NCBI GenBank assembly: GCA_022510865.1
Contig: JAFLSQ010000008.1
Coordinates: 1 to 64,000 of the forward strand
DNA length: 64,000 nt
Source of the DNA: Treponema sp.
Lineage (GTDB): Bacteria; Spirochaetota; Spirochaetia; Treponematales; Treponemataceae
Direction: 5' to 3'
Below the pieces are notes generated by a model. That model had not been told where the DNA came from. It saw only the letters and a program-made list of their open reading frames with translations, and ran no database searches. Below, piece after piece: positions 1 through 64,000 of this stretch. Made by a program: the position numbers and the translations under genes. Position 1 is the first letter of the stretch; every line of letters begins with the position of its first letter.

Positions 1-1
1 C

Positions 2-505
2 CCGCTGATTTTCGGACGCGGATGGTGCGGATATGCCTGCTGGACTGCGATGGTCCTGGACTTTCTTCCGCACAAAATTCCAGAAAATCACAGGCGCAGA
101 AAAATCGGATGGATTCGCTACGCCGCGTTCGCCTCATCGCTCGTATTCGTCGTGCTGCTCTTTCTGACGCGCGCGCCCGGAATCCAGCGGATAATGTTCT
201 GGTCGTTCGTCATCGGAAACATGATTTATTACATCTCGGGAATCGCGCTCGCATTCGCGCTCAAGGACAACCGGGCGTTCTGCAAGTACGTCTGCCCGGT
301 CGCGGTCTTCATGCGGCTTCCAGCAAAATTCTCGCTGCTCAGAATAAGGTGCGACAAAGAAAAGTGCGTCTCCTGCGGCGCGTGCAGGAAACTGTGCCCG
401 ATGGACGTTGACATGACCGACAACTCACGAAGCCGCGAGAACGGCTGCGATTGCATCCTGTGCTTTGAGTGCGTGAGGAAGTGCCCGCAGGATGCATTGC
501 GGTGA
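2..505 (+). CDS. Polyferredoxin-like membrane 4Fe-4S protein (5' truncated by window edge)
   Basis: The reading frame is already open at base 2 and ends at a TGA at 503-505, so the N terminus lies outside the window. The visible part begins with GRGWCGYACWTA, a variant of the CxxxCP membrane ferredoxin motif of NapH/CcoG-type proteins. Two hydrophobic segments follow, then CKYVCPVAV, and a C-terminal pair of 4Fe-4S clusters (CVSCGACRKLCP and CILCFECVRKCP). Such proteins pass electrons between membrane and soluble partners. The partner cannot be told because the upstream genes are missing. The family assignment is firm; the physiological role is unknown. Confidence 0.8.
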   Translation, partial: PLIFGRGWCGYACWTAMVLDFLPHKIPENHRRRKIGWIRYAAFASSLVFVVLLFLTRAPGIQRIMFWSFVIGNMIYYISGIALAFALKDNRAFCKYVCPVAVFMRLPAKFSLLRIRCDKEKCVSCGACRKLCPMDVDMTDNSRSRENGCDCILCFECVRKCPQDALR

Positions 506-953
506 GGATGTGGGGGAACATCAGCCATTCAGAACTCAATCCCCGCGCGATGAACAAGACCAGCATAATCCGCAACAGCACTCCTTTACACCGCCCACGC
601 AAAGCCCACTGCAACGCCACGTCACAGCCCAGCAAGATAGGTGCGCACATTGCCGTAAGAGGGTGCGTTCAAGCCCAGCGCAGAGGATGCGTACAGTACC
701 GTTATACAGGGCGTTTAAGCCCACTTTAACGGAGCATCACGTGCGCTTGTGACAGCGGCTCACGTGTACACGTGACAGTGCGTAATATGCTCATGTGATT
801 GGGTGTCATACGCGCGTGAGGCAAGGCAATGCCGCGCATAATTTTTGCATGGAAGATTGCAGTCGTTAATCCGCCATGTTATTCTTAAATAATGATAGCA
901 CATTCCGCGCCATAAATCAACGAACGAGCAAGGGCGCGTGATGCCGCCGCCGA
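506..953. other. Gene-free intergenic region with CACGTG palindromes
   Basis: No convincing gene was found here: the short reading frames lack ribosome sites and family resemblance. The stretch holds a diverged 13-bp direct repeat (665-677 and 711-723, GCGTT[C/T]AAGCCCA) and three CACGTG hexamers (738-743, 761-766, 769-774). The last two lie inside a perfect 16-bp palindrome. No intrinsic terminator for the upstream iron-sulfur gene was recognised. Confidence 0.5.
760..775. promoter_or_regulatory. Perfect 16-bp palindrome, candidate operator
   Basis: TCACGTGTACACGTGA is identical to its reverse complement. A third CACGTG lies at 738-743 and a related TCATGTGA at 791-798, so the same half-site recurs over about 60 bp. 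It sits about 180 bp upstream of the hisS promoter. A dimeric regulator site is plausible, but no regulator is identified. Confidence 0.35.
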
Positions 954-982
954 TTGCAAAACAATCCGCTTTTCACTATCAT
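954..982 (+). promoter_or_regulatory. Sigma70-type promoter of hisS
   Basis: TTGCAA (954-959), 17-bp spacer, TATCAT (977-982). Transcription would start near 989, leaving a leader of about 24 nt that contains the GGGGGA ribosome site. This excludes the in-frame ATG at 938, which lies upstream of the promoter. Confidence 0.6.
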
Positions 983-1012
983 ATTTTAAATCAGCAGACT
1001 TGGGGGATTTGT

Positions 1013-2269
1013 ATGAAAATCAGCGCGCTAAAAGGCATGAAAGACATTCTGCCGGCCGAGCAGAGAATGCGGGATTATGTCCAGGGGAAAATTCTGGAGA
1101 CTTACCGTGCCTCCGGATTCGAGCGGATTTCCACGCCCATGCTTGAGGACGCGGAGAATCTTGATAAGAGTGACGGCGGGGATAACCTGAACCTGATTTT
1201 CAAGGTGCTCAAGCGCGGTGATAAGCTTGCCGCCGCCCTCGCCTCGCCTTCCGTGGACGAGAAAACCCTCTCTGACATGGGGCTGCGCTACGACCTCACG
1301 CTGCCGCTCTCGCGCTTTTACGCCGCGAACAGGGATAACCTTCAGACCCCGTTCAAGGTGATTCAGACAGACCGAGTTTTCCGCGCGGAGCGTCCGCAGA
1401 AAGGCAGGAGCCGCGAGTTTGTCCAGTGCGACATCGACATTCTTGGTGACCCGTCCTGCAACGCGGAGATTGAGCTGATTGACGTGACCGCCCGCGCTCT
1501 TCTGGAAATCGGATTCAAGGACTTTACAATCAACATAAATGACCGCAGGATTCTGCGCAATATGCTTGAGACAATGGGCTTCGCGCCCGAGTCGCTTGAT
1601 TCGGTCTGCATAACTTTTGATAAACTGGACAAAATCGGTGCGGACGGGATTGCCTCGGAGCTGGCGGAAAAAAATCTTCCCGGGAACGCCGTGAAATCGC
1701 TTGTGGATTTTATATCCTGCGGCCATGAAATCACGCTTGATGACGTGGCGGCAAAATGCGCGGATTCCTCAACCGCCGACGAGCTCAGGCACATAATCTC
1801 TGCGGTTGAGAGCGTCGCGGACGGAAAATACCGCATCGCATACACGCCGAGCCTTGTGCGCGGCCAGGGCTACTACACCGGCGTTGTCTTTGAGATTGCA
1901 AGCCCGCATTTCTCCGGCGCGGTCGGCGGCGGCGGACGCTACGACAACATGATTGGAAAATTCCTCGGCCAGCAGATTCCCGCAGTGGGATTCTCAATCG
2001 GTTTCGAGAGGATTTGCGCAATTCTCCTTGACCAGAATTACAAAATCCCCGATGACAAGGAGAAGTGCGCCCTTTTATACGATGATTCCGTGCCGTTTCC
2101 GCAGGTTCTCGCCGAGGCCGCAAAACTGCGCTCTGAATATCACGTGGCTGTCATCAGAAAGGCGAAGAAAGCCGGCCCTCAGTTTGATATGCTTGAGAGG
2201 CAGGGCTTCACAAAATTCGCATCGCTAAAAGACGGCAGTGTGATTGTAAGGCAGGGAAGCGGCAATTAA
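1013..2269 (+). CDS. hisS: Histidyl-tRNA synthetase
   Basis: Class II aminoacyl-tRNA synthetase that charges tRNA-His. The order of motifs is canonical: LRYDLTLPLSRF, then VFRAERPQKGRSREFVQCD (motif 2 region), then the histidine-specific LVRGQGYYTGVVFEI and GGGGRYDN, then GFSIGFERI (motif 3), with a short anticodon-binding domain at the end. The product is 418 residues, normal for the family. Start chosen at 1013 because a GGGGGA ribosome site lies 7 nt upstream and a promoter at 954-982. The gene is convergent with the next one, and the two stop codons overlap within a shared TTAA (2266-2269). Confidence 0.95.
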   Translation: MKISALKGMKDILPAEQRMRDYVQGKILETYRASGFERISTPMLEDAENLDKSDGGDNLNLIFKVLKRGDKLAAALASPSVDEKTLSDMGLRYDLTLPLSRFYAANRDNLQTPFKVIQTDRVFRAERPQKGRSREFVQCDIDILGDPSCNAEIELIDVTARALLEIGFKDFTININDRRILRNMLETMGFAPESLDSVCITFDKLDKIGADGIASELAEKNLPGNAVKSLVDFISCGHEITLDDVAAKCADSSTADELRHIISAVESVADGKYRIAYTPSLVRGQGYYTGVVFEIASPHFSGAVGGGGRYDNMIGKFLGQQIPAVGFSIGFERICAILLDQNYKIPDDKEKCALLYDDSVPFPQVLAEAAKLRSEYHVAVIRKAKKAGPQFDMLERQGFTKFASLKDGSVIVRQGSGN

Positions 2270-3390
2270 ATCCGCTGGATTACATCCCCGAGCCGCACAC
2301 CATGCCCCGCCTCCACATCAGATGAGAGACGCGCGCCCACAATTTCATCAAAAAAATGCGGATGGATTCCGGGCGTGAGGATTTTTTCCGTGCGCAGAAT
2401 CCCGATGTCATCCTCTGTGATTGTCTCGCCTTTTCTCATATCGCGCATGAAATGCAGCGAGCGGTTCGTGCGCCCGTAGTTCGCGCTCTCGGCAGGGGCA
2501 AGCCTCTTGATTCCATCCCCGAGCACCGTGCTCACGCGCTCCCGCCCGAACTGCTCGGAGAGCTGGTCAATAATCCTGCGCATCCCCTCCTCCATGCCGT
2601 AATGCCGGACGGCCGCCTCGCTCTGACGCACGGCATGAACCATCAGCGCGAACTGCTCCGGCTCCAGCGCGACCGGGTCATCAAGTCCGTCTGTCTGGCG
2701 GCTGAGAGTGAAATGCTTTTCGATTACCGTGCCACCGCAGGCGGCGCTCAGGACAGGCACCAGCACAGGGTCAAGGCTGTGATCGCTCACCCCGGTCTCA
2801 ATCCCAAGGACCGCCCGCAGAGTTGAGACAAGCCGCAGATTGTACTCGTCCTCCGGGGCCGGATAGCTTGTCACGCAATGAAGAAGGCTGACATTCTCGC
2901 GCCCGACAATCTCAAGCGCAAGGTCAATGTCGGAGAGCTTTGAGACACCGGATGACAGAATTACCGGAACTCTGCTTCTGCCCGACTCCGCCTGGCTATC
3001 GCGGAAGGCGCGCAGGCACTCAAGCATTTTGATGTGGTTCAGCTCCGGCGAGGCAATCTTCACAAAATCCACGTCCAAATCAAGAAGCTCGCGCAGACTG
3101 CGCAGCCCGAACGGGGAGCAGCAGAATTTCCGCCCCTTTGAATGCACATAGTCAAGGATGTCCTTGTAAAACTGCGGCGGGCATTCAAGCTGGCGGAAAC
3201 GCTCGTAAAGCGGGATGTTTCCGGTGGGAAGGGCCACGAAGCCGGTCCTGGGATGAAGAATCTCATCGGCATAAACCCACTGGAATTTTATTGTGTCCGC
3301 GCCCGCGTCACAGGCCGCATCCACAAGGCGCACCGCTTTCTGGTACGAGCCTGAGTGCGACGTTCCTATCTCTGCGATTATGTTCGTCAT
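2266..3390 (-). CDS. NeuB/SpsE-type nonulosonate synthase
   Basis: NeuB family enzymes condense phosphoenolpyruvate with an N-acetylated hexose to make sialic, legionaminic or pseudaminic acid-like sugars. The N terminus IAEIGTSHSGS and the TIKFQW stretch match the TIM-barrel start, and GTVIEKHFTLSR matches the conserved EKHFTL active-site segment. The last ~60 residues (KGETITEDDIGILRT onward) form an SAF/antifreeze-like domain, which completes the two-domain architecture in 374 residues. A strong GGAGG precedes the ATG. No CMP-sugar synthetase or epimerase lies nearby, so the exact sugar is not known. Flagellin glycosylation is a possible destination in a treponeme (inference). Confidence 0.85.
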   Translation of the reverse strand: MTNIIAEIGTSHSGSYQKAVRLVDAACDAGADTIKFQWVYADEILHPRTGFVALPTGNIPLYERFRQLECPPQFYKDILDYVHSKGRKFCCSPFGLRSLRELLDLDVDFVKIASPELNHIKMLECLRAFRDSQAESGRSRVPVILSSGVSKLSDIDLALEIVGRENVSLLHCVTSYPAPEDEYNLRLVSTLRAVLGIETGVSDHSLDPVLVPVLSAACGGTVIEKHFTLSRQTDGLDDPVALEPEQFALMVHAVRQSEAAVRHYGMEEGMRRIIDQLSEQFGRERVSTVLGDGIKRLAPAESANYGRTNRSLHFMRDMRKGETITEDDIGILRTEKILTPGIHPHFFDEIVGARLSSDVEAGHGVRLGDVIQRI

Positions 3391-3437
3391 TCAAGGTCCT
3401 CCAAATAAGAAAATCATGGCAGAGCAATCGCTTTGAG

Positions 3438-3815
3438 TCACTGCACGAGAATCTCGTCCGCCACTTTCTGCGCCTTCAGGCGGTTGCTGTAGATGCTCAC
3501 GCTTGTTCCGGGAAGCCAGCCTTTCTCTGTGTAGTACCATCTTTCGCCGGAGGAGTCCTGCCTTTTTCCACGAATCTGGATTATCTCACCTTTGCGGCAG
3601 TGCCCGGTGACTTCCGCGCCCCAGTCCGAGTTTTTTTTGTATGCCACATAAGGCTCGGTCACAACGCACCACTCCACATCGGGGGCAAGGGCAAGCGGGA
3701 ACGAGTCATCAAAAACTATCGCGGTCTCCTCTTTTTTCTGACAGCCCGCCAAAAACATTGATGAGGCAAAAACCAGGGCTGCCACAGCGAGCGCGCGGTA
3801 AAAAAAACGTCTCAT
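3438..3815 (-). CDS. Small lipoprotein with SH3-like domain
   Basis: 125 residues. A signal peptide ends in LAGC, a lipobox, so the mature protein should be lipid-anchored. The rest contains one SH3_3-like stretch (VTEPYVAYKKNSDWGAEV through RWYYTEKGWLPG), with the polar and aromatic pattern seen in bacterial SH3 domains that bind cell-wall peptides. Start placed at 3815, where AGGATGG lies upstream; an upstream in-frame ATG would bury the signal peptide. It lies 37 bp downstream of mutT, probably in the same transcript. The specific function is unknown. Confidence 0.75.
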   Translation of the reverse strand: MRRFFYRALAVAALVFASSMFLAGCQKKEETAIVFDDSFPLALAPDVEWCVVTEPYVAYKKNSDWGAEVTGHCRKGEIIQIRGKRQDSSGERWYYTEKGWLPGTSVSIYSNRLKAQKVADEILVQ

Positions 3816-3852
3816 ATCAGTCCATCCTAAAAACTGCGCAGCAGACCTGCGG

Positions 3853-4263
3853 TCAGGAATATTTTTTTCTGAGCCAGGCGGCAACATCATCATAAACAGA
3901 GAGGTCAGAATCCACGAAATTGAGCGCGGGAATCTCATCAATGCCGGCCCAGCGGTAATCATCATGCTCTGTGAGAGCAAACGGATTTTCAATGCCGTCA
4001 TGCGGAAAAAACGTCTCGAAAACCTCCAGCGTGCAGGATTTTCCCGCATGGACGAAAGTCCCGGTTGTGATTCTCTCGCCGCAAGTTACGCTCACGCCGA
4101 ATTCCTCCTGCATTTCCCTGCTGATTGCCTTGCAGAAGTCCTCGCCCTCCTCGATTTTTCCGCCGGGGAATTCCCAGCGGCCGCCCATGTCGCCTTTCAT
4201 CTGGCGTTTTGCAATCAGGATTTTTCCGTCTTTATACGCAATGCATGCTATCGAACTGCTCAT
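3853..4263 (-). CDS. mutT: MutT-like NUDIX hydrolase (8-oxo-dGTP diphosphatase type)
   Basis: 136 residues with a complete NUDIX box: GG at residues ~33-34, then KIEEGEDF, then REMQEEFGV, fitting Gx5Ex7REUxEExGU. The N-terminal SSSIACIAYKDGKILIAKRQ and the FPGGK context resemble MutT proteins that remove oxidised dGTP from the nucleotide pool. AGGTGAT lies 5 nt before the ATG. It follows the membrane-protein gene by 4 nt, so the two are probably co-transcribed. Substrate choice within the NUDIX family is inferred. Confidence 0.85.
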   Translation of the reverse strand: MSSSIACIAYKDGKILIAKRQMKGDMGGRWEFPGGKIEEGEDFCKAISREMQEEFGVSVTCGERITTGTFVHAGKSCTLEVFETFFPHDGIENPFALTEHDDYRWAGIDEIPALNFVDSDLSVYDDVAAWLRKKYS

Positions 4264-4267
4264 ACCA

Positions 4268-4849
4268 TCACCTTGTCACGAACGCGGAAAGCTCTTTTGA
4301 CCCTTCCTGCGAATCCACTATGACATCTACCCTCACTATATCAAAATCACGGATTTTTGTCCGCAGTGTCTGCTCGCCGTCATCAAAAATTCCATCAAGC
4401 GCCTGCTTCTCCTGAATCTGATTGTCGGAGTTTATTGCGAAGATGCTTGCCGTGAAATATCCCTGCGACTGTCCGCCCGGGGATGATAATCCCGCTTTTT
4501 TTCTTCCTGATGATTTTGGCCGGGTTTTCAGCGTGACATAGACCTCCTCCTCAAAAGAGAACGCGGAAAGCTCATAGACCGTCCCTCCTATCACAATCTG
4601 GTTGCGGCTCCTGTTCAGCGCGGAATAAATCCATGCGAACGCAACAAAAAAAATCAGCGCGAAAAAGATGAAGCGGTTCTGCCGTGTGAAAAAAATCCTG
4701 AACCCGCGCACGGGGCGCATACTGGACGGGTCGGCGTAATAATCGCGGACAATCTGCGGGGCACGGGCAATGCGCGCCTCGCGGTTGTAATAAAACCGCA
4801 TCTCACGCTCGCCTTCCGCAGGAATTATCTCGTCAACATCCTCAAACAT
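4268..4849 (-). CDS. Single-pass membrane protein of unknown function
   Basis: 193 residues. A basic, Pro-containing cytoplasmic N terminus (about 50 residues) is followed by one hydrophobic segment (FIFFALIFFVAFAWIYSAL, ~59-77). A C-terminal extracytoplasmic domain of about 115 residues contains TVYELSAFSFEEEVYVTLK and a Ser/Gly/Lys-rich loop. The domain is not recognised. It lies between the lipoprotein gene and mutT with tiny gaps (11 and 4 nt), so the three plus the SH3 lipoprotein gene form one minus-strand unit. Confidence 0.65.
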   Translation of the reverse strand: MFEDVDEIIPAEGEREMRFYYNREARIARAPQIVRDYYADPSSMRPVRGFRIFFTRQNRFIFFALIFFVAFAWIYSALNRSRNQIVIGGTVYELSAFSFEEEVYVTLKTRPKSSGRKKAGLSSPGGQSQGYFTASIFAINSDNQIQEKQALDGIFDDGEQTLRTKIRDFDIVRVDVIVDSQEGSKELSAFVTR

Positions 4850-4860
4850 CGTCCGCTCCG

Positions 4861-6093
4861 CTAATTTTTAAGTATGGCATCTATGAGGCTGTCCGTCCTG
4901 TACCACACTACCCTCGCCCTGTCTTTCTCCAGATAGAGCGCGGTTATGATTCCGTCCTGCGAGAGCGTCATTGTGTTGTAGAAAATGTTCTTGTGATCCG
5001 CGTCAAAATGGCGGCGCAGGATTCTCTGGCTGTCGCTCTGAATCATCTCGATGTTGAAGCCGTCGTCTGTCTTAAGAATGAAGAATTTCCATCCGCTTTT
5101 TGTGACCCCAAGAAACTCATAGGGAATTCTGTGGGTTATGCGCGTGTAGTCCGAGACCTCGGATTCCTCATAAGGCGGGATTGAGACCGGCTCCTCGTAA
5201 ATTCCCGACTCAACGTTCAGAGGATAGAGCATTGTCTGTATGTAATTGACGCCCGACTGGATTTTTGAGTCCTCGTCCACATAAGAGGAGAAATAATCCG
5301 CCTGGACATAAAGCCTGTAAGATGACGGATCTGGAATCACCCCCGCGATTGAAAGGAAAACATCGTGGCCGCCGTCAAGTGCGCCCGCAAGCGGAATGTC
5401 TTTCTTTGAGACCGGAATCATATATTTAAGGAAGCCGTCCGTAGCGAACCAGTAGACAATCACGCCGTCTGTGGACACGCTCACGACAACAAGCTCGTCC
5501 CTTGCAGTCGTGTAGATGTTCTTGATGTACGGAAACGGAGTGCCGCCCGGCCCCTGCTGCCCAAGATACTCCACAAAAACGCCGTCACGTGCGAAGCGCA
5601 GGACTGTGTGGCTGTAGAGCATATCATCGCTTTTTTCCTGACGGTCGCGCGGGATTGAGCAGACCGCATACACGGACTTATTTGAGTCCACGCTGATTTT
5701 TCCCGGATAATCAAACGGATACGAGATTTCATGGTGGATGCTCCTGTCGGAGCGCGCGGAGCTGTCAAGATAATCGGCTATGAGAGCGTCCTCATTGTAA
5801 AAAAGCGTCAGCAAATCGCCATAAGAATTCAGCTCCATCACTTTTTTTGCCGCGCCGTCCACAACGTAAAAAAATCCGTCGCGCATCTCAACGCCGAACT
5901 TGACATCGCCTATGGAATTCAAATCTGATATGCTCAGCTGCTCCTCAAAATTGCCGTAAGGGATTGTGAAAAGCTCGGTCTCCGAGATGGACTGAACCGC
6001 ATCTGTGCGATTGCATGACGCCAGAACCGCCGCAAAAAAAATCAGAGGAAAAAAAACGCGGGCGGATGATTTGACGGACAATAATTTTTTCAT
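4861..6093 (-). CDS. Large lipoprotein, possible beta-propeller fold
   Basis: 410 residues from the ATG at 6093. MKKLLSVKSSARVFFP leads to a hydrophobic stretch ending LASC, a typical spirochaetal lipobox. The mature part has repeated short beta-rich blocks (VKFGVEMRDGFFYVVDGAAKK, KISVDSNKSVYAVCS, DGIITALYLEKD) of the kind found in six-bladed propellers. I do not recognise a defined family. Two further in-frame ATGs exist (6102, 6129), but 6093 is preferred because a TATAAT box ends 7 nt before it, which would make the mRNA leaderless. Divergent from secA. Confidence 0.7.
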   Translation of the reverse strand: MKKLLSVKSSARVFFPLIFFAAVLASCNRTDAVQSISETELFTIPYGNFEEQLSISDLNSIGDVKFGVEMRDGFFYVVDGAAKKVMELNSYGDLLTLFYNEDALIADYLDSSARSDRSIHHEISYPFDYPGKISVDSNKSVYAVCSIPRDRQEKSDDMLYSHTVLRFARDGVFVEYLGQQGPGGTPFPYIKNIYTTARDELVVVSVSTDGVIVYWFATDGFLKYMIPVSKKDIPLAGALDGGHDVFLSIAGVIPDPSSYRLYVQADYFSSYVDEDSKIQSGVNYIQTMLYPLNVESGIYEEPVSIPPYEESEVSDYTRITHRIPYEFLGVTKSGWKFFILKTDDGFNIEMIQSDSQRILRRHFDADHKNIFYNTMTLSQDGIITALYLEKDRARVVWYRTDSLIDAILKN

Positions 6094-6100
6094 GGCAACC

Positions 6101-6129
6101 ATTATATATTTTTCTTGCCGCAAACACAA
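6101..6129 (-). promoter_or_regulatory. Promoter of the lipoprotein gene; predicts a leaderless mRNA
   Basis: Read on the minus strand: TTGTGT (6124-6129), 17-bp spacer, TATAAT (6101-6106), then 7 nt to the ATG at 6093. No Shine-Dalgarno is present in those 7 nt. Confidence 0.55.
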
Positions 6130-6155
6130 TTATTATAGTAAATTTATTGTATATT

Positions 6156-6164
6156 TGTTATAAT
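6156..6164 (+). promoter_or_regulatory. Extended -10 box upstream of secA
   Basis: TGTTATAAT combines a TG extension with a perfect TATAAT at 6159-6164. No good -35 hexamer is visible at 17 bp. The predicted start near 6171 gives a leader of about 25 nt carrying AAAGGA before the secA ATG. Confidence 0.5.
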
Positions 6165-6195
6165 CGCCAGACAATCAGAGAAAAAGGAAAACACA

Positions 6196-9003
6196 ATGCT
6201 TATTGATAAAATTCTTACCGCAATTTTCGGCTCGCAGAATGAGCGCGATGTTAAGGCCCTGCGCCCGGTTTTGGCAAAAGTCAACGAGAAAGAGGAATGG
6301 GCAAAATCGCTCAAGCCGGAGGAATTCCCCGAGCAGACGAAGAGGTTCAAGGAGAGGCTTGCCGCGGGCGAGACTCTGGACGATATTCTGCCCGAGGCGT
6401 TCGCTCTATGCCGCGAGGCCGCATGGCGCACTACCGGCGAGCGTCCGTTCGATGTCCAGATTATGGGCGGGGTTGTGATGCATCAGGGAAAAATCACCGA
6501 GATGAAGACCGGCGAGGGAAAGACGCTCGTGGCTGTGGCTCCCGCATACCTGAACGCGCTCACGGGAAAAGGCGTGCACGTCGTCACGGTGAACGATTAT
6601 CTTGCGGAGCGTGACGCGGATTCCCGCCGCCCCATTTTCGCGTATCTTGGGCTTACAGTCGGCGCGATTCTCTCCAGCATGGACAACGAGGCGCGCAAGG
6701 CCGCATACGCCTGCGATGTCACCTACGGAACGAACAACGAGTTCGGCTTTGATTATCTGCGCGACAACATGAAAATCGATTTGAAGGACAAAGTCCAGCG
6801 CGGATTCAACTACTGCATCGTCGATGAGATTGACTCCATCCTGATTGACGAGGCAAGGACTCCGCTCATCATCTCTGGCGCGGGCGAGGACGACACCTAC
6901 AAATATCACGAGGTTGACAAATATGTTGGCGAGCTGAAGGAAGTTGAGAAAGACCCGAAAACCGGCACATATCCGGATGAGACTTTCCTCACCCCAGAGG
7001 AGCGGGCAGCAATCGAAGGCGATTACACAATCGATGAGAAATCCAAGCGCGTATCTTTCACAGACAAGGGAATGCTCCACATAGACGAGATTCTTCACAA
7101 GCACAACCTCATCAAAGGCTCTCTGGAGGATGAGGAGAACTTTGAGTACACGCATTATTTCACCCAGGCACTGCGCGCGCACCTGCTTTTCCACAATGAC
7201 GTTGATTATCTTGTGCGTGACGGCAAGGTTGAGATTATCGATGAATTCACCGGGCGTGTTCTGGAAGGCCGCCGCTACTCCGATGGTCTGCATCAGGCGA
7301 TTGAAGCAAAGGAGCACATCAGGATTGCCCAGCGCAACCGCACCATGGCAACAATCACTTTCCAGAATTTTTTCAGGATGTATGACAAGCTCGCCGGAAT
7401 GACCGCCACGGCCGCAACCGAGGCAGTAGAATTCAATAAGATTTACAACCTTGATGTGGTCGCAGTTCCCACGAACCTGCCTGTCGCACGAGTTGACGCG
7501 AACGATGAGGTCTACCTGAACGAGAAAGAGAAATGGGAGGCAATCGCCACGGAAATCAAAGCCGCGCACGACAGGGGGCAGCCGGTTCTTGTAGGAACGG
7601 TCTCGGTAGAGAAATCAGAGCATCTTTCCGCGCTGCTCACGCGCAAGGGAATCCGCCATGAGGTTCTGAACGCCAAGAACCACGCGCGCGAGGCTCTCAT
7701 CATCGCGGAGGCGGGCGCAAAAGGCGCGGTCACAATCGCCACCAACATGGCAGGACGCGGTACGGACATCAAACTTGGCGGAAACCCGGAATTCAGGGCA
7801 AGGAAGCGGGCAGGAACGAACGCTACCGACGAGCAGTACAGGGCCGCGCTGGAGATTGAGCGCGAGAACTGGAAAAAAGGCTACGAGGAAGTCCGCGCGG
7901 CGGGCGGACTGTACGTCATCGGCTCGGAGAGGCACGAGTCCCGCCGAATAGACAACCAGCTTCGCGGACGCTCAGGACGGCAGGGCGATCCGGGACGGAG
8001 CAAATTCTTCATCTCCATGGACGATGACTTGATGCGGCTTTTCGGCGGAGAGCGGATGAAAGTGATGATGACCCGCATCGGAATGCAGCCGGGCGAGCCG
8101 ATTGACCATCCGTGGCTGAACAAGGGAATTGAGAAAGCGCAGCAGAAAGTTGAGGACAGAAACTTTGAGATTCGCAAGCACCTTCTTGATTACGACGATG
8201 TTCTGAACGAGCAGAGGACTGTAATCTACAAGAACCGCGATGAGATTCTCGGCGATGACAATCTCTCAAAAAGGATTATGGACAACGCGCTTGACGAAGT
8301 TGACGCAATTTTTGATGAGTATGATGATGCGGCAAAGCACAGCAAGAATTCATCGGCCGCGCTCGCAGAGCTGAACGAGAAAATCCGCGAGATGTTCGGC
8401 GTGCAGCTTCCGGCAGAGCAGCTGTCAAAAGACACCCTGATTGCCCACTTGCAGAATGACATCACGGAGAAAGAGACGCTGGCAGGAAAAGAGAACTTCA
8501 ATATGTTCATCCGCTACCAGTACGTCCAGATTATTGACCGTAAATGGCTTGACCAGCTTGAGACCCTTGAGGGTCTGCGCGAGGCAGTCGCACTGCGCTC
8601 ATACGGGTCAAAAAATCCGCTCACAGAGTACAAGATTGACGGATTCAACATCTTTGACCAGATGCTTGAGACAATCAGGAAAACCGTTATGTCAAGGGTT
8701 TTCAAAGTGCGGATTCAGCTCTCGCCCGAGGCGGTTGAGGCAAGGAAGCGCATGGCAGAGGCGCAGCAGAGAGGAATGAACGCAAGGCACACCGAGTCCG
8801 GCAGCGCAATGTCCGGGGCGGAGAACAACGCCAGAAGCTCATTCAGCGGGGAGCAGGCCAGAAGGCAGGCATCATCAAGCGCGATGAGCCAGCGTTCCCG
8901 GGGAGACAGCATCACCGTCAGGCGCACAACGCCCAAAGTCGGCAGAAACGACCCGTGCCCATGCGGAAGCGGAAAGAAATACAAGATGTGCCACGGACGC
9001 TAG
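6196..9003 (+). CDS. secA: Protein translocase ATPase SecA
   Basis: 935 residues, a full-length SecA. It drives unfolded preproteins through SecYEG using ATP. Visible landmarks: Walker A TGEGKT (~105-110), [19 protein letters not shown] (DEAD region), the helicase-like [13 protein letters not shown] and [13 protein letters not shown] motifs, and the C-terminal zinc-binding tail [18 protein letters not shown], which contacts SecB or the ribosome in other bacteria. A Ser/Ala/Arg-rich linker (~850-905) precedes that tail. The ATG is preceded by AAAGGA. Convergent with lepB, whose product processes the exported proteins. Confidence 0.98.
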
Positions 9004-9005
9004 AA

Positions 9006-10739
9006 TCAGACCCTGCCCGTCCTGCGCGGCGGCCAGAACCGGAAAACCGGCTTTCCGATTATGTACTTTTTGTTGATGTACTGCGGAGACATCTGTGAGT
9101 AATACTGGACGGAAAGGTCATCATAATCAGAGAGCGCGGTCAACGTCCTGTCATAGGAATGGCGCAAATCAAGCGAATTGAAGCGGTTGTCTCCCATCAT
9201 AAAATAGCAGTCCTTGGGAATGTACTGCGGATTGCCCGCGCTGTCGTTCGCAGGGAAAAGCGGCATATTGCGCTCGTCAAGCAGGCTCTGGATATACCAG
9301 TGGAGTTTTGAGGCAGTCTGATAATATTCCCTGAGCGCGGGGTCATCAGAATAAGTGGTCGCGCTGATATTATCAGAAAAAAGCTCCGCATAGCGCAGGA
9401 CAAGCCTTCCGAAAGTGATTTTTGACATGACGTTCAGACGGAAATTCGACTCGGCGTAAACATCGCGCGTGTCATCCTTCCGCAAAATCCATGAGGTCAT
9501 AAAATCAGAGAACCATTTCTGACCGCCCTCCTGCGTCAGAATGCGCAGGGCAGTCTCCTGCGCGGTCTGGAAAAGATAATACTCGTAAAGGGGCGGCGCG
9601 GAGAAAGTTCCCGAGACGCTTCCGGTCAGCGAGAAAGCCGAGAGGCTCTGCGCAATTTCCCTGGCCTCGGAAGCGGCCGCATCCAAATCATAATTCCGGC
9701 GCTCCGCCTCAAAATCAGTCATAGTCTCATAATCAGACGCGGACAGCGGGAAAAAACGCACGTTCGCGCGGATTCTCTCCGGCAGCCCCGCAAGATTCCA
9801 CACCGCATACTTGGCGTCAATCTCGGAGGGCACAAAATCATCGCTGGCGGATGTGCGCACATAAAGCACGCCGTCCTGCATCACAATCTGCTCGCCGGGA
9901 AGGGCGGCAATCCTCTTTACAAGCGGGTCGGCCTTAAGCTCGCCGTGCTCGTCCTTGTTCAGGTTCACAGTCATTATGGAAAGCATATAGACAAGCTGCG
10001 AGGTGACTGTCTTGACCTCGGACTTTCTGTCCATCGAGTAATGCGGATTGCGCAGCACGATTGTATCGCCGCGCTTGTATTTCCTGAAATCCGGCAGGCC
10101 GACATCCGTGAGCGGGAATTTAGGCCCGCAGTCAATTTTTGAGACAAACGCGCGGTCTTTCACAAGGAAAGTCGGGACCATCGACTCGGAGGGAATCTCG
10201 TAGAGTTGCAGGAAAAAAATCTGGAAAATGAGGATTGTGAAGATTGACCAGACAAGCGCGTCAATCCAGCTGAGCGCCTCCGTCAGGACAAAGAATTTTC
10301 CCCTGTATTTCTTCTCTTTCGGCGCGACCGCCCAGCCCTGTACTATCCGCACATTGCGCTTTGGGTAAAGGCTCCGTGCGCTCAGGTACGAGAGCACGAA
10401 AATCACGAACCAGAGAATCACGCTGATAAAATCATACCAGAACGCGGTCCCCGTTTCCCCCGCCCTGCGCAGAATGAACGCGATGAAAAGCACGTAAGGA
10501 AGATACTCCGTGAGCTTTATGACGGCAAAAATGCGGGAGCCGTCAGTTTTTCTGATTATCCTGAAAACCGAGAAATAAACCACAACCGCCGTATAGCACA
10601 GCGCGAGCGGAAAAGCCAGCGCGGAGATGTCAAAATGAAGCGGAAACAGCAGAAGCGAGAAAATCACCGCCGCGCCAAGATTTATGAAAGTCTTGATTGA
10701 GAAAACCCTGAATTCTTTTGTAATTTTCGTCTTGTCCAT
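9006..10739 (-). CDS. lepB: Signal peptidase I, unusually long
   Basis: 577 residues; typical bacterial forms have about 180-330. The N terminus has several hydrophobic segments (within ~20-60, ~80-120 and 162-180). The S26 signature SESMVPTF puts the catalytic serine at ~186 and VKRIAALPGE puts the general-base lysine at ~275. The last conserved box MMGDNRFNSLDLRHS is at ~514-527. Between the lysine region and that box lies an insert of about 200 residues (~300-505) with no recognised domain. Cleaves leader peptides of secreted proteins at the outer face of the inner membrane. The -10 box ends 7 nt before the ATG and there is no ribosome site. Confidence 0.9.
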   Translation of the reverse strand: MDKTKITKEFRVFSIKTFINLGAAVIFSLLLFPLHFDISALAFPLALCYTAVVVYFSVFRIIRKTDGSRIFAVIKLTEYLPYVLFIAFILRRAGETGTAFWYDFISVILWFVIFVLSYLSARSLYPKRNVRIVQGWAVAPKEKKYRGKFFVLTEALSWIDALVWSIFTILIFQIFFLQLYEIPSESMVPTFLVKDRAFVSKIDCGPKFPLTDVGLPDFRKYKRGDTIVLRNPHYSMDRKSEVKTVTSQLVYMLSIMTVNLNKDEHGELKADPLVKRIAALPGEQIVMQDGVLYVRTSASDDFVPSEIDAKYAVWNLAGLPERIRANVRFFPLSASDYETMTDFEAERRNYDLDAAASEAREIAQSLSAFSLTGSVSGTFSAPPLYEYYLFQTAQETALRILTQEGGQKWFSDFMTSWILRKDDTRDVYAESNFRLNVMSKITFGRLVLRYAELFSDNISATTYSDDPALREYYQTASKLHWYIQSLLDERNMPLFPANDSAGNPQYIPKDCYFMMGDNRFNSLDLRHSYDRTLTALSDYDDLSVQYYSQMSPQYINKKYIIGKPVFRFWPPRRTGRV

Positions 10740-10746
10740 ACAACCG

Positions 10747-10775
10747 ATTATAACGACTTTAACTCAGAATGTCAT
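10747..10775 (-). promoter_or_regulatory. Promoter of lepB; predicts a leaderless mRNA
   Basis: On the minus strand: ATGACA (10770-10775), 17-bp spacer, TATAAT (10747-10752), then 7 nt (CGGTTGT) to the ATG at 10739. The promoter overlaps the 3' end of tatD. Confidence 0.6.
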
Positions 10776-11535
10776 TCCCACTTGCTGCGGGAATCGGAAT
10801 TCCAAGGAAAGAGCGGGCGTTGCGCTCCAGAGCAAGGCAGAAATCATCAAAACTCTCTCTTGCGCGAAGAGCGTGTGCCGCGCGGTAGATGTCAAGAATC
10901 TCACGCGGATATGTGACCGCCTCGCCGCGCAGGAACTGGAACGGCGCGTCGGTCTCCAGAAGAAGGCACTCAACCGGAAGGTTTCTAACGCAGTCAACGG
11001 CTTTCTTGTTATTGTTCATAATCTGCTTTCCAAAGCTGAAAAATCCGTGGATTCCGCGCGAAAGAAGGCTTCCTGCCTCTGCGCACGTGCCCATGAAAGA
11101 ATGAAAAAGCACGGCAGGGCATTTTCGGAGCGCGGACGCATACTCAAAAAGCCTGTGATTCGCCTTGCGGCAGTGGACGACAAGCGGAACATCAAAAAAA
11201 GCCGAGAAATCCAGCTGGATTCGCCACATCTCCTCCTGAGCATCGGCGTAAGTCTTGAATTCGGCGGAAAAATAATCAAAACCCGCCTCGCCTACCGCGG
11301 AAATCAGTTTTTTTTGCAGGAGGCCCTCAAGAAAATCAGCGTCGCCGGGCAAGAAATCCGCGGCTGCCTGCGGATGAAGCCCGTATGCTTTGAGTATATT
11401 CCCCGGCGCGGATTTCTGAGCCTCGAACTCTTTCTGGGAATGGGCACATGAGAGCGCGGCATAGTCTCTGCAATCCACCTGAGGAAGCGACAGCGCCGCG
11501 CACGAGGCATAATGAAAATGCGCGTCAAAAATCAT
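10759..11535 (-). CDS. TatD-family metal-dependent hydrolase
   Basis: 258 residues. TatD proteins are TIM-barrel metallohydrolases with DNase activity. The metal-binding landmarks are present: FDAHFHY at the N terminus, GEAGFDYF, PLVVHCRKA and LLETDAPFQF near the C terminus. Slightly shorter than the usual ~260, with weak conservation in the middle, so it may be a divergent paralogue rather than TatD proper. AGGAG lies 5 nt before the ATG. It ends just upstream of lepB on the same strand, but lepB has its own promoter. Confidence 0.75.
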   Translation of the reverse strand: MIFDAHFHYASCAALSLPQVDCRDYAALSCAHSQKEFEAQKSAPGNILKAYGLHPQAAADFLPGDADFLEGLLQKKLISAVGEAGFDYFSAEFKTYADAQEEMWRIQLDFSAFFDVPLVVHCRKANHRLFEYASALRKCPAVLFHSFMGTCAEAGSLLSRGIHGFFSFGKQIMNNNKKAVDCVRNLPVECLLLETDAPFQFLRGEAVTYPREILDIYRAAHALRARESFDDFCLALERNARSFLGIPIPAASGNDILS

Positions 11536-11631
11536 AAAAACTCCTAATGTTATGCTTATTATAGCCGAAAATATCGGTAATGTGGGATTTTAAGTATCAC
11601 AGAGAAATCATTTTTATTATGGGAGAAAAAA

Positions 11632-11850
11632 ATGAAGAGCTACACACTTAAAAGCATAGGAAAAAACACAGATTACATGACAATCCTGCGTGAGATGGAG
11701 GACGGATTCGTAGTGAAAATTGTCCGCGACATGGACGGCTATGAGGATGTCAAGACCGACTATATCTCCAAAGGACTTTTTGAAAGCTGCATCCGCACGG
11801 GCTACCTGACAGAAATCACGGAGACCGTCAAGATGGCAGCGAACGCCTGA
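11632..11850 (+). CDS. Small conserved-looking protein of unknown function
   Basis: 72 residues, soluble, acidic and basic residues mixed (KSYTLKSIGKNTDYMTILRE, then GFVVKIVRDMDGYEDVK). GGGAG lies 6 nt before the ATG, which supports expression. No domain recognised; no signal peptide. Its last 23 bases overlap the 3' end of miaA on the opposite strand. Confidence 0.6.
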   Translation: MKSYTLKSIGKNTDYMTILREMEDGFVVKIVRDMDGYEDVKTDYISKGLFESCIRTGYLTEITETVKMAANA

Positions 11851-12787
11851 TAATATCAAAAGCCTCGCTTATTCTCTGGGATTTATCCCCGGGAGTAAGC
11901 CATATTATCTCCACGCCTTTTTTCTGCATCATGCGGAACCAAGTCTCCTGCCTTTTGGCGAACTGCCTTATAGCGACAAAAAGCCTCTCGTAGAGCACGT
12001 CCCGGCTCTCAACTTTTCCCTGCAAGAAAAGCGAGCACCAGCGGTACTCAAGCCCGAGCTTCTCCAGACGCTCCCAGGTTATCCCGCTCTCGTGGATTTT
12101 CCGGACTTCCTCTATCATCCCGTTGTCAAGCCGCTCTTTTAAGCGCGCCGAGATGTTATCCCACAGCTGCGGCCGCGCGAGCGTAGTGCCGATGACAAGC
12201 GGACGGATGTCAGGGCGCAGAACAGAGGTGGATTCAAAACCGCGCCTCTTCGCCTCGATTATCTCCAGAGCCTTGATTACCCTCTCCTTCTCCTGCAAAT
12301 CATTTTTTGTGTGAAGGTCAGGCTGCTCTTTTATGAGCCGGGCGGCAAGCACATCAAGCGGGGTCTCCTCCAGCCTCTGATGAAGGGCCTTGTCATCGGG
12401 CATCATCACAAGCTGGTAATCGCGGATGACGGCATCAAGATACATTCCCGTTCCGCCCACTACCACAGGAAGTTTTTTGCGCGCGGTAATCTCGCTGAAA
12501 ACGCGGTAAAAATCCTGCTGATAGTTGTACACGTTGTATTCCGCAGGAAGCTCGGCTATGTCAATAAGATGATAGGGCACATCATGGCCGTCCACGCGGT
12601 ATTCCGACAAATCCTTTCCGGAGCCGATGTCCAGGAATTTGTAGGTCTGGCGGGAATCCGCGGAAATCACCTCGCCGCCGAATTCATGGGCGACGGCGAC
12701 ACCAATCGACGTTTTTCCCACGGCGGTCGGCCCAAGTATCACAACGCAGTTGTAGCTTCCAGTTTTCTGGCAGTCGTCCATAATCAA
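11828..12787 (-). CDS. miaA: tRNA dimethylallyltransferase
   Basis: Adds a dimethylallyl group to A37 of tRNAs that read UNN codons. The P-loop GPTAVGKTSIGVA (~20-32) is followed by the family signature GGEVISADSRQTYKFLDIGSGK and by PVVVGGTGMYLDAVI. 319 residues, normal length. The ATG lies 1 nt after the rlmI stop codon, so translation is likely coupled. A second in-frame ATG two codons on is an alternative start. Confidence 0.93.
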   Translation of the reverse strand: MIMDDCQKTGSYNCVVILGPTAVGKTSIGVAVAHEFGGEVISADSRQTYKFLDIGSGKDLSEYRVDGHDVPYHLIDIAELPAEYNVYNYQQDFYRVFSEITARKKLPVVVGGTGMYLDAVIRDYQLVMMPDDKALHQRLEETPLDVLAARLIKEQPDLHTKNDLQEKERVIKALEIIEAKRRGFESTSVLRPDIRPLVIGTTLARPQLWDNISARLKERLDNGMIEEVRKIHESGITWERLEKLGLEYRWCSLFLQGKVESRDVLYERLFVAIRQFAKRQETWFRMMQKKGVEIIWLTPGDKSQRISEAFDIIRRSLPS

Positions 12788-12788
12788 A

Positions 12789-14045
12789 TCACAGAACTTT
12801 GCAGATGACGCAGTTCAGATACTCGCTCTTGGGATAGCCAAGCAGCACCGGATGATCAGGAGCGGCCCCGCGCTTCTCAATAATCTGCACACGGCGGCGG
12901 CTGTCCATCGCGGCGTGCATAATCATGTCGCAGAACATCCGGGTCTCCATAAAATGCGAGCACGAGCAGGTGACAAGAATTCCGCCCTTCTCCAGAAGCC
13001 GCATTGCGCGCAGATTTATCTCCTTGTAGCCGCCATAGGCCTTGTCTATCATCTTCGCGGATTTTGTGAACGCGGGAGGGTCAAGGACAATCACATCGAA
13101 TTTCTGATTCTCGCCCTCGTACTGCTTCAGAAGGTCAAAGACATCGGCGCGGACTGCCCGCATGACCGCGCCCGCATTGTTCAGCGCGATATTTCTCTCC
13201 ACCATGGCCACGGCATCCTCAGAAATATCCACGGAGACAACCTCTTTTGCCCCGGCTTTCACCGCGTTCAGCCCGAACGAGCCTGTGTGCGTGAAAGTGT
13301 CAAGGACGCGCTTGCCACGGCAGAACGCCGCGGCCGCAAGCCGGTTATGCTTCTGGTCAAGGAAATAGCCCGTCTTCTGACCGCCCGCAATATCTACGCA
13401 GAGGCGCACCCCGTTCTCTACTATTGTGATTGAAGTGCTCTGGCCCTCATCTCCATAAATCCAGCCGTCGCAGAAAGAAAGCCCCTCTTTCTCACGCGCT
13501 TTCTGGTCATCATGCTCGTAAATGCCCGATGGCCTGCATATTCTAACGAGCGCGTCAATTATGCTCCTGCGGAAGACCTCGCAGGCGAGCGCGGAGAACT
13601 GGACCACAAGAAAGATTCTCCCGTCCTCGGCGCAGAACCGCTCGCAGACAAAGCCCGGCACAAAGTCCGCCTCGGCAAAGATAAGCCTGTAGGAGTCGTC
13701 CGGGGAGAAAAATCCCGCGCGCAAATCACAGGCCTGGGAAATCCGCCGCTCCCAGAATTCAGCGTCCTGCATCACGGCCGCGGCGTTCTCACGCGCAAAA
13801 ATGCGCACACAAATCCGCGATTTTTTGTTCAGGATTCCGGTGCCAAGAAACACGCCGGACTTTGAGTAGACCTCCACCGCGGAGCCGTCCTCTACGCCGC
13901 ACTCGCCCAGAGGATGATTCTTCCACGCGTCCTTCTCTGTCTGCCTGTGCTTGATGTGCGAGACCTCGTTATCAAAAACCCACGGAAAGCCCTGCTGAAT
14001 CTCCCGCTCCTCGCCCTTGTTCAAAAAAATCTTCGGATAAATCAT
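12789..14045 (-). CDS. rlmI: Class I rRNA cytosine methyltransferase, RlmI-like
   Basis: 418 residues. An N-terminal PUA-like domain (KIFLNKGEEREIQQGFPWVF) is followed by an intermediate domain. The C-terminal SAM-binding Rossmann fold has VLDTFTHTGSFGLNA and VVSVDISEDAV. The catalytic region is FDVIVLDPPAFTKS. This architecture matches RlmI/RlmK-type 23S rRNA m5C methyltransferases. GGAAGG precedes the ATG and a consensus-like promoter lies at 14063-14091. First gene of a two-gene unit with miaA, both modifying RNA. The exact rRNA position is not decidable. Confidence 0.88.
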   Translation of the reverse strand: MIYPKIFLNKGEEREIQQGFPWVFDNEVSHIKHRQTEKDAWKNHPLGECGVEDGSAVEVYSKSGVFLGTGILNKKSRICVRIFARENAAAVMQDAEFWERRISQACDLRAGFFSPDDSYRLIFAEADFVPGFVCERFCAEDGRIFLVVQFSALACEVFRRSIIDALVRICRPSGIYEHDDQKAREKEGLSFCDGWIYGDEGQSTSITIVENGVRLCVDIAGGQKTGYFLDQKHNRLAAAAFCRGKRVLDTFTHTGSFGLNAVKAGAKEVVSVDISEDAVAMVERNIALNNAGAVMRAVRADVFDLLKQYEGENQKFDVIVLDPPAFTKSAKMIDKAYGGYKEINLRAMRLLEKGGILVTCSCSHFMETRMFCDMIMHAAMDSRRRVQIIEKRGAAPDHPVLLGYPKSEYLNCVICKVL

Positions 14046-14062
14046 ACGCCACCTTCCAGAAG

Positions 14063-14091
14063 ATTATATGAGAAAAAAAGGTTTTTCTCAA
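14063..14091 (-). promoter_or_regulatory. Promoter of rlmI
   Basis: On the minus strand: TTGAGA (14086-14091), 17-bp spacer, TATAAT (14063-14068). The leader would be only about 11 nt and consists almost entirely of the ribosome site. The spacer contains half of an A/T hairpin (14070-14077 with 14082-14089). Confidence 0.65.
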
Positions 14092-14095
14092 TAAT

Positions 14096-14170
14096 GGCAG
14101 GCGAGCGCCCGCGCAAAAATCAGCGCGGTTCCAGACCCGGACGTAGAATCACAGGGATTTTCTTGCCGGG
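14096..14170 (+). repeat. Left copy of the direct repeat flanking the accessory island
   Basis: The segment resembles 19008-19075 in the same orientation. Its core 14111-14140 is identical over 30 bp to 19019-19048 and starts GCGCAAAAATCAGCGCGG, containing the short inverted repeat GCGC-N8-GCGC. The next ~28 bp are mostly conserved (TAGAATCA.., GATTTTCTTGCCG). No gene is in either copy. Confidence 0.75.
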
Positions 14171-14333
14171 CTGTGCAGGAGGGAAGCCGCATTTCACTCG
14201 GCCGCTTTCTACAGCGAAAACATTTTGATAAGTTTCCTGAGCGACAGCCAGTAAAGGACCGCGCAGTTATTCTTCATAACTGCGCGGCCTATGCACACCG
14301 CACAAACATTTTTGATTGTCAGTACCCCACGGG
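14171..14333. other. Intergenic stretch downstream of the ankyrin/LRR gene
   Basis: No gene seen. The only clear element is the perfect 12-bp hairpin at 14259-14287. Together with 14046-14170 this makes a gene-free gap of nearly 290 bp between the start of rlmI and the end of the LRR gene. Confidence 0.5.
14259..14287 (-). terminator. Strong hairpin, probable terminator of the LRR gene
   Basis: CCGCGCAGTTAT (14259-14270), 5-nt loop, ATAACTGCGCGG (14276-14287): a perfect 12-bp stem located about 45 bp beyond the stop codon of the 14334-16541 gene. The downstream tract on the minus strand (TCCTTTACT) is only moderately T-rich, so termination efficiency is uncertain. Confidence 0.6.
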
Positions 14334-16541
14334 CTACTCTGGAATCGTGATGTCGCCGTCAGTGCAGCAGATGATGACGGCTCTCCTGTACTGGTAGTAG
14401 CCAGATCTTCCTTTGTAATTATGGGACAATCTCCCGTGCCAGCTTTTGTCCCCGTCTTCTTTTTTGAACTTCCACTGGGCTTTCGTGCCGTCGAACTGTA
14501 TGGTCAGATTCGGATACGGAATGACCGGTTCTTTAATATAGTTATCTCTGTAGTAATGATTTTCACTAAGACGCCTTTTGTCAAAATTCTGCTCAAACTT
14601 GCCGTTGCCGAACACGTCGCCGCCCATTTCCACTACACTCCTTGGAATTGAGATGCTCCTCAGATTCTTGCAGTCGGCAAAAGCCCCCTCTCCAATACCC
14701 GACACGCCCCTTGGAATCGTAACGCTTGTAAGCGACTCGCACCCCGCGAACGCAAAATATCCAATGTGCTTTACTCTGCCGGGAATCGTCACGCTCGTAA
14801 GACCGCTGGCGCAGAACGCATAGACTCCGATTTTCGTAACGTTTTCTGGAATCGTGATGCTCGTAAGTGACGTGCAGCCAGAGAAAGCACCATAGCCATT
14901 GGAATCACCATCCCCGCCTGTGTACGCAGAGCTGTTTATTTCTTTCACGGTGTCAGGAATTGTTACTTTTGCAAGCGATGTGCAGCCGCTGAACACACCT
15001 CCGTTGATTGCTGTGACACCGCTCGGAATCACAATGCTTGTAAGAGACGTGCAGCCTAAGAAGGCCATTGCGCCTATAGTCGTAACGCCCTCGGAAATTG
15101 TCACCGTCCTTAACGCAGTGCAGTCCATGAACGCGCGCTCCCCGATAACGGCTCCGCCTAGAATCGTAACGCTCTCAAGCGATGTGCAGGAAGAGAACGC
15201 GCCTGCCATGGAATAGATACTCATCATATAGCCAACGACGCTGCCCATAGAGGTTACGCTGCCGGGAATCGTCACGCTTTTAAGACCTGCGCCGCTGAAC
15301 GCCCCTGTTCCGATTTCAGTTATGCCTTCGGGAAGCGTGATGTTCGCAAGAGCCTTGCAGTCCATGAAGGCACGGTGGCCGATTCTCTTCATGCTGCCCG
15401 GAATCGTGACGTTCGCAAGCGACAGGCAGCCTAAGAACGCGTCGTCCCCGATTTCCTCCACGCCCTCCATAAAAACCACGCTTTTGAGCGACGTGCAGCC
15501 CATGAACGCACCTCCGACTTTATTTCCATATAGGTGGTAGTTTGACTCGTTGTTGATTTTCTTCACGCTGCCAGGAATCACAACGCTCTCAAGGTACATG
15601 CACTGCATAAACGCTTCTCCAGCAATCTCCGTCACGCCGTCGGGAATAATAAGGTTGTCAGGAAGAGTATCCTTGTCGCACCCGACAATCTTGGTGCCTT
15701 GCATTATAAGATATGATGGTATCTGTTTCGCTTCCGCATTCACATCGTCTGTGCCGTCATTGGCATTCACATCGTGTGTGCCGTCATCGTCATTGGCATT
15801 CACGTCCTCTTCGGCTTCTATCAGAACTTTTGCCACACGCCCAGTCGCATACCTCAGCGCGGTATAGCCGTCTCCGTCCTTGGCGTTCACGTCCGCGCCG
15901 GCTTCTATCAGAACTTCTGCCACGTCCACGGAATTATTCCTAGCCGCATACATCAGCGCGGTCTTGCCGTCTCTGCTCTTTGCGTTCACGTCCGCACCGG
16001 CCTCTATCAGAACTTTTGCCACGTCCGCGGAATTATATATAGCCGCCTCCATCAGCGCAGTTTTTCCGTACTTATCTTTGGCGTTCAAGTCCGCGCCGGC
16101 CTCTATCAGAACCTTTACCACGTCCGCGGAATTACTCGAAGCCGCCTCCATCAGCGCGGTATTCTTGGCGTTCACGTCCGCGCCGGCCTCTATCAGAACT
16201 TTTGCCACGTCCACGAAATTCTTCCGAACCGCCTGCGACAGCGCAGTACTGCCGAAAGCGCTCTTTGCGTTCAAGTCCGCGCCAGCCTCTATCAGAACTT
16301 TTGCCACGTCCACGTGATTATCAATAGCCGCCTGCAACAGCGCGGTCCTGCCGTATCCGTCCTTGGCGTTCAAGTCCACCCCTTCCGCTATGAGCCGCTG
16401 CACTGCGGCAACGTCATTGTTCTTTACCGCAGTTATCAGTGCTTCCACTCTGGGTTCGACTGCCGCACTCTTGCAGCCCGCCATGACCGCAACCAAAGCC
16501 AGCGCCGCAAGCCCTGTGGCAATCCTCGTCATCTTTCTCAT
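14334..16541 (-). CDS. Ankyrin-repeat plus BspA-like leucine-rich-repeat lipoprotein
   Basis: 735 residues. A signal peptide ends VMAGC, predicting a lipoprotein. Residues ~30-240 hold about seven 33-residue ankyrin repeats (consensus GxTALMEAAxxNSxDVAKVLIEAGADVNAK). A short DVNAND-type linker repeat follows. Residues ~270-660 hold many ~23-residue LRR_5 (BspA-like) repeats of the type FxGCTSLxSVTIPxxVxxIG, and the end has the treponemal-style FDGTKAQW and CTDGDI blocks. BspA-type proteins are surface adhesins in oral spirochaetes and Bacteroidetes. One ankyrin repeat lacks 4 residues (NAKNTALMEAA) and the last is shortened (ATGRVAKVLIE). Own promoter at 16573-16600. Confidence 0.9.
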   Translation of the reverse strand: MRKMTRIATGLAALALVAVMAGCKSAAVEPRVEALITAVKNNDVAAVQRLIAEGVDLNAKDGYGRTALLQAAIDNHVDVAKVLIEAGADLNAKSAFGSTALSQAVRKNFVDVAKVLIEAGADVNAKNTALMEAASSNSADVVKVLIEAGADLNAKDKYGKTALMEAAIYNSADVAKVLIEAGADVNAKSRDGKTALMYAARNNSVDVAEVLIEAGADVNAKDGDGYTALRYATGRVAKVLIEAEEDVNANDDDGTHDVNANDGTDDVNAEAKQIPSYLIMQGTKIVGCDKDTLPDNLIIPDGVTEIAGEAFMQCMYLESVVIPGSVKKINNESNYHLYGNKVGGAFMGCTSLKSVVFMEGVEEIGDDAFLGCLSLANVTIPGSMKRIGHRAFMDCKALANITLPEGITEIGTGAFSGAGLKSVTIPGSVTSMGSVVGYMMSIYSMAGAFSSCTSLESVTILGGAVIGERAFMDCTALRTVTISEGVTTIGAMAFLGCTSLTSIVIPSGVTAINGGVFSGCTSLAKVTIPDTVKEINSSAYTGGDGDSNGYGAFSGCTSLTSITIPENVTKIGVYAFCASGLTSVTIPGRVKHIGYFAFAGCESLTSVTIPRGVSGIGEGAFADCKNLRSISIPRSVVEMGGDVFGNGKFEQNFDKRRLSENHYYRDNYIKEPVIPYPNLTIQFDGTKAQWKFKKEDGDKSWHGRLSHNYKGRSGYYQYRRAVIICCTDGDITIPE
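15800..16400 (-). repeat. 99-bp tandem repeats encoding the ankyrin units
   Basis: About six near-identical ~99-bp units, recognisable by the recurring plus-strand block TCTATCAGAACTTTTGCCAC followed by a GTCC[A/G]CG variant. Such similarity at DNA level points to recent expansion by slippage or unequal recombination. Length differences between units are multiples of 3, so the frame is kept. Confidence 0.75.
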
Positions 16542-16572
16542 AATGTTTCTCTCGTGCGTTTTACTTCCGCCG

Positions 16573-16606
16573 AAGATAGTTCTTTCCGCACATGGGGCAA
16601 CGCCCC
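16573..16606 (-). promoter_or_regulatory. Promoter and inverted repeat upstream of the ankyrin/LRR gene
   Basis: On the minus strand: TTGCCC (16595-16600), 16-bp spacer, TATCTT (16573-16578). The -35 lies inside the inverted repeat GGGGCGTTGCCCC (16594-16606). The whole ~65-bp leader is nearly identical to the one before the second LRR gene. Confidence 0.5.
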
Positions 16607-16611
16607 GCGAC

Positions 16612-17469
16612 CTAATATTGGTTCGCGGGAATGTTGCCGTCAGAGCAATGGACTGTCACGCCGTCTAAAAAAGCCCATGGGTCAAGCCTAGTTCCATCTA
16701 TGCTAATCTTCCTCCACTGCGCCTTCGTGCCGTTGTACTTCACTGTCTTAAGATTCCTGCACGAAAAAGCGCCTCCCCCCATACTCCTCACGCTGCTCGG
16801 AATCGTCACGCTCTCAAGCGAACATTCAGCGAATGCCCCGCCGATTTTTGTCACAGTTTCGGGAATCGTAACGCTCTTGAGCGACGTGCAGTTCACGAAC
16901 GCACCGGTCTCGATTTCCGTAACGCCCGCAGGAATTGTGACGCTCTCAAGCGACGTGCAATCCATAAATGCCTGATAGCCGATAGTCCTGACACTGTCCG
17001 GAATTGTGACGCTCGTCAGTTCCTTGCAGCGAGTGAACGCCCTGATGCCTATACTCGTCACGCCGTCCGGAATTACGAGCGTTTTCAGCGCCCTCAGATC
17101 GGGCACGTCCGACAGCGTGATGGTGACATTCTCATAATAGGAAGTGTTGTCTATCTGGCACCACTGCGCCAATGTTCCCATATACTTCACGGTCTTGATG
17201 TTTTCGCAGCCACTGAACGCGCCATAGTCGATAGTCTTGACGCTGGCAGGAATCGTGACAGTCTCAAGCGACGTGCAGCCCATGAACACAAAGGGGACGA
17301 TTTCCGTTATTCCTTTTGGAATCACGAGGTTCGCGGGAACTCTGTCCTTGTCGCAGCCCGTTATTCTGGTGTCGCTAACAGTCAGATATTCCGGAATCTC
17401 CTTGCAGCCTGCGACTGCCGCCATTAAAAATACCGCAAGCCCTGCGGCAACCCTCGTCATCTTTCTCAT
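16612..17469 (-). CDS. BspA-like leucine-rich-repeat lipoprotein
   Basis: 285 residues. Start at 17469 (MRKMTRVAAGLAVFLMAAVAGC) with AGGAG upstream; the frame extends further back but only into the duplicated leader. After the lipobox come eight or so LRR_5 repeats (FxGCTSLESVTIPxxVxxI). They are interrupted by a VKYMGTLAQWCQI block and end with VKYNGTKAQW and VHCSDGNIP. No ankyrin region. The signal peptide is almost identical to that of the downstream gene, so the two are paralogues from a tandem duplication. Likely surface-exposed adhesin-type protein. Confidence 0.88.
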   Translation of the reverse strand: MRKMTRVAAGLAVFLMAAVAGCKEIPEYLTVSDTRITGCDKDRVPANLVIPKGITEIVPFVFMGCTSLETVTIPASVKTIDYGAFSGCENIKTVKYMGTLAQWCQIDNTSYYENVTITLSDVPDLRALKTLVIPDGVTSIGIRAFTRCKELTSVTIPDSVRTIGYQAFMDCTSLESVTIPAGVTEIETGAFVNCTSLKSVTIPETVTKIGGAFAECSLESVTIPSSVRSMGGGAFSCRNLKTVKYNGTKAQWRKISIDGTRLDPWAFLDGVTVHCSDGNIPANQY

Positions 17470-17501
17470 AATGTTTCTCCTGTGCGTTTTTACTTCCGCC
17501 G

Positions 17502-17536
17502 AAGATAGTTCTTTCCGCACACGGGGCAATGCCCCG
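17502..17536 (-). promoter_or_regulatory. Promoter and inverted repeat upstream of the second LRR gene
   Basis: On the minus strand: TTGCCC (17524-17529), 16-bp spacer, TATCTT (17502-17507). An inverted repeat CGGGGCATTGCCCCG (17522-17536) overlaps the -35. It lies in the 76-bp gap after the DUF6261-like gene, so the same hairpin could also act in the upstream gene's 3' end. Confidence 0.5.
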
Positions 17537-17545
17537 ATGTTGTGC

Positions 17546-18244
17546 CTATTTCTTGCTTTTGAGCACTTCCTTCTTGAAATGCTCAATCTCCGTGTTCGCG
17601 TAGTCGATGAACGCGCTGTAAGCGTCCTCGCCCTCCAAGAGCGCGCGGGCGTTCACGTGCTGCACGAGCGTCTTGTACGCCTCCTCGCTCACGCCCCGCG
17701 CCGTCTTGAGCGCGCCCGCGGTCTTTGCCGAGCGCTCGTCCGTGCGCTGCGCGGTGAGGTCCCGCACGCTCTCGTTAGATGCCTTCAATTTTTCCACGAA
17801 CGCGCCGAGCGAAAGCGTCTTAATCTGCTCCGAAAACTTTCCTTCCAAATCCTGGATGAAGTTCATGAGAAGCCCAGTCTCCTTGTCCATCTGCATCTGC
17901 GGACTTATCTTGTAGTCCTTGATGTGCTGCGCGAGCGCCTTCGCCGCCTCCGCAATCGCCGCGTCGGGGAAGCCCTCGTAGCCCGAGACCGCCTTCTTGT
18001 AGCCCGCGTAGAGCCTGTCGCGCTCCTTGTCCGCCTCGGCAATCTTGTCAGTGACAAGGCTCTTGGCGGAAAGCTGCAAGTTGTCGTCCTCCGCCGTGAC
18101 CGCCGCACGCAGTGCCGCAACCTGCTCCGCGCACTTCTCGGCGACCGCCGAATCCTTCTCCGCCCTGTCCGCCATGTTCGAGACGAACAAAAAGTGCGCC
18201 GCGTTGTTCATGTTCACAAGCGATATTGAGCCGATTTCTTTCAT
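17546..18244 (-). CDS. DUF6261-like protein
   Basis: 232 residues, soluble, helical, rich in Ala, Glu and Lys; no signal peptide or membrane segment. The arrangement recalls DUF6261 proteins that I know mainly from Bacteroidetes: ISLVNMNNAAHFLFV at the N terminus, a central KETGLLMNFIQDLEGKF, and a C-terminal EEAYKTLVQHVNARALLEGE then YSAFIDYANTEIEHFKKE. This resemblance is from memory and not from a search. GGAGGG lies 6 nt before the ATG. The 42-bp repeat array lies directly upstream and the two LRR genes downstream, and base use is richer in GCG/CGC than its neighbours. Function unknown; gene transfer is likely. Confidence 0.65.
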   Translation of the reverse strand: MKEIGSISLVNMNNAAHFLFVSNMADRAEKDSAVAEKCAEQVAALRAAVTAEDDNLQLSAKSLVTDKIAEADKERDRLYAGYKKAVSGYEGFPDAAIAEAAKALAQHIKDYKISPQMQMDKETGLLMNFIQDLEGKFSEQIKTLSLGAFVEKLKASNESVRDLTAQRTDERSAKTAGALKTARGVSEEAYKTLVQHVNARALLEGEDAYSAFIDYANTEIEHFKKEVLKSKK

Positions 18245-18330
18245 AGGATGCCCTCCTTGATTTGTATGATTCTCCGCCGCATACCGCGGCGGCCTGTAAC
18301 AGTGTCATGATTTCCACGCCAGAGCCGCGC

Positions 18331-18750
18331 GGAACGCCCAGACGCGGCTTGAAACCGCCTTTCGGACGGCGCGGACACATCAAATACGATTTGATGGCAC
18401 TTTTTATGCCGTGCGGACAGTTCAAATGTGATTTGAAGGCAATTTTTATGCTGTGAGGACGGTTCAAACGGCATTTGATGTCGCTTCTTGCTCCGTGCGG
18501 ACAGTTCAAATTGGATTTGATGTCGCTTTTTACTCTGTGTGGACAGTTCAAATGCGATTTGATGTCGCTTTTTATGCCGTGCGGACACATCAAACGGCGT
18601 TTGATGGCACTTTTTGCCCTGTACGGACGGTTCAAATGCGATTTGAAGGCACTTTTTATGCTGTGAGGACACATCAAACGTGATTTGATGTTGCTTTTCG
18701 CTCTGTGAGGACACATCAAACGCGCTTTGATGTCGCTTTGCCGCGCCGGG
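18331..18750 (-). repeat. Array of ten 42-bp tandem units, each with a central palindrome
   Basis: Eight full units start at 18373 and every 42 bp to 18667. A ninth, partial unit starts at 18709 and a decayed one covers 18331-18372. Each begins GGAC(A/G)(C/G)(A/T)TCAAA and contains an inverted repeat TCAAA-N5-TTTGA with arms of 5-8 bp (for example CATCAAAT-ACG-ATTTGATG in unit 1 and TTCAAAT-GTG-ATTTGAA in unit 2). Arm changes are often compensated. There are no spacers, so it is not a CRISPR. It ends about 85 bp upstream of the DUF6261-like start codon. Because 42 is a multiple of 3, several frames stay open through it. Confidence 0.85.
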
Positions 18751-18786
18751 CAGACAAATTCCCTTGCGGGCATCCGGGCATAAAAA

Positions 18787-18826
18787 AAGACCCGTGACAG
18801 TGCCGCGCGGCAGTGCGATGGGTCTT
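18787..18826 (-). terminator. Intrinsic terminator upstream of the array
   Basis: Outer stem AAGACCC/GGGTCTT (18787-18793 with 18820-18826) around a 12-bp inner palindrome TGCCGCGCGGCA (18801-18812). On the minus strand it is followed by a run of T (plus-strand A at 18782-18788). Nothing but the short leader lies between it and the promoter at 18953-18982, so it would end a transcript of about 160 nt or act as an attenuator. Confidence 0.65.
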
Positions 18827-18872
18827 CTGCAATATGGTCTTTTATCAGCGGGTTTATCTAGGTTTTGAGCCG

Positions 18873-18883
18873 CCCCCCCCCCC
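18873..18883. repeat. Homopolymer tract: 11 C on plus, 11 G on minus
   Basis: Eleven identical bases lie in the leader between promoter and array. Tracts of this length slip during replication. In Treponema pallidum, G tracts near tpr promoters are known to vary in length and alter expression, which makes this a candidate switch. Confidence 0.7.
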
Positions 18884-18952
18884 ACGTTTGTAAAGCGGTT
18901 TTGGGGCGGCAGTCTGCGCTTTCTGGCGCGCAACTTTTTGTATCATAGCGCA

Positions 18953-18982
18953 AGTATAATGCAACACCGCGCGGGCTGTCAA
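18953..18982 (-). promoter_or_regulatory. Consensus-like promoter firing toward the array
   Basis: On the minus strand: perfect TTGACA (18977-18982), 18-bp spacer, TATACT (18953-18958), or TTATAC at 17 bp. Start predicted near 18946. Confidence 0.6.
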
Positions 18983-19007
18983 ACGCAATATCCGTGCGCG
19001 CAATGCG

Positions 19008-19075
19008 GGCAGGCATCGGCGCAAAAATCAGCGCGGTTCCAGACCCGGGCATAGAATCAAAATGATTTTCCTGCC
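19008..19075 (+). repeat. Right copy of the direct repeat flanking the accessory island
   Basis: The core 19019-19048 is identical over 30 bp to 14111-14140. The following bases (TAGAATCAAAATGATTTTCC) and the preceding GGCAGGC are also shared with small changes. Deletion between the two copies would remove about 4.9 kb and bring rlmI and the HAD gene into a simple divergent pair. Confidence 0.75.
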
Positions 19076-19091
19076 GCGCCGCGCATAAAGA

Positions 19092-19120
19092 TTGAGAATT
19101 CTGACTGCGGGCGGTATAAT
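19092..19120 (+). promoter_or_regulatory. Promoter of the first HAD gene; predicts a leaderless mRNA
   Basis: TTGAGA (19092-19097), 17-bp spacer, TATAAT (19115-19120), then 6 nt (ATCATC) to the ATG at 19127. The start codon cannot lie further downstream because the HAD nucleophile motif begins at residue 5. Confidence 0.65.
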
Positions 19121-19126
19121 ATCATC

Positions 19127-19786
19127 ATGCTTTTTATTTTTGACATGGGCGGGGTCGTCACAAGCACCTTCCCGCTGGACGCGCTCTGCGCAAGGCTCGG
19201 CCTCACATCGGACGATTTCTTTGCCATCACCCGCATGAACGGTGACAATATCTGGCACAAACTTGAGACAGGGAAAATCACCACCGCGGATTTCTGGAGC
19301 AGTTTCAACACGCGCGTCGGAATGTTGCAGCGCACGTTATACGACGGAATCCTTAAGACGGAGGATTTGCTCACCCTCTCGCCGGGAAGCGACATTCAGG
19401 AAGTGCCGCAGGTGCGGCACGATTTGTTCCGGCTGTATTTTCATCCGCGGCTTGACAGCCAGACCGCCGCCCTGATTTCTGACTTGCGCAGGAAGCACCG
19501 GGTTGTCTGCGGAACGAACACAATCCAGAGCCACTGGGAGAACCATCTGGAGCGCGGGGATTACGCGCTTTTTGACCAGACTTATGCCTCGAACAAAATA
19601 GGCGCGGCAAAACCAAGCACGGATTTTTTCAACCTGATTCTGGAGGCGGAGAACTGCGCGCCACAGGACGCTTTTTTCACCGATGACAGGAACGAGAACT
19701 GCGAGGCCGCGGGAAAAATCGGAATAAGCGCGGTGCGCTTCACCTCTGCCGCAGACCTGCGGAAAATCTGGGCGGGGTATCTTTAA
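19127..19786 (+). CDS. HAD-superfamily hydrolase, YihX-like
   Basis: 219 residues. Motif I is FDMGGVV at the very N terminus, in which the expected second aspartate is replaced by Gly (DxGG), as is common in YihX-type sugar-phosphate phosphatases. Motif II is probably VCGTNT, motif III the lysine in NKIGAAKPS, and motif IV FFTDDRNEN. Dephosphorylates a small metabolite; substrate unknown. No ribosome site; see the promoter at 19092-19120. Convergent with the lipoprotein gene, with directly adjoining stop codons. Confidence 0.85.
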   Translation: MLFIFDMGGVVTSTFPLDALCARLGLTSDDFFAITRMNGDNIWHKLETGKITTADFWSSFNTRVGMLQRTLYDGILKTEDLLTLSPGSDIQEVPQVRHDLFRLYFHPRLDSQTAALISDLRRKHRVVCGTNTIQSHWENHLERGDYALFDQTYASNKIGAAKPSTDFFNLILEAENCAPQDAFFTDDRNENCEAAGKIGISAVRFTSAADLRKIWAGYL

Positions 19787-20812
19787 TCACTGAATCTGGC
19801 TCTGCAACCGCTCTGACTGCCGAATCTCGTTCTGAATATCATAGAGGGCGGACAGCACCTTGCCGTCAGGACAGGCGGCGTAAAGCTCCTTCATCAGGGT
19901 CTCGGCATCGGAGAGCCTTCCGGTCGCCTCCATCAGAAGCGCGGCATTGTAGCCCGCGGCAAGCAGTCCTGTGGAATTGTAGACCATAAGGAATTTCTCG
20001 CCGCTCTCTCTCAGAAATCCGTCTTTGGCAAGTTTCTGCGCGTCCTTCATCTCCGGCAGCTTTGACTTGTCCTCGATCAGCCTGATGGACTTCCGCACGA
20101 CATAGGGCTGCAAATCTTGCAGGATGGTTCTGGCAATCCGGGCAAGGTCGCCCTCAATCATGCTGAACGCGGACGGAAGCGCGCCGCGCCTGTCAAAAGT
20201 CGGGGAGCTTGCGCGGATGTACGCCCTGTCATACGAGATAATGCGGTTGGTCTTGCTGTCCACCACATTGTAGCGGAATTCCATGCGCACGTTGCGGGTA
20301 AAACGCTCCTCTGTGATGAACCTCTCTTTTTCGGGTCTGCGGTCTTTCGGCGGCGGCGGCGGAGGCGGGTCATCGTCAATCTTCCTTCTGATTATCTCAC
20401 GGTCGTCGTGCACCTCAAAGGCGATGACCTCGCCCGCAAGGTAGACATCCGCGGGAATCTTGCCGCCTGTCCTCAGCGCGGACTGCACCGAATCCGCCGA
20501 GATGACCTGGACATAAGGCGAGCGGATGAGGCCGCGCTCAATCTCGGTGCGCAGGAACGTGACGCTCTGACGCTCGTCCGGGGTAGCGCGGTCGAAAATC
20601 CTGAAAAAATCGGTGACGACAATCACAACTCCGTCAGAGTATCCGGCAATACCGTAATAATCGCTCGGCTTGAAAGGAAGCACGGAGATTGTTTTTGCTC
20701 CGCCAAGGTCAAGTTTTGCGGGGCGCGTGACATTCACGGACAGGGTCGTTGCGCAGGAAAAGAGCAAGGCGGAGACAATCGTCATAAAAAAAACTCTGGC
20801 AAGATTTCTCAT
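19787..20812 (-). CDS. Lipoprotein with polyproline run and C-terminal helical part
   Basis: 341 residues. The signal peptide ends LLFSC, a lipobox. The N-terminal half (SVNVTRPAKLDLGGAKTISVLPFKP to YLAGEVIAFEV) looks like a periplasmic alpha/beta domain of the CsgG/DUF-type lipoproteins. It is broken by seven consecutive prolines and charged residues, with a beta-rich stretch after it. The last ~100 residues (KLAKDGFLRESGEKFLMVYNS, NAALLMEATGRLSDAETLM) resemble TPR helices. No specific family claimed. Translation through PPPPPPP would need EF-P. The -10 box ends 7 nt before the ATG, with no ribosome site. Confidence 0.7.
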   Translation of the reverse strand: MRNLARVFFMTIVSALLFSCATTLSVNVTRPAKLDLGGAKTISVLPFKPSDYYGIAGYSDGVVIVVTDFFRIFDRATPDERQSVTFLRTEIERGLIRSPYVQVISADSVQSALRTGGKIPADVYLAGEVIAFEVHDDREIIRRKIDDDPPPPPPPKDRRPEKERFITEERFTRNVRMEFRYNVVDSKTNRIISYDRAYIRASSPTFDRRGALPSAFSMIEGDLARIARTILQDLQPYVVRKSIRLIEDKSKLPEMKDAQKLAKDGFLRESGEKFLMVYNSTGLLAAGYNAALLMEATGRLSDAETLMKELYAACPDGKVLSALYDIQNEIRQSERLQSQIQ

Positions 20813-20819
20813 GCGCTAG

Positions 20820-20848
20820 ATTATAAGACCCAATCACATTATAATCAA
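20820..20848 (-). promoter_or_regulatory. Promoter of the lipoprotein gene; overlaps a divergent -10
   Basis: On the minus strand: TTGATT (20843-20848), 17-bp spacer, TATAAT (20820-20825), then 7 nt to the ATG at 20812. Its -35 overlaps a plus-strand TATAAT (20840-20845), which lies 8 nt before the ATG of the second HAD gene. The two genes therefore share 41 bp of control DNA and probably exclude each other. Confidence 0.55.
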
Positions 20849-20853
20849 GGCTT

Positions 20854-21489
20854 ATGAAATCTGACGGAATAATCCTTGACATAGACGGCACAATCTGGAA
20901 CACCACCGCAGTTGTAGCGGACGCATGGAACACTGCGATAAAAAAACTTGGCGCGGACGCAAGGCCGGTCACTCCGCGAATCCTGCAAGGCCAGTTCGGA
21001 AAACCGATGGATGTGATTGCCGGGAATCTTTTCCCCGCGCTCACGCCGCAAAACCGCGACGCGCTCATGCAAGAGTGCTGCGCCCAGGAGCAGAGGGCCA
21101 TCGCGGAGTGCAAGAGAGATTTGACCTACCCCAACGTGGTCAGGACAATCAGGACTCTGGCGGAAACAAAAAGGATTTTCATCGTGAGCAACTGCCAGAG
21201 CGGCTACATCGAGCTTACGATGCGGAAAACCGGGATTGAGGACTGCATAACAGACTGGGAATGCTTCGGGAACACCGGGAAGCAGAAGTCAGAGAACATA
21301 AGGGCCGTCGCCGCGCGGAACTCGCTGTGTGCGCCGGTTTATGTTGGCGACACGGAGGGCGACTTCCTTGCGTGCAGGGAGTCGGGCGTGCCTTTCATCC
21401 ACGCCGCATACGGATTCGGCGGCATTACATCAGACGGAATTGCGGGGCGCATAGAAAGCTTTGACGCGCTTCTAAAACTGATTGACTGA
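20854..21489 (+). CDS. HAD-superfamily hydrolase, phosphoglycolate phosphatase-like
   Basis: 211 residues. Motif I is ILDIDGTIWNT with both aspartates. A helical cap follows (VVADAWNTAIKKLG to QGQFGKPMDVI), then FIVSNCQ (motif II), a lysine in GNTGKQKSENI (motif III) and VYVGDTEGDFLA (motif IV). This is the Gph/PgmB layout. Substrate not decidable. A weak AAGG lies before the ATG and a TATAAT ends 8 nt upstream, so the leader would be at most a few nucleotides. Confidence 0.85.
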   Translation: MKSDGIILDIDGTIWNTTAVVADAWNTAIKKLGADARPVTPRILQGQFGKPMDVIAGNLFPALTPQNRDALMQECCAQEQRAIAECKRDLTYPNVVRTIRTLAETKRIFIVSNCQSGYIELTMRKTGIEDCITDWECFGNTGKQKSENIRAVAARNSLCAPVYVGDTEGDFLACRESGVPFIHAAYGFGGITSDGIAGRIESFDALLKLID

Positions 21490-21545
21490 CTTTCCCGCAC
21501 GGCCTGCGGTACTGGCACAGAAGTCAGGGGGAATGGCGGGCGCGG

Positions 21546-21570
21546 GGCGGCACAGAAAATCCGCCTTTTT
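21546..21570 (+). terminator. Weak terminator after the second HAD gene
   Basis: GGCGG (21546-21550), 10-nt loop, CCGCC (21561-21565), followed by TTTTTATTTT. The stem is only 5 bp, but the T tract is good and it lies about 60 bp past the stop codon. Confidence 0.4.
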
Positions 21571-21616
21571 ATTTTCGCGGCTTTTACCTCGGGAACTTTT
21601 ATATTTTTGTGCTTTG

Positions 21617-21625
21617 TGCTATAAT
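21617..21625 (+). promoter_or_regulatory. Extended -10 promoter of purA
   Basis: TGCTATAAT with the TG extension; the -35 region is poor. It predicts a leader of about 100 nt. Inside the leader, an ACCTC (21661-21665) could pair with the GAGGT of the ribosome site (21722-21726), and CCGC/GCGG (21700-21703, 21713-21716) could form a hairpin just before it. Regulation at the ribosome site is possible but unproven. Confidence 0.5.
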
Positions 21626-21730
21626 TCCTAAGTAAAAAGTGAGATGACACTTCGCGTTTTACCTCCGGTTTTATGACCGCTGATTCTTTTCTTTTGATTC
21701 CGCGATGACTCTGCGGACAAAGAGGTTTTT

Positions 21731-22954
21731 ATGAACATTGTTGTTATGGGCGCCCAGTGGGGTGACGAGGGAAAAGGCAAGATTGTGGATTATCTTGCCC
21801 AGGATGCGAAATACGTGGTGCGCTTTGCGGGAGGCGCGAACGCGGGCCATACAATCGTGGTGGACGGCAAGAAATACGCGCTGCATCAGGTTCCCTCGGG
21901 AATCCTTTACCCGGAGAAATCGGTTTTTCTTGGAAGCGGCATGGTGATTGACCCGGAGGCGCTTTTCAAGGAGCTGCAGGTTCTAAAAGACAACGGAATA
22001 AACTGGGAAGGCAGGGTCTTCATATCGGACAGGGCGCACATCACGCTGCCCGGCTACCGCGAGATGGACAAGCAGCGCGACGCTTCAAGAAAACGCCCCA
22101 TCGGAACGACAGGACGGGGAATCGGGACGACTTACTCAATGAAATCTGAGCGCGACGGAATCCGGCTTGCAGACCTTGACTGGGATGAGAAATGGAATGA
22201 CCTTGACGAGGCGGACAAGCAGTTTCTGGAGCAGTACAAGGCACAGCTCATCAAGATGCGCGTGAACATCGCGGCAAAAATGTATGAGTTCCGCAACGAC
22301 AACATTCTTTTTGAGGGAGCGCAGGGTGCGATGCTTGATTTGGACAGCGGGACCTATCCTTATGTAAGCTCGGGGGCGAGCTGCTCCGCCGGGGCAGCCA
22401 CAGGCTCGGGAATAGGCCCTAAATCCCTTGATAAAATTTACGGAGTTTTCAAGGCTTACGAGACGCGCGTAGGGAACGGGCCGATGCCCTCGGAATTCAA
22501 CGCGGACACGGAGGGCGAGCTTTGCGACTATGTGCGCAACACAGGAAACGAATTCGGGGTGACGACAGGCCGGCCCCGCCGCTGCGGCTATCTTGATTTG
22601 GTCGCGCTGCGCTATGCCTGCCACGTCAACTCAATCGACAATCTTGTGCTCACGCATCTTGACATCTACGATGAGATGAGCGAGATTGAGGCGTGCGTGG
22701 CATACAACATAGACGGAAAAATCGTCACGGATTTCCCCGCGAGCATTCCTGAGCTGAACCGTGCCAAGCCAGTCCTCCAGAAATTCAGCGGATGGAAGCA
22801 GTCAATCAAAGAGTGCACGAGCTACAAGAAACTGCCGAAGGCGGCGCGTGATTACGTTGACTTCATCGAGGACTTCACAGGAACAAAAGTGGGGATTGTC
22901 TCAGTCGGCGCGGACAGAAAGCAGACTTTCGTGCGCACAAAAATCTGGAAATAA
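21731..22954 (+). CDS. purA: Adenylosuccinate synthetase
   Basis: Joins IMP and aspartate with GTP, the first step from IMP to AMP. GAQWGDEGKGKIVDYL is the N-terminal P-loop with the catalytic Asp, followed by RFAGGANAGHTIVVDG, which carries the catalytic His. GTTGRGIGTTY and TGRPRRCGYLDL are also canonical, and the end KTFVRTKIW-type segment appears as QTFVRTKIWK. 407 residues is a little shorter than the ~430 usual, but all motifs are present. AGAGG lies before the ATG. Confidence 0.96.
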   Translation: MNIVVMGAQWGDEGKGKIVDYLAQDAKYVVRFAGGANAGHTIVVDGKKYALHQVPSGILYPEKSVFLGSGMVIDPEALFKELQVLKDNGINWEGRVFISDRAHITLPGYREMDKQRDASRKRPIGTTGRGIGTTYSMKSERDGIRLADLDWDEKWNDLDEADKQFLEQYKAQLIKMRVNIAAKMYEFRNDNILFEGAQGAMLDLDSGTYPYVSSGASCSAGAATGSGIGPKSLDKIYGVFKAYETRVGNGPMPSEFNADTEGELCDYVRNTGNEFGVTTGRPRRCGYLDLVALRYACHVNSIDNLVLTHLDIYDEMSEIEACVAYNIDGKIVTDFPASIPELNRAKPVLQKFSGWKQSIKECTSYKKLPKAARDYVDFIEDFTGTKVGIVSVGADRKQTFVRTKIWK

Positions 22955-22981
22955 CCGGGCTGGGCACCGCAAGGGGCACTT

Positions 22982-24169
22982 GTGAGAAGAACCGACGCAA
23001 AAAAATCCTTTCTCATTCTGACTCTTGCGGCCGTGCTCGCCTCCTGCACCACGACATCCGCCGTAAAACCGGACAGGCAGTCACATCAGCGGGAGAAATC
23101 CGGGAATACAATCCAGCTTCTTTTCGGCGGTGATATTATGGCTCACTCCGAGAACTACAATATCTCCGCCTTTGAGAAAATCTGGCAGGATGTGCGTGAG
23201 CTGATTGCGGGCGCGGACTTGGCGTTCGCGAATCTGGAGGCGCCGGTGGACACGTCAAGACCCGCGTCATTCTATCCCAATTTTAACATGACAGAAGATT
23301 ACGTTAAGGCGGCGGTGGACGCGGGCTTTGACGTTTTCTCCTTGTGCAATAACCACACGAACGACCAGGGGCTTGGCGGCATCCGCAGCACAACTGATGT
23401 TATGAAGCAGATTTCTGCCGAGGCCGGGAACAATGGCAGGAAAATCTGGTTTGCGGGGCTTAAGGACGGCATCAACGCGCCCTACACGCACAGCATTATC
23501 GAGGCAAACGGATGGAGAATCCTGTTTCTGCCGGTGACAGAGCTTTTGAACCGCCAGGATTACTCGGCGTATATAAATTTTGTGCGCACGGACGCGGCAT
23601 CCCGCAGGGAGTTCACGGATTATCTTGCGAGGCTCAGGCAGGAGAATCCGTGCGATATTTTTGTGCTCTCGCTGCACACAAGCGAGGCCGAGTATATCCG
23701 CGGGGTGACAAAAAGCCAGGACAATTTCTACGAGCAGATTCTTGATGCCGGAGTGGACATTCTCTGGGCGAACCACGCGCACATCATCAAGAACAGGAAA
23801 ATCATCGTGAGCGACAACGGCACGGACAAAATCATAATGTATGCGTGCGGCAACACAATCAGCGGGCAGCGCAGAAATCCCGCTCTTTTTGCGGAAGTTC
23901 CGAACGGCGAGCGCGACAACACGGGAGACGGCCTTCTGTACAAGGTGCTCCTCAGAAAGTCCGCGGACGGCGCAATCAAAGTGGAAAGGACTGAGGCGCA
24001 CATCATCACAACGTACATAAATGAGGCGGGCGAGTTCATCCTAAAGCCGCTGAATCAGGAATTTGTGGATGAGCTTTACGCGCTCGGACGCGGCGACTGG
24101 GCAAAATATCTGGAGAGACGGATAAAAATCAACGAGAACGAGACAAAGGATTTGACAGAATGGCGATGA
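22982..24169 (+). CDS. CapA-family (PGA synthesis-like) lipoprotein
   Basis: 395 residues from a GTG start that has AAGGGG 4 nt upstream. A signal peptide ends LASC. The PGA_cap metallophosphatase-like domain fills the rest: LLFGGDIMAH, ADLAFANLEAPVD, FSLCNNHTNDQG, ILWANHAHI. In Bacillus, CapA takes part in poly-gamma-glutamate export, but most genomes with such domains make no such polymer, so the role here is open. It lies 27 nt after purA and overlaps the helicase gene by 10 nt, forming a purA-capA-helicase unit. Confidence 0.85.
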   Translation: MRRTDAKKSFLILTLAAVLASCTTTSAVKPDRQSHQREKSGNTIQLLFGGDIMAHSENYNISAFEKIWQDVRELIAGADLAFANLEAPVDTSRPASFYPNFNMTEDYVKAAVDAGFDVFSLCNNHTNDQGLGGIRSTTDVMKQISAEAGNNGRKIWFAGLKDGINAPYTHSIIEANGWRILFLPVTELLNRQDYSAYINFVRTDAASRREFTDYLARLRQENPCDIFVLSLHTSEAEYIRGVTKSQDNFYEQILDAGVDILWANHAHIIKNRKIIVSDNGTDKIIMYACGNTISGQRRNPALFAEVPNGERDNTGDGLLYKVLLRKSADGAIKVERTEAHIITTYINEAGEFILKPLNQEFVDELYALGRGDWAKYLERRIKINENETKDLTEWR

Positions 24170-26754
24170 CGATTGACTACGAGAATCTGCCGGTTTACGC
24201 GCAGAAAGAAAAAATACTGGAGTGTCTGGAGAGCAATCAGGTTGTGATTGTGGAAAGCCCCACCGGGTCCGGGAAAACCACGCAGATTCCTGTGATTCTG
24301 TACGAGGCGGGCTATGCGACCGGCGGAATGATTGGGGTGACGCAGCCAAGGCGGATTGCCGCGCTGAGCGTGAGCGAATTCATCTCGCATCAGCTTGGGA
24401 CATCGTGCCCGGGGCTTGTGGGCTACAAAATGCGCTTCGAGGACTTCACGAACACAGACACGCGCATAAAAATCATGACGGACGGCATACTTCTTCAGGA
24501 GATGAAGCTGGATCCGTCGCTCTCAAAATACAGCGTGCTTATGATAGACGAGGCGCATGAGCGCAGCCTGAACATAGACTTTGTGCTGGGGCTAGTCAAG
24601 CGCGTCCTCAAGGAACGCTCCGACTTCCACGTGATAGTCAGCTCCGCAACGATGAACACGCAGGCTTTCTCCGATTATTTTGACAACGCGCCCATTGTCT
24701 CAATCGACACGGTGACTTATCCTGTGAGCGTGATTTATGACCCGGTTGAGGGCGGAATCACAACGTCAACCCAGGCGGGATGCGAGAAAATCCTCACGAA
24801 AATCAGGGGGACTGTCGGCCGCGTGCTCGACAATGACGATGACGGCGGAATCCTGATTTTCCTGCCCGGCGAGAAAATCATAAAGGACTGCATGGACAAT
24901 CTTCTGCACTCGAATTTCGGGCGAAGGCTACACATCCTGCCGCTTTACGGAAGGCTCTCCAAAGAGGAGCAGGAGCGTGTTTTTGAGCGCGCGCCTGAGG
25001 GAAAGCGCAAGGTCGTAATCTCCACGAACATTGCCGAGACATCCGTCACAATCAGCGACATAACCACGGTGATTGACTCGGGGCTATGCAAGCTCAATTT
25101 TTACAGCCCCAGGACATTCACCTCCAGCCTGATTGAGACGCAGGTCTCCAAGGCAAGCTGCAACCAGAGAAAAGGCCGCGCGGGGCGCACTCACGCGGGT
25201 TTCTGCTACAGGCTTTACAGCCGCGAGGATTTTGACGGCCGTCCCGAGTACACCACGGAGGAAATCTACCGCACGGATTTGAGCGAGGTTGTCCTGCGGA
25301 TGTGCGAGCTTGGAATCACGGATTTCTACGGCTTTGACTTCATCGCAAGCCCCGGCAGCGAGGGGATAATCGGGGCGGTTGACACGCTGAATATGCTCGG
25401 CGCGCTTGACAACGGCAACACCCTCTCATCAATCGGAAATCTGATGGTCAGCTTTCCGCTGGAGCCGCGCATCAGCCGCATTATCGTCGAGGCAATCATG
25501 CGCTACCCTGAGTGCATTGAGGACGTGCTCATAGCATCGGCATTTTTGTCCGCGCACTCCCCTTTTGTCCTCCCGCCGAATGAGGAGATGGAGGCAAGGA
25601 AAGCCCATCACCGTTTTCAGGATGCCCAGGGTGATTTCTGCGCCTACCTGAACCTTTACCGCGCCTACAAGCAGTCCGACAGCAAGGAGAGATTCTGCAA
25701 GAAAAATTATCTGGACGAGCGCGTGATGGCCGAGATTGACAACATAAAATTCCAGCTCACAGAAATTGTAAGCGACAAACTGGGGATTCCCGTCACGGCA
25801 AAAAGCGGAAATCTCAGCGATTTTTTATGCTGCATAGCGTCGGGAATGATTCAGTTCGTGTGCGTGAGGACCGGGCGCGAGGCTTACAAAAGCCTGACGG
25901 CGGCGCACATCTGCATTCACCCCGGAAGCGTGATGTTCAGGCAGAATCCGGTTTATATCGTGGCCGGCGAGATTGTGCGCACAAGCCGCATTTTTGCCAT
26001 GAGCGTCTCGCCGCTCACACGGGACATGCTTGACAAAATCTCGCCAGATTTGAGCGCACGGCTAATGGCAAGCAAGGAGAGCGCGAGAAAATCCGCATTC
26101 TCTGACGACCACCCTGACAGGAAAGACAGGACGGCATCCGGCAAAAAAGGCGGGAAAATCAGAGGGCAGCAGGACAATCAGGACGATTTCTCTGCCGAAA
26201 GCGCGCTTTCTCTTGGCGGCATACTTTTTGAGACAAAAAAAATCAAGGGGAAAAAGACCGCGATTCTTCCGCTTGATCCGCTGATTCAGGCGATTGGCGC
26301 GGAGAAAGACAAGGACAAGCTGTCCGCGTGCGGAAAACTCAAAGGCGTGGTCACGCTCAGGGATGGCGGCACGCTCCTGAACGGCGAGGACATCGCGCTG
26401 ATTACGCAAGTCGCAGAAATCATAGACCTGCGCCCGCTCTCCGAGAAAAAATGGAACCGCAAAATGAACGTGAGCATAAGCCAGCCGCTGGAGAAAGAGC
26501 AGCTGATAGACTCGCTGGAATGGATTTTGCGCACCGCGATTGCCAGACAGAAAGACCGGGAGTACGGCTTCATCACGCTGCACAACAACTCCAACGGAAG
26601 CTACTGGTTCAGAGTGTCGCGGGGATTCACGACCGCCCTCATGGAGACCCACGCGAGCCTTGAGCGGCTGGTTGAGGAGAACGTGCAGTTCTCAAAGGAC
26701 GAGAAAGAGCGGATTGGCAGAGCCATTGCCCTTGTGAACACGCTGTATAAATAA
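24160..26754 (+). CDS. DEAH-box ATP-dependent RNA helicase, HrpA/HrpB-like
   Basis: 864 residues. SPTGSGKTTQIP (Walker A, ~33-44), TQPRRIAALSVS (motif Ia), DEAHERSLNIDF (motif II, ~130), SATMNTQAFSDYF (motif III), then the second RecA domain with STNIAETSVTISDI and QRKGRAGRTHAGFCYRLY. Helicase-associated and OB-like domains follow. A Lys/Asp-rich low-complexity stretch (~645-690) and a ~170-residue C-terminal extension are unassigned. Unwinds RNA; likely in RNA processing or ribosome maturation. The start overlaps the capA-like gene; an ATG two codons later is an alternative. Confidence 0.9.
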   Translation: MAMTIDYENLPVYAQKEKILECLESNQVVIVESPTGSGKTTQIPVILYEAGYATGGMIGVTQPRRIAALSVSEFISHQLGTSCPGLVGYKMRFEDFTNTDTRIKIMTDGILLQEMKLDPSLSKYSVLMIDEAHERSLNIDFVLGLVKRVLKERSDFHVIVSSATMNTQAFSDYFDNAPIVSIDTVTYPVSVIYDPVEGGITTSTQAGCEKILTKIRGTVGRVLDNDDDGGILIFLPGEKIIKDCMDNLLHSNFGRRLHILPLYGRLSKEEQERVFERAPEGKRKVVISTNIAETSVTISDITTVIDSGLCKLNFYSPRTFTSSLIETQVSKASCNQRKGRAGRTHAGFCYRLYSREDFDGRPEYTTEEIYRTDLSEVVLRMCELGITDFYGFDFIASPGSEGIIGAVDTLNMLGALDNGNTLSSIGNLMVSFPLEPRISRIIVEAIMRYPECIEDVLIASAFLSAHSPFVLPPNEEMEARKAHHRFQDAQGDFCAYLNLYRAYKQSDSKERFCKKNYLDERVMAEIDNIKFQLTEIVSDKLGIPVTAKSGNLSDFLCCIASGMIQFVCVRTGREAYKSLTAAHICIHPGSVMFRQNPVYIVAGEIVRTSRIFAMSVSPLTRDMLDKISPDLSARLMASKESARKSAFSDDHPDRKDRTASGKKGGKIRGQQDNQDDFSAESALSLGGILFETKKIKGKKTAILPLDPLIQAIGAEKDKDKLSACGKLKGVVTLRDGGTLLNGEDIALITQVAEIIDLRPLSEKKWNRKMNVSISQPLEKEQLIDSLEWILRTAIARQKDREYGFITLHNNSNGSYWFRVSRGFTTALMETHASLERLVEENVQFSKDEKERIGRAIALVNTLYK

Positions 26755-26757
26755 GGC

Positions 26758-26783
26758 GATTGCCGGACATCGGTCTGGCAATC
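26758..26783. terminator. Hairpin between convergent genes
   Basis: GATTGCC (26758-26764) pairs with GGCAATC (26777-26783), with inner GAC/GTC pairing. It falls between the helicase stop and the stop codon of the HEAT gene and could end transcription from both sides, although T tracts are weak. Confidence 0.4.
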
Positions 26784-28542
26784 AGTCGTCCTCAATCTCA
26801 AGCATTTTTTTTATGCGGTTTCTCACCCCGGAATTCGCGCGCTTGTCCGCATAAATTCCGCGCATGATGTCCTCGGCGGCAGAGAATTTGTTCGTCCTGT
26901 AAATGTCAATTCCAATCCCGATTGTTGAGGCATCCTTGGACGCAAGGTAACGCAGGCACACATCCTGATACTGGCTGCGCTTGTACTTTGCCAGCTCCTT
27001 TCCGATGGCATAGCGCAGGTCTTTCCGGCGGTCATCATCCAGACATTCGTCCGCGAGCGCGAGAATCTCTTTCTCGCCCACCTTGCCGCCCTCAAGCAGA
27101 ACCTCAACCACTTTTTTCTTGATTGAGTCACCGACTTTTTTATCCGTAATCTGGGAGACAAGAAAATCGTCCGCCTCCTTCGTGCCAAGAGAGGCAAGTG
27201 CCTTGACGCTCTCCTCCTTGATGACCCGCTCGCTGTCATTCTGGACACGGTAGATGAGAAACGGAACTGCATCGGTAAGCCCCATCTCCTTCGCGCCCCG
27301 GATTGCCTCCTGCCGCACACGCCAGTGCTCATCGCGGATTCCCTGAATCACAGTGGTCTTTGCCTCATCATCATCCGGGAAATTCACGAGGCCTTTTATG
27401 ACATACTGGCGCAGGTTCGGGTCTGTAGCGTTGAACGCCTCCACCAGAACCGGAACAGCCTCTTTCTTGCCCATCATCCCGAGCGATTCCGCCGCATACA
27501 TCCGGACAAAAGTGTTCTCGTCCTCGTTCTCAAGGACATCAACAAGATAATCCCACGTCTCCACCGCCTGCATTTTTCCGCTGGTGCGCATGAGCGTCTG
27601 CCTCTGCGCGTCGGTCAGGTCATCGCGGTCAAGATATTCCATGAGGAAAACCGCCTCGCCCGGCCCGCCGATCTCGCCGAGCGCGGAAATGGCGTCGTTG
27701 AAATAGCTCTCGTTCTCGGATTCTATGAGCGATATTACCGCCGGAACTGCGGCTGATGTCTTGACGGCCGAAATGTACTGGAAGCACGCCTTCACAACGC
27801 CAAGAGACTCATCGTAAGGGTCATTCAGAAGATTCACGGCAAAGTCCTCAAGGCAAGGGTCCTTGAATTTCGTGAAATAAGCCAGAATCCTCTCTTTGAT
27901 TGTGTTGTTCTTCGCGCTCTGGAACACATCGTAAAGCTCGTCAGAGAAGCGCGGGTCATCATTTTTTATGAGCGTGTCCACAAGCGCCGATATTTCTGAC
28001 GGAAGCCCGTATTTTATTGTATTGCGATGCTCATCCGCGGTCTTGTCGTTCTCATCTTTCTCTGCCGCGGCGGATGCTTTCTCCGGGTCGGGTTTCTGCG
28101 GACGTTTTGCGGCCGGAACTTTCGCAATGCCGCCCTTGCTCGCCTCCACTGATGATTTTTTTGACGGCCTCTCGGATGATGATTTCTCCGCGCCGCTCTC
28201 AGAAGACTTGTCCTCAAAAGACGTGTCTGGCACGGAATCGGACTCCGGGGCAACTTCCTCCACAACAGAGGCGGAGGAATCGCCGTCAGAAACATCCTGC
28301 ATGGAATCTGGCTTTGGGGATGCCTCCTCCGTTGCCGGAACCGATGGCTCTGCCTCAGTGAACGGGTTGCTCTCTGGAACTTCGGTCTTCTCCAGCTCGG
28401 AAACTCCATTGTCCGGCATATCAAGGCTGAACAGCGGGGCTTCGGAGGAATCATCCGCATTGTCTGCGCCGGAAGCCTGGGCATGCGCCACGGAAAGACT
28501 GAGAATCAGAAAAAATGCCGGAAACAGAAAACGTTTTTTCAT
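26782..28542 (-). CDS. Exported HEAT-repeat protein
   Basis: 586 residues. Start at 28542 (MKKRFLFPAFFLILSLSVAHAQA) because GGAGG lies 5 nt upstream; the frame begins 6 codons earlier. A cleavable signal peptide is followed by a ~160-residue acidic Ser/Glu/Pro-rich stretch, which is probably disordered. From about residue 190 on come HEAT/PBS-lyase-type repeats (VPAVISLIESE, AVSALGEIGGPGEA-like blocks, AVPVLVEAFNATDPNLRQYVIKGL). HEAT arrays bind proteins; the partner is unknown. Last gene of the dut-lptF-lptG-tgt series, with a 14-nt gap. Confidence 0.85.
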   Translation of the reverse strand: MKKRFLFPAFFLILSLSVAHAQASGADNADDSSEAPLFSLDMPDNGVSELEKTEVPESNPFTEAEPSVPATEEASPKPDSMQDVSDGDSSASVVEEVAPESDSVPDTSFEDKSSESGAEKSSSERPSKKSSVEASKGGIAKVPAAKRPQKPDPEKASAAAEKDENDKTADEHRNTIKYGLPSEISALVDTLIKNDDPRFSDELYDVFQSAKNNTIKERILAYFTKFKDPCLEDFAVNLLNDPYDESLGVVKACFQYISAVKTSAAVPAVISLIESENESYFNDAISALGEIGGPGEAVFLMEYLDRDDLTDAQRQTLMRTSGKMQAVETWDYLVDVLENEDENTFVRMYAAESLGMMGKKEAVPVLVEAFNATDPNLRQYVIKGLVNFPDDDEAKTTVIQGIRDEHWRVRQEAIRGAKEMGLTDAVPFLIYRVQNDSERVIKEESVKALASLGTKEADDFLVSQITDKKVGDSIKKKVVEVLLEGGKVGEKEILALADECLDDDRRKDLRYAIGKELAKYKRSQYQDVCLRYLASKDASTIGIGIDIYRTNKFSAAEDIMRGIYADKRANSGVRNRIKKMLEIEDD

Positions 28543-28556
28543 CATTACCTCCATAA

Positions 28557-29696
28557 TCACACACCTTCGTGAAATTTGTCAAGAAAATCCGACTTGTACT
28601 GCGCGAACCGGTCCTCCTCAATCGCCGTGCGAATTTCCCTGACCATTTTGTTCAGGAAATACAGGTTGTGATAGCTTGCCAGAATTGAGCTGAGGATTTC
28701 CTGTTCTTTAAAAAGATGGCGCAGATACGACTTTGAGTAAGTCCTGCAAACCTTGCAGTCGCATTCCGGATCAAGCGCAGAGAAATCACGCGCCCATCTC
28801 TCCTGCTTGATGGAAAGCATTCCGCGGTGCGTGAAATACGAGCCGTTACGCGCGTTTCTGGTTGGAAGCACGCAGTCAAACATATCGATTCCCGCGCTGA
28901 CTGCCTCAAGAATATATTCCGGGGTGCCAATCCCCATCACGTATTTTGGCTTGTCTTCCGGCAGAAAACGGACTGTGTGATTTAAAAAGCGGATGAATTC
29001 CTCTGACGGCTCGCCCACGCTCAGCCCGCCGATTGCAATGCCCGGTAGCTCCTGTGAAGCGGCGAATTCCGCGCTCTGGGCGCGCAAGTCCTCAAAAAAA
29101 TTGCCCTGGACAATCGGGAAGAGAAGTCCGCTGTAGCCATCACTCCGCGCGCGCTCCCACTCGGTCTTGGCACGCAAGAGCCAGCCGGAAGTTATGCGCA
29201 GCGCGCGCTCCGCCTCCTTGCGCTCCACTCCCCACGCGGAGCAGACATCAAGCTGCATCTGAATATCCGAGTTGAATTTCACCTGCGTTTGCACGACGCT
29301 CTCCGGAGTGAACAGGTGGTAGCTTCCGTCAATGTGGCTCTGGAAACGCACGCCCTCATCGGTGATTTTCCTGAGCTTTGCGAGCGAGAAAACCTGGAAT
29401 CCGCCTGAGTCCGTGAGGAAATTCTTTTTCCACTGCGAGAATCCGTGAAGCCCGCCGGCATCCGCAATCAAATTCGCGCCCGGCCGCAGAAAAAGATGAT
29501 ATGTGTTGGCAAGGATTATGTCAAAGTCAATCTCCTCCAGAAAATCCTTTGGGATTGCCTTGACCGTGGCGTTCGTTCCTACCGGCATAAAAACCGGAGT
29601 GCGGACATCTCCGTGAGGAAGACGCAGAGTGCCCGTCCGCGCCTTGCCATCCGCGCATTTATGATTTATCTCAAAACATCTTGCAATTCCGCTCAT
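28557..29696 (-). CDS. tgt: tRNA-guanine transglycosylase
   Basis: Replaces G34 of Asn, Asp, His and Tyr tRNAs with a queuosine precursor. TDSGGFQVFSL carries the substrate Asp, GGLSVGEP and DCVLPTRNARNG are the other signatures, and the zinc site is built on CDCKVCRTYSKSYLRHL plus a later His. 379 residues, standard. Start at 29696 (MSGIARCFEINHK) with AGGAG upstream; the longer upstream frame overlaps lptG and has no ribosome site. Confidence 0.95.
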   Translation of the reverse strand: MSGIARCFEINHKCADGKARTGTLRLPHGDVRTPVFMPVGTNATVKAIPKDFLEEIDFDIILANTYHLFLRPGANLIADAGGLHGFSQWKKNFLTDSGGFQVFSLAKLRKITDEGVRFQSHIDGSYHLFTPESVVQTQVKFNSDIQMQLDVCSAWGVERKEAERALRITSGWLLRAKTEWERARSDGYSGLLFPIVQGNFFEDLRAQSAEFAASQELPGIAIGGLSVGEPSEEFIRFLNHTVRFLPEDKPKYVMGIGTPEYILEAVSAGIDMFDCVLPTRNARNGSYFTHRGMLSIKQERWARDFSALDPECDCKVCRTYSKSYLRHLFKEQEILSSILASYHNLYFLNKMVREIRTAIEEDRFAQYKSDFLDKFHEGV

Positions 29697-29710
29697 AAAA
29701 TCTCCTGAAA

Positions 29711-30787
29711 TTATGTCCGCGAGTAGCGCAGTAAAATCACGCTCGCGATTGTGTAAAAAATCACCGGAAACCACGCGCCCATAAAAGGCGAGATATATCC
29801 GTGCTTCGCAAAAACCATCGTGACCATCATTGTGACGTAAAAAAGGACTGACGCGCTGATGCACGACGCAAGGCTGATTAAAAGGACGTTTTTTTTCGTT
29901 TTGCCGGTAAGCCCGACAGACAGGAAAACCACGATGAACACGATGAACGGGAACGCGAATTTCTTGTAATATTCGGAAAGCTGCTCGTTGTACGGAAGCC
30001 CTGCTTTTTTCAGATGCTCGATGTAGATTTTGGCTTCCCGCGCGGAGACAGACTGGACATCAACGTTGGTCTTGCGGAAAATCTCGTATGATTCGGTGAG
30101 TGCGTCTGTGAGGGCAGAGTCCGGCTCGCCTGTGATAAACGACTGCCCGCTGGGAGTGTACTGGAGCGCGCCCTGCACGTTCCACTTCAGGTTCTCCTCA
30201 TCCCAGAATGCGGACGGCGCGTATATAACCGCAAGAAGGGTCTTATTATCATCGCGGAATACAAAATATGCGTCGGAGAGTTTTTTTGTTGACTCGATGT
30301 ATCTTCTGGCCTTGTAGACAATCCTGCCGTTATCTGACAGGACAATAACATCGCTGTTGTTCTCGTTCGTGACCTTGTTCAGCAGGCGGTCCTGAAGCTC
30401 GGTCTTTTTCTCATAAGTCGAGACCACATACCTGTTCTCGAAAAAAAACAGCCCGAACGACAGGAGCACAGAGAGCAGGAGAACAGGAAGCGTGAAGCGG
30501 AACAAAGAAACGCCGGACGCGAAAAGCGCCTCAAGCTCGTTGCTGGCATACATATCGCTGAGGCTGTAGGACGTTGAGAAGAGGATTGCGACCGGCACCG
30601 CGTACCACACGGTTTTGGGAACATAAAACGCCATCACCATCGCAATGTCTTTCACAGAGACGTTGTTCTGCAAATAAGTGGCAATGTGCATGAAAAGGTC
30701 AACAAGATTCAGGACCAAGGCAAAAAAAATCATCGCGCCAAAAAAAAGAGGAAGAATCTTTCTATAAAGATACCAGACAAGTTTCAT
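29711..30787 (-). CDS. LptF/LptG-type permease (second of pair)
   Basis: 358 residues. YjgP/YjgQ fold: three N-terminal membrane helices (LFFGAMIFFALVLNLVDLF and others), a periplasmic beta-jellyroll-like middle (~120-260), and three C-terminal helices. Start at 30787 (MKLVWYLYRKILP) with AGGTG upstream. In Gram-negative bacteria the pair moves lipopolysaccharide from the inner membrane with LptB. Treponemes are generally reported to lack LPS, so here another lipid or glycolipid may be moved (inference). It lies 5 nt after its partner. Confidence 0.85.
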   Translation of the reverse strand: MKLVWYLYRKILPLFFGAMIFFALVLNLVDLFMHIATYLQNNVSVKDIAMVMAFYVPKTVWYAVPVAILFSTSYSLSDMYASNELEALFASGVSLFRFTLPVLLLSVLLSFGLFFFENRYVVSTYEKKTELQDRLLNKVTNENNSDVIVLSDNGRIVYKARRYIESTKKLSDAYFVFRDDNKTLLAVIYAPSAFWDEENLKWNVQGALQYTPSGQSFITGEPDSALTDALTESYEIFRKTNVDVQSVSAREAKIYIEHLKKAGLPYNEQLSEYYKKFAFPFIVFIVVFLSVGLTGKTKKNVLLISLASCISASVLFYVTMMVTMVFAKHGYISPFMGAWFPVIFYTIASVILLRYSRT

Positions 30788-30792
30788 ATCAC

Positions 30793-32052
30793 CTACTTTT
30801 TTATGAGCACCACAAGGAATAAAAGCGCGAAAAATCCGATTACAAAATTCGGCACCCAGATGCACCAGAACGCGCTGAGTCCCACGCGCTGGACAAAAAG
30901 CTGCCCCATAATCTGCATCGCCCAGTAAAGCACGCAGACGACAAGCCCCAGAAAAAGCCCGATTGTCTGGCCGTTGTGCTTGCCGAACAGAAACGCGATT
31001 GAGAAAGCGAAGACCGCGAAAAAAATCGAGCCGAACGGAAGCGAGAATTTCTTGTGAAGCTCCATGACCCAGAGGTTCAGCCTGCGGCTAAGCGAGCCGT
31101 CCGCCACAGAATCCTCGCGCATTTTTCTGATTGTCCTGCTGAGGTCGTAGGTGGTCATCTCCCGCGCGGAGCGGGTCGTCGTTCCGAGCAGTGTCGTGTC
31201 AAAAATATTCAGGATTGATTTCCCGGATTTCATCACGTCAAATTTATTCCTGTCGTTGCGCTGGATTGAAAGCACGGTCGAGTCATTCATATCAAACTGC
31301 ATCAGAACGCCCTCGCTCTTCGCACCCTGCAAACTTGACTCCCCCGCAATAATCAGGCGGTCGGCATCGTCCTTCGTGTCAAAAATGATGATGTCCGAGA
31401 CCTGATTTCCATAGACTTCGCCTATGACCACATTTGAGTTGTCAAGCGTTTTCACGCTGTTGGACTCAAGCTCAATAGTCGGCGTGGAATTCATAATCTC
31501 GCGCATGAGGCGGTTGTATTTTATTGTTCCCAGCGGCAGCAGATAATCGTTCACAAAAAAAGAGCCGATTGAGATTAAAAGCCCCAGGATTGCCGTCGGC
31601 ACTAAAATCCGCAGGAAAGAGAAACCCGCGGCGCGGAAAATCAGAATCTCGTTGTTGCTCATCATTCCGCCAAGGCTCATCAGAAAACCCACCAGAGTCG
31701 CGAACGGCGCGGACTGCGCGATGATGAAAGGCAGGCTGTAAAACATTATGCGCATTACATCCTTGAACGGCGCGGATTTTGCCAGCAAATCCTCCACGGT
31801 AAGCAGAATCTGGTTCACAAAAAAAATCATGAAGAAAAAAAGGAAGCTCACAAGAAAATAAAGGAACAAATCCTTGAAAATATATTTTATGAGTATGTGA
31901 TTTTTGAGTACGTCCTTTTTGGGCGCGGCAAGGCGGGAAAATCCGCGGATTTTTAAAACCTGGCGCACCACATAAAGCGATTTTATCCGCATTGTCAGGC
32001 GGTCAAGAGAATCTTTCAGCTGTTTTTTGCGCTCATCAAGGCTTCCAGACAT
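30793..32052 (-). CDS. LptF/LptG-type permease (first of pair)
   Basis: 419 residues, with the same fold as its neighbour. It carries an extra ~50-residue basic N terminus (SGSLDERKKQLKDSLDRLTM) before the first helix at DLFLYFLVSFLFFFMIFFV. Hydrophobic helices recur at ~105-140 and in the last 100 residues (GSIFFAVFAFSIAFLFG). The GGAG before the ATG is rather distant. It follows dut by 6 nt. LptB and LptC are not in this window. Confidence 0.85.
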   Translation of the reverse strand: MSGSLDERKKQLKDSLDRLTMRIKSLYVVRQVLKIRGFSRLAAPKKDVLKNHILIKYIFKDLFLYFLVSFLFFFMIFFVNQILLTVEDLLAKSAPFKDVMRIMFYSLPFIIAQSAPFATLVGFLMSLGGMMSNNEILIFRAAGFSFLRILVPTAILGLLISIGSFFVNDYLLPLGTIKYNRLMREIMNSTPTIELESNSVKTLDNSNVVIGEVYGNQVSDIIIFDTKDDADRLIIAGESSLQGAKSEGVLMQFDMNDSTVLSIQRNDRNKFDVMKSGKSILNIFDTTLLGTTTRSAREMTTYDLSRTIRKMREDSVADGSLSRRLNLWVMELHKKFSLPFGSIFFAVFAFSIAFLFGKHNGQTIGLFLGLVVCVLYWAMQIMGQLFVQRVGLSAFWCIWVPNFVIGFFALLFLVVLIKK

Positions 32053-32058
32053 CTTGCG

Positions 32059-32505
32059 CTAGACTCCGGTGGAGCCGAATCCTCCGCCGCCGCGCTCCGT
32101 GCCGGAAAGTCCGCCCTCATCCACGCGCAAAAAAGATGCCCGTGTCACAGGAGCGGCGACAATCTGCGCGATGCGGTCTTTGTCGTGCACCACAAAATCC
32201 TCGCTGCCAAGGTTCACAAGGATTACCCGGACTTCCCCGCGGTAATCACTGTCGATTGTGCCGGGCGTGTTCAGCACGGAGACACCGTTCTTGGCGGCAA
32301 GCCCGGAGCGCGGGCGCACCTGAATCTCGTATCCCTCAGGAATCTCAAAAAAAAGCCCGGTCGGAATCACGGCGGATTTCCCGGCCGGAATCAAAACATC
32401 CGCGTCAAGCCGGGCACAGACATCCGCGCCGGCCGCACCAGAAGTCTTGTACTCGGGGATGACCGCGCCATCAGAGGCGATGCATTTTATCTGAATCTGA
32501 TTCAT
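32059..32505 (-). CDS. dut: Deoxyuridine triphosphate nucleotidohydrolase
   Basis: Hydrolyses dUTP to dUMP, which keeps uracil out of DNA and feeds dTMP synthesis. 148 residues with all five trimeric-dUTPase motifs: AAGADVCA, RPRSGLAAKNGV, NTPGTIDSDYRGE, DRIAQIV, and the Gly-rich tail RGGGGFGSTG. First gene of the five-gene operon running to 26782. No ribosome site: eight T lie before the ATG, and an extended -10 box ends 6 nt upstream. Confidence 0.95.
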   Translation of the reverse strand: MNQIQIKCIASDGAVIPEYKTSGAAGADVCARLDADVLIPAGKSAVIPTGLFFEIPEGYEIQVRPRSGLAAKNGVSVLNTPGTIDSDYRGEVRVILVNLGSEDFVVHDKDRIAQIVAAPVTRASFLRVDEGGLSGTERGGGGFGSTGV

Positions 32506-32511
32506 AAAAAA

Positions 32512-32520
32512 AATATAGCA
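32512..32520 (-). promoter_or_regulatory. Extended -10 of dut; predicts a leaderless mRNA
   Basis: On the minus strand TGCTATATT (TATATT at 32512-32517 plus the TG extension), then 6 nt (all T) to the ATG at 32505. The -35 region (TTTATT) is weak, as expected for an extended -10 promoter. Confidence 0.5.
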
Positions 32521-32575
32521 TATTTCCGGAATAAAATAAACAGGCAGAAAAATGTGGAAAAATCAGCGGAGGATT

Positions 32576-32626
32576 AAAAAAACAGACGGACTGAACAGGC
32601 GCGTTCCGCCGCATTCAGTCCGTCTG
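32576..32626 (-). terminator. Intrinsic terminator of pnp
   Basis: Perfect 13-bp stem CAGACGGACTGAA / TTCAGTCCGTCTG (32583-32595 and 32614-32626) with an inner GGCG/CGCC stem. On the minus strand it is followed by seven T. It lies 18 bp past the pnp stop. Confidence 0.85.
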
Positions 32627-32643
32627 CCGTCAAAAAATCGGTT

Positions 32644-34743
32644 TTATGACTCTATCGCGTCAATATAAGAGAGATTCAGCCTTCCCTGCTTGTCAACTTC
32701 AAGAAGTTTCACGGGGATAACCTGACCTTCCTTAAGGACATCGGTGACTTTGCTCACGCGCTGCTTTGACAGCTTGGAGATGTGGCACAAGCCCTCCTTG
32801 CCCGGAAGAATCTCGACGAACGCGCCAAAATCCATGATGCGCTTCACAGTTCCCTGATAAATCACGCCGACCTCGGGATCCTCTGTGATGCCCTTCACGG
32901 CTTTCAGCGCGGCCTCGGCGTTCACTCCGTTCTTGGAATAGATTGTCACAGTGCCGTCGTCCTCAGTGTTGATTGTCACATCATACTGGGCGCACAGAGC
33001 CTTGACGTTCTTTCCGCCCGGCCCGATGAGCGCGCCAATCTTGTCAACAGGAATTTTTGTCGTGAGAATCTGCGGCGCGGTCTTTGCCAGCGGAGCGGGC
33101 TTGTCGATGCACTTCTCCATAATCGAAAGGATATGAAGCCGTCCCTGACGTGCCTGCTCCATCGCTTTTTTCATGATTTCAGTTGTCACGCCCGCAATCT
33201 TGATGTCCATCTGGAAACCGGTGATTCCGTCCTTTGTTCCGGCAACTTTGAAATCCATGTCACCAAGATGATCCTCCTCGCCAAGAATATCAGAGAGGAT
33301 TGAGTAGCGGCCATACGGATTGTCACCCTCCGGCTCGGTGATAAGACCCATCGCGATTCCGGCGACCATCTTTTTCATTGGAACGCCTGCGGCGAGCATA
33401 CACAAAGTTCCTCCGCAAGTTGATGCCTGGGAACTTGAGCCGTTCGACTCCATAATCTCTGAGACCACGCGGATTGTATACGGGAATTCCTCGCGGCTTG
33501 GAACCATCGCCGCCAGAGAGCGGCGGGCAAGATTTCCGTGTCCAATCTCGCGGCGGCCGGTCGTCAGTTTTCCTGTCTCACCCACTGAATACGGCGGGAA
33601 ATTATAATGCAGGATAAAATGCTCGCTGCGGTTGCCGTCAATATCATCATAGGACTGCTCGTCCATCGCGGTGCCCAGAGTGCACACGGCAAGCGACTGG
33701 GTCTCTCCGCGTGTGAAGAGCGCGCTTCCGTGCGGGCTTGGCAGGACGTTCACCTCGCAGGTTATCGGGCGGATCTCATCGGTCTTGCGTCCGTCAATTC
33801 GCACACCGTCATCCAGAATTGACTTGCGCAGAAGCTTGTACTGAATGTCATCCATGAGGTTGCAGAAAAGCTTTGCCTGAACCGGATCGCTGAGCTGCTC
33901 CGCGTATTTTGCCGCCAAATCCTTCTGGACTTTGGAAATCGCATTGCCGCGGTTCATCTTTCCGTCCTGAAAACAGGCCTCTTTCAGAAGCGGGGTCGCC
34001 TCCGCCTCAATCGCGGCCGCATTATCCAGCGTGACATCAAGCGGATTCAGAGGAAGCTTCTCTTTTCCGGCTTTTTTCACAAGCTCCTCCTGAAGGAGGC
34101 ACATATCTGTGATGAATCCCTGCGCCTTCTCCAGAGCGCCGAGCATCAGCTCCTCAGAGACCTCGTTCGCGCCGCCCTCAACCATCGTAAAGCCGTCCTT
34201 AGTTCCGGCAACGACAATCTCAAGGTCGCCCTCCTCAATCTGCTTGAAAGTGGGATTGATTACATAGTCGCCGTTCACATAGCCCACCCGGCACGCCGCC
34301 ACAGGGCCGTGGAACGGAATATCAGAAATGCAGGTCGCGGCGGACGCTGCGATTACAGCAAGAATATCCTGAGTGTGGATGCCGTCGCTTGAGACGCAGG
34401 TCGGAACAATCTGAAGCTCATGGCCGAAAGACGGCTCAAAAAGCGGACGCATAGGCCGGTCAATCAGACGGCTCACAAGAATCTCCTTGTCTTTTGGCCG
34501 TCCCTCGCGCTTCACAAATCCGCCGGGGATTTTTCCCGCCGCATAGAATTTCTCATTGTACTCGACGGTGACAGGCACAAAATCCTGACCTTCCGTTACG
34601 GAGGATGAGGCGCAGATTGTCGCGATGATGGCGGCTCCGCCCCACTGTGCATAGACACAGCCGTTCGCCTGCTTGCCGATTCTGCCTGTCTCAAGAATCA
34701 GGTCGGCATCTCCAAGCCGGTAAGTAACTCTTTCTACTGACAT
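32644..34743 (-). CDS. pnp: Polyribonucleotide nucleotidyltransferase (PNPase)
   Basis: Processive 3'-5' phosphorolytic RNase. 699 residues: two RNase PH domains (the first with [18 protein letters not shown], the second with [17 protein letters not shown]), an all-helical linker, a KH domain ([18 protein letters not shown]) and a C-terminal S1 domain ([19 protein letters not shown]). Start at 34743 with GGGAG upstream; the upstream extension of 8 residues lacks a site. Monocistronic, with its own terminator. Confidence 0.97.
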
Positions 34744-35002
34744 AATTTTTACTCCCACACACGTCACTACATCCGACGTATGTTTTTTCTATAAAATATT
34801 TCTCTGATTTTAAAGCATAAACGCAGAATAATCAACATACCAAAAACAGCGGGATGAAAATCCTGCGGATTTTTCTGCCTCATCCCGCAGAAAATTGTCC
34901 GCAAAAAAGCCGCCAAAAAATGGCGGCCAGTTTTCACGCAGAATCAACATTTTTCGTGCATTCAGCTCAGGAAACGCGAATCACCGCATTCCAGAAAATT
35001 AT
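34744..35002. other. Intergenic region between pnp and tRNA-Pro
   Basis: About 260 bp without a gene. It holds a short hairpin GAAAATCC-TGC-GGATTTTTC (34856-34875), of a type also seen at 42252-42267 and 45052-45069, and the tRNA terminator. The pnp promoter must lie near 34780-34830, which is A/T-rich (TATTTTATAG on the minus strand), but no clear -35 was found. Confidence 0.45.
34903..34927 (-). terminator. Intrinsic terminator of the tRNA-Pro gene
   Basis: GCCGCCA (34909-34915), 5-nt loop, TGGCGGC (34921-34927). On the minus strand it is followed by six T. It lies 75 bp beyond the 3' end of the tRNA. Confidence 0.75.
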
Positions 35003-35075
35003 TCGGGCAAGAGGGATTTGAACCCCCGACATCCTGGTCCCAAACCAGACGCGCTACCAGCTGCGCTATTGCCCG
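35003..35075 (-). tRNA. tRNA-Pro (anticodon UGG)
   Basis: 73 nt on the minus strand. The acceptor stem CGGGCAA pairs with TTGCCCG with discriminator A. The D-arm is GCGCAGCTGGTAGCGC, the anticodon loop TTTGGGA gives TGG, and the T-arm is GGGGGTTCAAATCCC. CCA is not encoded. Its own promoter and terminator flank it. Confidence 0.95.
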
Positions 35076-35088
35076 TCACGTGAATACG

Positions 35089-35117
35089 AATATATAATTT
35101 TTATAAATTTTAGGCAA
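35089..35117 (-). promoter_or_regulatory. Promoter of tRNA-Pro
   Basis: On the minus strand: TTGCCT (35112-35117), 17-bp spacer of A/T, TATATT (35089-35094). Start predicted about 7 nt before the mature tRNA 5' end. Confidence 0.6.
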
Positions 35118-35142
35118 TAGCAAAAAGCCAGAAAATCAGGAA

Positions 35143-36567
35143 TCAGCGGATTATTTGCGCCGTGACCTCCGACTCACCGCCTTTTTTTATCCTGTCAAAA
35201 AGAACGCCCGTCACGCGCACCCGCACGCTCTTTCCAAGACTCAGACCAGAATTCTCTGACGGCGTAATCTCGCAGTGGATGAAATTGTCTGTGACCGCGT
35301 GATAAATAACGCCCGGCGCGCTCATCAAAGCGGATTTCCTCGCGTTCTCAAGGATTGCGGTGCGCTCTGTCCCAAGAAACTGCTCCAGAAACCGGATTTT
35401 GCTTGACACAGCCCAGTCATTTATCATCCTGCCGCGCTCGCCGCTCACGGACTGCGGGACTTTTCCGCTCATAGTGGCGGCCGGCGTTCCGGGCCTCTCG
35501 GAAAACGGAAAGGCGTGCGCCCATGTGAAACCGCAGAGGGAGAGCAGGCTCATCGTTCTGGAGAAATCCTCGTCGCTCTCGCCGGGAAATCCGGTGATAA
35601 TATCGCAGGCAAGGAAGCAGTCGGGCTTTGCGCCGCGCAGAAGACGGCACGCATTCAGAACCGCCTGCGAATCATACGCCCTGCCCATCAGAGACAGGAT
35701 TTTATCGCTTCCGCTCTGTACAGAAAGATGAAAATGCGGCCGGACGCGCGGGCTTGAAATCACACGGCAGAAACGCTCGTCCACAATCTGCGGGTAGATG
35801 CTTGAGATTCTGAAACTGATTGTTTTTGTGCGCTCCAGAAACAAGGCGAGCAAGTCCGTAAAATCATAAATTCTGCCGTCATAAAGCGAGGCGTACTGGC
35901 TGATGTTCACGGCGGTCAGCACGACCTCATCGTGCCCGAGCGACTCAAGCTCAATGACGCGCTCCAAGGCGGCCTCCGGCGAGATTGAGACGCTTTTTCC
36001 GCGCGCAAGATGAATGGCGCAATACGTGCAGCAGTTGTCGCATCCGTCCTGGATTTTAAGGCTCGGACGTGAGTGCGCCAGAAAATCCGATGCGGCAAGC
36101 CGGAACGAATTCTCAGGCTCGGGCATCACAAGTTTTGCGGGAAGAGAAATCCTTGACCTCACAAGCGCGGCAAAATCATCGGCATTCCACCGCTCCTGCG
36201 ACGCGGAGAGAAGAGCGGGAACATCAAGAATCCGGCTTTTTATCTGACCGCCCACCGCGCAGACTCTGCCGGAAATCCTCTGGATTTCCCCGCCTGAAAG
36301 CTGGGCATAGCAGCCTGTGACAATTACGGCGGCCCTGGGATATTTTTTCAGAAGCAGGCGGATTATCCTGCGGGCCTTCTGCTCCGCTTTTTTTGTGACC
36401 GCGCAGGTGTTCACAATGCACAGCAGGACAGAAAAATCCTCCTTGCTTTCGGAGGATATTCCCTGCATTGACACGGAGAAATTATGATTTTTGAACGCGG
36501 ACGCTATGGACTCGCTCTCTATCTGATTCAGGCGGCAGCCGAGCGTCTCAACATGAACCTGCGGCAC
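35143..36567 (-). CDS. mtaB: tRNA methylthiotransferase MtaB-like (radical SAM)
   Basis: 474 residues. Three parts: an N-terminal MTTase domain (VETLGCRLNQIESESI, VNTCAVTKKAEQKARR, VTGCYAQL), the radical-SAM core with CDNCCTYCAI (CxxxCxxC), and a C-terminal TRAM-like domain (SVRVRVTGV). It converts t6A37 to ms2t6A37 in tRNAs reading ANN codons. The start is GTG directly after the TPR stop codon, with no good ribosome site, so translation is probably coupled. The MtaB rather than MiaB/RimO subfamily is inferred from the LGCRLNQ start. Confidence 0.88.
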   Translation of the reverse strand: MPQVHVETLGCRLNQIESESIASAFKNHNFSVSMQGISSESKEDFSVLLCIVNTCAVTKKAEQKARRIIRLLLKKYPRAAVIVTGCYAQLSGGEIQRISGRVCAVGGQIKSRILDVPALLSASQERWNADDFAALVRSRISLPAKLVMPEPENSFRLAASDFLAHSRPSLKIQDGCDNCCTYCAIHLARGKSVSISPEAALERVIELESLGHDEVVLTAVNISQYASLYDGRIYDFTDLLALFLERTKTISFRISSIYPQIVDERFCRVISSPRVRPHFHLSVQSGSDKILSLMGRAYDSQAVLNACRLLRGAKPDCFLACDIITGFPGESDEDFSRTMSLLSLCGFTWAHAFPFSERPGTPAATMSGKVPQSVSGERGRMINDWAVSSKIRFLEQFLGTERTAILENARKSALMSAPGVIYHAVTDNFIHCEITPSENSGLSLGKSVRVRVTGVLFDRIKKGGESEVTAQIIR

Positions 36568-36568
36568 C

Positions 36569-37207
36569 TTATTGCAGTTTCGCGCTTACACGCTCGCGCC
36601 CGCGGTATGCGTCCACGCTTGCGGAATTGAGTTTCAGCGCCTCATCGTATGCGGCGGCGGCCTCGCGGTAATTCTCCGCCATCTCGCGGGCATAGCCGAG
36701 CCTCACCCACCAGGAATCCATGAGCGGCTCTTTCTTCACAGCCGATGACAGCGCAATGTCCGCGTGCTGGTATCTTGCCTGACGGATGAAAATCTCGCCC
36801 ATAAAATAATATGCCATGCCAACCCTCGCGCCGCTGTCGGGCGCACCTGCGACATAACGCTGGAACTGCTCCATGGCGCCGGAATTCTTCCCAAGATAAT
36901 ATTTTGCCTCACCAAGAATCTCAATCAGACGCAAATCATAAGGACTGATTCTAAGGCCCTGTGTCGCGCGCTCCTCTGCCTCCGCGTACTGCCTGTTTTT
37001 CACAAGAGACCAGCACATCACAACATAAGAGTCAATCCGGTTGGGATTTTCCCGCAGCTCCTCCTCGCAGACCTCAATGGACTCTTTGTAGCGGCCGTTA
37101 TGATACAGGACAAGCGCATCCTGACGTGCTATCTGCGCGCTCTGGGCACACAGCGCGGCACAAAAAATTGTCATCGCAAAAAACGCAGAAATCAGTCTAT
37201 ATCTCAT
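36569..37207 (-). CDS. Exported TPR-repeat protein
   Basis: 212 residues. A signal peptide ends near ALCAQS. Then four to five tetratricopeptide repeats (ALVLYHNGRYKESIEVCEEELRENP, EERATQGLRISPYDLRLIEIL and so on). Periplasmic scaffold-type protein; the partner is unknown. AAGG precedes the ATG, and the gene overlaps bactofilin by 11 nt. Confidence 0.82.
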   Translation of the reverse strand: MRYRLISAFFAMTIFCAALCAQSAQIARQDALVLYHNGRYKESIEVCEEELRENPNRIDSYVVMCWSLVKNRQYAEAEERATQGLRISPYDLRLIEILGEAKYYLGKNSGAMEQFQRYVAGAPDSGARVGMAYYFMGEIFIRQARYQHADIALSSAVKKEPLMDSWWVRLGYAREMAENYREAAAAYDEALKLNSASVDAYRGRERVSAKLQ

Positions 37208-37571
37208 TGCCTTCTCTCACCATCGTACATTTTCCGGAAAAACTGCATCCCGGCTCCAGGACAACTTTCGCGGTCGTTATATCTCCGTCAACAGAGCCGG
37301 AGGCAGTCACAAAAATCAGCTCGCGCCCAATGACATTGCCCCGCACAACTCCGCGGACAAGCACCCTTCTTGCGGAAATCTCTGATTCGACTACCGCCAT
37401 GGAATCAATCACAAGGTCGCTCTCAGAGACGATTGTTCCGCTCACCTTCCCGCGAATCATAAAAGGCTTTTTGATTATCATCTTTCCTCTGAAAGAGATG
37501 TCGTCCTCCATGATTGTGTCGAACGATTCGTCCTCCAGGTCAAAAAAATCAGTATCCTTCACATCAAACAC
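37197..37571 (-). CDS. Bactofilin
   Basis: 124 residues, the DUF583 polymer-forming domain with short non-polar ends. The regular beta-helix rhythm is visible: ISFRGKMIIKKPFMIRG, GTIVSESDLVIDSMAVV, SARRVLVRGVVRGNV, SVDGDITTAKVVLEPG. Bactofilins form filaments that shape the cell or position wall enzymes, and in spirochaetes they affect cell helicity. The start is GTG with AGGAG upstream. It lies between rfbC and the TPR gene in one operon. Confidence 0.88.
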   Translation of the reverse strand: MFDVKDTDFFDLEDESFDTIMEDDISFRGKMIIKKPFMIRGKVSGTIVSESDLVIDSMAVVESEISARRVLVRGVVRGNVIGRELIFVTASGSVDGDITTAKVVLEPGCSFSGKCTMVREGNEI

Positions 37572-37575
37572 AGCG

Positions 37576-38178
37576 TCACGCTCCTGTCCATTTTCCGTTT
37601 ATGTCAAAATAATTCTTTGAGGAATCAAAAGCGGGATGCTTCCCGTCTTTCTCCGAGAGCAGAGGGCGCACATCCGGGGCAACTGCCTTCCAGTCGATGC
37701 CGAGAGCCGGGTCATTCCACATAAGGCCGCCTTCGCCGTCCGGGTCATAAAAATCGGTGCATTTATACGAGAAAACAGCCTCGTCAGAGAGCACGAAAAA
37801 TCCGTGAGCAAAGCCTTGGGGAACATAAAACATATTCTGGCTCTCACCGTCAAGAATCACGCCGAAATATCTGCCGAACGTCGCGGAGCCATTGCGCAAA
37901 TCCACGGCGACATCATAAACCGAGCCAGAGAGCACGCGCACAAGTTTTCCCTGCGGATGCCGCGTCTGGAAATGAAGCCCGCGGAGCACTCCTTTTGAGG
38001 ATTTTGACTGATTGTCCTGCACGAATTTCATTTTCAGGCCGGCCGCAGAAAAGTCGCGCTCGCTGTAGGACTCAAGAAAATATCCGCGTGAGTCCCCGAA
38101 AATCCTCGGGGTAATCTGAAAAAGCCCTTTTATCTCTGTGCCGTCTGATGCAATGCACGGCTTGAATTCAAATGCCAT
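37576..38178 (-). CDS. rfbC: dTDP-4-dehydrorhamnose 3,5-epimerase
   Basis: 200 residues, cupin fold. GVLRGLHFQ carries the catalytic His, with VRVLSGSVYDVAVDLR and FYVPQGFAHGFFVLSD also typical. Third enzyme of dTDP-L-rhamnose synthesis. GGGGA precedes the ATG, and 14 nt separate it from rfbA. Confidence 0.93.
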   Translation of the reverse strand: MAFEFKPCIASDGTEIKGLFQITPRIFGDSRGYFLESYSERDFSAAGLKMKFVQDNQSKSSKGVLRGLHFQTRHPQGKLVRVLSGSVYDVAVDLRNGSATFGRYFGVILDGESQNMFYVPQGFAHGFFVLSDEAVFSYKCTDFYDPDGEGGLMWNDPALGIDWKAVAPDVRPLLSEKDGKHPAFDSSKNYFDINGKWTGA

Positions 38179-38192
38179 TTTCCCCGCTGCTC

Positions 38193-39065
38193 CTAGTTTT
38201 CCGCAATATACTCAAGATAGCGTCCGTAATCGGTTTTGTAGCCGCCAGCCATCTCAATAAGATGAGATTTTGAAATCCAGCCGTTGCGGTACGCAATCTC
38301 CTCTATGCAGCTGACGTACATTCCCTGACGTTTCTGGATTGTCGCGATGAAGTTGCTTGCCTCCAGAAGCCCGTCATAAGTTCCGGTGTCAAGCCACGCC
38401 ATACCGCGGCCAAGAAGCTCCACAGAAAGCTCGCCGCGCGCAAGATACTCGTTGTTCACGCTCGTAATCTCAATCTCACCGCGTGCGCTGGGCTTAACGT
38501 TCGCGGCAATGTCCACTACCGCGTTGGTGTAAAAATAAAGGCCCGGAACCGCGTAGTTTGACTTTGGTTTTGAAGGCTTCTCCTCAATTCCAAGGACTTT
38601 CCCATCTCCGTCGAATTCCACAACGCCGTATGCGGACGGCTCTTTCACAAAATATCCGAAAATCACGCTGCCTTCCCCGCGCTCAACTTTCTCTCTCGCG
38701 CGGCGCAACGTGGACGTGAAACTCTGGCCGTAAAAAATATTGTCTCCAAGAACAAGGGCAACGCTGTCATCCCCAATGAAATTCCGCCCGATGATAAAAG
38801 CGTCCGCAAGTCCGCGAGGCTGCTCCTGCACCGCATACTCGAATTTCATTCCGAGCCACGCGCCATCGCCAAAAAGCTCCTTGAAGCACGATATATCCCT
38901 TGGCGTGGAGATAATCAGAACCTCTTTTATTCCCGCAAGCATAAGGCAGGACAGAGGATAATAAATCATCGGTTTGTCATAAAGCGGAAGAATCTGCTTT
39001 GAAACCGCTTTTGTGATTGGATAGAGGCGTGTTCCGCTTCCGCCGGCCAAAATTATTCCTTTCAT
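38193..39065 (-). CDS. rfbA: Glucose-1-phosphate thymidylyltransferase
   Basis: Makes dTDP-glucose from dTTP and glucose-1-phosphate. [18 protein letters not shown] with [17 protein letters not shown] is the nucleotide-binding start; LGDNIFYG and [20 protein letters not shown] are typical. 290 residues. AGGAG precedes the ATG. Confidence 0.95.
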
Positions 39066-39105
39066 TGTGTTCGCTCCTCAAATCAGGCAGAAAATCCGCG
39101 CTGAG

Positions 39106-40248
39106 CTACCGCCCCTGCTCGGTGTAATTTCTCTGAATCCAGTTCTTATAATCGCCGGACAAAATGTGATTGACCCACTCCGGGTTCGCAAGATACCAGC
39201 GCACAGTGGCGAGAAGCCCCTCCTCAAAAGTCATCCTGCGCTCCCAGCCAAGCTCCCGCTTGATTTTCGAGCAGTCGATTGCGTAACGTTTGTCGTGCCC
39301 GGGGCGGTCCTTCACATAAGTGATTGTCCGCTCAATCTCATCAACTGATTTTCCTGTCTCCGCGGCAGTCAGTTCAATCACCTTGTGAAGAAGCCTGATG
39401 TTCTGCCACTCGTTCTCGCCGCCGATGTTGTATTTCTGCCCCGCGCTGCCATTGCAAAGAATCTGCCAGACGGCGCGGTTGTGGTCCTCCACGTAAATCC
39501 AGTCGCGGATGTTGTCGCCCTTGCCGTAGACGGGCAGGCTCTTCCCGTCGCGGATGTTGCTTATCATCAGCGGAAGAAGCTTCTCGGGGAACTGGTACGG
39601 GCCGTAATTGTTCGTGCAGTTGCTCAAAGTGACCGGCAGGCTGTAAGTGTGATGATATGCCATGACGATGTGGTCGCTTGACGCCTTGCTGCTTGAGTAC
39701 GGCGAGCGCGGGTCGTAGGGCGTGTCCTCGCGGAAGTAGCCGGTCTCGCCAAGAGAGCCGTAGACCTCGTCCGTCGAGATGTGATGGAAGAGCACGTCGT
39801 CGCGCAGAGAGCCGTCGTCTTTTCTCCAGAAATTGCGCGCCACATCAAGAAGCGTGAAAGTGCCCATCACATTCGTCCTGATGAAAGTCTCAGGCCCAAG
39901 AATCGAGCGGTCAACGTGGCTCTCCGCCGCGAAGTGAATCACCGTGTCGATGTCATACTGAGCGAAAATCCGCTCGACCTGCTCACGGTCGCAGATATCC
40001 GCCTTCTCAAAAAAATAACGGCGATTATTGTCCGCCACGCCCGAGCCGAACGCCTTGTCAACATCAACAAGGCTCTCAAGGTTTCCCGCATAGGTCAGGC
40101 AGTCAAGGTTCACGACCCTGCCCTCAAATCCCGCGTCCGCGAAAAGATTCCCGCCCGCGGATGAGAGGCCGAAAAGATAATGGATGAAATTCGAGCCGAT
40201 GAAGCCTGCGCCACCAGTAATCAATATGTTACGAAGTTTTCTAGCCAT
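39106..40248 (-). CDS. rfbB: dTDP-glucose 4,6-dehydratase
   Basis: 380 residues, extended SDR. ITGGAGFIGSNFI binds NAD, HFAAESHVDRSI and PYSSSKASSDH (YxxxK) form the active site, and NYGPYQFPEKL and DWIYVEDH are canonical. First gene of the rfbB-A-C-bactofilin-TPR-mtaB operon. No rfbD follows, so L-rhamnose synthesis is incomplete here. A perfect TATAAT ends 6 nt before the ATG and there is no ribosome site. Confidence 0.95.
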   Translation of the reverse strand: MARKLRNILITGGAGFIGSNFIHYLFGLSSAGGNLFADAGFEGRVVNLDCLTYAGNLESLVDVDKAFGSGVADNNRRYFFEKADICDREQVERIFAQYDIDTVIHFAAESHVDRSILGPETFIRTNVMGTFTLLDVARNFWRKDDGSLRDDVLFHHISTDEVYGSLGETGYFREDTPYDPRSPYSSSKASSDHIVMAYHHTYSLPVTLSNCTNNYGPYQFPEKLLPLMISNIRDGKSLPVYGKGDNIRDWIYVEDHNRAVWQILCNGSAGQKYNIGGENEWQNIRLLHKVIELTAAETGKSVDEIERTITYVKDRPGHDKRYAIDCSKIKRELGWERRMTFEEGLLATVRWYLANPEWVNHILSGDYKNWIQRNYTEQGR

Positions 40249-40254
40249 AGCAGG

Positions 40255-40260
40255 ATTATA
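40255..40260 (-). promoter_or_regulatory. -10 box of rfbB; predicts a leaderless mRNA
   Basis: TATAAT on the minus strand, then CCTGCT and the ATG at 40248. The hexamer at the 17-bp -35 position is TTCCAA (40278-40283), a weak match. Confidence 0.45.
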
Positions 40261-40349
40261 TCACATTCTCGCCTCATTTGGAAAGTATTTTTCCCAAAAC
40301 AGAGCGCGGTCAAAATCATCCCGCTGATGTTCCTGCCCGCGCACTCCGC

Positions 40350-41000
40350 TCACTGCCCGGCTCTCTCCAAGATTCCGGCAAAGACATCATCCAGCGTGAA
40401 AATTCTCCGGCCGCCTTCCAGAGGAAGCTCTAGGCGCACGGAAGCAAGCTGCGCCCGCCTCACGCCCGCTCTGCGCAGGATTTTGTTCACGCGGAAGTCG
40501 CCGTGACGGTCATCGCCCGCAACCGGGCAGCCGTTTTTGGCAAGATGAATGCGAATTTGGTGCATACGCCCGGTCTCAAGCCTCAGGCGAAGCAGTGAGA
40601 GCGGAATGCTGATGCCATCGACGGTGACAGTCCACTCATCCTCGACTTTAAAATGCGTCACCGCCGATTTCTGCCTGTCGTGCTGGACAAGGCTGTCTTT
40701 TATGACGCCGCTTTTTGTGTCCATGCGGCCCGCGCACAAGGCAAGATATTCCCGCACCACGGACTTGCCGGCAATCAGCCGCGTCCATTTTGCGGATGCC
40801 ACGGATGACTTGGCCACAATCATAAGGCCGCGGGTGTCCTTGTCAAGCCGGTGAACCAGATAGATTTTCTGCGCGACCTGCCTTGCGAAATCCCGGTCAA
40901 GAGAATGGCTTACGCCCTGACCGCCCTGGGATGCGAGGCCCGCAGGCTTGTCAATCACAAAAATTTCGTCATTCTCGTATAAAACCGCAACCTGATTCAT
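40350..41000 (-). CDS. RluA-family pseudouridine synthase
   Basis: 216 residues from the ATG at 41000. VIDKPAGLASQGG starts the domain and VHRLDKDTRGLMIVAKS is the catalytic motif with its Asp. LETGRMHQIRIHLAKNGCPVAGDD completes the fold. No S4 domain. It isomerises uridine in rRNA or tRNA; the target is undetermined. Start moved from 41036 to 41000 because the promoter TTGTCA-17-TATTAT lies between them and ends 7 nt before the ATG. Confidence 0.9.
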   Translation of the reverse strand: MNQVAVLYENDEIFVIDKPAGLASQGGQGVSHSLDRDFARQVAQKIYLVHRLDKDTRGLMIVAKSSVASAKWTRLIAGKSVVREYLALCAGRMDTKSGVIKDSLVQHDRQKSAVTHFKVEDEWTVTVDGISIPLSLLRLRLETGRMHQIRIHLAKNGCPVAGDDRHGDFRVNKILRRAGVRRAQLASVRLELPLEGGRRIFTLDDVFAGILERAGQ

Positions 41001-41007
41001 CCGAAAT

Positions 41008-41036
41008 ATAATAATAGAGGATTTTTCAAATGACAA
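41008..41036 (-). promoter_or_regulatory. Promoter of the RluA-type gene; predicts a leaderless mRNA
   Basis: On the minus strand: TTGTCA (41031-41036), 17-bp spacer, TATTAT (41008-41013), 7 nt to the ATG. The -35 overlaps the first codons of the divergent gene at 41030. Confidence 0.6.
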
Positions 41037-42205
41037 GACACACGCTCTTCAAAATCTCCGCGGTTCTCCTCTGCATAATATCGCTGGCATCACGCGCGGA
41101 AGCGGAGATAATCCGGGACAATGACTTCGGATTCGCGCTGGACATTCCCGAAGGATTCGCCCTGACGGACGCGACCGATGACGGGACTTCCGTGCTTCTT
41201 ACGCACCAGAACATTCCGGTCACGCTGGCAATCAAAATTTACTGCGACCAGAAATACGAGTCATCTTTTCAGGCGATGGACACTGCCCTCTCAAAGCTCT
41301 CCGCAAAATCTGCGACCGACAGCGTGGACTGGAGCGGCGAGAAATGCGCGGTCTCAACTTTTGAGCTGTCACTTGACAAGCGTTACAAAGGATGGGCAGT
41401 CTGCGCTCCCATAAAACATGAGAGCTATCTTGTTGCACTTTGCTACAGCCCAGAGGAGATATTCCAGCAGTGCCAGTATTTCATCGTGTCTGCCGTGAAT
41501 TCGCTTTCGATAAAAGACGAGCTGTACAGCACTCCGGGCATTTTCATGGATTACGCGTTCCCAAAATCGGGCAAAAAGAATTTCTCTGTGAGAATCGCGG
41601 GCAAGGAAATCAAATCGTCCATGGATTTGTCGGACGCAGAGGCCGCGGACTGCCTTGTGAACATTGAGTACAGCGTGCTCACAATGTACGCGAATCATCC
41701 AAAAATGATGGAGGCGTGGGAGCGTTACTACCGCCTGATTTACCGTGACAGTTTCGGAAGGCTCGCAGGTTTCTCATCCGATGTGCATGACGCGCTTTAC
41801 GCGAGGCAAGGCGCACAGCATTCTGATGACGCGGACATAAATTATGCGCAGAACCTGCTCTCCTGGGTGCAGGGCTTCAATTATAAACGCGCGGATTCCC
41901 CGACGGCAAGTGATTTCACAAGCCTCCCCGATGTCCTGCTTGGCGTTGGAAACGACTGCGACAGCCGCAGCATACTTTTGTGTGTGCTTTTGAAATCCGC
42001 GGGGATTGACAGCATCTTCCTTTTCTCACCGGCATTCTCCCACGCCATGGCAGCAGCCGCACTGAACGCGCCCGGCCAGACTTTTCTGCTCAGCGCGAAC
42101 AACAGGCCTTACCTCATGGGCGAGACAACCGCAAGCGTGACCTGGGGAACAATCGCGCAGGAGCACGCGGACAGGAGCAAGTGGTTTCCCGTAATCCTGC
42201 CGTAA
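41030..42205 (+). CDS. Exported transglutaminase-like protein
   Basis: 391 residues with a cleavable signal peptide (LLCIISLASRAEAE). The N-terminal ~140 residues form a beta-rich domain of unknown type. The C-terminal third resembles the transglutaminase/cysteine-protease fold: GVGNDCDSRSILLCVLLKSAG supplies a Cys at ~310, FSHAMAAAAL a His at ~337, and GETTASVTWG may hold the third site. Such proteins often act on peptides or as inert scaffolds. The assignment rests on motif spacing only. AGAGGA lies 9 nt before the ATG. Confidence 0.65.
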   Translation: MTRHTLFKISAVLLCIISLASRAEAEIIRDNDFGFALDIPEGFALTDATDDGTSVLLTHQNIPVTLAIKIYCDQKYESSFQAMDTALSKLSAKSATDSVDWSGEKCAVSTFELSLDKRYKGWAVCAPIKHESYLVALCYSPEEIFQQCQYFIVSAVNSLSIKDELYSTPGIFMDYAFPKSGKKNFSVRIAGKEIKSSMDLSDAEAADCLVNIEYSVLTMYANHPKMMEAWERYYRLIYRDSFGRLAGFSSDVHDALYARQGAQHSDDADINYAQNLLSWVQGFNYKRADSPTASDFTSLPDVLLGVGNDCDSRSILLCVLLKSAGIDSIFLFSPAFSHAMAAAALNAPGQTFLLSANNRPYLMGETTASVTWGTIAQEHADRSKWFPVILP

Positions 42206-42246
42206 AATCCGCGCGCACCGCAAGTCAGCAGAAAACACCGTCCCAG

Positions 42247-42267
42247 CAAAAAAATCCGCTCGGATTT
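42247..42267 (-). terminator. Short terminator overlapping the HTH-EIIA stop codon
   Basis: AAATCC-GCTC-GGATTT (42252-42267). On the minus strand it is followed by a run of seven T. The stem is 6 bp and A/T-rich, so strength is modest. Confidence 0.45.
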
Positions 42268-42913
42268 AAGCGCGGGTGAGCAGGGTGTAAATCTCCTCCT
42301 CAGATGATGAGGTTGTGATTGCGGCCCTCAAATCGCTGTCTTTGAGCCTTGCGCTGAAATGCGAGATTGTCCGCAGATAATACGAATGCTGATTGTACGC
42401 GGCGGCAATCATAAAAAGAAGGCGCACCGGCTCGTCATCCAGAGTCTGGAAATCGTCAAGCGGTTTTGTGCAGACGCCGACAGCCATCACAAGGTCTGTA
42501 ACAGAGGCAAGCCGCACGTGCGGAATCGCGATTCCCCTGCCTATTGCGGTGGACATCAGCTCCTCGCGCTTGAGAATCTCTGATGTAAGCTCCGCGGCGT
42601 TCTTGACCTGCGGGGCGGTGGCAAGCACCTGCGCCAGCTCGACAATCACATCTCTTTTTGAAGTGTGATTGATGAAGACGACGCGCTCCAGAGACAGAAT
42701 GTTGCGCACCTGGATGCTCATCTCTGACTGGCGGACTGATTCGGGGGAAAGCTTGGCGTTCACCCAGTTCTCCACCTCGGATTTTTTGAAGCGCCAGACC
42801 GTCCCGATTTTTCCGGCGGGAATCTCGCCTTTCTGTGCCCAGTCATAAACAGTCCTGTCGGAGACCCTCAAATATTTGGCAACCTCTTCGATAGTAAGAA
42901 TATCGTCTTCCAT
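42266..42913 (-). CDS. Excisionase-type HTH fused to a PTS EIIA (PtsN-like) domain
   Basis: 215 residues. Residues ~5-55 are a MerR/excisionase winged HTH (LTIEEVAKYLRVSDRTVYDWAQKGEIPAGKIG). Residues ~75-215 are a fructose/nitrogen-type EIIA domain. GRGIAIPHVRL carries the phosphorylatable His at ~133. This suggests a DNA-binding regulator whose activity follows phosphorylation by HPr/EI-like proteins. AAAGGAAAG precedes the ATG. No EIIB/EIIC genes lie nearby, which favours regulation over sugar uptake. Confidence 0.85.
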   Translation of the reverse strand: MEDDILTIEEVAKYLRVSDRTVYDWAQKGEIPAGKIGTVWRFKKSEVENWVNAKLSPESVRQSEMSIQVRNILSLERVVFINHTSKRDVIVELAQVLATAPQVKNAAELTSEILKREELMSTAIGRGIAIPHVRLASVTDLVMAVGVCTKPLDDFQTLDDEPVRLLFMIAAAYNQHSYYLRTISHFSARLKDSDLRAAITTSSSEEEIYTLLTRA

Positions 42914-43010
42914 TCTTTCCTTTACTCCGCTTTTCTTTTGAAATCCTTAGAATATTTTGCATATTTTGCGGTATATTGTCAAGATTGACATTATCAGATT
43001 GATTTTTGCA

Positions 43011-43039
43011 TTGAATTTCGCAGGAATTTGCTGTAGTAT
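43011..43039 (+). promoter_or_regulatory. Promoter of the 43048 gene; predicts a leaderless mRNA
   Basis: TTGAAT (43011-43016), 17-bp spacer, TAGTAT (43034-43039), then 8 nt without a ribosome site to the ATG at 43048. Confidence 0.5.
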
Positions 43040-43047
43040 GATTGATT

Positions 43048-44103
43048 ATGAAAAAACAGGTTTCGTTTTACATCATCCTAACAATTATTTTCACGGCACT
43101 TTACATAACGTTCGCCGCAAAACCGCTGGCAAAAGAGTATCAGTTCACGCCGGTCTGGAAAATCAGCACCGCGAATCCCGCTGTGACGGACTATGACGGC
43201 GGAAGCCTGATGCATTTTCATCTTGGGCAGACTCTGGGATATTTCACGGAGGACGGGAAAATCACGGCTTTCCAGACTTTTCCGGACAGGGCATCTGTCT
43301 CTGATTTTTACTACGCAACCTACAACGCGCAGTCATCGGATATTCCGTTTTTCAAAAGCAACGGCGAGCAGGCGGGCACAATCATGGCGAGCGGCTACCC
43401 GTTTTTTCAGGACGATTTGATTTACGTCTTTCTTCCCGGAGGAAGCTCTTTCTCAAAATGCGATGACAGCGGCAAGGTCGCATGGACTTACGAGGGAGTC
43501 ATGCCAATCACAGCGTTTGCCGCAAAGAGACTCTACACTGCCGCAGGATTCGCGGACGGAACGATAAAAGTCTTCAATAATCAGACTGGCACGGTTGAGG
43601 TGGATTACGCGCCCGGCGGAAGCGATTATCCTGTGATTCTGGGGCTTGACATTTCGGATGACGGACAGTACGTCGCCGCAATCTCGGGGCACAACCAGCA
43701 GAGGTTCACGCTCTCGCGCAGGGAGGAGAGCCAGCAGAAAATCCTTTTCCACAGTTTTCTGAGCACGGACAGCCCGTACAGGACGCTCGTGCATTTTTGC
43801 AAGAACGGGAACAGAGTCCTGTACAACTATCAGGGGGCGGTGGGAATTTATGACCTGAGGCAGAACCGCAACACAATAATCCCGGTGAAGGACAAAGTCA
43901 TATCAATCAAAGAGAACGAGCACTTCGTTTATCTTCTGAGCAAGCGCGAGTCCGAGTACACAGTCTCTGTGATTGAGAAAACCGACACGCTTGAGGGAAG
44001 CTTCTCTTTCACCGCGCAGTCCGCGTTCATCAGCACGGACGGAACAAGCCTTTACATCGGAAAAGACAGCACAATCTCCAGAATATCAGTCTCACAGGAG
44101 TAA
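43048..44103 (+). CDS. Membrane-anchored beta-propeller-like protein
   Basis: 351 residues. A single N-terminal hydrophobic segment (FYIILTIIFTALYITFAA) anchors or exports it. The rest shows WD40/PQQ-like blades: GTIKVFNNQTGTVEVDYAPGG, ILGLDISDDGQYVAAISG, AVGIYDLRQNRNTIIPVK, STDGTSLYIGKDSTISRIS. Probably a periplasmic binding scaffold. The next gene follows without a gap and encodes a LytM-like protein, so the two may act together. Start at the ATG 43048; an in-frame TTG at 43042 is less likely. Confidence 0.7.
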   Translation: MKKQVSFYIILTIIFTALYITFAAKPLAKEYQFTPVWKISTANPAVTDYDGGSLMHFHLGQTLGYFTEDGKITAFQTFPDRASVSDFYYATYNAQSSDIPFFKSNGEQAGTIMASGYPFFQDDLIYVFLPGGSSFSKCDDSGKVAWTYEGVMPITAFAAKRLYTAAGFADGTIKVFNNQTGTVEVDYAPGGSDYPVILGLDISDDGQYVAAISGHNQQRFTLSRREESQQKILFHSFLSTDSPYRTLVHFCKNGNRVLYNYQGAVGIYDLRQNRNTIIPVKDKVISIKENEHFVYLLSKRESEYTVSVIEKTDTLEGSFSFTAQSAFISTDGTSLYIGKDSTISRISVSQE

Positions 44104-44970
44104 ATGATGAGAAAAACGACCGCTTTCATAACCGCGATTTTTACCGCAGCCACGCTCAATGCGTTTGACTGGCCGCAGGCCGATGTAACAGACGAGTCAT
44201 GCAGCTCATATTTTGCGCAGAACAGGGGCGGAATCCTGAGCACCTCGCTGATTTTCAGCGAGCCGGCGGAAGTGCGGGCAGCCGACGACGCGCACATCCT
44301 TGTGATTATGACCGAGCAGCTTGATGACACGGATTTTTTCCCCTCCACGCTCGGAACATCGGTCATTCTGTCGCATGATGACAGCTTGATTTCTGTTTAC
44401 GGCAACCTTGCCGCAGAGACGCTCACGCTCAAAGATGACAGCGAGACTTTTGTCGATGGCCAGGCAATCATGGCGCAGAGCGGGAATTCCGGCTATCAGG
44501 GTGACAGGGGAAACCTTGAGTTCCAGATGATTGACACCAAGAACAAGTCGGCAATCAATCCCAAGATTCTAATGCCGCGCCTGAACAAGGAACGGCCGCT
44601 CACGCTCTCTGGCATTCAGATGGAGAGCAAAAACGGGAACCTGTACGACATCAACACGACAAAGACATACTCATCGGGAATTTACAGAATCTACCAGCGC
44701 AGGAATCTGGTCGCCGCGCCATACAGGACATCGGTGAGCATAAACGGCGTGATGGTCGATCAGATTTCTTACGACACAATCTTGCAGGAAAACGGAAAGC
44801 TCTGCGTCACCGGGAAGAAAAAATACACCAGCCACGATATTTACCCTACCGAAAACATGCAGCTTCTTGGCGAGGCGGTTCTGTCATCCGGACGCACGAA
44901 CCTCACTGTCTACACGGAGGATATTCTTGGCAATATCCGCCAGCTGAGCTACACCGTGACAGTATATTAA
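44104..44970 (+). CDS. Exported LytM (M23)-like protein, probably not catalytic
   Basis: 288 residues. A short signal peptide (TTAFITAIFTAATLNAFD) is followed by a LytM-like fold from ~60 to 165: AADDAHILVIMTEQ, GTSVILSHDDSLISVYGNL, FVDGQAIMAQSGNSGYQGDRGNLEFQM. In active M23 enzymes the segments read YxHL and HLHFE; here they read VYGNL and NLEFQM, so metal ligands are missing. Like EnvC or NlpD it may activate an amidase (inference). AGGAG at the end of the preceding gene serves as ribosome site. Confidence 0.7.
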   Translation: MMRKTTAFITAIFTAATLNAFDWPQADVTDESCSSYFAQNRGGILSTSLIFSEPAEVRAADDAHILVIMTEQLDDTDFFPSTLGTSVILSHDDSLISVYGNLAAETLTLKDDSETFVDGQAIMAQSGNSGYQGDRGNLEFQMIDTKNKSAINPKILMPRLNKERPLTLSGIQMESKNGNLYDINTTKTYSSGIYRIYQRRNLVAAPYRTSVSINGVMVDQISYDTILQENGKLCVTGKKKYTSHDIYPTENMQLLGEAVLSSGRTNLTVYTEDILGNIRQLSYTVTVY

Positions 44971-45050
44971 ATCAGTCGATTAAACGCGCGAGAATCCCCG
45001 GATTTTCCCGCGTTCTGCTGAAAAACACGTGGCCGCAGGAAAATCGGTCA

Positions 45051-45072
45051 GAAAATCCATGCGGATTTTTTT
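45051..45072 (+). terminator. Short terminator after the LytM-like gene
   Basis: AAAATCC-ATGC-GGATTTT (45052-45069) continued by more T. It lies about 80 bp past the stop codon. The 7-bp A/T-rich stem makes it a moderate candidate. Confidence 0.4.
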
Positions 45073-45116
45073 GCCGGACCGCCAAGAAACACGCGGTCTG
45101 CGCTATGACAAATAAT

Positions 45117-45145
45117 TTGTTAAAACAAGAATTCTGTGGTAACAT
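45117..45145 (+). promoter_or_regulatory. Promoter of the first phosphohexomutase; predicts a leaderless mRNA
   Basis: TTGTTA (45117-45122), 17-bp spacer ending in TGG, TAACAT (45140-45145), 7 nt, ATG at 45153. The TG extension strengthens the -10. Confidence 0.55.
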
Positions 45146-45152
45146 AAACATC

Positions 45153-46916
45153 ATGGAAATTGATATGATTTTGTCGGCTTCCGGCTGGCGTAAAATTTTT
45201 GCGGCTTCTGGCGATGAGCAGGACACGTCCCCCGAGATAACAGAGGCGGACTGGTCAGCCGCTGTCGCGGCCGCGAGCATTTTCTTTGATTATGTGAGGG
45301 AGAAAAGCGGGCAGGAAATGCCTGTGATTGCGCTCGGCACGGACTCAAGGCCAACCGGTCCAGTGATTGCCGACGCGATGATACGTGCGCTCATAAAAAA
45401 AGGCGCGCTCATCCAGTATTCGGCAGTGACATCCGCCCCAGAGATTATGGCCTATGCCCGAAAACTTGACGGATTCATCTACATTTCCGCAAGCCACAAT
45501 CCGGTCGGGCACAACGGCATAAAATTCGGCATGAATGACGGCGGAGTTCTTAGCGCGGACGAGAACAAAATCATAACCGGCGCGTTCCTCAAACTGATTT
45601 CTGATGACGATGCCCTCGCCGCACTGTGCGAGGCGGCCACAAAATGCACTGCCACAGAACTGCAGAAAGTCTATCAGGTGAAAGACAGCTCAAAGCACAA
45701 CGCGCTCCAGGCGTACAAGGCGTTCGCGGACGAGACAATCAGCGGGACAGGCGACAAACATCAGCAGGATGATTTTTTCCGGATGCTTGACAATGCAATC
45801 GCAGAGAACCCGATTGGGATTGTCTGCGACTTTAACGGCAGCTCCAGGTATCTTTCAATCGACAGAGAGTATTTCGCATCGCACAAAATTCATTTTCACT
45901 CAATAAATGAATTCCGCATCGCGCACGAGATTATCCCGGAGGCGGAGAACTTGGTTCACGTCGCCGCAGAGATGGAGAGGCTTCACAAAGAGGGCCATGA
46001 CAACGTGCTTCTGGGCTATATGCCTGACTGTGACGGAGACCGCGGGAACATCGTCTTTTGGAACGAGAAAACAAAAAAAGCGGAGATTCTGAGGGCGCAG
46101 GAAGTTTTCAGCCTCTCGGTTCTTGCGGAGCTTACGTTCTCAATCTGGCAGAGTGGCGCGAACAGCGGATTCAAGCCGGCAGTCGCAGTGAACTGTCCTA
46201 CTTCCATGCGGATAGATGAGATTGCCCGCACTCTCGGAGCGGAGGTTTTCCGCGCGGAGGTTGGCGAGGCGAATGTCGTGAATCTTGCCAAAGAGAAGCG
46301 GGCGGAAGGATACAACGTGCGCGTGCTCGGTGAAGGCTCCAACGGCGGGACAATCACGCATCCGTCATGTGTGCGTGACCCTCTGAGCACGGTCTTCGCA
46401 ATCATCAAACTTCTGCTCATGCGGGAAAACGGACTTTTCCAGATTTGGTGCAAGAAATCGGGCGTGGCGTACAATCCGGATTTTACGCTTGCGGATGTGC
46501 TTGCCTCACTGCCGGTGTACACGACAACGGGCGTTTCTGAGAAACGGGCGGTCCTGAAAATCAAAACGAAAGACCATGCCAAGCTCAAGGCAAAATTCCA
46601 GAAGGCTTTTGAGGCGGATTTCAAGACAAAAAAGAAAACTCTGGAGAAAAAATACGGAATCTGCGCATGGGAGGCGGTCATCACGAACGGGACAAAAGAA
46701 ACGCGTGATGTGAAAGATTTCTCTGAGTCAAAAACTGGCGGTCTGAAAATCATTTTCAAGGACAAGGCGGGAAATCCGTCCGCGTTCATCTGGATGCGCG
46801 GAAGCGGGACCGAGAGCGTGTTCAGAATTCTCTGCGACGTGAAAGGTGACCGCAAGGAGCTGGAGGCCGAGCTTCTGGACTGGGAGACGCAGCTTATTCA
46901 CAAAGCTGATAAATAA
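45153..46916 (+). CDS. Phosphohexomutase (phosphoglucomutase/phosphomannomutase family)
   Basis: 587 residues. ISASHNPVGHNGIKFG is the active-site serine loop, DCDGDRGNIVFW the metal-binding loop, GEGSNGGTI the sugar-binding loop, and RGSGTESVFRI the phosphate-binding loop. All four family sites are present, so it should be active. Long for the family, with insertions in domains 2-3. Start set at 45153 from the promoter spacing; an earlier in-frame ATG at 45105 lies upstream of that promoter. Substrate (glucose, mannose or glucosamine phosphate) undecided. Confidence 0.85.
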   Translation: MEIDMILSASGWRKIFAASGDEQDTSPEITEADWSAAVAAASIFFDYVREKSGQEMPVIALGTDSRPTGPVIADAMIRALIKKGALIQYSAVTSAPEIMAYARKLDGFIYISASHNPVGHNGIKFGMNDGGVLSADENKIITGAFLKLISDDDALAALCEAATKCTATELQKVYQVKDSSKHNALQAYKAFADETISGTGDKHQQDDFFRMLDNAIAENPIGIVCDFNGSSRYLSIDREYFASHKIHFHSINEFRIAHEIIPEAENLVHVAAEMERLHKEGHDNVLLGYMPDCDGDRGNIVFWNEKTKKAEILRAQEVFSLSVLAELTFSIWQSGANSGFKPAVAVNCPTSMRIDEIARTLGAEVFRAEVGEANVVNLAKEKRAEGYNVRVLGEGSNGGTITHPSCVRDPLSTVFAIIKLLLMRENGLFQIWCKKSGVAYNPDFTLADVLASLPVYTTTGVSEKRAVLKIKTKDHAKLKAKFQKAFEADFKTKKKTLEKKYGICAWEAVITNGTKETRDVKDFSESKTGGLKIIFKDKAGNPSAFIWMRGSGTESVFRILCDVKGDRKELEAELLDWETQLIHKADK

Positions 46917-46958
46917 TATTAAAATAACCCGATTCTGTGAATCCATAGGAGGAGATAA

Positions 46959-48701
46959 ATGGAGAAAGAAGAGATTTTGAGGCGCGCGCGCGATTACATC
47001 CAGGCGGAGAAAGACGAGCGTTTCAGCAAGGAAGTTGAGGAGCTGATTAAAAAAGAGGATTATAAAGAGCTTGAGGATAGATTTTATCAGACTCTGGAGT
47101 TCGGAACTGGCGGACTCCGCGGAATTATGGGCGGCGGAACGAACCGCATGAACACGCTGGAAATCAACCTTGCGACGCAGGGGCTTGCGAACTATGTGCT
47201 CAAGGCGTTCCCGGACAAAGCCAAGGACGGCACGCTGAGCGCGGTTGTCGCTTACGACAGCAGGCTCAATTCTGATGTTTTTGCCGAGGCCACCGCCCTC
47301 ATTTTTGCCGCAAACGGAATCAAGGCGTATCTTTTCAGCGGACTGCGCCCTACCCCCGAGCTGTCGTTCGCAATCAAAACTCTTGGAGCGCAGACCGGAG
47401 TTGTCGTCACCGCATCGCACAACCCAAGAATGTACAACGGCTACAAGGCTTACTGGGATAACGGCGCGCAGGTAATCGAGCCGCATGATGTCGGAATTAT
47501 CGAGGAAGTGAACAAGGTCTCTGACATCAAGACGATGACGAAAGACGAGGCCATAAAATCAGGGAAGCTGATAATCATCGACAAAGAGATTGACGAGAAA
47601 TTCTGGGAGATGTGCAAGGCGCAGCTTTTCCGCCCCGCGCTCATCAAAGAGAAGGCGAAGGACGTGCGGATTGTATACACCCCGCTCCACGGAACAGGCG
47701 CGATGCACGTGGAGAAAGTCCTTGGCGACCTTGGGCTGAACGTAATCACAGTTCCCGAGCAGAGAGAGCCGGACGGAAACTTCCCGACAGTCGAGAAGCC
47801 GAACCCGGAGGAGAAACCCGCGCTCAAACTCGCCGTGGAGCTTGCTGTGAAAGAAAAAGCGGACGGTCTTATGGCTACCGACCCGGATGCGGACCGATTC
47901 GGCACGGCGTTCCCCGACAAAAACGGGAATTTCGTGCTTCTGAGCGGAAACCAGATGGGCGCGCTTCTCATGGATTATGTGCTTCTCTCACGCAAGGAAT
48001 TCGGGAAAATGCCCGAGAATCCCGCTGTAATCCGCTCAATCGTGACCTCACCGTTCGGCGATTATATCTGCAAGAAATACGGCGTGAAAATGCTGGAATG
48101 TCTGACAGGCTTCAAGTGGATTGCCGCCATTGAGGACGAGTTTGAGAAAGACGGCTCGTACAATTACGTGTTCGGACTTGAGGAGAGCTACGGCTACAAA
48201 GTCGAGAAAGAGGTGATGGACAAAGACGGCGTTTCTGCCGCAGCAATGTGCGCCGAGATGATTCTGTACTGGCGAAGCCAGGGAAAGAGCCTTCTTGAGC
48301 ACCTTGACGATCTTTACAAAGAATTCGGGTACTTTGAGGACAGGGCAATCTCTCAGAATTTCCCCGGACTCTCCGGCGGGCAGACAATGAAGAACATGAT
48401 GGCCTCAATGCGCTCGAATCCGCCTGCGACGCTCGGCGGGCAGAAAGTCGTGAAAATCCGGGACTGCATGAGCGATCCGAATCTGCCAAAAAGCAACGTC
48501 CTCCAGTTCTATCTGGAAAGCGGGACAATCGTCAGTGCGAGGCCTTCCGGAACAGAGCCGAAAATCAAGTTCTACATCAACTCCATGATTCCGGCCGGTG
48601 ACGGAAGCGATGCATGGCTCAGCGATGCCCACAAACAGGCTGAGGCGCTGTGCGACGGTATTTCCGCAGACATTCAGAAAATCATTGATGCAGCAAAATA
48701 A
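46959..48701 (+). CDS. Phosphoglucomutase/phosphomannomutase
   Basis: 580 residues. FGTGGLRGIMGGGTNRMN at the N terminus and VTASHNPRMYNGYKAYW (catalytic Ser), TDPDADRFGTAF (metal), GLEESYGYK (sugar) and RPSGTEPKIKFY (phosphate) are all intact. It resembles the Firmicutes-type PgcA mutases that link glucose-6- and glucose-1-phosphate, which would feed rfbA. A strong AGGAGGAG lies 5 nt before the ATG. Separate subfamily from the preceding mutase. Confidence 0.92.
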   Translation: MEKEEILRRARDYIQAEKDERFSKEVEELIKKEDYKELEDRFYQTLEFGTGGLRGIMGGGTNRMNTLEINLATQGLANYVLKAFPDKAKDGTLSAVVAYDSRLNSDVFAEATALIFAANGIKAYLFSGLRPTPELSFAIKTLGAQTGVVVTASHNPRMYNGYKAYWDNGAQVIEPHDVGIIEEVNKVSDIKTMTKDEAIKSGKLIIIDKEIDEKFWEMCKAQLFRPALIKEKAKDVRIVYTPLHGTGAMHVEKVLGDLGLNVITVPEQREPDGNFPTVEKPNPEEKPALKLAVELAVKEKADGLMATDPDADRFGTAFPDKNGNFVLLSGNQMGALLMDYVLLSRKEFGKMPENPAVIRSIVTSPFGDYICKKYGVKMLECLTGFKWIAAIEDEFEKDGSYNYVFGLEESYGYKVEKEVMDKDGVSAAAMCAEMILYWRSQGKSLLEHLDDLYKEFGYFEDRAISQNFPGLSGGQTMKNMMASMRSNPPATLGGQKVVKIRDCMSDPNLPKSNVLQFYLESGTIVSARPSGTEPKIKFYINSMIPAGDGSDAWLSDAHKQAEALCDGISADIQKIIDAAK

Positions 48702-49275
48702 AAGGCTGTGGAATTATAAAAAACTGCGCCATCTTTATGAAGGTGGCGCGGTTTTCACAGCTTTTGACACCGAGACAACAGGGCTGCGGCCAATCGACTC
48801 AACAATCATAGAGATTGGGGCAGTCCGTTTTGACAGGAGCGGGGTCATCAGCACATGGAGCTCGCTTTTTAATCCGGGGGTGGCTCTTCATCCGAAAATC
48901 ACGGAAATCACGTACATAACAGACCGGATGCTCGCTTCCGCGCCCGCGCTTTCAGAGAAAATAAGCGATTTCATCGGTTTTCTTGGCCAGACAATCATCG
49001 TGGCGCATAACGCCCGTTTTGACATCGAATTCCTGAATTCTGAGTGCGCCAGAAACGGCCTTAACCGCACGAGCAACGACTACATCGACACATTGCAGTT
49101 CGCGCGGACGGCTTTTCCGCAGATGGAGCATCACAGGCTCGGATTTCTTGCCGACGCACTCGGCATAGACAAGGGAAACTCACACCGTGCGCTCGACGAT
49201 GCCATGACGTGCATGGGGCTGCTCATCAAATGCATGTATCCGGATGGAGGCGATGGCCAGCAGTTTCTGTTCTGA
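48688..49275 (+). CDS. DnaQ-like 3'-5' exonuclease
   Basis: 195 residues from an ATG inside the end of the preceding gene (14-bp overlap). FTAFDTETTGLRPIDSTIIEIGA is Exo I, FIGFLGQTIIVAHNARFDIEFL Exo II, and HRALDDAMTCMGLL the ExoIIIe type with His and Asp. DEDDh-family nuclease that could be a proofreading subunit or a stand-alone DNase. Start inferred; no strong ribosome site, translation probably coupled to the mutase. Confidence 0.85.
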   Translation: MQQNKRLWNYKKLRHLYEGGAVFTAFDTETTGLRPIDSTIIEIGAVRFDRSGVISTWSSLFNPGVALHPKITEITYITDRMLASAPALSEKISDFIGFLGQTIIVAHNARFDIEFLNSECARNGLNRTSNDYIDTLQFARTAFPQMEHHRLGFLADALGIDKGNSHRALDDAMTCMGLLIKCMYPDGGDGQQFLF

Positions 49276-49283
49276 GAATCGCC

Positions 49284-50180
49284 CTAGCTTCTTGGGGCTT
49301 TTGCAGGATCGATTGGCTGCCCGTTCTGGAAAACCATGAAAGTAATCTGCGGCTTTCCTGTGATTGAGTCAATTCCGGCAGTTCCAAGCTCCGCGCCGGA
49401 CACGGCGTAATCGCCTTTCTTGACCTTCACGCTGCCAAGCCCCGTGTACGCATAAATCAGACCAGTTTTTGTCTGCACAAAAAGCACCTGCCCGAACCCG
49501 CGGTAAACTCCGACATACATCACCGTGCCCTCATGAATGCACGTGACGCTCTCGTTCTCCTTTGCAGAAAGCTGCACGCCCGAGACCTTGCCTTTTATCT
49601 GCGTGATTTTCGGATTTGCGACCGGCCACTTGGTGTTCATGTCCGCGTTGAAAGTCACGCCGTAAGTCCTTGTGTCCGGAACACTTGCGGCAGCATCATC
49701 GGATTTTGCGGCCGTCTGCGTCTGACTTGCGGTGCTCGGTGCGGCTGGGCTTGCCGCGGCCTTTATGTTCAGTTTCTGCCCCACTTTTATCACCGCGGAC
49801 GAATCCAGATTGTTGATTGCAAGCAGCTCTGGAACTGTCAGCCCGTTGTTTCGCGCAATGCGGTAGAGCGTGTCGCCTTTCTGGACGGTGTACTCAACAG
49901 TCTTCACCTCGGGATTGCTCTGCACGGATTTTGTGGACAGCGCGGCGGCAGTGCCAATATCCGCATCAGGAATCACAAGTTTCTGCCCCGCTTTGAGGAC
50001 ATCACTCTCAGAGATATTGTTCGCGGCCATCAGCTCGGCCACCGTAATCTGATATTTCCGGCTTATCGAAAATAAAGTATCGCCCTTCTCGACCTTGTAC
50101 GAGGAATCCGCAAAAAAAGGAAAAGCAGTCAGGAAAATCGCGCCGAAAATCAGGCATTTTCTAAAATCATTCGTTCTCAT
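49284..50180 (-). CDS. Exported protein with two LysM repeats and a degenerate LytM domain
   Basis: 298 residues. Signal peptide (FLTAFPFFADS), LysM 1 (YKVEKGDTLFSISRKYQITVAE), LysM 2 (YTVQKGDTLYRIARNNGLTVPE), an Ala/Ser/Thr linker, then a LytM-like domain. In that domain the three metal-ligand segments are replaced (QTKTG, YAYTGL, PQITFMV). It should bind peptidoglycan but not cut it, as EnvC/NlpD-type activators do. A GATAAT ends 6 nt before the ATG and no ribosome site is seen, although it may also be read from the upstream HD gene 35 nt away. Confidence 0.82.
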   Translation of the reverse strand: MRTNDFRKCLIFGAIFLTAFPFFADSSYKVEKGDTLFSISRKYQITVAELMAANNISESDVLKAGQKLVIPDADIGTAAALSTKSVQSNPEVKTVEYTVQKGDTLYRIARNNGLTVPELLAINNLDSSAVIKVGQKLNIKAAASPAAPSTASQTQTAAKSDDAAASVPDTRTYGVTFNADMNTKWPVANPKITQIKGKVSGVQLSAKENESVTCIHEGTVMYVGVYRGFGQVLFVQTKTGLIYAYTGLGSVKVKKGDYAVSGAELGTAGIDSITGKPQITFMVFQNGQPIDPAKAPRS

Positions 50181-50214
50181 GCTTTAATTATCGGCAGAAA
50201 AGCGCGTATTTTTA

Positions 50215-51435
50215 TTATAAAATCACCGTCTCAAATAATTCGCGGACATTTATCCCGCTGATAATCTCGCCTTTTTTGTACTGGCTCAGGATGCCCTCGC
50301 GCCCTGTAATCAGGTGTGATGATGTGATTCCGTGCCTGATTGATATGTCAGCCTCCATCAGCGCGGAAAAATGGTCCGAAATCCGCACGAGCTTTCCGTC
50401 TATGGGATTGTGCTCGCCGGCATTGTATTTCTCGTTCAATTCTTCCCAGGAGACATGACGGCAATCCCCGTTTTTGTCCATGATGCGGTTCGCAAATTCA
50501 TCGCTTGTGTAATAAAGAAGCTCTTTCTCAAAAAAAGGCTCCATGAGCGGCACAAGCTCCTTGCTCACAATCTCATCCTCGATTTTTTTGACGATTCCGG
50601 GCAGGTCATCCGTCGCCTGCTTGACCGGCGAAATGATGTCCCTTGTAACAGACTCGGGCAAATCGTGGAAAAGCGCGCTGAAAAAATTGTTCACAAGCCT
50701 GCGGTCGCACATCTGCGGATTCGCCTCGCGGCCAAGAAGAAGCGTCATAATCGCGACAAAAAAGCAGTGCCCCAGAACGGAAGTTGCCGGAACGCGCGGG
50801 GTCTGGTTCCATCTGGTCTGAAAGCGCAGCTGCTCGATTTTTAGCAGAAAACGGAACGCCTTCTGGTGGGTCATCAGTTTCTGCACACCCTCAAGGTCAA
50901 GATACGGCTGAATCTCAGTCTCAAGCTCCACCCGGATTTCCTCAAGCCGGGACGCCTCGTTCACGACAGCGAGCATCTCCATCTCCCGGATTGTCGCATA
51001 TTTGTGGGCGGCATTGTACACCCGAAGCGAGTGCTCCAAATCCACAGGAAGAGGCAACGAGCCGGCTTTCTGGCCGACGTAAATCGTGAAACTGGAGAAA
51101 AGGCTCTCGTCATCAATCAGATTTTTATACTGGCTCAGGACCCATTCGTTCAGGCGCACATACTCATCCGGAAATTCGCGCTTGAGCATCTGCTGCACGG
51201 GCGCTTTTATGTCGCAGAGGGAGATTTTCCGCAGAAGGTCAAAAAAAGAGGCATAAATAATCCACAGCCAGTCGATTTTCTTGCCGTTGCTCTCCTCATA
51301 CTTCCCGATTATATAAGCGAGCACCATTTTCTCGGCGGCCTTGTCCATCTCAACTAGGTCGAACGGGCGCACAAGGTCATTCCACCGCTGGATGGAAAAT
51401 CCCTCAAAAATCTTGAGCGCGAAATCCTTTCTCAT
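50215..51435 (-). CDS. HD-domain phosphohydrolase
   Basis: 406 residues. The HD core VLGHCFFVAIMTLL and FFSALFHDLPESVTRDI supplies the H...HD metal site, of the YfbR-like HD type. The N-terminal ~170 residues (DLVEMDKAAEKMVLAYIIGKYEE) are helical and unassigned. It may act on nucleotides; substrate unknown. It starts 3 nt after the preceding stop codon, so it is part of the nadK-recN series. Confidence 0.75.
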   Translation of the reverse strand: MRKDFALKIFEGFSIQRWNDLVRPFDLVEMDKAAEKMVLAYIIGKYEESNGKKIDWLWIIYASFFDLLRKISLCDIKAPVQQMLKREFPDEYVRLNEWVLSQYKNLIDDESLFSSFTIYVGQKAGSLPLPVDLEHSLRVYNAAHKYATIREMEMLAVVNEASRLEEIRVELETEIQPYLDLEGVQKLMTHQKAFRFLLKIEQLRFQTRWNQTPRVPATSVLGHCFFVAIMTLLLGREANPQMCDRRLVNNFFSALFHDLPESVTRDIISPVKQATDDLPGIVKKIEDEIVSKELVPLMEPFFEKELLYYTSDEFANRIMDKNGDCRHVSWEELNEKYNAGEHNPIDGKLVRISDHFSALMEADISIRHGITSSHLITGREGILSQYKKGEIISGINVRELFETVIL

Positions 51436-51438
51436 ACG

Positions 51439-52242
51439 CTATTTGCTCAGACCCTTCTTGTGATCCATGTCCATCTTGTCTTTCCAGACAAGAGCCTTGC
51501 GCTTCACTTCCTCTGCCTGCTCAGAATTCCCGATTGCCACATAAAGTTTTCTGAGCGCAAGAAGATAACGGATGCCGTTCCGCATATCGTCAAGGCGGCG
51601 CGTTGACATCTCGTACTTGTCGCGGTAGGCAGTCGCGGAATCAGAGAGCAGCTGGATTACCAGGCGGACATAGACGACCGTGGTCTCGTAATGCAGGCTG
51701 GACGGGTCAAAATAATCCTTCACGCATTCCTTCATGTCAATCAGATTTTTTGCGACTGTCGTGAACCGCCCCTCAAGCTCAACAAACGACCACCGCCATT
51801 TGCTGTTATCGCCGAAAGCATCCTTCAGCAGGCTGATTGAAAGCCCCAGCTTCCTGATTATCATGTAACGCCTTGCGATTGCGATGCTTTTAATCTTCTC
51901 AAGCCTGTCCGCAATCTCGGAATATGATATGTCGATTCCGTCTGTCACAACGTCCTCAAGATAGATAATCGCCTTGTATAAAACTTTACGCGCGTCGTTC
52001 AGCGCATCATTGTTCTTCACGTCCATAACTTTCAGGGAAAGACTGTTCAAAGCCATGTAAAGCGAGGCCGCGTAAATCATATCCTCGCACAAAAGAAGTT
52101 TTGTGTTCTCAAAATTTATGTCGCCGGCGTGAATTCCGTTCGACATGGTTTTCTCTTTCTCCAGAGTCGCAGTAATCTTATCCTTGTAAGGCTGGATGGA
52201 CTCATTAAAATGCAGCCTAGCCTCTTCCGTCACTTTTGCCAT
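51439..52242 (-). CDS. Helical protein of unknown function
   Basis: 267 residues, almost wholly alpha-helical by sequence pattern; no signal peptide, no membrane segment, no recognised domain. Landmarks: LEDVVTDGIDISYSEIADRLEKIK and KRKALVWKDKMDMDHKKGLSK. The ATG at 52242 has GGAGG upstream and shares a base with the recN stop (TGATG), which implies coupled translation. Probably restricted to treponemes. Confidence 0.65.
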   Translation of the reverse strand: MAKVTEEARLHFNESIQPYKDKITATLEKEKTMSNGIHAGDINFENTKLLLCEDMIYAASLYMALNSLSLKVMDVKNNDALNDARKVLYKAIIYLEDVVTDGIDISYSEIADRLEKIKSIAIARRYMIIRKLGLSISLLKDAFGDNSKWRWSFVELEGRFTTVAKNLIDMKECVKDYFDPSSLHYETTVVYVRLVIQLLSDSATAYRDKYEMSTRRLDDMRNGIRYLLALRKLYVAIGNSEQAEEVKRKALVWKDKMDMDHKKGLSK

Positions 52243-53981
52243 CAAAAACCTCCGCTGAAGCGCTCAAGAAGAGAGCGTGCGTGCCGCAGCGACTGCTCCG
52301 TATCAGAATCGCCGGAAAGCATCCGCGCAATTTCCGCGACCCTCGCCTCCCCCTCCACCAAAGACACATTCGACGAAGTAATCTCACCAGACACACTTTT
52401 CTCTATCTTTATCTGATTATCGGCATAAACTGCGATGCTCGCTAGATGTGTGATGGCAAAAACCTGCCGATTTTTCGCAAGATTTTTCATGTGCGCGCCC
52501 ACCGCCACGGCAACCTCACCGCCGATTCCCGTGTCAACCTCATCAAAAATCAGAGTATCAACGGAATCATTCTGGGCAAAAATCGTTTTGAGCGCGAGCA
52601 TGACGCGGGAAAGCTCGCCGCCGGATGCAATTTTGGAGAGAGGAAGCGGAGGATTCCCCGGATTCGCGCTGATGAGGAATTCTATGTCATCCTTTCCGTA
52701 TGGACCGCACAGCTGCTCCACTGCGGAGCCGCTCTTCTGCTTTATGCTCACGACAAACCGCGTGGATGACATGCCAAGCCGCGCAAGAATATCGCAGACT
52801 TCCCTGTTCAGAACCTCGGCGGTAGCGGCGCGTTTTTTTGAGAGCGCGTCGGCGGCAAGAAGAACCTCTTTCTCAAGCGCGGTGATTTCCACGGCAAGCC
52901 TTTCCCTCAACGAATCCCCGTCCTCATTATCCGCTATGAATTTCTGGGCAGACTCATAATACGCAGTCACCTCTGAGAGCGGCGCGTTCACCGATGATGC
53001 ATACTTTTTTTTCAGATTATAGATGACTGACAGCCTGTCCTCAACCTCCTGCAAGCGGCCCGGATCAAATACAAGCCTGCTCTGATAGGAAGAGAATTCA
53101 TCCGCAATATCCGAAAGCTCATAAAAAGCGGAGTCAAGCCGCTCATTCAGCGCAGACAACGACCTGTCCATCTCCGCAAGATGAGATGAATCGCGGCACA
53201 GATGCTTGAGCACCGGAATCACGGAATTATCATCAGAAGAAAAGGCTTTGTTAATCGAATCAACGTCAGAAAAAATTCTCTCATAGCTTGACAGCTTGGC
53301 CTGCTCATCCTCCAGAGCCTCATCCTCGTTATTTTTGAGCTTCGCCCCGTCTATCTCCTGCACAGCGAACCTCATCATATCAAGCTTACGAAGCCTCTCA
53401 TTGTCCGACATCGAAATCTCAGAGAGTTTCCGCCGCTTCTCGACAAGCAGCGCATATTTTTTTGTGAAAGCGTCAACCTCGCCGCAAAGCCCCGCCCTGG
53501 AATCAAGGAATTTCCTGTGCTCCGGAACGCGCATCAAAGACTGATGCCCGTGCTGGCCGTGAATATCAACAAGAAACGCGGAAAACTGCGCAAGATCGGA
53601 GCGTGTAACTGGCGTGGAATTTATCCACGCGCCGGTTTTCCCGGAATCGCGGATAAAACGCCTCAGAATCACGCGGTTGCCATCCGCAGCGATGCCGTGA
53701 AGCGCGAGCCATTCCGCGGCAGACGCAGGCTCATCATCAGGCGAGAGATTCGTCCGCACCTCCGTGTCGCGAATCAAAAAAGTCGCAGAGACGGATGCCT
53801 CGGATTTTCCCGCGCGAATCTGCTGGACATCGGCCTTTCCGCCGAGCAGAAACGACAGAGCGCCAATGAGGATTGATTTTCCGGCCCCTGTCTCGCCGGA
53901 GAGCACCGTGAAACCTGTGGAGAATTCGATATAATCCGAATCAATAAGGGCAAAATCCTTTATTGTCAAGTCCTCAAGCAT
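52242..53981 (-). CDS. recN: DNA repair protein RecN
   Basis: SMC-like ATPase that acts early in double-strand break repair. 579 residues: Walker A LSGETGAGKSILIGAL (~27-42), a long coiled-coil middle, the ABC signature LSRVMLALK preceded by KIASGGE, and Walker B DTLIFDEVDTGIGG. GGAGG precedes the ATG, which lies inside the end of nadK (8-bp overlap). Confidence 0.95.
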   Translation of the reverse strand: MLEDLTIKDFALIDSDYIEFSTGFTVLSGETGAGKSILIGALSFLLGGKADVQQIRAGKSEASVSATFLIRDTEVRTNLSPDDEPASAAEWLALHGIAADGNRVILRRFIRDSGKTGAWINSTPVTRSDLAQFSAFLVDIHGQHGHQSLMRVPEHRKFLDSRAGLCGEVDAFTKKYALLVEKRRKLSEISMSDNERLRKLDMMRFAVQEIDGAKLKNNEDEALEDEQAKLSSYERIFSDVDSINKAFSSDDNSVIPVLKHLCRDSSHLAEMDRSLSALNERLDSAFYELSDIADEFSSYQSRLVFDPGRLQEVEDRLSVIYNLKKKYASSVNAPLSEVTAYYESAQKFIADNEDGDSLRERLAVEITALEKEVLLAADALSKKRAATAEVLNREVCDILARLGMSSTRFVVSIKQKSGSAVEQLCGPYGKDDIEFLISANPGNPPLPLSKIASGGELSRVMLALKTIFAQNDSVDTLIFDEVDTGIGGEVAVAVGAHMKNLAKNRQVFAITHLASIAVYADNQIKIEKSVSGEITSSNVSLVEGEARVAEIARMLSGDSDTEQSLRHARSLLERFSGGF

Positions 53982-54816
53982 AAGGTCCTCCAGACCAGTT
54001 CAATTTTGAGCGCAGCGCACCGTAAAATTTCTCTTCGGTGGCACACAAAAGCCGCACATTTTTCTCAAAACGCGACACAACGACCCTGTCGCCATATTCC
54101 AGAGAAAACGGCTCCTGCCCGTCAACTGTAACGCCGTATTCCCGGACGCGGCTTTTGCCCATAAAAATCTCAAGCTCCCTGTCCATCCCAAGCACGATTG
54201 GCCGGCTTGAAAGCGAGAAAGCATTGACCGGCGTAAAAACAAAAGCATCCAGCGTGGGAGAGAGGATTGGCCCGCCCGCCGCCGCGGAATACGCGGTTGA
54301 CCCCGTCGATGTGGCGATTATCACGCCATCCGATTTCAGCTTGCATAACGGCCGCCCATCGTAATTCACATCAAGAGAAATCGTGGATGCCCCGCGCTCA
54401 CCGAAAATCACAGCGTCATTCAATCCAAGGGATGAATAGACGCAAAGCCCGTCCCTGAGCACCCGCACCGAAAGCAGCGAGCGTTCCTCGAACACGGCCT
54501 CGCCTCTCAGAGCCTGCTCCAGAGAGGGATTCCAGTTCTCCGGCTGAACCGAGGCAATGAATCCGAACTGCCCCAGATTCACCGGAAAAACCGGGATATT
54601 CTCGCGGACCGCGTTCCGAGCCGCAAAAAGAACAGTCCCGTCGCCACCCAAGGTCACTGCAAGGTCATAGCCAGAAAAAGAGACATTCCCGGCAAAGCCA
54701 TCAAAATCATAAAGGACGGTCTGGATTCCCTTATTTTTCAGGAAACTGTCGATTTTCTCCGCCAAAGTCAGCGACTCATCTTTGCTTATGTTTACGATAA
54801 CAAGGACTTTTTTCAT
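53974..54816 (-). CDS. nadK: NAD kinase
   Basis: Phosphorylates NAD to NADP. 280 residues. VTLGGDGTVLFAARN is the signature GGDG loop; NDAVIFGERGASTISLDV and SDGVIIATSTGSTAYSAAAGGPI are also canonical. Start at the ATG 54816, 7 nt after the preceding stop; an in-frame TTG at 54840 is rejected. Confidence 0.94.
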   Translation of the reverse strand: MKKVLVIVNISKDESLTLAEKIDSFLKNKGIQTVLYDFDGFAGNVSFSGYDLAVTLGGDGTVLFAARNAVRENIPVFPVNLGQFGFIASVQPENWNPSLEQALRGEAVFEERSLLSVRVLRDGLCVYSSLGLNDAVIFGERGASTISLDVNYDGRPLCKLKSDGVIIATSTGSTAYSAAAGGPILSPTLDAFVFTPVNAFSLSSRPIVLGMDRELEIFMGKSRVREYGVTVDGQEPFSLEYGDRVVVSRFEKNVRLLCATEEKFYGALRSKLNWSGGPYA

Positions 54817-54823
54817 GTCAGTT

Positions 54824-55879
54824 TTACGGCAAGGAGCCAAGCACCTTCACAATCTTCGCGCACTCCGCATGAGTCAGCCGCGGATAAAGAGGAAAGTGAA
54901 CGCACCGCAAAAACAAGGACTTCGCGTGAATGCATTTCTCGGAAAGAGAATCATCCATTGCGATTACAGAGCCTTCGTATGCAAGCTGAATCTCAATATC
55001 CTTTTTTGATGTGTATTGCCGCACATCTTTGAAAGAGCTGTTGAGCACAAGCGGAAAACAACTTGCCGTAGAGCCTTCATCCGATTCTCTGGCGAACATT
55101 TTGTGACGGCCGGTCATGCACGCACGCTGATAAACCGAAAACAGCTCTTTTCTTGCGGCCTCATTGCGCGGATATTCCTTGACCTGCACCCAGCCAAGCG
55201 CGCAGTTTATATCAGGCAGCAAATCCGTGACAGGAACATTCTCAAGGATATGTTTCAGGACGACCCATTCGCGTCTGCCGGGGGCAATCAGAATCGCACC
55301 GCCGCCAGCGGTAATCACATCGCGCTCCTCCAGCCCAATGATTGTGAAAACGCCGAAAGTTCCGGCCTGCGCCCTCTCCCCGGTATCAGTTCCATCATCA
55401 TCTTTCAGAGCCACAGATGCGCCCGCGCTCTGGGAAATGTCCTCTATCACAGGAATTCCAAGACGCATAATCGCCTGCACATCAGGAACAATTCCCTCAG
55501 TCTCATGCAGGACAATCAGACTTCCGCCGGATTTCATCCCGTCCTCCACAATCTGAGGGGAAACAACGCCGGTGGACTCATCAACATCCAGAACAAGAGG
55601 CTCATACCCCATGGAGACGAGTGTCTGGAACTGCCACGCAGGAGCAAGTGCGGAAATCATGACTTTTTTCCCGATTTCAAAACCGAGCGCCTGCAAAGCG
55701 TATTTCAATGCGATGGATGGCGAACGCAGTGCCGCAGCTCCGTCACATTTTATGAAATCTTTTATCTGCTGGATAAGTTTGCCGTTCAACTCGCCTGGCC
55801 CGATTTTCTCGTCAACCATGCAAGTAAGAACGGCATCCATTTCTTTTCTACGAATAGTCGTACTGTATGTCGGTATCAT
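54824..55879 (-). CDS. DegT/DnrJ-family protein lacking the PLP lysine
   Basis: 351 residues with the fold of sugar aminotransferases. GAAALRSPSIALKYALQAL, PAWQFQTLVSMGYEPLVLDVD and IEDISQSAGAS match the cofactor-binding half. Where the family has FSFHxTKxxTTGEGG, this protein reads FTIIGLEERDVITAGGG, so the Schiff-base lysine is replaced. It may be a non-catalytic or dehydratase-like relative. Its ATG overlaps the cheW stop (TAATG), so the two are made together, which hints at a sensory rather than biosynthetic role (inference). Confidence 0.75.
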   Translation of the reverse strand: MIPTYSTTIRRKEMDAVLTCMVDEKIGPGELNGKLIQQIKDFIKCDGAAALRSPSIALKYALQALGFEIGKKVMISALAPAWQFQTLVSMGYEPLVLDVDESTGVVSPQIVEDGMKSGGSLIVLHETEGIVPDVQAIMRLGIPVIEDISQSAGASVALKDDDGTDTGERAQAGTFGVFTIIGLEERDVITAGGGAILIAPGRREWVVLKHILENVPVTDLLPDINCALGWVQVKEYPRNEAARKELFSVYQRACMTGRHKMFARESDEGSTASCFPLVLNSSFKDVRQYTSKKDIEIQLAYEGSVIAMDDSLSEKCIHAKSLFLRCVHFPLYPRLTHAECAKIVKVLGSLP

Positions 55880-56358
55880 TATTGCTGAACTTCAATAATG
55901 CTCTGCAATTCCTTCGCATTGAACAATTTTCTGGTGTTGAGCATAATCAAATAGCCCTCTTTCTCCCGGACAACACCCTCAATGTATTCAGTGCCAATTC
56001 CGCTGAGCATCTGCGGAGGCTCTTTCACATCCTCCATGCTTAGTGAAACGACCCGCTCCACTTTATCAATGATAATGCCGATTTTATTACCGTCAATATT
56101 AAGGATAATAAAGCCACCCTCTATTTCAATATCATCAGTAGGACGTGCCATCTCCTGGAGTTTAAAACGCTTGCGCAAATCAATGATAGGAATGATTTCT
56201 CCACGAAGATTGATAATTCCTTCCACGTAAAATGGCGCATTCGGAATTACACGAACATTCTGAAGACGGACGATTTCCTTCACATCCATAATGTTTACAC
56301 CGTACAGCTCCTCTCCAAGATGAAAAGTCACCAACTGAAACTGAGATTCACCAGCCAT
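55879..56358 (-). CDS. cheW: Chemotaxis coupling protein CheW
   Basis: 159 residues, one CheW domain. LVTFHLGEELYGVNIMDVKEIVR, EGIINLRGEIIPIIDLRKRF and IGIIIDKVERVVSLS follow the family pattern. CheW links chemoreceptors to CheA. Start at 56358 because GGGAG lies 5 nt upstream and the promoter at 56391-56419 leaves a normal leader; the ATG at 56370 has no site. No cheA, cheX or cheY is nearby, so this is probably an additional CheW. Confidence 0.9.
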   Translation of the reverse strand: MAGESQFQLVTFHLGEELYGVNIMDVKEIVRLQNVRVIPNAPFYVEGIINLRGEIIPIIDLRKRFKLQEMARPTDDIEIEGGFIILNIDGNKIGIIIDKVERVVSLSMEDVKEPPQMLSGIGTEYIEGVVREKEGYLIMLNTRKLFNAKELQSIIEVQQ

Positions 56359-56390
56359 ATTTACTCCCATGAATAATTTTCTATTCTACC

Positions 56391-56419
56391 ATAATACTCT
56401 TAAATTCCATATTTTGCAA
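56391..56419 (-). promoter_or_regulatory. Promoter of cheW
   Basis: On the minus strand: TTGCAA (56414-56419), 17-bp spacer, TATTAT (56391-56396). Start near 56384, leaving about 26 nt of leader with GGGAG. It also lies between comF and cheW and separates the two groups. Confidence 0.55.
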
Positions 56420-56445
56420 TGCAAAAAGACAATTCAACAGTTTTT

Positions 56446-57222
56446 TTATTCAACGGTGAATAAAGTGACCGCATAAACTTTCCTCACTCCCGCACTTTTC
56501 AGGACAGCCGAGCAGCTCTCCAAAGTAGAGCCTGTCGTACTCACATCATCTACAAGACACACCTCCTCCGGCATCACATTGCCAAAAGGCTTTAAGATTC
56601 TGGACAACTGCCGTTGCGGCCGCAAAGCATAAGCATTCTTGATATGCGAGAACCTCCCGTCACGGTCAAGTTTTTTCTGCTCCTGCTTTGTCAGCCTCCG
56701 CAGTACGCTCAGAATCCTAAAGCCATAACGCCAGCGCAAAAAACGGGCAAGCTCATCAATCTGATCCCATCCCTTCTCCCTGATTTTACCTTTTCTCGGC
56801 GGCACAGGAACCACAACCACAGAAGCAAGGTTCATCGACCTGAGGAAAAAGGCAATCTTCCCGGCAAAAAAAGCAGAAAGACAACGCTCCCCTCTGATTT
56901 TCCAGTCAAACAGCAGAGTCTTATTCCACAGCCTGTAAGAGAACAAAGGAAAAACACGATCCACATGAGCAAGCACATTCCCCGAGCGGCATCTCACGCA
57001 TTTGCCCTGAGCCGAAACAAGAGCCTTCCCGCACAGACCGCACCTCGCTCTATCCCACGCGGCAGGAAAAGAGAAACACCTCTGCTCACACCGATTGCAC
57101 ACAGGCAGACATGATGTATGCTCTCCGCAGACAACACAGGAATTCCCACCTTTAAGAGAATAAAAAAACAGGCGCACGGCAGTCAGAAACAGCTGCTCCG
57201 TCTCAAAAACAAATCGCTTCAC
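56446..57222 (-). CDS. ComF-like phosphoribosyltransferase
   Basis: 258 residues from a GTG start. N-terminal double zinc finger (CVVCGEHTSCLPVCNRC and CGLCGKALVSAQGKCVRC). Then the PRTase part with PVPPRKGKIREKGWDQIDELA, RRLTKQEQKKLDRDGR and the PRPP loop EVCLVDDVSTTGSTLES. ComF proteins take part in DNA uptake and recombination in competent bacteria; many non-competent species keep one. No ribosome site is visible; a TATTAT box lies 6 nt upstream without a good -35. Confidence 0.88.
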   Translation of the reverse strand: MKRFVFETEQLFLTAVRLFFYSLKGGNSCVVCGEHTSCLPVCNRCEQRCFSFPAAWDRARCGLCGKALVSAQGKCVRCRSGNVLAHVDRVFPLFSYRLWNKTLLFDWKIRGERCLSAFFAGKIAFFLRSMNLASVVVVPVPPRKGKIREKGWDQIDELARFLRWRYGFRILSVLRRLTKQEQKKLDRDGRFSHIKNAYALRPQRQLSRILKPFGNVMPEEVCLVDDVSTTGSTLESCSAVLKSAGVRKVYAVTLFTVE

Positions 57223-57258
57223 ATATACATAATAGTCAGCGGAATGTTAAAACCTGCA

Positions 57259-57292
57259 AAAATCCGCGAAAAAAAAATGATTTTTTTTTGAT
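57259..57292. other. A/T homopolymer hairpin between comF and mutS
   Basis: A run of A, then TGA, then a run of T (about 57269-57289) can fold on itself and would be followed by U-rich RNA. It may end mutS transcription, but pure A/T stems are weak. Confidence 0.3.
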
Positions 57293-59902
57293 TTAAAGAC
57301 CAGAAAGCGTTTTTTTCCATCTGGCGATGCTCTGCAACGCGCTGATTGGAGTGAGGTTGTCCACATCGGCAGAGAGAATCTCAGAGATTATAATCTCCTC
57401 ATCGCTGAAAAGCCCCGGCGAGCCAGCCGTCAAAGGAGGATTATCCGGCTTTCCTGACGGAATATCAGTCAGCACAAGCGGATTGTCCGCCGCAAGCCTC
57501 TGAATATGCGCCAGAATCTGCCCGGCGCGGTCAATCACCTCAGGAGGAAGCCCGGCAAGCCTCGCGACATGAATCCCATAAGAATTCTCGGTGACGCCGG
57601 GCTTCACTTTGCGCAGAAAAACAACCGAGCCGTTCTGCTCAAGGACATCCATGCACAGAAAAACAAGGGACGGATGCTCCATCCTTGACAGCTCGTGGTA
57701 ATGCGTCGCAAAAAAAGTCCGGCATTTTATGCTGTCCAAAAGATACTCGGAGACGGCACGTGCGATTGCAAGACCGTCCTCGGTTGAGGTGCCACGCCCA
57801 ACCTCATCCATGATTACAAGCGATTTTTTTGTGGCGCAGTGCAGGATGTTCGCGGTCTCCGCCATCTCCACAAGAAAAGTAGACTCGCCTTTCGCAAGAT
57901 TGTCGGAAGCCCCTACCCGGCAGAAAATCCGGTCTATAATCCCGATTCTGGCATAACTTGCGGGAACATACGAGCCTGTCTGCGCAAGAAGCCCTATCAG
58001 CGCGTTCTGCCGCAGGTAAGTGCTTTTTCCCGCCATGTTCGGGCCTGTAATCAGGGCAAAAGATGGATTGCCGCCTTTTCCGGCGCAGAGGCTTGCAGAA
58101 TTCGAGACGAACTCGCCGATTGGAAGATGCTTCTCAACGACAGGATGACGGCCGTCCTTTATCTCAAAGACCGTCGAATCATCCACCACAGGTCTTGTCC
58201 AGTCATTCTGAATTGCGGCAAGCGCGAGCGAGCACGCCACATCCGTGTTGGCAACCTCATCGGAGATTTGCAGAAGATACGGAATGTACTGATGCAGCGA
58301 GGCGCAGATTTCAAGGAACAAATCGCGCTCAAGCTCAAGGATTTTTGAGGACGACTCGTTCAGCTCCTGCTCCAGCTCCTGCAAGCGGGAAGTCGTGTAG
58401 CGGTCCCCATTCACAAGCGCGCGGCGCATGATAAAATGCGATGGCACTGACGAGAGTTTTCCTTTTGAGACCTCGATGAAATATCCGAACGCATTCGTGA
58501 ATTTTATCCGCAGGTTCGCAATTCCCGTCCGCTCCTTCTCCTCCGCCTCATAAGCAGCCAAAATCTGATTGAAATTATCGTGGATTGACCGCCAATGATC
58601 CAGTTCCTCAGACCATCCCTGCCTGATAATCCCGCCCTCTGTGAGCGAGGTTGACGGATTGTCCAGAATGGATTTCTCAAGCAGCTCGCAAATCTCGCAT
58701 GATTTCTCCGATGACACGAACGAGAAATCATAGGGATTCAGATACTCTTTTATTCTGTTCCAAGCGCGCAGACTGGAGGCGAGCGCAAGAAGATTCTTCG
58801 CGTGCGCCTTGTCCATTGCGATGCGGCCCGCGAGCCTCTCAATATCAAGAATGTCGCGCAAATCCTCCTTTACTTTGTCCAGAAGCGGCCTGTTCTCGAA
58901 AAAGCCGGAAATCCGCTGCTGACGCTCCTCAATCTGATTGCAGTCCATTAGCGGAAAAAGAAGCCAGTTTTTCAGAAGCCTGCTGCCCATCGCAGTCCGC
59001 GTGAAATTTACGCACTCAAACAGCGAGAACTGGGTAGAGCCATCGCGCATATTCTCCGTAATCTCCAGATTCCGACGTGAGGAATCGTCCACCATCAGAA
59101 ACTGCTCGTCGGAATAGACGTTTATGAAATTCACATGAGGGATTGCGGCGCTCATCGTCTTCTCAAGATAGTCCAGAAGAAATCCGGCGGGAACGACCTC
59201 GGCGCTATCCGCATCCAAATCAAACGCCTTCAGATTCGCCATTTTGAACTGCCGCAGAAGCTTTGAGTATGACAGCTCGGGGGAGAAATCCCAGTCGGGA
59301 TAATAAGACACAGAGATTCGTGCGTTTCCCTGCAAAGTGCTCTGAATATCAGGATTTTTTTTCAATGATACTGGCAGGAGAATCTCGCTCGGACTGGCGC
59401 GGTTCAGCTCCTTGGCAAAATTCTCGCCCATTTTGGAAGCCTGCCAGGAAGTCGCGCTGAAATTGCCGGTGCTCACGTCAATGAAGGCAAATCCCGCAGT
59501 GCCCTTTGTGATTGACAGCGCGGCAAGATAATTCGCCTGGTTGCCGTCCAGATACTCTTCCTCAACAGCAGTGCCCGGCGTTATAATCTCGACAACCTTG
59601 CGCTCCGTAATGCCTTTGCCGCCCTTGGGGATTTCCCCGACCTGCTCGCAAATGACAACTTTTTTCCCGAGCCGCAGAAGCCTTGCGATGTAAAGCTTTG
59701 CCGCGTGATACGGAATGCCGCACATGTGCTGGCCCGCGCGGTGAGTGAGCGTAAGATTCAGCAGCGCGGAGACTTCCCTAGCGTCATTGTCGAACATCTC
59801 ATAGAAATCTCCGAGACGAAAAAAAACAACCTCCGACTTGTATTTCTCCTTTATCCCCCTGTACTGAATCATCATGGGGGTCATGGACAGCTCATCAGAC
59901 AT
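57293..59902 (-). CDS. mutS: DNA mismatch repair protein MutS
   Basis: Recognises mismatches and recruits MutL. 869 residues. FFRLGDFYEMFDNDA near the N terminus holds the Phe-x-Glu mismatch wedge. FLLDYLEKT, the clamp region, Walker A TGPNMAGKSTYLRQ (~620), VIMDEVGRGTSTEDG (~699) and FATHYHELSR follow. The ATG overlaps the stop codon of ompH (TAATG), so translation is coupled to an envelope chaperone gene. No mutL is visible in the window. Confidence 0.97.
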   Translation of the reverse strand: MSDELSMTPMMIQYRGIKEKYKSEVVFFRLGDFYEMFDNDAREVSALLNLTLTHRAGQHMCGIPYHAAKLYIARLLRLGKKVVICEQVGEIPKGGKGITERKVVEIITPGTAVEEEYLDGNQANYLAALSITKGTAGFAFIDVSTGNFSATSWQASKMGENFAKELNRASPSEILLPVSLKKNPDIQSTLQGNARISVSYYPDWDFSPELSYSKLLRQFKMANLKAFDLDADSAEVVPAGFLLDYLEKTMSAAIPHVNFINVYSDEQFLMVDDSSRRNLEITENMRDGSTQFSLFECVNFTRTAMGSRLLKNWLLFPLMDCNQIEERQQRISGFFENRPLLDKVKEDLRDILDIERLAGRIAMDKAHAKNLLALASSLRAWNRIKEYLNPYDFSFVSSEKSCEICELLEKSILDNPSTSLTEGGIIRQGWSEELDHWRSIHDNFNQILAAYEAEEKERTGIANLRIKFTNAFGYFIEVSKGKLSSVPSHFIMRRALVNGDRYTTSRLQELEQELNESSSKILELERDLFLEICASLHQYIPYLLQISDEVANTDVACSLALAAIQNDWTRPVVDDSTVFEIKDGRHPVVEKHLPIGEFVSNSASLCAGKGGNPSFALITGPNMAGKSTYLRQNALIGLLAQTGSYVPASYARIGIIDRIFCRVGASDNLAKGESTFLVEMAETANILHCATKKSLVIMDEVGRGTSTEDGLAIARAVSEYLLDSIKCRTFFATHYHELSRMEHPSLVFLCMDVLEQNGSVVFLRKVKPGVTENSYGIHVARLAGLPPEVIDRAGQILAHIQRLAADNPLVLTDIPSGKPDNPPLTAGSPGLFSDEEIIISEILSADVDNLTPISALQSIARWKKTLSGL

Positions 59903-60429
59903 TACAATCCCAGCTCAGCGATTACCTGACTTGTGATGTCAACGGAGGAACTGTACCACAGAATTGCGTTCGCGTCCTGTAGGCTCAGAATCATGCTGTA
60001 GCCGCCGCTCTCCGCAATCTTGGAGAGTGTATTGTAAAGCGACTTGTAAAAATCATCCGAAGTCTGGAGATTTTTTTGCAGAAGCTCCAGCTCCACGTTC
60101 TTTGCGTTCGTATACTCGGTGAGGTAATCCTTTTTCTTGGCAATCTCGGATTCGGTGCGCAAAGCCGCGCTCGAATTCCCCGCGTTCTCGTAGTCAAGCT
60201 TTCTCTGCTGAAGCTTGCGCAAATCCTCCATCTGCCTGTCTATCTCCGCCTGAAATTCCGACTTTTTTTTCTCGTAATTTCTGACCGGCGCGGAATTCCT
60301 GTAATACGCGCTGTAGACTTTTGCGGTATCGACCACGCCGAATTTCGTAATCTGCTGCGCGCAGAGCGGCACAAGCGAGAAAATCAAAAAACCAAAAAAG
60401 AACACCGTAATTTTTCTGTCCCTGCTCAT
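59902..60429 (-). CDS. OmpH/Skp-like periplasmic chaperone
   Basis: 175 residues. A signal peptide (FFFGFLIFSLVPLCAQ) is followed by GVVDTAKVYSAYYRN and a long charged coiled-coil (NYEKKKSEFQAEIDRQMEDL to LTEYTNAKNVELELLQ). The C-terminal strand ILSLQDANAILWYSSSVDIT is characteristic. Skp escorts unfolded outer-membrane proteins to BamA, which is encoded directly upstream. AGAGGA precedes the ATG. Confidence 0.88.
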   Translation of the reverse strand: MSRDRKITVFFFGFLIFSLVPLCAQQITKFGVVDTAKVYSAYYRNSAPVRNYEKKKSEFQAEIDRQMEDLRKLQQRKLDYENAGNSSAALRTESEIAKKKDYLTEYTNAKNVELELLQKNLQTSDDFYKSLYNTLSKIAESGGYSMILSLQDANAILWYSSSVDITSQVIAELGL

Positions 60430-60447
60430 ATAATCCTCTGATATATT

Positions 60448-62844
60448 CTAGCGATTTGTTATATTAAATGAAAGCACAAACTGGAACGGATTGTCCGCGA
60501 ATTTCGGAGCGCCGTCCTCTATCCTGAATTTCCACGCGAACAGAAGATGAAGCGGGAACTGAGGAAGCAGGAAGCGGATTCCAGGACCGTAACTGAAATA
60601 AAAATCCTCGATTGTGATTTTGTTCAAATCCGAGGCTGTATTCTTGAGCGCGACCGCGTCAAAAAATCCGTCTATACCGATGATTCCCGGCACAATCGGC
60701 ATACGAAGCTCAAGCTTGTTCGACAGCATGAGCTGACCTTTGCTTGCCCGGTAAGACTCCGTCCATCCGCGCCCGTTGAACATTCCGTCTATGTAAAGTT
60801 TGTTCGACTCGCTGATTCCGCTTGATGTGGGGAACAGCAGGGATAATCCTGTGTATGCCGCGAACACAAGTTTGAGCGACCAGTTCTCGCTGAAAGGCAC
60901 ATCCACGAGTTTCAGGTATCCCTCAAGTTTTGTGTCGCTGCGCAAAAAGAATTCGCGCTCAAGGAACGGAAGAAGTCCGTACCATGTGAGCCGCTCGCTC
61001 GCGAACCATCCTTTTGTCGGATCATAGGATATGTCACGGTTGTCCACGGAGAAACTTCCGTAGACCGAATTCGTAAGCCCGAGCCGATTCGCGTACATTG
61101 AAACTCCGGTGTCCACGGGAACATAAAGGTTCTCGTCATAAACATTGCACATGAGAGAATGCGTTATTCCCGCGCCCGCCGAAAGAATCGCGTAATCAGG
61201 GAACCATCTTCTTCCGATTCCCGAGCTTAAATACGCGGAGTAGCCGTCGTAATTCATGTAATAATACCGCTGATTAAGCTGCAAATCCGGCGTCCAGAAA
61301 TTGACCGGAGTATTCGCGCTCGTGTGGCTGAACGAGAAACTCTGGCTGAATGAAATCGGCAGGTTTCCAATCCACCCCTGCGAATATCCGAATTCAAGAG
61401 ACTGCTCCGTGTTCGACAGCGTTACCGAAGAGGAGATTGTCCTTCCCTCGCCAAAAAGGTTTGAATTCTCAACCTTTGCGAAAAGCGAGATTGGAATGCT
61501 CTCCGGGTCGGTCACGCCGGAGAAAGTAAGACCAAAATTCAGCGATGATGTGGACTGCTCCTCCACGGTCCACACCAAATCAACAAGATTCTCCTCCGAG
61601 CCGGCCTGATATTCGGGCAGGACGTTGGAGAAATATCGCAGGTTCATCAGATTCCTAAGTCCGTTCACAATCTTGTCACGCGAATAAATATCGCCGGACT
61701 CAATCGGGATTTCCCTGCGGATTACATATTCCTTTGTCTTTGTGTTTCCTTTTATGATGATGTTCTCGATGTGACTTCTTGAATGCTCGCGGATTACAAG
61801 GTCGTATGAGATTTCATGGCGATCCGTGTCTTTTACAGGCGACGGATAAAACTCATTGCTCATGTAGCCGTTCTCATAATATATATTCACAATGGAAGTC
61901 AAATCTTCCTGGAATTTCGTCTCGTTGTACACAGCGCCGGCCTTAAGTTTCTGCTGCCCAAGAAGCTCGCGCTCAGAGAAAACCTCATTCCCGGAAAGCC
62001 GCAGCCCCGCGTAAGTGTACTGCGCGCCCTCCTGAATCACAAAAGTGATTGTAATCTCGTTCCTCTGCTTCTCATCGTTCAGCTCGGAGGAGATGTCCGT
62101 GTCGATTATGGTCGCGTCCGCATATCCGCGCTCCCTGTAATACGCAATGATTTTCTGCTTGTCCAGCTCCAGAGTTGACGGCTGATACGCACCATCACGG
62201 AAAAGCCCCACCTGCTTTGACTCAAGTTTGTTCTTGAGCGTGCGCTCGGAGGCAATCGTGTTTCCGGAAAACCTGATTTCCTTGATTACCGTGCTTGAGC
62301 CTTCCTGAATATCGAACGTAATCTCAATGCCGTTCTCGCCCTCCGCCACAGTGTGCGAGACGCTTGATGTCGTATAACCTTTCTGCAAGTAATAGTTCCT
62401 GATAATCCGCTCATCAAGCAGGACTTTTGACTCAACGTAAATATCGCTTGTCTTCATTTTGATTTGCTCGCGCAGCTCGCCGTTGCGGATTCTCTTGTTT
62501 CCCGAAAAAGTGATTGATGATATGACCGGCCGCTCCACAACCTCGAACACAAGAAGAACCGTATTGTTTGATGATGACGCATGCTTGGCATAGGGCGTAA
62601 TATCATCAAAAAGCTCAAGGGCGTACAGCCTGTCCACAATCTCAGTGTAGGATTCCACCGTGAACGGCTGGTCTATGAAAGCGCTTGTGATTCCAGACAG
62701 CTCGCTTTTTCTCACGTTCTTAAGGCCGTCAAATTCAATCCTTGAAATCGGCTGATTCCAGTACCATTCAGAATCATCCTGCGCGGTCATAAAAAAAACG
62801 CAGCCCACAAAGGCGAGCAGAATCATAACAATTTTTCTATACAT
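60448..62844 (-). CDS. bamA: Outer-membrane assembly factor BamA
   Basis: 798 residues. A signal peptide ends FMTAQ. Five POTRA domains (~25-420) are seen as repeats of the type VISSITFSGNKRIRNGELREQIK, STVIKEIRFSGNTIASERTLKNKL and YAGLRLSGNEVFSERELL. They are followed by the Omp85 16-strand barrel (~430-798), including the lid-lock motif region FNGRGWTESYRAS (RGF/RGY-like) and a C-terminal strand ending VLSFNITNR. Inserts beta-barrel proteins into the outer membrane. GGAG lies before a double ATG; the second is taken. The terminal residue is Arg rather than the usual aromatic. Confidence 0.93.
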   Translation of the reverse strand: MYRKIVMILLAFVGCVFFMTAQDDSEWYWNQPISRIEFDGLKNVRKSELSGITSAFIDQPFTVESYTEIVDRLYALELFDDITPYAKHASSSNNTVLLVFEVVERPVISSITFSGNKRIRNGELREQIKMKTSDIYVESKVLLDERIIRNYYLQKGYTTSSVSHTVAEGENGIEITFDIQEGSSTVIKEIRFSGNTIASERTLKNKLESKQVGLFRDGAYQPSTLELDKQKIIAYYRERGYADATIIDTDISSELNDEKQRNEITITFVIQEGAQYTYAGLRLSGNEVFSERELLGQQKLKAGAVYNETKFQEDLTSIVNIYYENGYMSNEFYPSPVKDTDRHEISYDLVIREHSRSHIENIIIKGNTKTKEYVIRREIPIESGDIYSRDKIVNGLRNLMNLRYFSNVLPEYQAGSEENLVDLVWTVEEQSTSSLNFGLTFSGVTDPESIPISLFAKVENSNLFGEGRTISSSVTLSNTEQSLEFGYSQGWIGNLPISFSQSFSFSHTSANTPVNFWTPDLQLNQRYYYMNYDGYSAYLSSGIGRRWFPDYAILSAGAGITHSLMCNVYDENLYVPVDTGVSMYANRLGLTNSVYGSFSVDNRDISYDPTKGWFASERLTWYGLLPFLEREFFLRSDTKLEGYLKLVDVPFSENWSLKLVFAAYTGLSLLFPTSSGISESNKLYIDGMFNGRGWTESYRASKGQLMLSNKLELRMPIVPGIIGIDGFFDAVALKNTASDLNKITIEDFYFSYGPGIRFLLPQFPLHLLFAWKFRIEDGAPKFADNPFQFVLSFNITNR

Positions 62845-62860
62845 CATTTACTCCACTTTA

Positions 62861-64000
62861 TCAAAATGCGAATTTCCACGACAGCGTAAGCGACGGAGAA
62901 GGCACAAATTGATTTTGCAACAACGCGTTAATGTCAGGAGCCAGATTCACGCGAATGTTCGCGAAAGGTGACTCCAATTCCATTCCGAATTCCGGCTGGA
63001 AAAGCAGCGCTCCGGCAGAATTTATGTCGTTCGCGTAGCCGTCCTCAAAAGACACATGAAGCATCGCATCGACATACAGAGAATTCGCCAGATACTTACC
63101 AATATAAACAGTCGAATTATCCAAAAAGTTACCGATTGAGACGTTTTCCGTGCCAAGCGTTCCAGAGACACCCATGTTCAGCGTGTTCTGCAGAACATTT
63201 GTACGCAAAGAAAATATATCAAATTTAAGCAAGTCACGCAACTTGTTCTCAAACTGACGCACCACCGTGGACTGAATCGCGTAGTCGCTGGCGGCAAAGA
63301 GGAAATTCGTGGCGGACGTTGAGTCGGCCACCGCAATCTGCCCCAGAAGCGCGCGAATCTCATTCTCGGATTTTGCGGGCACGGACGAGAACCTTGGCGA
63401 CAGCTCCGAAAGATACTGATTGTCAACGTCCATCACGATTTTGACGGTCTGGCCGCGCTCATCGCGCTCGCGGGTCTCCGCATTTATCGTAATCTGCGGG
63501 TCAGATATATCAGACGGATTGAACTTGATGTTCCCGGATTTTATATAAAAACTGCGGTTCAGGTATGCAATATCGCCGGATTTAAGCAGAAGATTCCCGT
63601 CAACGATATACTCATCAGCATACTGGTTGATTCTTATGCGCATGGACGTGTTGGGCACAAAAACGCAGCGCAGAATCGGGTCAAAATTCACGGAGGCGTG
63701 AGTTCCGAGCACAAGCTCCAAATCAGTTGTGATAAGAAGGCCCGTGCCTTCGCTCTCCGCGCTCTGCTGCGGTCCGAACGCGATTGACGACACCGAGCTA
63801 AGCCCCGAGGAGATGGTCATGTTCTCGCCGAAAACATTTCCCGTGACCTCTAGGTTCGGCTGCTCGTAATAAAGGCGCAGATCCGTGGAGATGTCGCCCT
63901 CCACACGCGCGAACGGCGTGACAAGACTAACCGGGAAAAGCTCTTTTTTGGGAGTCTTCACGCTGCCCTCCAGATGCTCGAAACTCCACTTGTTCAGGAA
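62861..64000 (-). CDS. tamB: TamB-like translocation/assembly protein, C-terminal part
   Basis: The frame stays open to the window edge at 64000, so only the last ~379 residues are seen. They form the DUF490/TamB domain: DGNLLLKSGDIAYLNRSFYIKSGNIKFNPSDISDPQITINAETRERDE-type beta repeats and a barrel-like end SPSLTLSWKFAF. TamB spans the periplasm and helps lipid or protein transport to the outer membrane. It lies 16 nt before bamA, in the classical tamB/bamA/skp order. The name rests on the C-terminal domain. Confidence 0.85.
   Translation of the reverse strand, partial: FLNKWSFEHLEGSVKTPKKELFPVSLVTPFARVEGDISTDLRLYYEQPNLEVTGNVFGENMTISSGLSSVSSIAFGPQQSAESEGTGLLITTDLELVLGTHASVNFDPILRCVFVPNTSMRIRINQYADEYIVDGNLLLKSGDIAYLNRSFYIKSGNIKFNPSDISDPQITINAETRERDERGQTVKIVMDVDNQYLSELSPRFSSVPAKSENEIRALLGQIAVADSTSATNFLFAASDYAIQSTVVRQFENKLRDLLKFDIFSLRTNVLQNTLNMGVSGTLGTENVSIGNFLDNSTVYIGKYLANSLYVDAMLHVSFEDGYANDINSAGALLFQPEFGMELESPFANIRVNLAPDINALLQNQFVPSPSLTLSWKFAF

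Follow-up and report, generated by a model that had tools for sequence, protein, structure and literature searches.

A DUF6261 module and its leader

The window analyzed here is a 64,000-nt stretch (positions 1 to 64,000 of contig JAFLSQ010000008.1) from the genome of a gut Treponema sp. (assembly GCA_022510865.1; 145 contigs, 2.28 Mb). It carries a module of about 5 kb (14046–19126), read leftwards on the minus strand, which is inserted between a methyltransferase gene (12789) and a HAD gene (19127). In the congeners L233–L235 the homologs of these two genes are adjacent, with a gap of about 70–85 bp, and in the window the module is bracketed by two direct repeats of 81 nt (14097–14177 and 19005–19085; 81% identical), the only two copies in the genome. 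The first-pass annotation had taken the genes downstream of the leader for surface LRR lipoproteins. The first of them instead encodes a 232-aa protein (17546–18244) of the DUF6261 family (PF19775; Pfam E-value 4e-47, 160.3 bits against a gathering cut-off of 27), and the lipoprotein genes come after it, namely one of the LRR_5 (BspA) type (16612–17475) and one combining ankyrin and LRR_5 repeats (14334–16541), within which ankyrin-coding 99-bp repeats lie at 15846–16377. DUF6261 has a Shine-Dalgarno sequence, AAGGAGG (18258–18252), and directly upstream of this is a GCCGCC...GGCGGC hairpin (18260–18300), seen likewise at L146, L173 and L177.

The leader begins with a sigma-70-type promoter (18953–18982; TTGACA at 18982–18977 and TATACT at 18958–18953, with an 18-nt spacer) that is aimed at the array, matches the consensus at 11 of 12 positions and shares the top score among 16 promoter-like sites found within 9 kb, against 4.8 in shuffled sequences. 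Starting 69 nt after its −10 element is an exact run of 11 Gs (18873–18883; C11 on the plus strand), the sole G or C run of at least 7 in the 64-kb window; the whole genome has about 29 runs of at least 9, this one included. As would suit SSR phase variation, this putative slippage element is of a length far beyond chance and sits where it could affect expression. It is followed by a predicted intrinsic terminator, a hairpin with a T run (18787–18826), and then by a tandem array (18371–18739) of 8.8 units of 42 bp with the palindromic core TCAAA-N5-TTTGA. The first-pass positions of promoter, tract and terminator all hold. The 167-nt leader has a predicted fold of −59.7 kcal/mol versus −47.6 for shuffles (z = −2.98). 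An inverted repeat reported to contain the tract is also exact (GCCGCCCC at 18910–18903 with GGGGCGGC at 18876–18869); since four bases of its stem are themselves tract bases, a change in tract length alters only the loop, and the idea that slippage acts through that loop is without support.

The conserved leader start is an ATG 6–7 nt past the −10, in the window ATG 18946, which coincides with the predicted transcription start. From here, with the 11 Gs as assembled, the leader ORF (ORF1; 18854–18946) closes after 30 codons, just past the tract: the OFF phase. With 10 or 13 Gs it enters another frame (18241–18933), such that 234 codons are open across the terminator and the array, up to a TGA (18243–18241) that overlaps the DUF6261 ATG at 18244: the ON phase. 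Only in this phase does the leader take the form of a coupled leader ORF, with its stop overlapping the start of the regulated gene and the terminator within its span. The first-pass annotation had arrived at 12 Gs, from a frame starting at ATG 19052. That frame does run into the array as described; its ATG, though, lies upstream of the promoter, about 106 nt before the predicted transcription start, and is thus absent from that transcript, on which ground it was dropped as the leader start. With ATG 18946 as the relevant start, the ON lengths become 10 or 13 rather than 12. Because homopolymer lengths are error-prone in assemblies such as those used here (draft or metagenome assemblies, mostly MAGs, one per species), the OFF state of the window copy is provisional. 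Across these assemblies no individual tract was seen to vary in length.

Recurrence of the leader across Treponema loci

PF19775 is patchy in the genus, occurring in 13 of 98 genomes, and is multicopy in a few of them (5, 10, 21, 23 and 26 copies). Together with 60 further DUF6261 loci that we fetched, the window gives a set of 61. The second DUF6261 gene of the window genome (L036, on another contig), 80% identical to the first, has a G/C tract and an array of 42-bp units upstream and an LRR_5 lipoprotein downstream; its array sequence is unlike that of the window. Arrays with a period of 40–43 bp, nearly always 41 or 42, stand shortly upstream of DUF6261 at 52 of the 61 loci, most of the other nine being cut off by contig ends. 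The conserved order is a sigma-70 promoter, a G/C tract, at some loci a terminator, a palindromic 41–42-bp array, DUF6261 and often a lipoprotein gene, LRR_5 having been found in 18 of the 30 first downstream ORFs scanned (the window's own included).

In five Treponema genomes, 41 loci retain 900 nt or more of sequence upstream, and 27 of these have a tract of at least 8 G/C upstream of DUF6261. With 29–64 tracts per 2.3–2.7 Mb genome-wide in these genomes (0 to 64 per genome within the genus), about one of the 41 would be expected to carry a tract. A promoter matching at least 10 of 12 positions precedes the tract at 52% of the DUF6261 tract loci, against 1.3% of shuffles, and at most of these the tract lies 39–69 nt past the −10. 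At an objective promoter cut-off (score of at least 9; 16 loci), an ATG or GTG falls 6–7 nt after the −10 at 15 (nominal p 1e-17). In none of the 15 does a stop come before the tract, and at every locus one phase or more gives a frame of 175–447 codons; the other phases stop within 17–35 codons, with the exception of L069, which is open in two phases. As assembled, three of the 15 are ON and 12 OFF. Whatever the start codon, a sense frame stays open from the tract to the end of the array at every one of the 26 loci that have both, as compared to 2.85 expected and 9 for the antisense; it comes to within 40 nt of, or runs into, the DUF6261 start at 25 of the 26 and ends exactly on ATGA at 10. 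Many of these loci are paralogs, and hence the recurrence tests are not fully independent. In kind, the slippage-controlled leader of the first-pass annotation is well supported by comparison, its promoter, tract and open frame recurring at paralogous loci; what has been replaced are its start codon, its ON lengths and the role given to the loop. As a separate observation, the leader and array frame at L089, L098 and L117 is in frame with DUF6261, and what the ON phase would yield there is a protein that is extended or part of a fusion.

The tract could also be a promoter spacer or promoter-proximal element, whose length would tune transcription rather than the frame. C-type tracts are often followed 7–12 nt on by TATAGT or TATAGC (many DUF6261 C-tracts have TATAG at this distance), and some G-type tracts of genome G110 by TATAAC (L111–L113, with G9TATAAC); with such −10-like sequences behind them, some members of the family may serve as spacers within promoters. 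Moreover, tracts elsewhere in the window genome sit in TTGACA-G(9–15)-TATAAT spacers (e.g., L221, L224, L209, L210 and L225), so that tract switches of more than one type may operate in this genome. G9–G15 tracts between TTGACA and a TATAAT-like −10 were also seen at L010 and L023, and all these spacer-type tracts of the window genome, several of them directly upstream of signal-peptide genes, mark candidate phase-variable promoters. Neisseria porA, too, has a poly-G promoter, as in T. pallidum. Despite these parallels, including the T. pallidum precedents (PMC7864442), we regard a spacer role as unlikely: the window tract begins 69 nt past a strong −10 and has no −10 after it (CGGCTCAAAACC), and neither the conserved ATG nor the frame open at 26 of 26 loci would be explained.

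That same frame might be the reason for the leader, if ORF1 were a real phase-variable protein with the 14-residue repeats as its product and DUF6261 a mere neighbor. Its openness at all 26 tract loci speaks for this. On the other hand, the three codon positions of the arrays are equally variable, with no synonymous excess; the frame rotates in 41-bp arrays; several Bacteroidota arrays (L192, L194, L196 and L204) are non-coding, with every sense frame interrupted by stops; and a single-sequence model of ORF1 predicts no fold (pLDDT 33). We accordingly dropped the repeat protein as product on the negative codon-position test and give ORF1 as a protein only a small chance. Since the array codons display neither codon-position bias nor protein-level selection, what matters would be the translation track to the DUF6261 ATG rather than the protein. 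It seems that the absence of stops has been kept and that ribosome passage, not a protein product, is under selection. In our reading, the function would lie in ribosomes moving across terminator and array, together with coupling at the ATGA.

Terminators were found at 9 of the 26 loci against 0.2 expected, a lower bound as the scan missed the window's own terminator owing to its inner stem; with the latter, the count is about 10 of 26. Their recurrence, the strength of the window's promoter and terminator and the stable fold would suit a constitutive, terminated regulatory RNA of about 160 nt or a classical attenuator, with the tract having no switching role. We consider this very improbable, as about 16 of the 26 loci are without a clear terminator, the leader sequence is unconserved beyond close copies (the window, L098, L108 and L111–L113 share weak common sequence beyond the G tract, CCTA and the terminator), no match was found in Rfam, and the conservation of the frame would be left unexplained. 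We consider it equally improbable that the tract came along as a neutral passenger in a G-run-rich genome, with the switch inactive in the window copy: the clade's genomes are indeed tract-rich, 14 of the 41 loci have no tract and the window tract is not followed by the TATAAC of L111–L113, but the tract count far exceeds the one or so expected and the window's ON frame is intact over all 234 codons, ending exactly on the DUF6261 ATG.

The palindromic array and the DUF6261 N-terminus

Outside Treponema, 41-bp arrays were found at all six Bacteroidota DUF6261 loci with enough upstream DNA (Phocaeicola, Tannerella, Bacteroides and Parabacteroides), none of which has a G tract, and a Prevotella nigrescens replicon also codes for DUF6261 with a 41-bp array. 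Palindromic arrays in named species include those of Tannerella forsythia (L194:4635–4933) and P. nigrescens (L229:2724–2872). The presence of arrays without tracts in Bacteroidota marks the array and DUF6261 as the core, and the tract as an addition seen only in Treponema. A phage or plasmid origin was considered and rejected: viral_contigs yielded no relative, two unverified fecal 'phage' scaffolds have no array, and a single replicon, that of P. nigrescens, has one.

Within the array units there are inverted repeats (7.1 of 10 for the best arms, 6.1 when shuffled), with one unit per four helical turns. Their arms show 94 G-T against 128 A-C pairs; this lack of a G-T excess argues against a role as RNA hairpins, which was dropped. 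Across loci, array similarity tracks residues 5–12 of DUF6261 (r 0.66, partial 0.63, permutation p < 0.0005), as against 0.29 for the rest of the protein, and when the comparison was slid along the protein, the array was tracked by its first 16 residues only. Thus, the N-terminal class LVN, found in three species with the window included, goes with TCAAA-N5-TTTGA arrays, PLTS/T with TCCGAGGCCTCCGA, YVGG/YIGG with AATTTGGTGCAACAAATT and FLGN with TTCAAGTGCCACTTGAA. In a monomer model, residues 1–13 are extended and confident (pLDDT about 90), helices follow, and the remainder is a 200-residue helical bundle. An extended N-terminus leading into helices is compatible with the start of a ribbon-helix-helix domain, whose fold has a dimeric antiparallel beta-strand ahead of two helices; no clear fold match was found, a fold search returning middling helical-bundle matches only and no clear relative. 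Beyond Pfam, DUF6261 had no PADLOC match and chance-level matches only in PHROGs, NCBIfam and PDB sequences, and in the open-access literature searched it is mentioned in one irrelevant paper.

The covariation of residues 5–12 with the array suggests private protein-operator pairs, and we propose autoregulatory DNA binding by DUF6261, with a specificity private to each operon. The main alternative is that the array and the 5′ end of the gene could have been inherited or moved jointly, as one cassette. More generally, DUF6261 and the adjacent 41–42-bp arrays may constitute an undescribed family of mutually orthogonal DNA-binding protein/operator-array pairs, spanning Spirochaetota and Bacteroidota, in which residues 5–12 would serve as the specificity code. 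Treponema would have multiplied such pairs as autonomous cassettes, to more than 20 per genome; many of these would include lipoprotein genes, and most would sit downstream of a slippage-controlled gate on translation, its ORF kept open to let ribosomes pass rather than for the protein it encodes. We put forward this wider scheme tentatively, holding it nearly as likely to be right as wrong.

A candidate translation gate and its relation to known systems

Taking together the layout, frames, conservation and covariation read from the sequences, we think it probable, if by no means assured, that the leader works as a gate on translation, controlled by slippage, for the DUF6261 operon. Transcription would begin near 18946, and translation, presumably leaderless, from the ATG at, or 1–2 bases from, the 5′ end of the transcript, with the G tract, subject to putative slippage in cells, fixing the reading frame. 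With 11 or 12 Gs, the ribosome would halt within 30 codons, and the hairpin at 18787–18826 and the untranslated array would end transcription early to give an RNA of about 160 nt, the OFF product of the state as assembled. At loci with no visible terminator, we infer that polarity over untranslated RNA would have to substitute. With 10 or 13 Gs, the ribosome would trail RNA polymerase past the terminator and along the array, as far as the TGA overlapping the DUF6261 ATG. Read-through and translational coupling would then allow DUF6261 to be produced, and by the presumed antitermination the LRR lipoprotein genes behind it would be transcribed as well. The array, as DNA palindromes four helical turns apart, would probably be bound by the extended N-terminal segment of DUF6261, and such binding might give each operon its private feedback.

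In the open-access literature searched, nothing relevant was found on leader-type slippage switches or 41-bp arrays. If the gate operates as proposed, phase variation would no longer be confined to the promoter or reading frame of the gene itself but would take in a translated leader on which read-through into a coupled operon depends, and the cassettes, at least 20 per genome and many with LRR or Ig-like lipoproteins downstream, would let gut treponemes vary their surface in a large number of combinations. DUF6261, a family of unknown function, gains a concrete putative partner in the palindromic array adjoining its gene, along with a candidate recognition code.

Among known systems, ToxIN-like type III toxin-antitoxins, which pair a ToxN-like endoribonuclease with processed RNA repeats, have a repeat array ahead of a protein gene, and here as well a tandem array of about 40-nt units precedes the gene. 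Unlike in those systems, DUF6261 gave no PADLOC match and its model is all-helical, the palindromes have no RNA bias, the period is fixed at 41–42 and the terminator lies ahead of the array rather than after it. Ribbon-helix-helix repressors with operator arrays, such as ParR, CopG and Arc, offer a parallel in the extended N-terminal segment followed by helices and in the covariation with tandem palindromes near the protein's own gene; DUF6261 differs in having no sequence or fold match to them and in its 200-residue helical bundle, and its binding is a prediction. The poly-G switches of T. pallidum (tprE/G/J, tp0126 and tprL), with which the first-pass annotation had compared the leader, have the tract within the promoter, where it tunes transcription initiation (PMC7864442). 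The analogy is sound as regards the genus, the G homopolymer near a promoter and the putative surface proteins downstream, and ends at the tract's position, which here is neither between nor next to the −35 and −10 but beyond the latter, where it sets the frame of a leader ORF. In this respect the leader is closer to the coding-tract phase variation of Neisseria, Campylobacter and Helicobacter, in which an ORF carries its tract close to the 5′ end and is long in one phase out of three, the difference being that this ORF is without amino-acid-level selection and that passage to the coupled downstream gene seems to be what matters. Translation-dependent attenuation and polarity relief, with their leader peptides and translational coupling by ATGA overlap, likewise combine a leader ORF, an intrinsic terminator and the overlap of a stop with a downstream start; the input here, however, would be mutational, in the form of tract length, rather than a metabolite or tRNA.
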